Below are positions 1-34,481 of a stretch of 34,481 nt of DNA, piece after piece. The notes below the pieces were generated by a model. The model worked only from the letters and a program-made list of their open reading frames with translations. It did no database searches and was not told the DNA's origin. A program made the position numbers and the translations under genes. Source of the stretch: PVC group bacterium (ex Bugula neritina AB1) (GTDB taxonomy: Bacteria; GCA-001730085); NCBI GenBank assembly GCA_001730085.1, contig MDLB01000098.1, forward strand, positions 1 to 34,481, written 5' to 3'. The first letter of the stretch is position 1; each line of letters starts with the position of its first letter.

Positions 1-2
1 AA

Positions 3-149
3 CAATCCTTTGGCATTTTGAAAAGAATTTTTAATATGAAGAGAGCTTCTTATATTTCTTCTGAGAAAGTCTTAGGCGAATGTCTTTTAAAATCCATTTG
101 CTTTAATCTTAACAAAGCGCTTAGAAGGATATCCATGTCTTCAACTTAA
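3..149 (+). pseudogene. C-terminal fragment of a DDE-type transposase, cut by the window edge
   Basis: An open frame runs from the left edge to a TAA at 147-149 and gives 48 residues. The pattern FGILKR..NM.RASY.S.EKV.GE..L..ICFNL..AL resembles the C-terminal end of DDE transposases of the IS5/IS1182 kind, where a run like 'KR.....RAR...LEKV......L...A.NL.RA' closes the catalytic domain. This is recognition by eye, without an alignment. The start lies outside the window, so the gene could be intact or a remnant. No terminal inverted repeat was identified in the sequence after the stop. Confidence 0.5.
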
Positions 150-446
150 TAAATTTATTTTAATGCCAATAATCACATTAAAATAAAGTCCATTGACTAG
201 TCCTTCTTTCGTTACTGTTTCATTTTATATCAATATTTTAGACTTCCATTCAGTTTCTTTTGATTTTTTTCCTTTTTTACATCCGTTTTATCTATTTTTC
301 AGAGGTTTCTGAGAGCTTTGAAAATTGGAAGTAGAGTGTTCTCATAAAGGAAGAAGGCTTAGATCGAGACCCTTACAAGTTAGACGAGAATCTTTCTTTT
401 CATTCTTTTAAAAAATCTTGATATTACGAAAAAAATAGAGAATATC
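150..446. other. Non-coding, probably decayed sequence
   Basis: About 300 bases between the transposase end and a doubtful small ORF. Short open stretches exist in several frames but each is closed quickly by stops. Nothing recognisable as an RNA gene, promoter pair or repeat was found. Its position beside the transposase scrap suggests decayed mobile-element or gene sequence, which is inference. Confidence 0.4.
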
Positions 447-608
447 ATGCTCCTAGAAAAATCTTATCACTTTAACGAGGGGAAGAGGCTTATTAATACT
501 AGGGGTTTAAGGATATGTGACATAAATCGAAGGTTTTTAAGTGTGGGTAGGAGATATTTCGAAGAGCATTTAGAGCTTTTTGAGATTTTTAGGGTAGAAA
601 ATGAATAA
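447..608 (+). CDS. Doubtful small ORF, 53 residues
   Basis: ATG at 447 and TAA at 606-608 give a basic and aromatic-rich 53-residue protein starting MLLEKSYHFNEGKR. I do not recognise it. The only upstream purine stretch is a weak AGAG about six bases before the ATG, and the frame stays open upstream to 384 without a better start. It could be a tiny gene, the tail of a broken gene, or chance. The stop lies about 30 bases before the recN -10 element. Confidence 0.2.
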   Translation: MLLEKSYHFNEGKRLINTRGLRICDINRRFLSVGRRYFEEHLELFEIFRVENE

Positions 609-637
609 AATGGAAGTTTTTTAGAACCATCTCATGA

Positions 638-643
638 TATAAT
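638..643 (+). promoter_or_regulatory. -10 element (TATAAT) directly in front of recN
   Basis: A perfect TATAAT ends only seven bases before the recN ATG at 651. No good -35 hexamer sits 16-18 bases upstream. If used, transcription would start at or next to the start codon and give a (nearly) leaderless mRNA, which fits the lack of any Shine-Dalgarno sequence there. Confidence 0.4.
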
Positions 644-650
644 ACTCATC

Positions 651-2294
651 ATGTTGCTTGAACTTGTTGTGCGTAATCATAAACTCATCCGCTATGCTCA
701 GGTTAGTTTTGAAGAAGGCTTTCATGTTGTCACAGGTCAAAGTGGTGCTGGGAAGTCTATGTTTTTGAGTGCTCTTCGGCTTATTTCTGGAGATCACTTG
801 AAAGGTGTCAAAAATACCTCTGAGGATGTTACTCTTGTGGAAGCTGTCTTTGATATATCAGAAAACTTTAAAGTTTCTGATATATTAGCTGGGATGGACG
901 TCCTTGCTGAAGATGGCCTTCTGGTTTTGAAGAGAAAAATCGACGAGAAAAACAGGTCGAGGATTTTTATTAATGGCGCAATCTCTACACTAAAAGATTT
1001 GAAAAATCTTAGCACGCATCTCATAGATATTCATACGCAAAATGCTCATTCTCTTTTGAGAGATTCCTCGTCTCATTTATCTTATTTAGATTTTTATAGT
1101 CCAGAAATAAAAGAAAAGTTGGAAAGTTATAAACTTTCGTACGATCTTCATCAAAAGCTATTATCTGAGTTGAAAGATTTGGAAAAAAGATCCGTGATAA
1201 CAAAAGAAAAAAGAGCATTGATGGAGTTCCAAATGGAGGAATTCCAAAAGGTTTCTTTGGATCAGGATAATTATCAATATCTTCTCTCTGAAAGAAAAAA
1301 AATCATACAAATTCAAAAGTTGGTAGATCTGAAAAATATGATTCGAGATCTTTTGGATGGTGAAGAAGGTGTTATTTCTAAAATGCAATCCCTGACTAAA
1401 GTCTTGGAGGAAGCGACTCTTTTGAATGATGGTTTTGATAAATATGGAGAGGTTATTTCTGACATGAATGCCTCGATAGAGGACTTATACGGCCAACTCA
1501 GCAGAGAAATATCTGAAGATGTATCTTCGGATGAAGATTTAGAGAAAATTGAAGAAGAGTTGTATAACATAGAAAGTTTGGCCAGAAAATATAAAGTTTC
1601 TGTTGAAGGACTATTGGGAATCAAGGAGTCTCTTTTAAAAACAATGGATCTTGTTTTTGATAAAGAGTTTTTATTGAAAGAAATGAGTGAGAAAATCGAA
1701 AGTAATGAGAAGATTTTGGAAGAAAAAGCGGCAACTATTAGTAAAAGTCGTTTAGAGGGAAAATCTTTTTTAGAAAAACGGATGGCACAAGAGCTCCTAG
1801 ATCTAGGTATTGCTAATGCTAAATTTGAGGCTAGAGTTCTTTCCTCTGTATTTGCTGAAACGGGTAAAGATGCTGTATCTTTTTGGATACAGACGAACAA
1901 AGGCTACCCCTTGCTCCCTTTGGAAAAAGTAGCTTCTGGGGGTGAGTTTTCTAGGATCGTTTTGGCTTTTAAAAAAGTTTTCGCTTCACAAGGAAGAGTT
2001 CCTACTTTTGTTTTTGATGAGGTTGATGCTAATCTTGGAGGTGAAGAAGCTGCTTTGGTTGGCAAAAAACTCAAAAGCTTGGCGCAAGATCATCAGTTGA
2101 TATGTATAACACATTGTCCTCAGATTGCCATGTTAGCCGATGAACATATTTGTGTCCTAAAAAAAGATGAAGGGTCTTCGACTTTAACAGAAGTCAAAAA
2201 ACTTTCCGAAAAAGAAAGTGATTTGGAAGTTAAAAGAATGCTTGGAGGTGCAGCTTTTTTTAAACTACAGTGTGAAGAGGCTTTGTTATCATGA
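651..2294 (+). CDS. recN: DNA repair protein RecN (SMC-like ATPase)
   Basis: RecN is a cytoplasmic SMC-like ATPase that gathers DNA ends during recombinational repair of double-strand breaks. The 547 residues match the usual length of about 550. The N-terminus MLLELVVRNHKLI has the family's typical opening, which fixes the start. Walker A is GQSGAGKS at residues 29-36 (most relatives have GETGAGKS). The middle, about 150-400, is charged and heptad-like, as expected for the coiled coil. Near the C-terminus are the ABC signature ASGGEFSRI (428-436) and Walker B FVFDEVDANLGG, with D456 and E457. The stop overlaps the next start in ATGA, so the HD protein is probably translated by coupling. There is no Shine-Dalgarno; a TATAAT sits seven bases upstream. 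Confidence 0.95.
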   Translation: MLLELVVRNHKLIRYAQVSFEEGFHVVTGQSGAGKSMFLSALRLISGDHLKGVKNTSEDVTLVEAVFDISENFKVSDILAGMDVLAEDGLLVLKRKIDEKNRSRIFINGAISTLKDLKNLSTHLIDIHTQNAHSLLRDSSSHLSYLDFYSPEIKEKLESYKLSYDLHQKLLSELKDLEKRSVITKEKRALMEFQMEEFQKVSLDQDNYQYLLSERKKIIQIQKLVDLKNMIRDLLDGEEGVISKMQSLTKVLEEATLLNDGFDKYGEVISDMNASIEDLYGQLSREISEDVSSDEDLEKIEEELYNIESLARKYKVSVEGLLGIKESLLKTMDLVFDKEFLLKEMSEKIESNEKILEEKAATISKSRLEGKSFLEKRMAQELLDLGIANAKFEARVLSSVFAETGKDAVSFWIQTNKGYPLLPLEKVASGGEFSRIVLAFKKVFASQGRVPTFVFDEVDANLGGEEAALVGKKLKSLAQDHQLICITHCPQIAMLADEHICVLKKDEGSSTLTEVKKLSEKESDLEVKRMLGGAAFFKLQCEEALLS

Positions 2295-3022
2295 AGCAAG
2301 ACAAATTTTTTCTAAAGATAGATGAGTCTTGGGAAGATATAGTAGCAATGGATAAGCCTTCTTTTAGGTCTATGATTTTAGATCTTATCGAAAAATGTTG
2401 CGATTTGAGTTCTTTTAATATTATTGTTGATGGGAAAGAGATTGGGCCAATCTCTTTTGTAGAAGAATTTGAAGCACCTTCACACACTTTTGAGAATCAT
2501 TCTTTACGTGAACATTCGATACGTGTTCTAGATCGTTGTTATGATCAATGTCGTTTTTATGACTTTTCTGGGGTCATTGCTTTTGAAGTTTTTGCTATTT
2601 TACTTGTTTTGCATGATATAGGTAAAAATGTATCTTTTGTTGATAAGGGATCAAAAATTTATCAACATAGATACACGATACAGATGTTAAAACACTTCAT
2701 GGAGATATATGGGAAGCAAGAACATATTCTGCTTCTTTCCACTTTAATAGATATGGATCCTTTGGGGCAATTTTTAAAAGGACAGAGATCTTTTGATGAG
2801 ACGAAAAATCTTATAAAAAAAGCAGCGAAAAAAGCTAAATTTTGTGAGGTTTCTTTTTTTTATATTCTTAAATTTTATTATTTCTGCGATGCTTCTTCTT
2901 ATGATAATTTAAAGAAGAGAATTTTTTATGATTACTCTGATGGCCGGATGGCTTTGCATCCTGAGCATAGTCGGAAAAACGATTTCGAAGAGTTGACGAC
3001 TTTTTTTGCAAAAGCTTCGTGA
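2291..3022 (+). CDS. HD-domain-like protein, probable metal-dependent phosphohydrolase
   Basis: A 243-residue soluble protein whose ATG overlaps the recN stop by four bases (ATGA), so the two are probably co-translated. It contains a motif series typical of HD phosphohydrolases: a first histidine near H75 (LREHSIRV), the HD pair H108-D109 inside LHDIGK, and a later histidine in YQHRYT. The substrate cannot be told; HD enzymes act on nucleotides, cyclic dinucleotides, (p)ppGpp or RNA ends. It has no signal peptide, no membrane segment and no second recognisable domain. The link to recN is positional only. Confidence 0.6.
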   Translation: MKQDKFFLKIDESWEDIVAMDKPSFRSMILDLIEKCCDLSSFNIIVDGKEIGPISFVEEFEAPSHTFENHSLREHSIRVLDRCYDQCRFYDFSGVIAFEVFAILLVLHDIGKNVSFVDKGSKIYQHRYTIQMLKHFMEIYGKQEHILLLSTLIDMDPLGQFLKGQRSFDETKNLIKKAAKKAKFCEVSFFYILKFYYFCDASSYDNLKKRIFYDYSDGRMALHPEHSRKNDFEELTTFFAKAS

Positions 3023-3079
3023 ATTTTATGTGATGTTTTGAGAAACTTTTAATCTGTTTTATTGGGGAGAAATATAAAA

Positions 3080-4144
3080 GTGTTTAAATTTTATGTGTCT
3101 AGATTTTCTTTTTTTGTTGTTTCGTTCTTTTTCTTGGCTTCATTTCTTGTAGCAAAAGAAAATCAATATAGAGATGTACTTCAAAAACATATCAGCAATA
3201 AACATTGGAAAAAAGCTGTTTCATATATTGTTAAAAATAAAAAATATACGCTTAAAGAAAAAGATGATTTGATAATAAGAGTTATTTGTTCTGCTACTAT
3301 AGAAGGTGAGAAGCCTTTGGTTTTAAGCAAACCCTTGTATAAAGAACTTATAAGTTATATTAAATTTTTATCGATACCTCATAATGTTCAAAATATTAAG
3401 ATCTTATTAGCTGAATCCATGATTAAACATGATCATTACCATTTAGCTTTTGAGCTCATTAAAGATGAAGACAGCGCGTCTCTAAAGCTTAGGATTAAGA
3501 ATGATTATATAGCTAGACTTATTCAAAAAGGAGAGGAAGCTAAAGCCCTACGTCTTCTTGAAAAAAAAGGATACGCAAAGTGTAAAGATGTCGCTTTTTC
3601 CGAAATGTCTAAACTTTATAGTCACAAAAAAGATTTTAAAAAAGCGATCCGCTATCTGAAGAAAGTTGAATCAAGATATATATTATCAGATACTGTGCGA
3701 GCCATAGGTCGTGACTTTCTTGAAACGAATCCTTCTGAAAAAAAAGTTTTAGCTTTTGCTGAATTTTTTAAATCGAAAGAAGATAAAAAGTCTTTTTTTC
3801 TTTCCTATTTTCAAAATCTTCTAAAAGAAAAAAAACTTCATAAATTGGAAAACATTTTGAAGAAAAAGAAAGTTAACTTAGGAGATGATTTTGCTCTAGA
3901 AAGTTGGAGAATTCTTTTAGTAGGGCTTCTCCAAAAAAAGAAATATGATCATGCCATGAAAAATATCCGTTTAATAGAGAAGAGCCTCAAAAAAATTGGT
4001 GAAGATGATATTGATACATTGTGGAAAATGGTTTTTGATAGCTGTTATTTTTCGGGTGAAGAGGAAAGAGTTTGGGCTCAAAAGGTTTTAAAGTATGTCA
4101 AAAACCCTCGTCAGCGTGAAATGTTAAAAAAAAGACTGATGTAA
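3080..4144 (+). CDS. Exported helical-repeat (TPR-like) protein of unknown function
   Basis: I chose the GTG at 3080 because GGGGAG (3064-3069) lies ten bases before it; an in-frame TTG at 3062 would overlap that ribosome binding site. The protein has 354 residues. The N-terminus is a clear signal peptide: a short basic stretch, a very hydrophobic run rich in Phe (about residues 8-25), then LVA-KEN as a likely cleavage site. The rest is rich in lysine and built of repeated amphipathic helices (KALRLLEKKGYAKC, KAIRYLKKVESRY), suggesting a TPR- or Sel1-like solenoid in the periplasm. Such proteins usually hold partners together. It lies 57 bases after the HD gene. No enzymatic motif was seen. 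Confidence 0.65.
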   Translation: MFKFYVSRFSFFVVSFFFLASFLVAKENQYRDVLQKHISNKHWKKAVSYIVKNKKYTLKEKDDLIIRVICSATIEGEKPLVLSKPLYKELISYIKFLSIPHNVQNIKILLAESMIKHDHYHLAFELIKDEDSASLKLRIKNDYIARLIQKGEEAKALRLLEKKGYAKCKDVAFSEMSKLYSHKKDFKKAIRYLKKVESRYILSDTVRAIGRDFLETNPSEKKVLAFAEFFKSKEDKKSFFLSYFQNLLKEKKLHKLENILKKKKVNLGDDFALESWRILLVGLLQKKKYDHAMKNIRLIEKSLKKIGEDDIDTLWKMVFDSCYFSGEEERVWAQKVLKYVKNPRQREMLKKRLM

Positions 4145-4394
4145 AGTATTTTTATTATCTCCAGATTTTTATGAAAAATATAGTATTATTTCGAAATATT
4201 TTATAAAATTTAATTTAAAAGTCTTTTAAAAAATAGGGAGAATATCTTTGAAGATTCTTCTAAGAAACCTAATAAAATATTTTCGAACAATCTTACATGT
4301 CTAAATTTTTATCTGTTCAACCTAAAGAAGACTTCTCTTACAGGTTCACTCTGCTAGGCTTTCTAAAGGAATCAGTGACTCTATTAGCTTATAG

Positions 4395-5891
4395 TTAGTC
4401 TTTCATTATTAAAAAGAATGAACGGTGTGGGGGGAAAGCTGTAGCAGAAGATGAAGCTTGGGGAGGAGGATTATATGGAAAAATTTCGTCATGATCAGAT
4501 TTACCAACGACGATTTTTGCTTCATCAAAATAATGAGTGTGATTCAAGGGCATAGTCAGTCTCATTTCAGGTTGAGTCCTATGCCAATGGGCGGCGGTTC
4601 GATATCGAGAACCCCATTTAGCTGGATAGGTTCTAGACTCAGGGGAAGGTCCAATGGTGACTCTTGGATTTGCTGTTCCCCACTGCCCTGGAGCATGAGA
4701 ATGTTTCACATTGAGAGTTGTTTCTGGCAAATCGGACTCATGTGTATGGCTAGTTCTATTAATAGATTGATTTATCGTAGCAAGGTTGGTTGGTTGTGAA
4801 GCCCCTCGAATAAAAAGGTTTCTTAAGTTAGGAGTATTGTTGGTTCCATCACAGATATGCCATCCGCTGGGGATGGTGTATGCATTTCCGTAATAAAGAG
4901 TGATAGATTTTGAGGGTAAGAGGAATTGCATTTTTTCTCTCAAAGGTTCGTTAATTTGTAATTCGATTTTTTGATTTGATTCAGGGCGTGCTTCAATGCG
5001 AACATCGCCAGTTTGTCCATCCAATTGAAATATAGGGTGTGGCACGGGATATGTTGAAGAAAAATGTCGGACGATAAATCCACGTTTTTGATCTATCGAT
5101 GAACGTGAGATATTTCCTCCAATACGAAAGCGTAATGCTGAATTTTGGAAGATGTTAAGATTTGAGTAATTAGAACCAGAAAAAGAAGGATTTGGGTGCC
5201 GGTAACTAGAGCCTCCTTTGGAAGCCTTATCATTTAGCAGACCATTTGTGTCTCCTTCGTTTGCCATATAGACTCCCCAGAAATTTTCATCTGTTTGATC
5301 GATATTTGAAAAAATTAGCGTTTTTTCGGCTTCTAGCTCTAATGATTTTTCTATGAAGATATATGAATTGTTGCAAGGTTGAGGAGGCGCAAGTAACTCA
5401 GGAGGAACACTAGGAGGATAATGAGAGGCAGGGAATAAAGGCCTATTCGGGTCTTCTGTTGTTATATAGATGTCATTTTCAGATTTCAGAGTTAGAAGGC
5501 TCTGGCTTTTTAGTTCTGACTGTTTAGATTTTATTCCTGTAGTCATAGAGCTAAAAATGATATCGCTGCTTTTACTAACGGTAGAGACTAGCATGGATCG
5601 ATTGGAGATGAGTAAAGCATTAGAACCTTGCGGTTCTAATATGCGAAGTCCTTTGTGAAAAATCAAAGGCTTTAGATTAGAGGTATCGAGTCTTTTATCA
5701 ATACCGTAAATCGACCCTGTGAGTGTTATATTTTTAGAAAATAAGCTTTCAAAGTCTCCGAAAGGTGCAGTTAGTACTTTTGAAAGCTCTCTTTTCTGTT
5801 TTTTAGGGTACAGGTTTGGGCTGACAGAAATGAGAGAGACAAAGAAAGTAAAAACGAAAAGATATTTGTTTTTTATAGTAAGTTTTTTCAA
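4395..5891 (-). CDS. Exported protein with C-terminal phage-tail-collar-like domain (copy 3)
   Basis: A 498-residue protein, last gene of the minus-strand block. The start is TTG at 5891-5889, with TAAGGAG (5907-5901) nine bases before it. The N-terminus has a basic start and a hydrophobic segment (about 9-25), a signal peptide or anchor. Residues 40-330 look beta-rich and contain a Pro-rich stretch around EDPNRPLFPA. The collar-like signature IPSGWHICDG....PNLRNLFIRGA begins near residue 339, and the protein ends PPHRSFFLIMKD, the usual end of microcystin-dependent/collar domains. His-x-His occurs three times in the domain (SHTHES, KHSHAP, NHTHYF). In phage fibres such domains form trimeric tips that bind receptors; here the signal peptide suggests a surface or secreted role. 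Exact function is unknown. Confidence 0.75.
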   Translation of the reverse strand: MKKLTIKNKYLFVFTFFVSLISVSPNLYPKKQKRELSKVLTAPFGDFESLFSKNITLTGSIYGIDKRLDTSNLKPLIFHKGLRILEPQGSNALLISNRSMLVSTVSKSSDIIFSSMTTGIKSKQSELKSQSLLTLKSENDIYITTEDPNRPLFPASHYPPSVPPELLAPPQPCNNSYIFIEKSLELEAEKTLIFSNIDQTDENFWGVYMANEGDTNGLLNDKASKGGSSYRHPNPSFSGSNYSNLNIFQNSALRFRIGGNISRSSIDQKRGFIVRHFSSTYPVPHPIFQLDGQTGDVRIEARPESNQKIELQINEPLREKMQFLLPSKSITLYYGNAYTIPSGWHICDGTNNTPNLRNLFIRGASQPTNLATINQSINRTSHTHESDLPETTLNVKHSHAPGQWGTANPRVTIGPSPESRTYPAKWGSRYRTAAHWHRTQPEMRLTMPLNHTHYFDEAKIVVGKSDHDEIFPYNPPPQASSSATAFPPHRSFFLIMKD

Positions 5892-5971
5892 CAGAGTAGG
5901 CTCCTTATTTTTTTAGAATATTAAAAAATTTTATACAAAAACATAAAGTTTATAGGGCTTCCTTTGTTTTA

Positions 5972-6565
5972 TCAATATTTGTAAAAATCATTGAAGTTAT
6001 TTACAATAACATATGAATTGTTGCAAGGTTTAGATGGGACAAGTAATCCAGAAGGAACACTAGGCGGGTAATGACCTGCTGGAAATAAAGGTCTATTCGG
6101 GTCCTCTGTTATTATATAGATATCATTTTTAGATGTAAACATAAGAATATTATAGTTTTTTTGTATTTTAACTTGATAACCTAGTTCTGTATTCCTCGAA
6201 TCAAAAGCGATAAGGTGATCGTAGGTAGGAATCAAGGTGCGTTGGTTAGATATATCCCAATAAGGCATATTAAAAGATCTCTGGCGAGAATATGCAGAAT
6301 AATAGTAGTCTTCAATATGTAGTCCTTTGTGAAAAAAAACTGGTTGGAGGTCAGATATTTCGAGGCTGTTATTAATCCCATATAAAGCACCTGTAAGGTT
6401 AATATTTTTGGAGTGTAAGACTTCAAAATCTCCCAAAGGAGTTGCTACCAATTGAGCAAGTTCTCTCTTTTGTTTTTTTTGATAAATGTTGTGACTAATA
6501 GATGCGAATGAGATAAGAAAAATAAAGGCGAGAACATATCTTTTGTTATTAAAAAAATTTTTCAA
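5972..6565 (-). pseudogene. Truncated, frameshifted copy of the collar-domain protein
   Basis: About 197 residues from TTG at 6565-6563, which has AGGAG (6579-6575) nine bases upstream, the same arrangement as its neighbour at 5891. An ATG at 6574 touches the ribosome binding site and is less likely. The protein matches the N-terminal part of the downstream paralog (KKQKREL, IFHKGL, EDPNRPLFPA, HYPPSVP, PCNNSY), then ends at a TGA with the unrelated tail NNFNDFYKY. Immediately downstream, in another frame, 5988-5950 reads IFTNIDKTKE, matching the paralog's IFSNIDQTDE. A deletion and frameshift have therefore removed the collar domain. It may still make a short exported protein. Confidence 0.75.
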
Positions 6566-6583
6566 TGAAGGCATCTCCTATTC

Positions 6584-7951
6584 TTAGGTTTTCATTAAAA
6601 AGAGAAGCTTAGCAAATGAGGGCAGTTGATTTTCAACCCCAGAGCTATCACTGAACAAATGAGGGTTCTGTGAAGAGTCAAGGGCAACGCTCATATTTTG
6701 GCTTGGCAAAAAGAATTTGATAAGTTCATTTTGAGCTAAAAAATGTCTATGACCAAAAGGGATAGTATACCAGCCATAGAAAAGAGGTCTTTTTAGGTAA
6801 TTAAAATGGTCGGGATTTAGCAGAACCACATAGGCGAAGTGATGTGTATATGCAAATCCGTGATTATAGACGTGTGTAAAATCTCTGCTTAATGATGATA
6901 CGCCATTAAAGCCTCTAAGAGGAATATAACAATTGGGTTGCGAGGGATGGTTAGTTTGAAGAGTGATATTCCCAGATGGAGACAAAGAGTGGGAATGACT
7001 ATAAGCACCTCCTTGAGGAAGGTTTAAAGAAGATGGAAGTCCTTTAGCACAACCTTTAAAAAAAAGGTTTGTCATGTTTGGAGCCTCATTATTTGATCCA
7101 TTACAGGGTAACCAGTTATTGGCAGAAGGAAGATTATCTTCTGCGTAGGCAATTATGATACCTCTAGGGATGGGCTGCTCAGTGTAGGGGTCAAGATATT
7201 GACCCTTTATATCTAAATCACCTTTTATATGAATAGCCCCTGTACCTCCTCTTACGGACATAAGAGTTTCTCCAGTAGTATTTTCTACAATGAAACCACC
7301 ATCTAGATTAAGGTTCCTAGGTGATATGAGGTAGTCTTGTGTTTTAATCCAAAGAGATTTATTAGGTGCGGCATAGATTGATCCATTATGGTTACCTTGT
7401 TTAAATATTAGTTTTTTAAGAAAGATTTTTGGTGTAGACAGAACGATTTTAGATCCTTCCTTGCTACTAGAGGTATCTGTTAGATTATAACCTGCCCTTA
7501 TTGCTATACTACCAGGACTTCTAAGGCCGATAGGGTTATTTTCTTTATTCAAAATTAACCCACTCAGGGCATCATAAAAAAATACCCCAGATCCTAAAAA
7601 CTGACTATCGTCATAGTTAAATCGGATTTCAGAAGGTTTTATGGAGATATAGTTCGAGAGATCTTGATGTGCTTTAGAACTATAAGGTTTTAGGAGCTCA
7701 TCGGCGACTCGCGCTTCTTGAGGAATATAAAGGGGTGGAACACTTTGAGGATTTTCAGGGTCGTCTGATTTAGAGTGGAGAGGTGTTATAAATCCTGAAA
7801 CAAAAATAGCATTAGCTGTAACGTTTTCATAGTCAGCTGAAAATCCTGCCGAAGTTTCGTAGTAGCTTCGATCTTCGGAAAGTTCTTGTGCTATTAGAAA
7901 ATTGAAAGAAAAAAATAAATATAAACTTATAAAAATAATTTTAAATATCAT
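6584..7951 (-). CDS. Exported protein with C-terminal phage-tail-collar-like domain (copy 2)
   Basis: A 455-residue protein starting at ATG 7951 with AAGGAT upstream. The N-terminus is a signal peptide: hydrophobic residues 2-19, then LIAQ-ELSED. The middle is beta-rich with fibre-like wording (GAIHIKGDLDIKGQYLD), followed by IPRGIIIAYA and a collar-like segment around residue 280, with WLPCNGSNNEAPNMTNLFFKG in place of the more usual GW.xCDG..xTPNL..RFLRG. It ends KLLFLMKT. Two His-x-His pairs are present (SHSHSL and GHRHFL). It follows copy 1 after 15 bases and precedes the truncated copy by 18 bases, so all are probably on one transcript. The domain match is weaker than in its neighbours but the architecture is the same. 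Confidence 0.7.
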   Translation of the reverse strand: MIFKIIFISLYLFFSFNFLIAQELSEDRSYYETSAGFSADYENVTANAIFVSGFITPLHSKSDDPENPQSVPPLYIPQEARVADELLKPYSSKAHQDLSNYISIKPSEIRFNYDDSQFLGSGVFFYDALSGLILNKENNPIGLRSPGSIAIRAGYNLTDTSSSKEGSKIVLSTPKIFLKKLIFKQGNHNGSIYAAPNKSLWIKTQDYLISPRNLNLDGGFIVENTTGETLMSVRGGTGAIHIKGDLDIKGQYLDPYTEQPIPRGIIIAYAEDNLPSANNWLPCNGSNNEAPNMTNLFFKGCAKGLPSSLNLPQGGAYSHSHSLSPSGNITLQTNHPSQPNCYIPLRGFNGVSSLSRDFTHVYNHGFAYTHHFAYVVLLNPDHFNYLKRPLFYGWYTIPFGHRHFLAQNELIKFFLPSQNMSVALDSSQNPHLFSDSSGVENQLPSFAKLLFLMKT

Positions 7952-7966
7952 TTTTTATATCCTTAT

Positions 7967-9490
7967 TTATGGAAGTTTAACAATAAAGACAATGTCTGCG
8001 TAAGGAGGAAGCCATTCATTAGCACTTGTTGATGTGAAAGGGATATTCATTTTTGAACCCGTAGAGGTCATGGCACTTTCAGGTATATTTACGTCAAAAT
8101 ATCTATTGGAAAGAATATGTCTATGGAATAACTCTCCGGAATCCCCCTTTGGTTTCCAGGTACCACCGATTGCAAGGCTGGAAGCTTTTGAAATGCTCCA
8201 CTCATCGCCACCACCGTATATTCTTCTAGCGAGAGGGATTGATGATCCGGTGTTATTAAGAAGCAGAATGGATTGACGAGTAAAGGCTTTGCGGTAGCCA
8301 CCTTCTGAGACTGCTGTGTCTAAAGTCGCCATTCGAATATCAGATGTATGAGGAAGAGTATGATTAGAATTAGTTGTGCTAACAGGCCAAGGGTTTGAGG
8401 TTACTTTGTTTTCAAAATAACCCTGTGAGGACACACTGTGAGGTAAAACAGATAAGTCAACTTCACCAGCAGGAATATCGTGATAATGAGGATACCCACC
8501 TCCTAATACAGGGGTTTTAGAGGCGGATGCGCTCCCTCTAAGGAATCGTCCAACGAGGTTGGGCGTCAAGTATCCATCGACGATTGAACCATCACATATG
8601 GACCAACCCTCGGGGATAGAGCTTCCGCAAAACATAACGACAGAGCCTGTTGGAACCAAAGGTTCGCCGTAGCTCTTTATACGACCATCAACATTTAGAT
8701 AATATTTAACTTTAACTTCCGATGTAGAAGGGTTAATGGAAAAATTGACATCATTATTATTGCTTATATAGAAAGAGCCTTCATTGGTAGAATTGATATC
8801 AAAAATAATACCTTCTGCAAAATTACCTTGATCAATTTTTTTAAGCGTCATTTTTGGAGCAAGTGATTTATCCAAGCTAGGGTTATTTGAAAAAATGAAT
8901 GATGTTTTTTGTGATAACCATACGTTTGAGTAAAGTTTAACAGTTCCAGATCCGTTAAAAGTTGGCACATAGTTGTATTGATTAGTAGGTCCATTGTAAT
9001 TAGTTTGAAAGTGTATAGGTCCTTTGTGGTAAAGATGCAAATGAGATAGATCACTATTTGTCGAAAGGCCTGTTGATGAAGATCCAAACCTTATGCTTGC
9101 AGGATTTTTATTGAACTTTAGTTCGTAATCAGTAAGATGTACAAAACTTTGAGAAGGATCCATTGCGGTAGCGAGAAATGATGAGTCGTTGACTTCAGGA
9201 ATAAATTCTCCAACGACCAAGCTTCCTTTTACTTTAACATTGTCTATATCGTAAAGAGAATTGATTTCTTTTTTTGCAGAATCAGCATTGTATATACCAC
9301 CCAAACTTTTTATGGAATGAGTTTGAACCCGTTCATAAGAGGCAAAAGGTATTGGATAGAGTGTTTCCAGATGAGTAAATTTACGTAATTTTTCCTGTTC
9401 TTCATCGTCCTTGGCTAAAAGATAAGAGGGTTGAAAATAAGAAAAAAGGTTGAAAAAAAAGTAACATAGAAAAACAAGTTTGAACCTCAT
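7967..9490 (-). CDS. Exported protein with C-terminal phage-tail-collar-like domain (copy 1)
   Basis: First gene of the block, 507 residues from ATG 9490-9488. GGGGAGGAG lies about seven bases upstream; an ATG eleven codons further upstream would place that site inside the gene. The signal peptide spans about residues 1-26, ending in YLLA-KDDEE. A beta-rich fibre-like middle leads to VPTGSVVMFCGSSIPEGW and a collar signature ICDG....TPNLVGRFLRGS at about residues 292-315, the clearest of the set. The C-terminus WLPPYADIVFIVKLP is typical of the family. His-x-His occurs in PHYHDI and FHRHIL. No capsid, terminase, portal or integrase gene is nearby, which argues against a prophage origin of the operon as it stands. 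Confidence 0.78.
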   Translation of the reverse strand: MRFKLVFLCYFFFNLFSYFQPSYLLAKDDEEQEKLRKFTHLETLYPIPFASYERVQTHSIKSLGGIYNADSAKKEINSLYDIDNVKVKGSLVVGEFIPEVNDSSFLATAMDPSQSFVHLTDYELKFNKNPASIRFGSSSTGLSTNSDLSHLHLYHKGPIHFQTNYNGPTNQYNYVPTFNGSGTVKLYSNVWLSQKTSFIFSNNPSLDKSLAPKMTLKKIDQGNFAEGIIFDINSTNEGSFYISNNNDVNFSINPSTSEVKVKYYLNVDGRIKSYGEPLVPTGSVVMFCGSSIPEGWSICDGSIVDGYLTPNLVGRFLRGSASASKTPVLGGGYPHYHDIPAGEVDLSVLPHSVSSQGYFENKVTSNPWPVSTTNSNHTLPHTSDIRMATLDTAVSEGGYRKAFTRQSILLLNNTGSSIPLARRIYGGGDEWSISKASSLAIGGTWKPKGDSGELFHRHILSNRYFDVNIPESAMTSTGSKMNIPFTSTSANEWLPPYADIVFIVKLP

Positions 9491-9523
9491 GATGCTTCTC
9501 CTCCCCAAAAAATAACTAATCAA

Positions 9524-10129
9524 AAAATCCTTAAATAAATAGGTAGAAATTCTTTTTGAACCTTTATTTAAAAAAGGGTGTATCTAAAAATAATATCTAT
9601 TAAAAAAATATTTTTAAAATATATAACTTTAGATATGGTTGAAGAGAAAATCTCGAACAAAGATGAGAAACTATTTTTCTAAAGCAGAAAACTTGCGATC
9701 TAATACTTAATATATCATAGAAGCACTTTTTAAAAGGGTAGATTACTGTAAGAAGTCGTTAGCAAAAGCATGTCGAGTGTTTTCCTAAAGTCTCCTATGA
9801 TTTAACCCATTTTATAGTAAACAAAGGACTTAATATAGCGTATCAAATTTTTCATAAAGAAATTTTATTGAATCATGAATAAGTATATTAAGTCAAGGTT
9901 ATTTTGCATTTTAGATATTTGAAAATCTTTTTAAATTATTAAAAAAAATATTTTTAAATTTTAAATTAAATTCATTATATTTTAGCAAAACTACGCTGAA
10001 AGAAATATAAAAAGTGAGCGATATCATGCGTAACCTTGTTATAAGTGAAGATAGATAATGGAGTCGAATAAAGTTAACTATGTTACAATGAGAGAGCTTT
10101 TCTCTAAACAAAAATTAACTTTTAAAATA
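9524..10129. other. AT-rich divergent intergenic region between the collar operon and rnpB
   Basis: About 600 bases without a supported gene. It must hold the promoter of the minus-strand collar operon and that of rnpB. On the minus strand I see only weak AT-rich -10-like sequences and no convincing -35. Short ORFs here have no ribosome binding sites and no recognisable products. No clear palindrome or repeat was found. Confidence 0.5.
10081..10089 (+). promoter_or_regulatory. Possible extended -10 element for rnpB
   Basis: TGTTACAAT matches an extended -10 (TGn plus TACAAT). No good -35 is present, which extended -10 promoters tolerate. Transcription would start near 10096, about 35 bases before the base-paired 5' end of RNase P RNA, so the 5' end would need trimming. 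Between them AGAGA...TCTCT (10091-10105) could form a small hairpin. Confidence 0.3.
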
Positions 10130-10485
10130 GGCAAAGTTGATTGGATCATCGGTGCTGTTGATCTCAAGATATTGATTTAACAGTGCAGGAAAGTCTGGAC
10201 TCCGCAGGGTAAGATGCTACTGTTATGGTTGTGAGGGTGACCTTAAGGAAAGTGCCACAGAAAAAAAACAGCCTATTGGAAACGACTCGTTTCGATTGAT
10301 GGGTGATGGTGAAAAGGTGAGGTAAGAGCTCACCAGTTCTGGTTTGAAACCCAGAAGCTAGGTAAACCCCATCTGGAGCAAGACCAAGTAGGAAACGTGA
10401 TAGTTACCCGCTATATGTTTTCGGGTTGGTTGCATTAGATGAATGATGGTCATAAACAGAATCCAGCTTATAGATCAACTTTGCC
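10130..10485 (+). ncRNA. rnpB: RNase P RNA (M1 RNA, bacterial type A)
   Basis: The catalytic RNA that trims the 5' leader of tRNA precursors, working with the protein RnpA. The ends pair perfectly: GGCAAAGTTGAT at 10130-10141 with ATCAACTTTGCC at 10474-10485 (helix P1). Conserved core pieces appear in order: AGGAAAGTCTGGACTCC near 10188, AGTGCCACAGAAA near 10251, GGTGAAAAGGTGAGGTAAGAG near 10307, the AAACCCCATCTGGAGCAAGACC block near 10364, and TAGATGAATGATGGTCA...ACAGAATCCAGCTTA before the 3' end. The length of about 356 bases is normal. The 3' strand of P1 runs into T6 (10486-10491), so P1 can double as an intrinsic terminator. Confidence 0.95.
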
Positions 10486-10491
10486 TTTTTT
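10474..10491 (+). terminator. T-run after the rnpB P1 helix
   Basis: The 3' strand of the 12-bp P1 helix is followed at once by TTTTTT (10486-10491). Pairing with the distant 5' strand, this could end transcription of rnpB before the uppS promoter. Confidence 0.5.
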
Positions 10492-10651
10492 CTTCTTTGA
10501 AGGAATGATTATTTCTAACTACTTTCCAAGAATCTTACCTTTATGAGCTTTTTCGCAATAGAGCTATTAAAGACCTAAATCATTATAAAATTATATCGAT
10601 GACTTTCGACAGATTCTTTAGCAAGTAACTCCTTAGTGTTGGGTAAGCCAT

Positions 10652-10680
10652 TTGACCAAGTTTGTCTAAAGTTGTATAAT
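10652..10680 (+). promoter_or_regulatory. Sigma70-type promoter of the uppS-infB operon
   Basis: TTGACC (10652-10657) and TATAAT (10675-10680) are separated by exactly 17 bases. This is the best housekeeping promoter in the window. Transcription would begin near 10687, leaving about 215 bases of leader before the preferred uppS start at 10903. It lies after the rnpB terminator, so rnpB and the operon are probably separate units. Confidence 0.75.
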
Positions 10681-10902
10681 CGATATCTCTTGTTTGTTTC
10701 ATCATATTTTTGTGATGGGTTAGTGTAAAAAAAATATTTTAAAAAATTTTTACCTTAGGCAGATGAGATATTTTTTTATTACTAAAAGTCACATTAGATT
10801 TTTTGATTGGGATCTTTTGCTGATTTCTACGAGATTTTTTTTGAAAGACTTGCTGTTTGCAGGTCTTTTTTTTTAGAAAATGGGAGTTTTTTTGTTCCAG
10901 AG
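10681..10902 (+). other. Long 5' leader of the uppS operon
   Basis: About 215 transcribed bases without a recognised riboswitch. A small CATCA/TGATG hairpin (10700-10717) and an A/T-only stretch near 10730-10753 are present. From 10807 the frame is open into uppS with a TTG, so a 32-residue N-terminal extension is possible but has no ribosome binding site. Confidence 0.4.
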
Positions 10903-11637
10903 ATGTCTTTTGAAGAAAAATATCCTGAACATGTTGCTATCATTATGGATGGTAATAGACGATGGGCAAGAAAACATGGCTTGAGACCTGTTGAAGGACA
11001 TCGAGCTGGAATGAAGTCTATACGGCTTCTTTTTCCTATTTGTGAAGAGTTTGGGATCAAAGTTTTAACTTTATATGCTTTCTCTCAAGAAAACTGGATG
11101 AGACCTAAGGTTGAAACCACCTTTTTAATGACGCTTTTAATCGAATTTTTGGATCAACAGATTGCGCATATTTTTGAAAAAAATATCCGATTGTTAATGA
11201 TCGGCAATATGGAAGACTTGCCTTTTCTTGTTCGTCAAAAATTGAAAAAAGCTATCCAAAGAACGTCTTCGAATGCGGGGATGAAGGTTGTTCTTGCTAT
11301 TAACTATGGCGGGCGTCAAGATATTTTGCAGGCGGTTAATCGTATTTATAAAAATATAGAAAAAGGTTTGATACCCAAAAGTTCTATTAATAATGAGTTA
11401 ATTTCTAGGTATCTTTATACGAGAGATATGCCCAATCCGGATTTTTTAATCCGTACAAGTGGCGAAAAACGATTGAGTAATTTTTTGCTTTGGCAGTCAA
11501 TTGAAAGTGAGATTTATTTAACAAAAACATTGTGGCCCGACTTCGGACAAGACGACTTTCGAGAGGCTATTAATAAGTACTTAGATAGAAAAAAACAAGG
11601 AAAAATATATGCTTGCATTGAAAAAAAGATCCCTTAG
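10903..11637 (+). CDS. uppS: Isoprenyl transferase (undecaprenyl diphosphate synthase)
   Basis: UppS adds isopentenyl units in cis to farnesyl diphosphate to make the C55 lipid carrier for peptidoglycan and other wall polymers. From ATG 10903 the protein has 244 residues, the normal size. HVAIIMDGNRRWA (Asp16, Gly17, Asn18, Arg19) is the substrate-binding start. LTLYAFSQENW, AINYGGRQDI, PDFLIRTSGEKRLSNFLLWQ and LWPDF follow in family order. A longer frame opens at TTG 10807, but the family begins just before HVAIIMDG and neither start has a good ribosome binding site. The end overlaps cdsA by 29 bases. Confidence 0.93.
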   Translation: MSFEEKYPEHVAIIMDGNRRWARKHGLRPVEGHRAGMKSIRLLFPICEEFGIKVLTLYAFSQENWMRPKVETTFLMTLLIEFLDQQIAHIFEKNIRLLMIGNMEDLPFLVRQKLKKAIQRTSSNAGMKVVLAINYGGRQDILQAVNRIYKNIEKGLIPKSSINNELISRYLYTRDMPNPDFLIRTSGEKRLSNFLLWQSIESEIYLTKTLWPDFGQDDFREAINKYLDRKKQGKIYACIEKKIP

Positions 11638-12406
11638 TACTTTTGCTCTACTGAGTTTTATTTTTGTAGGGATTTTTTTTATTTGGGAAGAGCTTTTTTT
11701 TGGCATTCTTTTTGGGATTGCTTGTTTAGGGTTTTATGAAATCTGGAAGATTTCTGACTCAAAGATGACATGGAAGTCTTTTGGAGTTGCATGCGTGATT
11801 GGAGCTTTTTTTATGAGGTCAGGGCTTGCTTGGTCTCTGATTTTAACTATCATTTTGATACAAAGTTTTTTTTTATTTTACCTCTATGATAGAAATTCTT
11901 TAAAAGGTGCTTTTAGTCTTCTTACTTCACAAGTGTTAAGTTTTTTATATGTTTTTTGTTTTGCAAAAGCTGTTTGGCATACGAAGCTTTTATATGGTGG
12001 AGAGTTTTGGCTTGTTTGGGTTATTTTAACGGTTAAGTTTGGAGATATATCTGCTTATCTTGTCGGTTCAAAGTGGGGAAAGAACAAGCTTCATGCTGTT
12101 TTGAGTCCGGCTAAGACTTGGGAGGGGAGTTTTGCTAATTTGTTGACGAGCATTGTTGTTGGGCCTTTGATTTGGGGGCTATTTTACCCAAAGGAATTAT
12201 CTTTTTTAGCCGTGTTTTTGCTTTCTATAGGTGTGAATGTTTTAGGACAGCTTGGTGATTTATGGGAGTCTATGCTAAAAAGAGATTACGGTGTGAAAGA
12301 CTCTGGTAAATGGATACCAGGGATGGGCGGTGTTTTAGATGTTGTGGACAGCCTTGCTTTTTCTTTCCCCTTGGTTTGTATAGTTTTAGAAGGGGTAGTG
12401 ACTTAA
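11609..12406 (+). CDS. cdsA: Phosphatidate cytidylyltransferase (CDP-diglyceride synthase)
   Basis: CdsA makes CDP-diacylglycerol from phosphatidic acid and CTP in the inner membrane, the branch point of phospholipid synthesis. The 265 residues form about seven to eight hydrophobic segments. FGDISAYLVGSKWGKNKL and LSPAKTWEGS lie in the expected middle part, and the C-terminal signature runs from SMLKRDYGVKDSGKW to LDVVDS. The catalytic K230-D231 and D244/D247 are kept, but the usual GHGG..LDR reads GMGGVLDV: His is Met239 and Arg is Val245. From memory similar changes occur in chlamydial and planctomycete-type enzymes, so I take it as functional. The start lies inside uppS and the stop TAA abuts the dxr ATG. 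Confidence 0.92.
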   Translation: MLALKKRSLSTFALLSFIFVGIFFIWEELFFGILFGIACLGFYEIWKISDSKMTWKSFGVACVIGAFFMRSGLAWSLILTIILIQSFFLFYLYDRNSLKGAFSLLTSQVLSFLYVFCFAKAVWHTKLLYGGEFWLVWVILTVKFGDISAYLVGSKWGKNKLHAVLSPAKTWEGSFANLLTSIVVGPLIWGLFYPKELSFLAVFLLSIGVNVLGQLGDLWESMLKRDYGVKDSGKWIPGMGGVLDVVDSLAFSFPLVCIVLEGVVT

Positions 12407-13576
12407 ATGAAACGTATTGCTATTTTGGGTTCGACAGGTTCAGTTGGAAAGAATACGGTTGAAGTTGCTTTGGAACACCCAGATGAATTTAAAATCGTTG
12501 CGTTGGCGGTTGATCAAAATATTATAGCCTTAAAAGATCAACTAGAGAGAGTGTCTCCTGAAGCGATATCTGTGGGAGATGAACTAGCGAAAAGCAAATT
12601 CAAAGAACTTATGCCTTCTTTTAAAGGTGATATTTTATTGGGGATTGAAGGTGTTTGTGAGTTAGCCAAAAGGGAAGATGTTGACTGGTTGATGATTTCT
12701 CTTCCAGGTTCTTTGGGCTTATACCCTTTAATGGAAGGTTTGAAATCTGAAAAACATATAGCTTTTGTTAATAAAGAAGCCCTTGTTATGGGTGGGGCTT
12801 TTGTGATGGATGAGGTTAAAAAGAGAGGGGTTCAATTTATACCTGTTGACAGTGAGCACAGTGCTATTTACCAATGCTTAATTGGTGAAAATATGGAAGA
12901 TGTTGATCGGTTGATTTTAACGTCCTCAGGTGGGCCTTTTAGGAAGTGTTCCTTATCTGAAATGGCTAATAAAAAAGCTTCCGAAGCCGTTAATCATCCA
13001 AGATGGAATATGGGGCCGAAGATATCTGTCGACTCAGCTACATTGATGAATAAAGGATTAGAGGTTATTGAAGCTTACTGGCTTTTTGGCAAACCTTTGG
13101 ACAGTATTGATATTATGATTCATCCTGAAAGTGTTATTCACTCGATGGTTGAGTTTGTTGATGGATCTTTTAAAGCTTCTTTAGCTGTCTCAGATATGAA
13201 AATACCCATTCTGTATGCTTTATCGTATCCTAAAAGGTTGTTTTTAGAAAATGTTGATAAGCTTGACCTTGTTAAATGGAAAACCCTTTCTTTTGAAGAG
13301 GTTGATCGTGATAAATTTCCTGCGGTCGATTTATGTTATGAGGCTTGTCGTTTGGGAGGGACATACCCTGTGGCTTTGAATGTTGCTAATGAAGTTGCCG
13401 TGGATGCCTTTCTTAAGGAGAAAATTGGTTTTTTGGATATCGTGAAACTTATTCAAGATATATTAGATAAACATCAAAGTGATGTACAAGAAAAGTTTGA
13501 AGATGTGATTGAGACTGCTCTGAGAGTTCGTTCAACTGCAGAAAGATGGGTGAAAGAAAAATGTTTGTATGTTTAG
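12407..13576 (+). CDS. dxr: 1-deoxy-D-xylulose 5-phosphate reductoisomerase
   Basis: Dxr (IspC) rearranges and reduces DXP to methylerythritol 4-phosphate with NADPH, the first committed step of the MEP isoprenoid pathway, and so feeds UppS in the same operon. The 389 residues are normal. GSTGSVGKNTVEV (from about residue 8) is the NADPH loop, VNKEALVMGG follows, metal-binding D148 and E150 lie in VDSEHSA, and SSGGPFR, HPRWNMGPKISVDSAT, NKGLEVIEA and HPESVIHSMVE complete the substrate site. The ATG directly follows the cdsA stop. Confidence 0.96.
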   Translation: MKRIAILGSTGSVGKNTVEVALEHPDEFKIVALAVDQNIIALKDQLERVSPEAISVGDELAKSKFKELMPSFKGDILLGIEGVCELAKREDVDWLMISLPGSLGLYPLMEGLKSEKHIAFVNKEALVMGGAFVMDEVKKRGVQFIPVDSEHSAIYQCLIGENMEDVDRLILTSSGGPFRKCSLSEMANKKASEAVNHPRWNMGPKISVDSATLMNKGLEVIEAYWLFGKPLDSIDIMIHPESVIHSMVEFVDGSFKASLAVSDMKIPILYALSYPKRLFLENVDKLDLVKWKTLSFEEVDRDKFPAVDLCYEACRLGGTYPVALNVANEVAVDAFLKEKIGFLDIVKLIQDILDKHQSDVQEKFEDVIETALRVRSTAERWVKEKCLYV

Positions 13577-13589
13577 GAGGTTGTAGAGT

Positions 13590-14741
13590 ATGACACATTT
13601 CTTGCCGGCAATTATTGTTTTTGGTATTTTGGTTACGATTCACGAGTGGGGTCACTTTATTGTTGCGAAACGCCAGGGTATTTGTGTTGAGGTTTTTTCT
13701 ATAGGTTTTGGTCCAAGGATTTTTAAGTACCGTTGGCATGACACTCTCTATGTTGTTTCTATTATACCTTTGGGTGGGTATGTAAAAATGGCGGGTGATG
13801 ATCCTTCTCAGGCTAAAGAAAATCAAAAAGAACATGACTTTTTTGCAAAGACGCCTTGGCAGCGAATGAAGGTTGCGATGGCAGGTCCTTTGATGAACTA
13901 TTTATTGGCATATGTTATTTTTGCTGCTATTTTTTTTGTAGGTTCATCTGTTCCTACTTCTAAAATAGGGGAAGTTATTCAGAAAACACCTGCAGATTTA
14001 GCCGGCTTAAAGCAAGGAGATACGATCACTTCTGTTAATGGGAATGCCGTGAAGCGTTGGGATGAGGTCCGAACTTTTTTTCGTCAAGCCTTAAAGGAAG
14101 ATACAAATATCAACTTGGGTTTTTTAAGAGATAGTCAGGAAGAAAGTGTACTTATTCCTAAAAAAAGTTTAAGCAGGAAGGATATTATAGGGCTTAAACC
14201 TTCTAAGGAAGTTATAAATATTAAATATCCTTTTTTTAAATCCTTAGGTTTGGGCTTTTCTAAACTATGGTATTTGTCATCTATGACCTATAAGTCTTTG
14301 TGGCATATAGTCGTTGGTAAGATTTCTTTGAAAGAGTCTATGACAGGCCCTGTTGGAATTATACTCATAACCGGAAAAACAGCAGAAAAAGGCTTGATAC
14401 ATGTGTTGCATCTTATGGCTGTTTTGAGTGCCGCCTTGGCATTATTTAATTTTTTGCCGATACCGGCCTTAGATGGAGGGCATTTTTTTCTTTACTTGTT
14501 AGAAATTTTAATAAGAAGGCCTATTAGCTATAGGTTGCAATATATTTTTAATGGGATAGGGATGACATTTTTGTTGGGATTGATGGCGTTTATTATTTAT
14601 AACGACTGTGTTAACTTCTCTATTGGTTCAAAAATTAAAGGCTTGTGGCAAAAACGTTTTTCTACTGTTTCTGTTGAAGAGAATAGTTCTTCTAGAAAAA
14701 AAACTTCTGCTTTAGATAAAAGAACAGGAGAAGTTTTATGA
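13590..14741 (+). CDS. rseP: Site-2 membrane zinc protease RseP
   Basis: RseP cuts membrane-embedded substrates such as anti-sigma factors after a first periplasmic cut, and remnant signal peptides. The 383 residues carry the metalloprotease motif H18-E19-W20-G21-H22 in the first membrane helix, a PDZ domain around residues 130-190 (KIGEVIQKTPADLAGL.QGD), and NFLPIPALDGGHFF with the third metal ligand D295 in a late helix. There is one clear PDZ domain, where E. coli RseP has two. The ribosome binding site GGAGG overlaps the dxr stop 13 bases upstream. The end overlaps proS by four bases (ATGA). The C-terminal 35 residues are a polar, charged tail. Confidence 0.94.
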   Translation: MTHFLPAIIVFGILVTIHEWGHFIVAKRQGICVEVFSIGFGPRIFKYRWHDTLYVVSIIPLGGYVKMAGDDPSQAKENQKEHDFFAKTPWQRMKVAMAGPLMNYLLAYVIFAAIFFVGSSVPTSKIGEVIQKTPADLAGLKQGDTITSVNGNAVKRWDEVRTFFRQALKEDTNINLGFLRDSQEESVLIPKKSLSRKDIIGLKPSKEVINIKYPFFKSLGLGFSKLWYLSSMTYKSLWHIVVGKISLKESMTGPVGIILITGKTAEKGLIHVLHLMAVLSAALALFNFLPIPALDGGHFFLYLLEILIRRPISYRLQYIFNGIGMTFLLGLMAFIIYNDCVNFSIGSKIKGLWQKRFSTVSVEENSSSRKKTSALDKRTGEVL

Positions 14742-16492
14742 TTCGAAGTGCTCACAATCTTTTTATTCCTACTTTGAAAGAAACTCCCGCAGATGCCGAG
14801 TCTTTGAGTCACCAATTTTTGCTTCGCGCAGGATTTGTTCGACAACTTTCATCAGGTTTGTATACATTTTTACCTTTAGGGTTAAAAGTTTTGCGCAAGG
14901 TTGAAAATATTGTTCGAGAAGAAATGGATGCTTCGTTGGCGCAAGAACTAATGATGCCTTTATTGCAACCCGGAGAACTTTGGCATAAAAGTGGCCGTTG
15001 GGATAGCATGGGGCTAGAAATGTTGCGTGTGAAAAATAGGAAGGGGCGAGATTATGTTTTGGGACCTACACACGAAGAGGTTATTACTGATTTGATCACA
15101 GATGAAATATCTTCTTATAAAAACTTACCTGTGCACTTTTATCAGATACAAACCAAAGTGAGAGATGAAATCCGTCCAAGGTTTGGGATGATTCGGGCTA
15201 AAGAATTTATAATGAAAGACTCTTATAGTTTTCATGTTGACGAAGATTGTCTAGATCAAACTTATCAAGAGATGTTTGATGTTTATCATAAAATTTTTAC
15301 ACGTTGTGGTCTTAAAGCAGTGGCTGTTGATGCTGACTCAGGAGTTATGGGAGGGGGGCAATCTTCCGAATTTATGGTTTTGGCTGATATAGGGGAAGAC
15401 TTAGTCGCTTTTTGTGAAAGTTGCGATAAGGGTTCAAATATTGAAACCGTTCGGTTCCATCGTGAGTCGCACAAAAAAACCTCTAAAGATATAGATCCTT
15501 TGATAGAGGTTTCAACCCCGAATATGCGCAAAATTGATGATGTTTGTCAATTTTTTGATGTAGCCATCGAAAGTACTATTAAATCTTTGCTTTATCATGC
15601 AGATGATCGTTTGATTTGTGTTTTGATTTCCGGTGGGGATCAGTTGAATGAAGTGAAGCTTAAATCTGAATTAGGTGTGAATCATTTGAAACTGGTTGAT
15701 GGAAAAGATCTTTTAGATAGAGGTGTAGAAACGGTTATTGGTTTTGTTGGACCTGTGGGGTTAAAGAATATAGAGATAATCGCAGACTCACGTGTTTTAG
15801 ATATAGAGGATGCCATTGTAGGTGCTAATGTTAAAGATAGGCATTTGCAACATGTGAGCTATGCTCGAGGTGACTATGAGGTTCATAAGGTTCTTGATTT
15901 GGCGATGGTTAAGGATGGTGATATTTGTTCTTGTTGTAAGCACGGAAAGCTTGTTATAAAGTCTGGGATTGAGATTGGACATATTTTTAAATTAGGTGAT
16001 AAGTATACAAAGTCTTTTGCCGCAAATTATCTTAATGAAAATGGTCAGAAAAAAACTATGCAGATGGGTTGTTATGGCTTAGGAGTTAGTCGTACGATAG
16101 CTGCTATCGTGGAGCAAAATAATGATAAAAATGGGATTATTTGGCCTTTGTCGGTTGCTCCTTTTGATGTCTGTATAGTTCCTATTGATGTTAAAGATAT
16201 GGTTTTGATGGAAAAAGCCAGAGAAGTTTATGAGTCTTTTAGGCAGAGTGGATACGATGCTTTGTTGGATGATCGAAGGGAAAGAGCGGGTTTTAAATTT
16301 AAAGATGCTGACTTGATAGGGATCCCTTTCCGTATTGTTATGAGCAAAAACTTGTTAGATAAAGGTTTTTTGGAAATTAAAGTTCGTCGTACAGGTGAAA
16401 CATTTGAAGTGAGTTTTGCTAAGGCGACGGAGGTTGTTTTGGATATTATGAAAAATTTAAAAAAAAGTGAGGAGGGTTATGATCATGGATAA
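14738..16492 (+). CDS. proS: Prolyl-tRNA synthetase, bacterial type with editing domain
   Basis: Charges tRNA-Pro with proline in the cytoplasm. The 584 residues match the long bacterial form (E. coli 572) rather than the short form of about 440 common in alphaproteobacteria. The class II core shows GLYTFLPLGL (motif 1), TKVRDEIRPRFGMIRAKEF (motif 2) and GLGVSRTIAAIVEQ (motif 3). Between about 225 and 405 is the YbaK-like insertion that clears mischarged Ala-tRNA. The anticodon-binding domain follows (APFDVCIVPID, DDRRERAGFKFKDADLIGIP). The start overlaps the rseP stop (ATGA) and the end overlaps nusA by eight bases, so translation is probably coupled. Confidence 0.96.
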   Translation: MIRSAHNLFIPTLKETPADAESLSHQFLLRAGFVRQLSSGLYTFLPLGLKVLRKVENIVREEMDASLAQELMMPLLQPGELWHKSGRWDSMGLEMLRVKNRKGRDYVLGPTHEEVITDLITDEISSYKNLPVHFYQIQTKVRDEIRPRFGMIRAKEFIMKDSYSFHVDEDCLDQTYQEMFDVYHKIFTRCGLKAVAVDADSGVMGGGQSSEFMVLADIGEDLVAFCESCDKGSNIETVRFHRESHKKTSKDIDPLIEVSTPNMRKIDDVCQFFDVAIESTIKSLLYHADDRLICVLISGGDQLNEVKLKSELGVNHLKLVDGKDLLDRGVETVIGFVGPVGLKNIEIIADSRVLDIEDAIVGANVKDRHLQHVSYARGDYEVHKVLDLAMVKDGDICSCCKHGKLVIKSGIEIGHIFKLGDKYTKSFAANYLNENGQKKTMQMGCYGLGVSRTIAAIVEQNNDKNGIIWPLSVAPFDVCIVPIDVKDMVLMEKAREVYESFRQSGYDALLDDRRERAGFKFKDADLIGIPFRIVMSKNLLDKGFLEIKVRRTGETFEVSFAKATEVVLDIMKNLKKSEEGYDHG

Positions 16493-17861
16493 CGATTTTA
16501 TGATGATCATCAATGCCTTAGAAAAGGACAAAGGGATCGATAAATATGTTTTACTTCAGGCTATCCGTTCAGCCATGGAGACTGTTGCCAGAAAAGCACT
16601 GGATCTTTCTGAGTCAAGTGAAGTTAATGTCAATATAGATGAAGTTACAGGAAGAATCTCTTTTTTTATCGATCAAAAAGAAATCACAACTGCAAAACTT
16701 GGACGTATTGCTGCACAAACAGCGAAACAAGTTATTATGCAGAAAATCAAAGAAGCTGAAACAGATGTGATGTATGAAAGTTATAAGGATAAAATTGGAG
16801 AGCTTGTTAGTGGAGTTATTCAGCGCTTTGAAAGAGGTGCCATTATTCTAGAAGTTGGTAGGGCGGAAGTTATACTCCCAAGAAATCAACAGGTTTTTAG
16901 AGATAACTACCGGATCAATGATCGCTTGCATGTTTATTTAACAGATATCAAAAGGCTTCACTCTCATTTGAAAATGTTGGCATCTAGAGCTGTTCCAGAA
17001 ATGGTGCAAAAACTTTTTGAGTTTGAGGTTCCAGAAATAGCCGAAGGTAGTATTGAGATCAAGGGGATTGTTCGAGAAGCTGGTGACCGTACCAAGATCG
17101 CTGTTTATTCTCATTTGCCCACTATAGAAAGTGTTGGTGCATGTGTAGGGATGAGAGGTTCTCGGGTTAAGAGTATTGTTAATGAGTTGCGAGGTGAAAA
17201 AGTAGATATCGTATGTTGGGATGAAAATCCTGAGGTATTTATCAGTAATGCCTTAAACCCTGCGGAGATTTTGCAATTAAATTTAGATCATAAAAATAAA
17301 TCTTGTAAAGTTATTGTTCCTAAAGATAAATTTTCCTTGGCTATTGGTAAAAAAGGTCAAAATGCTCGTTTAGCCGCGAAGCTAACAGACTGGGATATTC
17401 ATATTGAAGCTGAGGAGACGACCTCATCAACTTATAATATTGATAAACTTTTCAAAGATAAAGAAGGTGAGGAGGGAAACGCTCAAGAGGGATCCGAAGT
17501 GAACTCTGAAAAGACTCCTAGTGTGAATCCCGAAGAGAGTCCCAACCTGAATACCGAAGAGAGCTCAGAAGAGAATACTGAAAGCTCTATTCCGGAAGAG
17601 GTTGAGGAAGAAACTTCGGAATCTTCAGAGTGGGAAGAATTTGTTTCATTGATAGAAGCTGCTGTTACCGAAGAAGTTGGAACTGTTACAAAAGAGGAGT
17701 TGGATTTTTTTAGTGATAGCGGAATCGTGACTCTTGAGAAATTAGCTTTATTTAGAATAGATGATGTTGAAAATGAGACGAACTTAGATATTAAAAGAAT
17801 CCGGTATTTGATTGATTTTGCAAAAAAGCAGACAGGAGAAAATGAGCATGAGAGTCTATGA
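16485..17861 (+). CDS. nusA: Transcription termination/antitermination factor NusA
   Basis: NusA binds RNA polymerase and nascent RNA and tunes pausing, termination and antitermination. I chose ATG 16485 because AGGAGG (16470-16475) lies nine bases before it; GTG 16467 and ATG 16479 are too near or upstream of that site. The protein has 458 residues: an N-terminal polymerase-binding domain, S1 at about 103-170 (GELVSGVIQRFERGAIILEV), two KH domains to about 320 (VGMRGSRVKSIVNELRGEKV, IGKKGQNARLAAKL), an acidic Glu/Ser linker at about 325-390, and one helix-hairpin-helix-like domain at the end. The linker is unusually long and low in complexity. The rimP gene that usually precedes nusA is absent. 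Confidence 0.95.
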   Translation: MDNDFMMIINALEKDKGIDKYVLLQAIRSAMETVARKALDLSESSEVNVNIDEVTGRISFFIDQKEITTAKLGRIAAQTAKQVIMQKIKEAETDVMYESYKDKIGELVSGVIQRFERGAIILEVGRAEVILPRNQQVFRDNYRINDRLHVYLTDIKRLHSHLKMLASRAVPEMVQKLFEFEVPEIAEGSIEIKGIVREAGDRTKIAVYSHLPTIESVGACVGMRGSRVKSIVNELRGEKVDIVCWDENPEVFISNALNPAEILQLNLDHKNKSCKVIVPKDKFSLAIGKKGQNARLAAKLTDWDIHIEAEETTSSTYNIDKLFKDKEGEEGNAQEGSEVNSEKTPSVNPEESPNLNTEESSEENTESSIPEEVEEETSESSEWEEFVSLIEAAVTEEVGTVTKEELDFFSDSGIVTLEKLALFRIDDVENETNLDIKRIRYLIDFAKKQTGENEHESL

Positions 17862-20130
17862 ACTAGCTAAAGAAACTGGTCATACCAGCAAGGAACTCCT
17901 TGCTTTACTAAAAAAAAATGGCTCCTCTGCTAAAGCTCCTTTGAGTAATTTGGAAGAATCTGAGGTTTCTTTTCTAAGAAAAAAATTGGGAACTGAGAAA
18001 AATAAACAGCAAAAAAAGACGAAAGATTCACAGGAAAAAACTATTAATAATCAAGTGGATAAGAAAGATAATAAAAAGACAAACAGTAATGATAAAAATA
18101 TTAACTCTTCTAAAAAAGTAGACTTAAGCAAAAAAAATGGAATAGAGAAAAAAGAAGAAGGGCAATCTTCCTCAAAGACTTCTCAAAAAAATCCTAAAGA
18201 ACAGGTTAGACAGACAGAAGTTAATAAAAAAACAGGAGTTCACTCTTCTAGATTTTCACAAAATAAGCCGAAAGATAGAGGTAGAAAATTTAAAAAGAAA
18301 TATTCCAATCAAGTTAAAGATCCAGTGCAAAAGACTTCAGCGGCTCCTTTGGAGCTCAAAGAGGTTGATGTTTTTTGGCCTATAACTGTTTCTAAGTTAG
18401 CTGAAACACTAGCTGTTAAACCGACGGATATTATTCAAAAGTTGATGCAAAAAAAAGTTTTTGCTTCAATTAATCAAAGAGTAGAACCTCAATTCGCAGA
18501 AGATATATCTAAAAGTTACGGTGTAAAGCTTACAACAAGTCCTGAAAGCTCTTCAAAAGAAGATTCAGGTTTGAAAAGCTTATTACCTGAAATTGAAGAT
18601 AAAGCTGAAGATATGTCATCGAGAGCGCCTATTGTTACCTTTATGGGGCATGTTGATCATGGTAAAACATCCTTGTTAGATGCTCTACGAAAAACACAGA
18701 TCACATCCTCTGAATCAGGTGGTATAACGCAGCATATAGGTGCCTATGAAGTCATAACGAATCATGGTCGTGTGACTTTTATCGATACACCTGGTCATGA
18801 GGCTTTTACTGCAATGCGTTCTCGTGGAGCCCAAGTCACAGATGTCGTTGTTTTGGTTGTTGCAGCGGATGATGGAGTTAAGCCTCAGACAATCGAGGCG
18901 ATCAATCATGCCAAATTCTCCAAGGTGCCTATTCTTATTGCCGTTAATAAATGCGATAAGCCAGATGCTGATCCTCAAAAAGTGAGAACTCAATTGACCG
19001 AATATGAGCTTGTTTCTGAAGAATGGGGTGGCCAGCATATTTTTGTAGATGTTTCTGCTGAAACAGGAGATGGTCTTGATCAGTTGGTTGAAATGCTCAT
19101 ATTAGAAGCGGAGATGTTAGAGTTAAAGGCGAACGCTAAACGATCGGCTCATGGTGTTGTTTTGGAGGCACACCTTGATAAAAAAAGAGGGGCTCTTTCT
19201 TCTTTTATCATAAAATCTGGAACACTCAAGGTTGGAGATATTGTTGTTGCTGGTTCTTTTTTTGGAAAAGTTCGTACTTTAATCAATGATCGAGGGCAAA
19301 AAATAGATGAAGCAGGACCATCTGTTCCTGTTGAAGTTTCTGGGTTAGCTGGAGTTCCTTTTTCTGGGGATCTTTTTTCTGTGGTAAAAACGGAAAAAGA
19401 GGCCCGTTGGATACAAGAAAAAATGTTGGAAAAAGGATCTAAGAAAGAAGTTACAGCGGCTCCTAAGGGTTTAACGTTGGAAGATTTGTACAGTCAAATC
19501 AAACAGGGAAATATTAAAGAATTTAATATTGTTTTAAAGTCGGACAAGGTTGGTTCCTTGGAAGCATTAAAAGATTCTTTGGTGAAATTATCAACAGATC
19601 AAGTGGAATTAAAAATATTGCACCAAGGTGTAGGTGCCATCAATGAGTCTGATGTTGTTTTGGCGAAAGCTTCTCGCGCGGTTATTATTGGGTTTCATGT
19701 TGATGTTGATGCGAAGACAAAACTTCTAGCCGATGACAGTGGTGTTGATGTTCGGATTTACTATATCATATACGAAGTGATAGAAAATATTCAAAAAGCA
19801 ATGGAAGGTGTTTTAGAGGCGAAAGAGGTTAGAAAAGATACTGGACAGGTTGAGGTTCGAGCTTTGTTTAAATCTTCTAAAATCGGGACTATTGCGGGTT
19901 GCTATGTTACGTCTGGGCAAGTTCAGAGAGGTGCATTTGTTTCTATCGTTAGAGATGGAAAAGTTATTGGTGAGAGTCAAATACAAACTTTGCGTCGCGA
20001 GAAGGATGATGCAAAGCACGTTAAAGAAGGTTATGAATGTGGTATCGTCTTGGATAAATTCAAAGGTGTTCAGGAAAAAGATGTTTTTGATGTTTATATT
20101 ATGGAAAAAGTTAAACAAACTCTAAATTAA
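17848..20130 (+). CDS. infB: Translation initiation factor IF-2
   Basis: GTPase that places fMet-tRNA on the 30S subunit and promotes 50S joining. ATG 17848 is preferred, with AGGAG (17834-17838) nine bases upstream; ATG 17842 is too close. The protein has 760 residues. RVYELAKETGHTSKELLALL is an IF2-N module, followed by a lysine/asparagine/serine-rich linker (about 50-165) and a second IF2-N module (PITVSKLAETLAVKPTDIIQ). GTPase motifs are GHVDHGKT 267-274, DTPGHE from 313, and NKCD 367-370; the C-terminal domains complete the factor. It overlaps nusA by 14 bases. It is last in the operon; rbfA and truB, common next genes, are absent. Confidence 0.97.
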   Translation: MRVYELAKETGHTSKELLALLKKNGSSAKAPLSNLEESEVSFLRKKLGTEKNKQQKKTKDSQEKTINNQVDKKDNKKTNSNDKNINSSKKVDLSKKNGIEKKEEGQSSSKTSQKNPKEQVRQTEVNKKTGVHSSRFSQNKPKDRGRKFKKKYSNQVKDPVQKTSAAPLELKEVDVFWPITVSKLAETLAVKPTDIIQKLMQKKVFASINQRVEPQFAEDISKSYGVKLTTSPESSSKEDSGLKSLLPEIEDKAEDMSSRAPIVTFMGHVDHGKTSLLDALRKTQITSSESGGITQHIGAYEVITNHGRVTFIDTPGHEAFTAMRSRGAQVTDVVVLVVAADDGVKPQTIEAINHAKFSKVPILIAVNKCDKPDADPQKVRTQLTEYELVSEEWGGQHIFVDVSAETGDGLDQLVEMLILEAEMLELKANAKRSAHGVVLEAHLDKKRGALSSFIIKSGTLKVGDIVVAGSFFGKVRTLINDRGQKIDEAGPSVPVEVSGLAGVPFSGDLFSVVKTEKEARWIQEKMLEKGSKKEVTAAPKGLTLEDLYSQIKQGNIKEFNIVLKSDKVGSLEALKDSLVKLSTDQVELKILHQGVGAINESDVVLAKASRAVIIGFHVDVDAKTKLLADDSGVDVRIYYIIYEVIENIQKAMEGVLEAKEVRKDTGQVEVRALFKSSKIGTIAGCYVTSGQVQRGAFVSIVRDGKVIGESQIQTLRREKDDAKHVKEGYECGIVLDKFKGVQEKDVFDVYIMEKVKQTLN

Positions 20131-20259
20131 ATATTTTTAGATTTTTGTAAAATACCCTATAGGTTTTCTTTTAGGAGTCTTTGAGGTTTCTGTAGGTGCA
20201 TTTTTTTTAAAGGATTTGCATTGGAAAGCATGTGAGGTGTTTTGCAAAGGTCTTGAGAT

Positions 20260-20796
20260 ATGATTTTCGTTATGGATGATGAATTTAAAAAGCCTGTAAA
20301 GGCCAAACTTTTTTTTGGTATGCTTGCTTCGGATAAAGAAAAGATGGATTTTTGTCAGGATCAATTGAGTCTGATTTTTGGATCTTTGGATGTTGTTTCT
20401 TCTGTGTGGGATTTTTCTCATACGAGTTATTATGAAAAAGAGTTTGGAAAGTTTTTAAAGAGAAGATTTATTTCTTTTGAAAAACTTATAGATCAAGATG
20501 ATTTGCCAAAAATTAAAAGGCATGCGATATCTCTTGAGAAAAAACTTTTTAATGATTTGGATTGCAGGACTATTAATTTGGATCCAGGTTATTTAACAGC
20601 GGCAAAGGTTGTTTTGGCAACGACAAAAGACTATACACATCGTCTTTATTTGGGTGAAAATATTTATGGGGAGGTTACGCTACAGTTTAAGTCTGGAAAA
20701 CCTATGCCAAACCCTTGGACTTATCCAGACTATCAATCTTTAGAATATAAAGATTACTTTATAGCTTTACGCAAAATATATATGAAAGAAAATTGA
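20260..20796 (+). CDS. DUF4416 family protein
   Basis: A 178-residue soluble protein with AAAGG (20246-20250) nine bases before the ATG. The opening KAKLFFGMLASDKEKMDFC, the YYEKEFG segment, and the block from INLDPGYLTAAKVVLATTKDY to LGENIYGEVTLQ and PWTYPDYQS match my memory of DUF4416, a family of unknown function found mostly in deltaproteobacteria, Nitrospirota, Planctomycetes and Omnitrophota-like groups and sometimes labelled GTP-binding. I see no P-loop here, so that label is not supported. The gene lies 129 bases after infB and ends in its own terminator. Confidence 0.75.
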   Translation: MIFVMDDEFKKPVKAKLFFGMLASDKEKMDFCQDQLSLIFGSLDVVSSVWDFSHTSYYEKEFGKFLKRRFISFEKLIDQDDLPKIKRHAISLEKKLFNDLDCRTINLDPGYLTAAKVVLATTKDYTHRLYLGENIYGEVTLQFKSGKPMPNPWTYPDYQSLEYKDYFIALRKIYMKEN

Positions 20797-20803
20797 AATC
20801 TGT

Positions 20804-20840
20804 GATTCAAACAGACATTTCTCTCTCTTTGAATCTTTTT
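20804..20840 (+). terminator. Intrinsic terminator after the DUF4416 gene
   Basis: GATTCAAA (20804-20811) pairs perfectly with TTTGAATC (20828-20835) across a 16-base loop and is followed by TTTTT (20836-20840). It begins eight bases after the stop codon. The right arm also contains TTGAAT, which with AATAAT at 20853-20858 could act as a weak promoter for the rhodanese gene. Confidence 0.65.
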
Positions 20841-20879
20841 AGTATATTTTTTAATAATCTCAAGTGGTATTAGGTGACA

Positions 20880-21362
20880 ATGAAAAGACAAGAAAATTTT
20901 GAGCAATTAGAAGAGAAAATCAATTTTTTAGAAAATAAAGTTTCCAAATTAGAACTTGTTTTGCAGTCTTCCTTTGATGTCCTTAGGCACCATGTCTCTC
21001 TGTTGGCAAAGGGTGAGCCTGCCGATGTCGAAAGTATTCAAAAAGGACTTCCTTATAAAGAGGTTTTTTCTAAAGATCTAGATGACTATCTTTTACAATA
21101 TCCAGATTCTTGTGTTTTAGATGTTCGAACGGATGAGGAATGGTCTTTGGGGCATATTGAGGGTGCTATTCATGTGGAAGTTTCTCAGCTAGAAAACACG
21201 TGGGACAAACTGTCTATTCCTTATGATAAAAAAATTTTAGTGGTCTGTGCCAGAGGGGTTCGTTCGGCATGGGCTTGTCATCTTTTATTTAGTTTGGGCT
21301 ACAAAAATACTGTTAATATTGAAGGTGGGATGATGGATTATCCGGGCGAAGTTTTGAGGTAA
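20880..21362 (+). CDS. Rhodanese-domain protein with N-terminal coiled coil
   Basis: From ATG 20880 (AGG at 20872-20874 upstream; GTG 20874 is an alternative) the protein has 160 residues. Residues 1-30 form a short heptad-like coiled coil (LEEKINFLENKVSKLE). The rest is a single rhodanese domain: VLDVRTDEEWSLGHIEGAIHV, then the active-site loop C123-A-R-G-V-R128, then GYKNTVNIEGGMMDYPGE. The catalytic cysteine is present, so sulfur transfer is possible. The coiled coil suggests a dimer or a docking partner. No signal peptide is visible. The physiological sulfur donor and acceptor cannot be told. Confidence 0.85.
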   Translation: MKRQENFEQLEEKINFLENKVSKLELVLQSSFDVLRHHVSLLAKGEPADVESIQKGLPYKEVFSKDLDDYLLQYPDSCVLDVRTDEEWSLGHIEGAIHVEVSQLENTWDKLSIPYDKKILVVCARGVRSAWACHLLFSLGYKNTVNIEGGMMDYPGEVLR

Positions 21363-21696
21363 ATCTTTCTTAGTGTGGTGTGAATCTTTTGCAAAGCATT
21401 ACTACATTTTTTTATCCTGTATTAAGCTTGTTGTAAAATACATTATATTCTTTGATTGAAAGAATAGTTATGCTAGCTTGTTATTTCGAAAAAAGTTCAT
21501 ATTCTCAATAGATATCTGCTTTTCTCGAAATCGCAAAAATGTTTAAAAGAACGATAGAAAAGCTTACTAGGATATTTCGCAATCGACGCCTATTATGAAA
21601 TATTTTTGTGATTCTCATAAAAATCTATAACCATAAAGCTTGTGAGAGATTGTGTAATCTTTTCTTATAGACTTAAAGAGAAAAAGGAGTTCGATA
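21363..21696 (+). other. Intergenic region before bolA
   Basis: About 330 bases without a gene. It holds a perfect ATTCTTT-GATTG-AAAGAAT hairpin (21447-21465) without a T-run, and the bolA ribosome binding site AAGGAG just before 21690. No clear -35/-10 pair was found. Confidence 0.4.
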
Positions 21697-21987
21697 ATGT
21701 CGGATAAAAAGAAGATTATAAAAGAGAAACTTTTTGAAAACTTTCAGCCTTTTTTTTTAGAAGTTGTTGACCAGACACATTTGCACAAGGATCATATTGG
21801 TTACACAAAACCTAAAGATACACATTTTAAAATCACGGTTGTTAGTGATGCTTTTCTTGAGAAAAGCCTTATAGATAGACATCGTAAAGTTTATGGTGCT
21901 CTTAAAGAAGATATTTCCGGAGGTATTCATGCCGTAACAATTCAAGCTTACACAGAAAAAGAAGCGAAGACGGCAGGTGTTATTTAA
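21697..21987 (+). CDS. BolA family protein
   Basis: BolA proteins pair with monothiol glutaredoxins to bind a [2Fe-2S] cluster and help iron-sulfur trafficking; E. coli BolA also affects cell shape under stress. The 96 residues contain the core of the fold: DQTHLHKDH near residue 26, DTHFKITVVSDAF, then SLIDRHRKVYGAL with the conserved histidine, and ISGGIHAVTIQAYTEKE. AAGGAG lies seven bases before the ATG. The pepP-like gene follows after 40 bases and may be co-transcribed. No glutaredoxin gene is seen in the window. Whether it is of the BolA or IbaG subtype is not clear. Confidence 0.88.
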   Translation: MSDKKKIIKEKLFENFQPFFLEVVDQTHLHKDHIGYTKPKDTHFKITVVSDAFLEKSLIDRHRKVYGALKEDISGGIHAVTIQAYTEKEAKTAGVI

Positions 21988-22027
21988 ATTTTTTGCGCTC
22001 AAGTATTTTAAAGTGAGGAGTTTTTAG

Positions 22028-23107
22028 ATGTCTTTTTTTCATCAAAGAATAGAAAATCTTAAAAAGAGTATGCAAGAGAAAAATATTGAGGCTCTTTATG
22101 TGAGTCGTTTATCGGATGTGCGTTACTTAACAGGGTTTACGGGTTCTGCTGGAATTTTTTTAGTTACTCTAAAAAAGGCTTACTTTTTTTCGGATCGACG
22201 ATATGAAGAGCAGGCGGATCAAGAGGTTAAAAATGCTCAGGTTCATATGATAAAAAAAGGTTATTTGATGGATATAAAATCCCTTGACCTTTTAAAAGAC
22301 GTAAAGCGTGTCGGTTTTGATGAGCAAGAGTTAACGGTTTGGGTTTTTAGACATATAAAGTCTCTTTTTTCTGATCAAGAATGGGTGCCTTTTAATGGGC
22401 AGATAGAGAAAATGGCTGCCGTGAAAGATTCTTCTGAGATAGCCTTCTTGAAAAAAGCTATTGATATAACGGATGAAGTTTTTTTGGATATTCAAAAAGA
22501 TTTGCGTATAGGTGTTTCGGAAAACGAAATCGCTGCTAAAATCTCTTACTTGATCAAGGTAAAGGGAGGTGAGGGTGATAGTTATGACCCTATTGTTGCC
22601 AGTGGTCCGAATTCATCGTTGCCTCATGCTCGACCTTCTGATAGGTGCTTGCAAAAAGGTGATTTTCTATTGATGGACTTTGGGGCTCTTTATGGTGGCT
22701 ATCATGCGGATATGACACGGACAGTTTTCGTTGGTGAACCAGATCCCAAGCAAGAAGAAATCTATCGTCTTGTTTTAAAATCTCAGATGGCTGGGATAGA
22801 CTTAATCAAAGATGGAGTGCCAGCTTCTTCCATAGATAAAGCCTGTCGCTTAGTTTTTGAAGAAGCCGGTATTGCTGAAAAATTTTCGCATGCCACAGGT
22901 CATGGGATAGGTTTAGAGGTTCATATGTTTCCATCGGTTTCTTTAGGGAATACCGAACCTTTATTGGAAAACTATGTTATCACTGTCGAACCTGGAGTTT
23001 ATTTTGAAGGTTGGGGAGGTGTTCGGATAGAAGATGACTGTTTGGTTACAAAGGAAGAGGGAATCTCATTGAATAGCTCAACAAAGGATATTGTTGTTGT
23101 TGGTTAA
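22028..23107 (+). CDS. M24 family Xaa-Pro aminopeptidase
   Basis: Removes N-terminal residues linked to proline from peptides. The 359 residues have an N-terminal creatinase-like domain (about 1-125: LYVSRLSDVRYLTGFTGSAG, FFSDRRYEEQAD) and a C-terminal pita-bread domain with all five metal ligands: D217 in MDFG, D228 in HADMTR, H292 in ATGHGIG, E321 in VEPGVY and E335 in RIEDD. It is cytoplasmic, with no signal peptide. The length fits the short bacterial form of the PepP/YpdF/PepQ group; the exact name is not assigned. GGAG lies before the ATG. Confidence 0.93.
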   Translation: MSFFHQRIENLKKSMQEKNIEALYVSRLSDVRYLTGFTGSAGIFLVTLKKAYFFSDRRYEEQADQEVKNAQVHMIKKGYLMDIKSLDLLKDVKRVGFDEQELTVWVFRHIKSLFSDQEWVPFNGQIEKMAAVKDSSEIAFLKKAIDITDEVFLDIQKDLRIGVSENEIAAKISYLIKVKGGEGDSYDPIVASGPNSSLPHARPSDRCLQKGDFLLMDFGALYGGYHADMTRTVFVGEPDPKQEEIYRLVLKSQMAGIDLIKDGVPASSIDKACRLVFEEAGIAEKFSHATGHGIGLEVHMFPSVSLGNTEPLLENYVITVEPGVYFEGWGGVRIEDDCLVTKEEGISLNSSTKDIVVVG

Positions 23108-23433
23108 AAAAGAAAAAAAATATTGGTATTTTTTCTATTTAATGTTATAATAAATTTCTTTTTTTCTTAAAAAAACCTCTTTACAATCTCAATTGAATCC
23201 GATGGACATTGATGTTGATAACGGTTAAATTCATGACAACAATCTTTTGGGATCCTTGAAAATATTTCCTGTACGTTTTATTTAGAAGGATTTTTTGAAC
23301 GGTTTGTTTGATGAGGAATTTTGTATTCTGTATGTTAGGTTTTTTTTCTTTCAAGCAACAAACTTATAAAGACTAGAAAAAAAGATATGATATTTTTTTT
23401 TGCGACTTCTACTTATGGAAAGAATGATTCCTT
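23108..23433 (+). other. Long leader region before the DEAD-box helicase gene
   Basis: About 326 bases. AAAAAATA-TTGG-TATTTTTT (23115-23134) is a perfect AT-only hairpin just after the peptidase stop and might be a weak terminator. TTGGTA (23123-23128) and TATAAT (23146-23151), 17 bases apart, form a plausible promoter; it would give a leader of about 275 bases. No gene was recognised. Confidence 0.4.
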
Positions 23434-25125
23434 ATGTCAAAAGCTGTTTCTTTTGAAAACTGTGGTTTAAAAAAAAGCACATTAGATGCTTTAGAAAAAA
23501 AAGGGTTTGAAGAACCCACGCCGGTTCAGGCGGAAGTTATTCCTGTTATTCTACGTTCGGAGTCTGATCTATTTGTTCAGGCACAGACAGGCACAGGAAA
23601 GACTGCTGCGTTTGCATTACCTTTGATTGATATGATTGATGTTGAAAATAACTCTGTACAAGCTATTGTTTTAACGCCAACGCGTGAGCTTGCTCTACAG
23701 GTTTCAGAAGATTTTCACTCCTTGAAAGGTAGTGAAAAAATAAAAACCCTTCCTATTTATGGGGGGCAGTCGATGGAACAGCAGCTTCGTCGATTGAAAA
23801 AAGGTGTTCATATCGTTATTGGAACTCCTGGACGTGTTTTAGCTCATATAAATCAAAGAACTCTTAAATTATCTTCGATAAACTATTTTGTTCTGGATGA
23901 AGCTGATGAGATGTTAAGTATGGGCTTTATTGAGGATATCGAAAAAATATTGAGCTTTACGCCTAAATCAAAGAGAACTTTCTTGTTTTCTGCCACCATG
24001 CCTAAATCTATAGAGGGACTTGTTAAAAAACATCTTGTTGACTATAAACGGATTGTTATTGAGAAAAAACCTCTTGAAAATAGCCTAACTGAGCAGATTT
24101 ATTTTGAAGTTAGAGAGAGCGATAAGCTAGAGGCTTTTTGTAGAATTTTAGATATAGAGAGTTTCTTTTACGGGATGGTTTTTTGTCGAACCAAAAAAAA
24201 TGTTGATGATCTGTATTCGAGACTTATGGGGAGAGGCTACGATGTTGGGGCAATACATGGAGATATGTCTCAAGGTCAACGGGAAAAAGTTTTTCAGCTT
24301 TTCCGAAAGAAGGATATAACTATTTTGATCGCTACAGATGTTGCGGCGAGAGGTATTGATATTGGTCATTTGACGCATGTTATTAACTATTCGTTGCCTC
24401 AAGATCCCGAATCTTATGTTCATAGAGTAGGACGTACGGGTCGTGCTGGGAGATCGGGAACCGCTATAACTTTTATAACTCCCACGGAGTATAAAAAGTT
24501 AATGTTTATACAGCGCGTTTCTAAAATGGATATTAAGAAATCTAAGATTCCTCAGATTAAGCAAGTTTTAATGGCGAAGAAAAGTAGGTTTGAGAAAGAA
24601 ATTGATGAGCATTTGATCAAATTTTTTAAAAACTCAGATGAAGTATCTAATATAAAAAGAGACTCTTATGAGCAATGGTCGAAAGAACTTTTGAAAGATA
24701 AATCTCCAGAAAATGTCTTGATGGGACTTTTGAGTTATATTTTTGATGAAGATCTTGATCCCTCGTCTTATAGAGACCTTCAAAAAATGCCAGGGAATGA
24801 TGGCTCTTTGGAGAAAAAGGGAAAAGCAAGGTTATTTATTGCGCTTGGTAAAAAAGATGGACTGACGCCAGACAAATTAATAAAAAAAATAACAGATAAG
24901 GTTAATGTTCCTGTCCGACAAATGCGTGATATTCAGATATTGGATGCCTTTTCTTTTGTCAATGTCCCTTTTGAATTGGCAGAAGAAATAGTGACAAGCT
25001 TTAAAAGTAAGGGAAAATTACCATTGATCACGCATGCTAAAGGGAAAAGTAGGGGAAAAAGTTCCTTTAGCGGTCAAGCTAAAGGGAAAAAAAAGGGTAG
25101 ACCCTTTAAAAATAAAAAACATTAG
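23434..25125 (+). CDS. deaD: DEAD-box ATP-dependent RNA helicase (DeaD/CsdA type)
   Basis: Unwinds RNA during ribosome assembly and cold growth. The 563 residues contain the Q motif (FEEPTPVQAEVIP), motif I AQTGTGKT (50-57), PTRELALQ, DEAD (155-158), SAT in LFSATMP, ATDVAARGIDI and HRVGRTGRAGR. After the core comes a helical segment, then at about 465-530 a DbpA-like RNA-binding domain (RLFIALGKKDGLTPDKLI, VRQMRDIQILDAFSFV), and a very basic tail rich in Lys/Gly/Arg. That layout fits DeaD/CsdA rather than RhlE. The ribosome binding site is weak (GGAAAG). A strong terminator follows at 25201. Confidence 0.92.
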   Translation: MSKAVSFENCGLKKSTLDALEKKGFEEPTPVQAEVIPVILRSESDLFVQAQTGTGKTAAFALPLIDMIDVENNSVQAIVLTPTRELALQVSEDFHSLKGSEKIKTLPIYGGQSMEQQLRRLKKGVHIVIGTPGRVLAHINQRTLKLSSINYFVLDEADEMLSMGFIEDIEKILSFTPKSKRTFLFSATMPKSIEGLVKKHLVDYKRIVIEKKPLENSLTEQIYFEVRESDKLEAFCRILDIESFFYGMVFCRTKKNVDDLYSRLMGRGYDVGAIHGDMSQGQREKVFQLFRKKDITILIATDVAARGIDIGHLTHVINYSLPQDPESYVHRVGRTGRAGRSGTAITFITPTEYKKLMFIQRVSKMDIKKSKIPQIKQVLMAKKSRFEKEIDEHLIKFFKNSDEVSNIKRDSYEQWSKELLKDKSPENVLMGLLSYIFDEDLDPSSYRDLQKMPGNDGSLEKKGKARLFIALGKKDGLTPDKLIKKITDKVNVPVRQMRDIQILDAFSFVNVPFELAEEIVTSFKSKGKLPLITHAKGKSRGKSSFSGQAKGKKKGRPFKNKKH

Positions 25126-25200
25126 GCTATTGTATCGATATAGTTAAGTGTGTTAGACTAGCTTTTGTTTTGAAAAATCATCGTAAATAGCGTATAGTTT

Positions 25201-25221
25201 CCTTTTCGGAAAGGCTTTTTT
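25201..25221 (+). terminator. Intrinsic terminator after the helicase gene
   Basis: CCTTT (25201-25205), loop TCGG, AAAGG (25210-25214), then C and T6 (25216-25221). The stem is short but the loop is a stable type and the T-run is immediate. It lies 75 bases after the helicase stop. Confidence 0.7.
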
Positions 25222-25449
25222 GCGGGTTTATAATCGGTATAAGAATTTTGCAAACATCTCTTTGCTTACTCCTTTCTTTGGGTTATTTTGAAAAAGAAGA
25301 TGTTTACTCTTTTGCTTTCTTGATTTTCTTTTGCTAAGAAATTTTTGTTGCCATTTTTACCAATCAGTAAAAAAAACTCGGTTGCCTTGATTTTTTACGG
25401 TAAGATTTTTGTGATTTTTTAAGTTAATGAGGAGAAAAGATTATTTCCA

Positions 25450-25489
25450 GAATATGCATATTCTTTGATTTGATAAGTTTATGACTTAT
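25450..25489. promoter_or_regulatory. Two palindromes upstream of aceE, possible operator
   Basis: GAATATGCATATTC (25450-25463) is a perfect 14-bp palindrome. Ten bases on, ATAAGT-TTATG-ACTTAT (25473-25489) is a perfect inverted repeat. Both lie within 115 bases of the aceE start. Such symmetry suits a dimeric regulator controlling the complex. Neither resembles the PdhR site of E. coli (AATTGGT...ACCAATT), so no regulator is named. Confidence 0.4.
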
Positions 25490-25563
25490 TCCGTGCAATC
25501 TGGGTTAACTTTTTTCTCGTTGCTTCTGTTGAACATGTGGAACTCAACTAAGGATTTATACGT

Positions 25564-28245
25564 ATGACGAAAGAACAAACGCCTATTTTTCCTAATGATA
25601 TTGACTCTTTGGAAACGGAAGAATGGATGGAGTCTTTGGATTATGTTTTGGAGCAACATGGTCCTGAACGTGCCAGATATTTGCTCAATAAAGTGAAAGA
25701 TTGGGCTGTTTTTAGAGGAGTAAAGTCTCCACTTTCTCCCTATACACCTTATATTAATACGATCCTCCCGGAAGAAGAAACAGAATATCCAGGGGATGAA
25801 AGTTTAGAAGAAACTTTCGAGAACTGGATGAGGTGGAACGCCATGGCTATGGTGGTTAGAGCTAATAAAAAAAGTGATGGTGTTGGTGGTCATATAGCAA
25901 CATACGCTTCTATATCTATGATGTTTGAAATGGGTTTTAATCATTTTTTTCGTGCGAAAACGAATGATTCTGCAGGAGATAGGATTTTTTATCAAGCACA
26001 TGCTTGTCCCGGGATATATGCTCGTTCTTTTTTAGAAGGTCGTTTGACAGAAAAGAATTTAGAAAACTTTAGGAGAGAGTTGTCACCGGAAGGTGGACTT
26101 TCTTCTTATCCACACCCTTGGTTAATGCCTGATTACTGGGAATACCCTTCTGTTTCTATGGGACTTGCTCCCATTACGGCGATTTATCAAGCTCGCTTTA
26201 ATCGCTATCTAACCAACAGAGGCATCAAAGATGTTTCAGCTTCAAATGTTTGGGCTTTTATTGGTGATGGAGAGACAGATGAACCTGAAACCTTGGGAGC
26301 TATTCGTTTCGCTGGTCGTGAAAAACTCGATAACCTAACATTTATCGTTAACTGTAACTTGCAACGTTTAGATGGTCCTGTTTGTGGGAATGGAAAAATC
26401 ATACAGGAACTTGAAGGTTCTTTTAGAGGTGCTAATTGGAATGTTATTAAGGTTATTTGGGGTCAAGATTGGGATGAGCTTTTTTCTAGAGATGAAAGAG
26501 GTCTTTTGGCTCAAAGAATGACAGAAGTTTTGGACGGTGAGTATCAAAAATATAAGACCATGGAAGGTTCTTATATTCGTGAATCTTTTTTTGGTTCAGA
26601 CCCTTATCTTTTGGATCTCGTTAAAGATAAAACGGACGAGGAATTGCAAAAGTTAAGCTGGGGAGGACATGATCGTAAACGTCTTTATAATGCTTATAAA
26701 ATGGCTCAAAATCACAAAGGTCAGCCCACCGTTATTTTGGTAAAATCTGTTAAAGGTTATAAGCTTGGTTCTGCGGGGGAAGCGATGAATGTTGCTCACC
26801 AACAGAAAAAAATGACCGAAGAGCAGCTCTTAACATTTAGGGATCGTTTGAACTTGGATTTGAGTGATGAAGATGCTTTGAGTATGAAATTTATTCAACC
26901 TAAAAGCGATTCTAGAGAAGTCACTTATATGCGTGAAAGACGTGAAAATTTGGGAGGATCTCTTCCAGCAAGAACTGTTTTTGCTAAACCTTTGCAAGCT
27001 CCACCTCTTTCTGCTTTTAAAGAGTTTTTAGATGGGACAAATGGCAGAGAAGTCTCGACAACGATGGCCTTTGTACGGGTTTTAGGAACGTTGTTGAAAG
27101 ATAAAAATATAGGGAAAAGGGTTGTTCCGATTGTTCCAGATGAAGCACGAACTTTTGGTATAGATGCTCTTTTTAGACAAGTTGGGATTTTTTCTAGCAA
27201 AGGTCAACTCTATACGCCTGTTGATAAAAACAACTTTTTGTATTACAAAGAGTCGACAGATGGACAGATTTTACAAGAAGGTATTAATGAAGCCGGAGCG
27301 ATGGCTTCTTTCATCGCTGCAGGTAGCTCCTACATGGCTTTTGATGAATACATGATACCTTTTTATGTTTATTACTCGATGTTTGGTTTTCAGAGAGTTG
27401 GCGATTCAATTTGGATGGCAGCAGATACTAGGACAAAAGGTTTTTTACTAGGTGCTACTGCTGGTCGAACAACTCTGAATGGAGAGGGCCTACAACACGA
27501 AGATGGGCATAGTCATGTTCAAGCGTTGACAGTTCCCAATTTGAAAGCTTACGACCCCACCTTTGCTTATGAAATAGCTGTTATTGTGAGGGAAGGTATT
27601 TATCGGATGTATGAGAAGGGTGATGATATTTTTTATTATCTCACTCTGCAAAATGAAAACTATGCTATGCCCGAAATGCCTGAAAATGCTGAAGATGGAA
27701 TCATTCGAGGTTGTTATTGTTGGAAAAGGCAACCATCTGTTAAAAAAGGTTTAAAAGCTCATCTTTTAGGTAGTGGATCTATAATGCAGTCTGTTATTAA
27801 AGCTGCTGATATTCTTCGTGACAAATATGAGATTTCTACCGATATATGGAGTGTGACAAGTTATAAAGAGTTACGTAATGATGCCTTGGAAGTGGAAAGG
27901 TGGAATCGCCTTAATCCTTCTGAAAATCCTAAAAAGTCATATGTTCAAGAACTTTTTAAAGAAGAAGAGGGTGTTTTTTTAGCGGCATCGGACTATATGA
28001 AAATTTTACCTGATGGTATTCGCTCTTGGATGCCTAAGAACTACACCGCTTTGGGGACAGATGGGTTTGGAATGAGTGCTTCTCGCGAAGAATTGCGTCG
28101 TTATTTTGAAGTTGATGCCGAATGCATTGTGTTGGGAGTTCTGGCGATGTTTGTGGAGAAAGGTGATTTCTCTAAAGACGATTTTTCTCAAGCGATCAAA
28201 GATTTGGGTGTGGATCCCGGTAAGCGAACGCCTTTTGTGGTTTGA
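25564..28245 (+). CDS. aceE: Pyruvate dehydrogenase E1 component, homodimeric type
   Basis: Decarboxylates pyruvate with thiamine diphosphate and passes the acetyl group to the lipoyl arms of AceF. The 893 residues match the single-chain E1 of E. coli (887), unlike the alpha/beta E1 of many bacteria. The N-terminus DIDSLETEEWMESLDYVL and HISTYAS-like GGHIATYAS segment are typical. The thiamine-binding motif is GDGETDEPE from residue 234, followed by NCNLQRLDGPVCGNGKIIQELEG. KSVKGYKLG, ARTFGID, YYKESTDGQILQEGI and AGRTTLNGEGLQHEDGHS continue in order. AAGGA lies nine bases before the ATG. The gene leads an aceE-aceF-lpd cluster. Confidence 0.97.
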   Translation: MTKEQTPIFPNDIDSLETEEWMESLDYVLEQHGPERARYLLNKVKDWAVFRGVKSPLSPYTPYINTILPEEETEYPGDESLEETFENWMRWNAMAMVVRANKKSDGVGGHIATYASISMMFEMGFNHFFRAKTNDSAGDRIFYQAHACPGIYARSFLEGRLTEKNLENFRRELSPEGGLSSYPHPWLMPDYWEYPSVSMGLAPITAIYQARFNRYLTNRGIKDVSASNVWAFIGDGETDEPETLGAIRFAGREKLDNLTFIVNCNLQRLDGPVCGNGKIIQELEGSFRGANWNVIKVIWGQDWDELFSRDERGLLAQRMTEVLDGEYQKYKTMEGSYIRESFFGSDPYLLDLVKDKTDEELQKLSWGGHDRKRLYNAYKMAQNHKGQPTVILVKSVKGYKLGSAGEAMNVAHQQKKMTEEQLLTFRDRLNLDLSDEDALSMKFIQPKSDSREVTYMRERRENLGGSLPARTVFAKPLQAPPLSAFKEFLDGTNGREVSTTMAFVRVLGTLLKDKNIGKRVVPIVPDEARTFGIDALFRQVGIFSSKGQLYTPVDKNNFLYYKESTDGQILQEGINEAGAMASFIAAGSSYMAFDEYMIPFYVYYSMFGFQRVGDSIWMAADTRTKGFLLGATAGRTTLNGEGLQHEDGHSHVQALTVPNLKAYDPTFAYEIAVIVREGIYRMYEKGDDIFYYLTLQNENYAMPEMPENAEDGIIRGCYCWKRQPSVKKGLKAHLLGSGSIMQSVIKAADILRDKYEISTDIWSVTSYKELRNDALEVERWNRLNPSENPKKSYVQELFKEEEGVFLAASDYMKILPDGIRSWMPKNYTALGTDGFGMSASREELRRYFEVDAECIVLGVLAMFVEKGDFSKDDFSQAIKDLGVDPGKRTPFVV

Positions 28246-28522
28246 GATGGGTGTAAGGGTACCCCATAATGTTTTGTTGGAAGACTTTTAAAAGGGTTGG
28301 CTTTTTTGAAAAAGATTCAGGCTCTATAAGTGAGTATGTCCTTTTTCCAAAAATGAAATTTTTGCGAAATACAGCTTAGGGTTTATTGGAAGACGTTTTT
28401 CGCAGTGCTTTCAGAATGTCAAAAAGTTTAAAAGTTTTCTGAAAAAAGGGTGAGAGGTATTTTGTAGCGATCTCCGTTTATTTGTGTTTGTGTGAACGGG
28501 TCAAAAATAAGGACAGCTTGCT
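28246..28522 (+). other. Spacer between aceE and aceF
   Basis: A 277-base gap, wide compared with the 10 bases between aceF and lpd. ATGGG/CCCAT could pair just after the aceE stop (28247-28267) but there is no T-run. TGCGAAA and TTTCGCA arms occur about 30 bases apart near 28360-28405. A separate promoter for aceF is possible but no good one was seen. Confidence 0.35.
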
Positions 28523-30091
28523 ATGGTTATTGATTTATGTTTACCTGAAATAGGGGAAGGTGTTACGGAGGCTGATGTTGCTAGCCTTTTAGTTAAAGTT
28601 GGTGATATTGTTGAAGAAGGTCAAACTTTGATCGAACTTGAAACAAATAAAGCCACGGTCGATTTCCCTTCCGAAGTTTCAGGGGTTGTTAAAGATATTT
28701 TAGTAAAAGAAGGTCAAACAGTTTCTATTGGTGCTGTTTTGATTAAAATAGAAGAGAGCGGAGCCTCTGAAAATCCTGACAACTCTAAAGAGGAATCAGA
28801 TTCTTTGAATACACCGGATGTTTCCGAAGTGGCATCTTCTGGAGGAGAAAAAGATCTACTTTTGCCCGAGATAGGTGAAGGTGTGACTTCCGCCGAGATT
28901 GCACGTATTTTGGTTCAAGAGGGAGACTCTATAGATAAAGATCAGTTGCTGATGGAAATCGAAACCCAAAAAGCAACCGTCGACTTTCCAGCTGATTGCT
29001 CGGGGATTATTCAAAAAATATTAGTTAAAGAAGGTGATTCTGTTTCTATTGGAGACAAGCTTTTAGTTGTTCAAGAAAAATCCGGATCTTCTAAAAAAGA
29101 TATAGCGACTTCTGTGAAAGATGCAAAAGTAGAAAAAACAGAAGCAGCGATCAATCCTTCTTTTCAACGCTCTAGAAATACAGGTGTGAAAGCTGATCCT
29201 TCTCGTCGGATTCCAGCGTCTCCTTCTTTGCGTAGGCGTGCGCGTGTTCTTGACATAGACTTGTATGATGTTCCCGGGACAGGCCCTGGTGGTCGTATAA
29301 CGATCGAAGATTTTGACCGGTTTTTGTTGGCTCAGAATTCATCCGACTCTTCTTTAAAAGCACCTTCTTTGCCAGACTTTTCTCAGTGGGGAAAAATCAC
29401 CGAAGAGCCTTATAAGTCTTTACGCAAGAAAACAGCCGAGCATGTGAGCATGTCGGCAAGGTTGATACCACATGTTACTCAATTTGATGAAGCGGATGTG
29501 ACAGAGTTAGAGCTTTTACGTAAAGAAAAAGGGCAAGAGATCAAGAAAAAGGGTGGTAAGTTAACCCCGATCGTTTTATTGCTTAAAGCTGTTGCTCATG
29601 CTTTGAAAAAGTTCCCACAGTTCGCCACAAGTTTGGATGAAAAAAAGGGAAAAATTGTATACAAAGATTATTGTCATATAGGGATTGCTGTTGATACCCC
29701 CAAAGGCCTTATGGTTCCAGTGATTCAGGATGTTGATAAAAAGAGCTTGGAAGAGCTTGCGTTAGAATTGGTTGATATTGGCGAACGTGCACGTTTAGGT
29801 AAGATCAAACTTTCTGAGTTGCAAGGTGGTGTTTTCACTATTTCTAGCTTGGGTCATTTAGGTGGTACGTATTTTACACCTATTATTAATTATCCGGAAG
29901 TTGCTATTTTGGGAGTTTCTAGACAAGAATACAAGCCGGTTGTTAGGCAAGGGGAAATTGTTTCACGCTTGATTTTACCTTATGCGCTTTCTTACGATCA
30001 TCGTGTGATAGATGGTGTTGCTGCGGTAAAATTCACAAGAGAGCTAGCGGAATATTTACAGACCAATGGACCTTTTTCGTCCTTAAATTGA
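28523..30091 (+). CDS. aceF: Pyruvate dehydrogenase E2, dihydrolipoamide acetyltransferase
   Basis: Core of the complex; transfers acetyl groups from E1 to coenzyme A. The 522 residues hold two lipoyl domains, with lipoylated lysines at K43 (ETNKATVDF) and K150 (ETQKATVDF), each followed by a flexible Ser/Glu-rich linker. Next is the peripheral-subunit-binding domain at about 232-272 (RIPASPSLRRRARVLDIDL, GTGPGGRITIEDFDRFL). The catalytic domain ends in SYDHRVIDG with catalytic H493. E. coli AceF has three lipoyl domains and about 630 residues, so this is a two-domain version. AAGGA precedes the ATG. Confidence 0.96.
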   Translation: MVIDLCLPEIGEGVTEADVASLLVKVGDIVEEGQTLIELETNKATVDFPSEVSGVVKDILVKEGQTVSIGAVLIKIEESGASENPDNSKEESDSLNTPDVSEVASSGGEKDLLLPEIGEGVTSAEIARILVQEGDSIDKDQLLMEIETQKATVDFPADCSGIIQKILVKEGDSVSIGDKLLVVQEKSGSSKKDIATSVKDAKVEKTEAAINPSFQRSRNTGVKADPSRRIPASPSLRRRARVLDIDLYDVPGTGPGGRITIEDFDRFLLAQNSSDSSLKAPSLPDFSQWGKITEEPYKSLRKKTAEHVSMSARLIPHVTQFDEADVTELELLRKEKGQEIKKKGGKLTPIVLLLKAVAHALKKFPQFATSLDEKKGKIVYKDYCHIGIAVDTPKGLMVPVIQDVDKKSLEELALELVDIGERARLGKIKLSELQGGVFTISSLGHLGGTYFTPIINYPEVAILGVSRQEYKPVVRQGEIVSRLILPYALSYDHRVIDGVAAVKFTRELAEYLQTNGPFSSLN

Positions 30092-30101
30092 GGAATTTAT
30101 C

Positions 30102-31529
30102 ATGGAGAAAGAAACACTTCAAGTTGATCTAGCTGTTATTGGAGCTGGTCCTGGTGGTTATACAGCTGCTTTTCGTGCGGCTGACTTAGGTATGAATGTA
30201 GCCCTTATTGAGGGAGATGATCGATTAGGAGGAACCTGTCTTTTGAGAGGGTGTATTCCTTCGAAGGCTCTCTTGAACACGGCACATATTTTACACGAGG
30301 CAAAAGAAGTTTCGAGTAGAGGTATTTCTTTTGGAGAGTCTAAGATAGATCTTTCATCTTTACGTGGATGGAAAAACAAAATCATTGAACAACTCTCTTC
30401 GGGCTTACAAGATTTGACCAAACGTCGTAAGATTCACTCTGTTAAAGGGTGGGCTTCTTTTGAAAGTAGCACTTCTTTAAAAGTTGAATCGAAAGAGGGT
30501 ATTTCACGTGTGACGTTTGATAAAGCTATTTTGGCAACAGGCTCTGTTCCGATTAAACTACCTGGAGTCTCCATTGAAAGTGATCGCTTAATAGACTCAA
30601 CAGGAGCTTTAGATCTTAATGATATCCCCAAAAAACTTTTGGTTATTGGTGGGGGTGTTATTGCTTTAGAGTTAGGGCAGGTTTATGGAGAGTTTGGGAG
30701 TGAAGTTACGGTTGTTGAACTCATGGATGGGATTCTACCTGGGGTTGATCGTGATTTGGTTAGGCCTCTTCAGAAAAGATTAAAAAGTTCTTTTAAAAAC
30801 ATTTATCTTCGTACCAAAGTCACAAATGTCAAGGAAGTTGATGAAGGGTTAGAAGTTACTATGACGAGTGAAGATGGCACACGTACAGAAGTTTTTGATA
30901 AAGTTCTTTGTGCTATTGGGCGTAAACCTCATACTAATAAATTAGGATTGGAAAACACTTTGGTTAAGACAAACCGTGCAGGGTTTGTTACTGTCGACTC
31001 TTACCAAAGGACAGATGACACGAATATTTTTGCGATTGGAGATGTCACGGTAGGTCCGATGTTAGCCCATAAAGCAACTGCCGAAGGGCGTCTTGTTGCA
31101 GAGTATATTAGTGGTGAACCTATTACGACAGATGAAAAGATGATCCCCGGGATTGTTTATACCGATCCAGAAGTTGCTTGGTGTGGATTGAGTGAAGCCG
31201 AGGCAAAAGAGCAAGGTATAAAGGTTTCTGTTGGAAAGTTCCCATGGGGAGCATCTGGGAGAAACCTAGCTATCGGAAGAACAGACGGTCTTACAAAGAT
31301 CATTTTTGAAGAGAAAACAGAAAGAGTCCTTGGTGTAGGGATTGTTGGTTTTAATGCGGGCGAGTTGCTAGCTGAAGGGGCATTAGCCATAGAAATGGCT
31401 GCTGTTGCAGAAGATTTAGCAGGTACGATTCATGCTCATCCAACTTTATCCGAAACGTTGGCTGGTTCCACAGAAGTTTTTTTAAAGAAGGCAACAGATC
31501 TTTATCTTGGTCCTCCCAAAAAAAAATAA
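30102..31529 (+). CDS. lpd: Dihydrolipoamide dehydrogenase (E3)
   Basis: Flavoprotein that reoxidises the lipoyl arms of AceF and makes NADH. The 475 residues match the family (E. coli 474). The FAD-binding GAGPGGYTAAFRAADLG opens the protein, the redox disulfide is C46/C51 in GGTCLLRGCIPSK, the NAD site has VIGGGVIALELGQVYGEFG, the second FAD motif is TNIFAIGDV, and the catalytic pair is H446/E451 in HAHPTLSE. It starts ten bases after aceF with GAGG just upstream, so it is co-transcribed. It could also serve other lipoyl enzymes not seen here. Confidence 0.96.
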   Translation: MEKETLQVDLAVIGAGPGGYTAAFRAADLGMNVALIEGDDRLGGTCLLRGCIPSKALLNTAHILHEAKEVSSRGISFGESKIDLSSLRGWKNKIIEQLSSGLQDLTKRRKIHSVKGWASFESSTSLKVESKEGISRVTFDKAILATGSVPIKLPGVSIESDRLIDSTGALDLNDIPKKLLVIGGGVIALELGQVYGEFGSEVTVVELMDGILPGVDRDLVRPLQKRLKSSFKNIYLRTKVTNVKEVDEGLEVTMTSEDGTRTEVFDKVLCAIGRKPHTNKLGLENTLVKTNRAGFVTVDSYQRTDDTNIFAIGDVTVGPMLAHKATAEGRLVAEYISGEPITTDEKMIPGIVYTDPEVAWCGLSEAEAKEQGIKVSVGKFPWGASGRNLAIGRTDGLTKIIFEEKTERVLGVGIVGFNAGELLAEGALAIEMAAVAEDLAGTIHAHPTLSETLAGSTEVFLKKATDLYLGPPKKK

Positions 31530-32083
31530 AAAAATAGGGTTTTCTTAGAGAGTTTTAGAGGGATAGTAGGCCTTAAATCTCAGGAGATCCATCTTTACTT
31601 ATAATCTTTTTGATTATTTTAAACCTTTTTTGATGCCTGATTGAATCAGGCATCAGGAGAGGGATCAATAAAATCTTATATATTTAATACATACATTTTA
31701 ATATTGTTAGGCACCTCTAAGTTCTCTTGTGGGACTAAGATTTAAGAGTGCTGTATCCTTCTATTCTAAGATAATTATTCTATTTTGACGTATTAGATGT
31801 CTGGTATAGCCTAGGAATGTTTGAAAGAGAATGTTAATCGAGAGTTTTTTATGCTTAGGGTTTATAGGTCGATTGAGGCTGTTATAAAGTAAAGGATAAG
31901 ATTTCTTATGCTACTTTTAAAAGATCTTGAGTAAAGATTCTTTTAATAAAGCATGTAGGATATTTTGTAACACATTTATTTTCTACAGATTGGAACTTTT
32001 CCTCAAACAAATTTTAAAGGAGTAGAAAGTTTGTTTGAAAAAATCATATACTTGATCGTAAAAAAACTATTTTTGAAAAAAGC
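31530..32083. other. Intergenic region after lpd
   Basis: About 550 bases without a supported gene, carrying the strong hairpin at 31631-31655. Possible short frames lack ribosome binding sites and recognisable products. Confidence 0.5.
31631..31655. repeat. Perfect 11-bp stem, 3-base loop hairpin downstream of lpd
   Basis: TGATGCCTGAT (31631-31641) is followed by TGA and ATCAGGCATCA (31645-31655). The stem is perfect and relatively GC-rich for this DNA. A T-run precedes it (31626-31631) but none follows on either strand as RNA, so it is not a standard intrinsic terminator. It could protect the 3' end of the pyruvate dehydrogenase mRNA, or be an interspersed palindrome. Confidence 0.6.
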
Positions 32084-32147
32084 TAGACTGTTGCAAAATA
32101 GTATAGATGATCTTCTTGAGGATTCTAAGGTCTTTTGCAACAGTCTA
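32084..32147. mobile_element. 64-bp miniature inverted-repeat element or bidirectional terminator
   Basis: TAGACTGTTGCAAAA (32084-32098) and its exact complement (32133-32147) flank 34 bases. The 15-bp arms resemble insertion-sequence ends of the 'ctgTTGCAAA' kind. If the outer TA is a target duplication, the arms are 13 bp with TA on both sides, as for IS630/Tc1-like elements. As RNA the arms form a strong stem followed by AAGTTTTTT on the plus strand and GCTTTTTTC on the minus strand, so it could also end both lpd and the minus-strand gene at 32176. Confidence 0.6.
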
Positions 32148-32175
32148 AAGTTTTTTAAATGCCGGAAGAGTTTTT

Positions 32176-33849
32176 TTAACTGTTTTTTTCAAGAATAGAG
32201 TTCATAAGGTTTGAGTAAAAATCTGATTTAGAAAGTTCATTATAAAGAGATAGTATTTGTTCTTCTTCTTCTCTTTTTTGTTTCTCGATTTCTTTTACAT
32301 TCGATAAATCCTCTTCTAAATGGTTAATAAATGTTTCTTTTTCTTTTAAGGTTTTATCCTCCCTTTCTTGTAAACCTAGTAAGCCCAAGACTTTGGTTCT
32401 GAAGGAATATATGGTGGTTGAGATTTGAGATTTTAAAAAAGAATCTTCTGAGAGGCTTCTCGCTTCTGCTGAGTCTACCTCTGAATAGAAGTCTGTGAGA
32501 TCTTGTTCTGATCTCTTGTTTGATCCCGCGTCTGATCCCGCGTTTGATAGTAATTTTGAGCAAAAGGTCTCGAAAGATTTATCTAGAGCTTCTTGGTTTG
32601 CAAGATCCTTACCCTCGTATCTTTCTAGAACTTTTTCTTTAAGAGTATCTTTGTGAGATTCAATTATTTGGAGGTTTGCGTTTTTTTTATCGTTGGCTAT
32701 TTTTTTGCAATCTTCAAGATCTTTTCGAGCTTTTTCGATATTCTCCCGAAGAGCTTTTTTTCTTGATTCGATGCTTCTCATATCACTTAGCTCTTTTTGA
32801 AGTAAATCTTCTTTTAATGAGCATAGGTTAAGTTTTTTTTCCTTTAATTCTTTGTTGTATAATTCTTTTTCTTTTCCTTTCTTTAATTCTTCAGACATAT
32901 GTTTAAGCTCTTGTTTTAGGTTTTCGATTTGTTCGCGTAATTCATTCATCTTTTCTGATCTGATTTTTTCTAATTCTTCTTTATCTTTTTTTGATTCAAA
33001 AACTTGACTCCAAGTCTTTTTAAAGAATGAATGATCCAGAGTTAATTGATAAAAAATTTGATTTTTTGCTCTTATTGTAAAATTATGATCTTCCGCTAAA
33101 GGTGTTGGTCTATTGTCAGGCTCTGTATCATCAGTCTCTGTATCATCAGTCTCTGTATCATCAGTCTCTGTATCATCAGTCTCTGTATCATCAGTCTCTG
33201 TATCATCAGTTTTTATAAATAAGGAGGATTGTTTAGCAAGGTTGAAAACTTCAGCTAAGGAAATTGTTTCATGATTTGTTTGACTAAGAAGATTAAAAAA
33301 TTCTTTGTATGGTGTAGGTATATAAGTGTATTTTAAGTATTTTTCAGATAGACCTATTAGATCGCTAAGAAACTCTTCGCATTCCTCTGTGCTCAGCGTC
33401 TCTGGATTATTATCGAGGATATAAAGACTCAAGATAAAGTTATCTAGTGTCACGGTTTCTTTCTCAAAAGTAAGTTTACTTCGTTCTAAATCAGAATTTA
33501 AGCCCAATAGGGCTCTAGTAGGAATTTTTTTTCTTTGTTTTGAGCTCTCCTTGATTAAAAAAGATCTACTTTGCTTCAAAAATAGACTTGTGAGCATCAA
33601 GGGATTATCTTCTTGATCCGAGGTTGGATAGAAGAAATTAGGAGTGTCTAAGCTTCTATGAGCTGAGTCTAAAAGTAAAAACAGAAGATGTCTTCTAAAG
33701 GAGTTTACATCTGATATAGACTTATAAGGGATTGGGACTAATGTTGATGAGTCTAAAGCTTTAAAAGGATTAATCATACAGGAATTAGGAGCTAAGGAGG
33801 ATAAAGGGTTTGACAATAGAAAGCTAAGTAAAATAAGAACCTTTTTCAT
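32176..33849 (-). CDS. Exported coiled-coil protein with Thr/Asp/Glu repeat
   Basis: A 557-residue protein I do not recognise. ATG 33849 has AAGGAAAAG about nine bases upstream. A signal peptide is clear: MKKVLILLSFLLSNPLSSLA. Residues 22-212 are mixed, probably helical. Residues about 214-243 are six copies of TDDTE, made by a perfect 15-bp DNA repeat. From about 285 to 430 and again near 500-545 the chain is highly charged with heptads (KEELEKIRSEKMNELREQIE, KEIEKQKREEEEQ), predicting long coiled coils. The likely place is periplasm, surface or, in a host-associated cell, outside. It stands alone, with a terminator-like inverted repeat after its stop. Confidence 0.75.
   Translation of the reverse strand: MKKVLILLSFLLSNPLSSLAPNSCMINPFKALDSSTLVPIPYKSISDVNSFRRHLLFLLLDSAHRSLDTPNFFYPTSDQEDNPLMLTSLFLKQSRSFLIKESSKQRKKIPTRALLGLNSDLERSKLTFEKETVTLDNFILSLYILDNNPETLSTEECEEFLSDLIGLSEKYLKYTYIPTPYKEFFNLLSQTNHETISLAEVFNLAKQSSLFIKTDDTETDDTETDDTETDDTETDDTETDDTEPDNRPTPLAEDHNFTIRAKNQIFYQLTLDHSFFKKTWSQVFESKKDKEELEKIRSEKMNELREQIENLKQELKHMSEELKKGKEKELYNKELKEKKLNLCSLKEDLLQKELSDMRSIESRKKALRENIEKARKDLEDCKKIANDKKNANLQIIESHKDTLKEKVLERYEGKDLANQEALDKSFETFCSKLLSNAGSDAGSNKRSEQDLTDFYSEVDSAEARSLSEDSFLKSQISTTIYSFRTKVLGLLGLQEREDKTLKEKETFINHLEEDLSNVKEIEKQKREEEEQILSLYNELSKSDFYSNLMNSILEKNS
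33121..33210. repeat. Six perfect tandem copies of a 15-bp unit
   Basis: CTCTGTATCATCAGT repeats six times without a change, inside the minus-strand gene, and encodes TDDTE per unit. Since 15 is a multiple of three, gain or loss of copies keeps the frame and only changes the length of the acidic linker. A diverged half unit with TDDTE-like coding flanks it at the C-terminal side (EPDN). Confidence 0.95.
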
Positions 33850-34367
33850 GATTACTTTTCCTTTTGAAACGGGTTTTTGGTTTTGAAAAAAAACACATTA
33901 AAGATTATAAAAACAAAAAATTAAGATTTAATTATATTATTTTGTAATTATTTATTTTCTTAAACGTCTAAAGTTTTTTAAATTTATTTTCAAATTTTCA
34001 AGATATATCATATTTTTGAAGAGAGTCTTCGATTGATGAAATATCCCTATTGGAAGTATTTAAAATTTTTTAAGAAGTTTAATGAAAGGTAGAATTTTAA
34101 CATATTTATCATTAATATTTAAAATAAAAAAAACTTTTTAAATGTATATAATTATTTTTTATAAGTTTTTATAGAAATTATTAAACTTTTTCAATTATAT
34201 AGAAACCTCTGCACTAAAATAAAAAAAGTATAAAAGTTAAGAGTATAAAGAGAAAAAATACATAAAATAGATAAACATACAGTTACAATTGAAGTTTAAT
34301 ATATAATAAATAATCAACTTAAATAATCTAAAAATAAATATAATTCAAAGATAAAGTGGCTAAGATT
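33850..34367. other. Very AT-rich intergenic region at the right side
   Basis: About 520 bases of extremely AT-rich sequence. On the minus strand TATAAT (33909-33904) lies about 55 bases before the start of the exported coiled-coil gene and could be its -10; the -35 is poor. No gene, hairpin with T-run or repeat was identified in the rest. Confidence 0.45.
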
Positions 34368-34409
34368 ATGATCAAAAAAATAAATAGATATAGAGGGGAA
34401 AAAGTACAA

Positions 34410-34481
34410 ATGAGTTTTGTAAGCTATGAAGCATATGAACGTTTTGCAAAAAGAAATCCAACGCTCCATAAAATTTTAGAA
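34410..34481 (+). CDS. Start of a gene cut by the window edge
   Basis: Twenty-four codons from ATG 34410 to the edge, beginning MSFVSYEAYERFAKRN, with GAGGGG (34393-34398) eleven bases upstream. An in-frame ATG at 34368 is a possible earlier start without a good ribosome binding site. Too short to assign a function. Confidence 0.45.
   Translation, partial: MSFVSYEAYERFAKRNPTLHKILE

Follow-up and report, generated by a model that had tools for sequence, protein, structure and literature searches.

The window, that is, the whole stretch of 34,481 nucleotides that was analysed, is an entire contig of a genome that is distributed over 108 contigs and estimated to be 97.6% complete. On its minus strand, positions 32,176 to 33,849 are occupied by an orphan ORF of 557 amino acids with an ATG start, whose product is probably exported. 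The codon use of this ORF, compared with that of the genes in the window, scores 0.095 in frame and -0.078 in the shifted frame; four ORFs with signal-like N-termini at 4395-9523 range from 0.058 to 0.140, and the remaining genes of the window lie above it at about 0.15 to 0.24. A Shine-Dalgarno-like AAGGA, recognised by eye, is located nine bases upstream of the ATG (33,859-33,863, minus strand), and 3' of the stop codon a hairpin with a perfect 16-bp stem is followed by a T-run (32,083-32,148, minus strand). The MFE of the hairpin is -27.4 kcal/mol (106-base stretch; z -5.24, with none of 200 shuffles equally stable), and, though its loop is long, the hairpin together with the T-run is probably the terminator of the transcript. 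It is absent from the output of the consensus terminator scan, which was restricted to loops of 3 to 8 and found one site against 1.0 in shuffles, hence no excess; the promoter scan showed no excess either (10 sites, against 12.8 in shuffles). The codon bias, the Shine-Dalgarno-like site and the probable terminator support the ORF as a real gene. As a separate observation, the hairpin arm TAGACTGTTGCAAAA (about 32,084-32,147) has five further sites in the genome at 0 or 1 mismatch, one of them exact, compared with two matches for the reversed-pattern control. Four of these five extra sites run on into TA, and the recurring arms are perhaps remnants of the ends of a mobile element, or a repeated regulatory motif.

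The first 20 residues of the protein (33,790-33,849, minus strand) were classified by hydropathy as a signal-like N-terminus. In this segment, MKKVLILLSFLLSNPLSSLA, two lysines precede the 10-residue stretch whose hydropathy is the highest in the whole protein, 2.89 at residue 4 versus at best 1.61, at residue 55, away from the N-terminus. Five other signal-like N-termini in the window range from 2.07 to 3.02, which includes the value for this protein. The sole A-type cleavage site is SLA/P, where the proline at +1 is unfavourable for signal cleavage. Given this N-terminal sequence, it is plausible that the protein is exported. As Omp85 was found in the genome, the cell has an outer membrane, and a Sec-type signal alone would thus deliver the protein to the periplasm and not to the surface. 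The description of the product as a secreted protein in an earlier note on this DNA is plausible as regards export, which the signal-like N-terminus suggests. In the same genome, three matches to secretin and seven to OEP (TolC-type), the latter apparently in four ORFs, show that the cell has some type of outer-membrane protein for export or efflux. FHIPEP, a marker of T3SS or flagellar export, had no match in the genome at E <= 0.001, in a search where 4 of 14 controls were matched; in the search for ATP/ADP-translocase no control was matched.

The N-terminal region proper spans residues 24-213 (33,211-33,780, minus strand) and is about half helical in a single-sequence model, where only residues 134-213 attain a pLDDT of 61-87. 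Both AlphaFold models used here are single-sequence and poor, with mean pLDDT values of 52.3 and 49.5. When the N-terminal model was searched against PDB folds, 62 matches were obtained at E <= 10 and none at E <= 0.001, and heptad periodicity in this region does not differ from shuffles (P 0.27). Two internal resemblances were considered and set aside. An EF-hand pair in residues 134-213, an idea raised by eye, found no counterpart in Pfam or among PDB sequences up to E 10, and the halves of the supposed duplication are no more similar to each other than shuffles are (P 0.23). An older duplication relating residues 36-92 to 175-213 was unconvincing, with P from 0.04 to 0.16 over nine settings and a best ungapped score that was equalled in 14 of 200 shuffles.

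Residues 214-243 are formed by (TDDTE)6, which is encoded at 33,121-33,210 (minus strand) by six copies, all identical, of the 15-bp unit ACTGATGATACAGAG. TRF placed the array at 33,116-33,210 (6.3 copies, score 183), and it is the strongest tandem repeat of the window, the runner-up among 13 TRF rows scoring 74. A 27-base pattern corresponding to about two adjacent units, with at most two mismatches allowed, has five matches in the 1.9-Mb genome, all inside the array, and its reversed control of the same length has none. If synonymous codons were chosen independently according to the codon use of the rest of the gene, six copies sharing every codon would be expected with P = 3.9e-7. As the units do not differ at any synonymous site, the array appears to be either recent or homogenised; the earlier note had claimed six identical repeats, a recent expansion or homogenisation and copy changes that keep the frame, and it is upheld by the array itself, by the identity at synonymous sites and by the unit length of 15 bp, respectively. 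The net charge across residues 214-246 is -19, and the single-sequence model gives the array low confidence and no secondary structure. At the DNA level, folding of the array barely exceeds that of shuffles (z -1.6, with 15 of 200 as stable). At 90 bp, the array lies within the span of ordinary short reads. More generally, copy numbers in draft assemblies call for caution, according to a published account (PMC6868369). None of the papers listed for 'TDDTE' looked relevant from its listing, and those listed on exported tail-collar proteins, repeat effectors, intragenic repeats and orphan secreted genes provided no more than background. A second short in-frame repeat, SDAG (12 bp x 2.3 copies; TRF), is present at 32,521-32,548 on the minus strand and is richer in G+C than the remainder of the gene.

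The C-terminal half is helix-rich over residues 264-555 (32,185-33,060, minus strand), most of which is spanned by helices in the single-sequence model, at a pLDDT of 30-44 up to residue 290 and of 50-79 over residues 291-550. Heptad periodicity was assessed against shuffles in nine overlapping regions, with P values uncorrected for their number, and a signal was detected in residues 283-375 (P 0.001; P 0.013 for 283-330) and 480-557 (P 0.007; P 0.002 for 495-545) only. It was not significant in residues 251-300 (P 0.31), 330-420 (P 0.17), 375-420 (P 0.56) or 420-470 (P 0.08). The long coiled coils that had been proposed for this protein are accordingly half right: heptads are found in the two segments named, residues 330-420 give no signal, and the helices are predicted only.

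In searches for relatives, the gene itself was the sole match in its own genome at E <= 1, and the whole protein matched its own genome but none of the other 58 among the 59 searched. With the N-terminal region as query, 2 of 386 genomes matched, the protein's own genome and one other (E 7.9e-5 for one genome). The latter match was rejected as a chance similarity, for it contains four stop codons and runs antisense to a 576-codon ORF; it re-aligns across just 47 columns. None of the 75 pattern-matching stretches in a collection of genome contigs and none of the three in a collection of viral contigs was confirmed, and the protein had no match among plasmids, phages or PDB sequences. Comparison of the whole protein with family libraries gave best E values of 0.17 (Pfam), 0.47 (NCBIfam) and 0.012 (PHROGs, residues 282-338), none of them convincing, and the C-terminal half alone matched Pfam HalX at E 0.03 with 15.2 bits, the cut-off being 23.2. 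These weak matches to Pfam, NCBIfam and PHROGs fall mostly in the coil-like half. The protein, previously called unrecognised, with a homolog search suggested, thus remains so across genomes, contigs, plasmids, phages, PDB and three family libraries. As the phylum is represented by two genomes among those compared, the absence of relatives may be due to poor sampling just as well as to a genuinely restricted distribution.

Several other features of the contig deserve mention. Of the four adjacent ORFs with signal-like N-termini at 4395-9523 (minus strand), three have parts resembling phage tail-collar or tail-fibre proteins, with best E values to PHROGs tail families of 2.8e-11, 0.0032 and 1.1e-9; one of the three matches Pfam Collar at E 1.1e-4 and 22.6 bits, slightly below the cut-off of 24. 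They are interlinked by weaker mutual matches, and no further phage-like gene was recognised among the subset of window ORFs that were scanned. The second of the four ORFs (5972-6574, minus strand; 200 aa) shares 46% identity over 190 columns with the N-terminal portion of the adjacent ORF and stops short of a collar part, and it is possibly a truncated copy. This row of exported collar-domain proteins may exceed the TDDTE protein in interest. In addition, a class A RNase P RNA (RF00010, 237 bits) is located at 10,133-10,486 on the plus strand, and 25,564-31,529 (plus strand) holds what we take to be a gene for a single-subunit-type pyruvate dehydrogenase E1, followed by those for E2 and E3. 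The E1 has a weak partial match in the phylum's other compared genome (30% over query positions 146-286, E 2.3e-4). A 25-base 16S pattern matched a single stretch, in a MAG titled 'Clostridia bacterium', with 78.6% identity over 1319 bases and 84.6% over a further piece of 65 bases.

We suggest that the product of the ORF is a lineage-restricted protein of the cell envelope whose N-terminal region is connected, through the acidic and disordered (TDDTE)6 spacer, with a partly coiled-coil helical rod, a reading to which we give about an even chance. The protein would be exported to the cell envelope, and the rod, long and predicted to be helical, would probably oligomerise. The spacer would have grown recently via in-frame slippage or recombination, and its main role may be that of a flexible linker, exposed to solvent and under little constraint as to its exact length. 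This putative architecture is drawn from one protein, with no homolog showing its conservation.

Alternatively, the hydrophobic N-terminal stretch may be an uncleaved helix that holds the protein in the inner membrane, with the spacer and the rod in the periplasm as a structural or scaffold element. Such an arrangement agrees with the helical rod and with the proline at +1 of the one A-type cleavage site, but the stretch is short for an anchor, the 19-residue hydropathy average of the protein being at most 1.39, and we consider this unlikely. Placing the protein on the surface or outside the cell, facing a host, with a repeat number that varies between strains and alters an interface or epitope, is rather doubtful. 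It agrees with the perfect in-frame array, the signal-like N-terminus and the failure to find relatives, and the secretin and OEP matches could serve export; however, a Sec-type signal alone stops at the periplasm, FHIPEP had no match and nothing found points to a host, and a single allele is known, with no second copy found. It is quite improbable that this is a cytoplasmic coiled-coil protein with a start that is hydrophobic by chance: its N-terminus is short with a poor cleavage site, and the export call derives from hydropathy, but no other stretch of the protein is as hydrophobic, and the other signal-like ORFs of the window have similar N-termini. Very little credence is given to the more elaborate proposal of a new lineage-specific secreted protein whose TDDTE spacer slips in length between strains and so tunes the reach of a surface rod to a host or partner cell. 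A spurious ORF or decaying gene, which the missing homologs and a codon score below that of core genes might suggest, is hardly credible in view of 557 open codons, an in-frame codon bias well over that of the shifted frame, the Shine-Dalgarno-like site and the probable terminator.

Returning to the lineage-restricted envelope protein, bacteria commonly have orphan exported proteins that contain short, perfect in-frame repeats, and on its own this one is ordinary in kind and matters little. Should the repeat number prove to vary between strains, the gene would offer a marker of variable length, and would hint at an interface that is changing, in a phylum represented by two genomes among those compared.

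Among known repeat proteins, TRP32, TRP47, TRP75 and TRP120 of Ehrlichia are described as type 1 secreted effectors, with HlyB, HlyD and TolC as the secretion apparatus and delivery into a host cell; they are acidic, with in-frame tandem repeats differing in sequence, length and number, contain few or no cysteines, and carry a non-cleavable C-terminal type 1 signal enriched in LDAVTSIF (PMC10225607). The TDDTE protein resembles them in having a tandem-repeat domain, here of six perfect units, and in being acidic (pI 5.00 in full and 4.95 from residue 24). In contrast to the Ehrlichia proteins, it has a signal-like N-terminus, a 5-residue unit and a long helix-rich C-terminal half, and its last 60 residues are not enriched in LDAVTSIF: judged by composition only, the fraction of these residues is 0.45 there, 0.53 in the last 100 and 0.54 in the whole protein. 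Five of its 557 residues are cysteines, none of them in the last 100. Since its C-terminus lacks the composition of the type 1 signal, the protein was not grouped with the Ehrlichia TRPs. PARCEL repeats are variable-number in-frame repeats in ORFs to which no function has been assigned, many of which have membrane-targeting sequences, and their units are amphipathic, 25 residues long and encoded by DNA with dyad symmetry (PMC2996958). The TDDTE protein is similar in carrying an in-frame repeat in an ORF with no assigned function, and differs in that its unit is acidic and of 5 residues and its array DNA folds weakly.

A broader class is formed by the orphan exported coiled-coil proteins of bacteria, which combine a signal-like segment, a helical rod and a low-complexity flexible spacer. 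Compared with these, the TDDTE protein stands out solely by the perfection of its short array.
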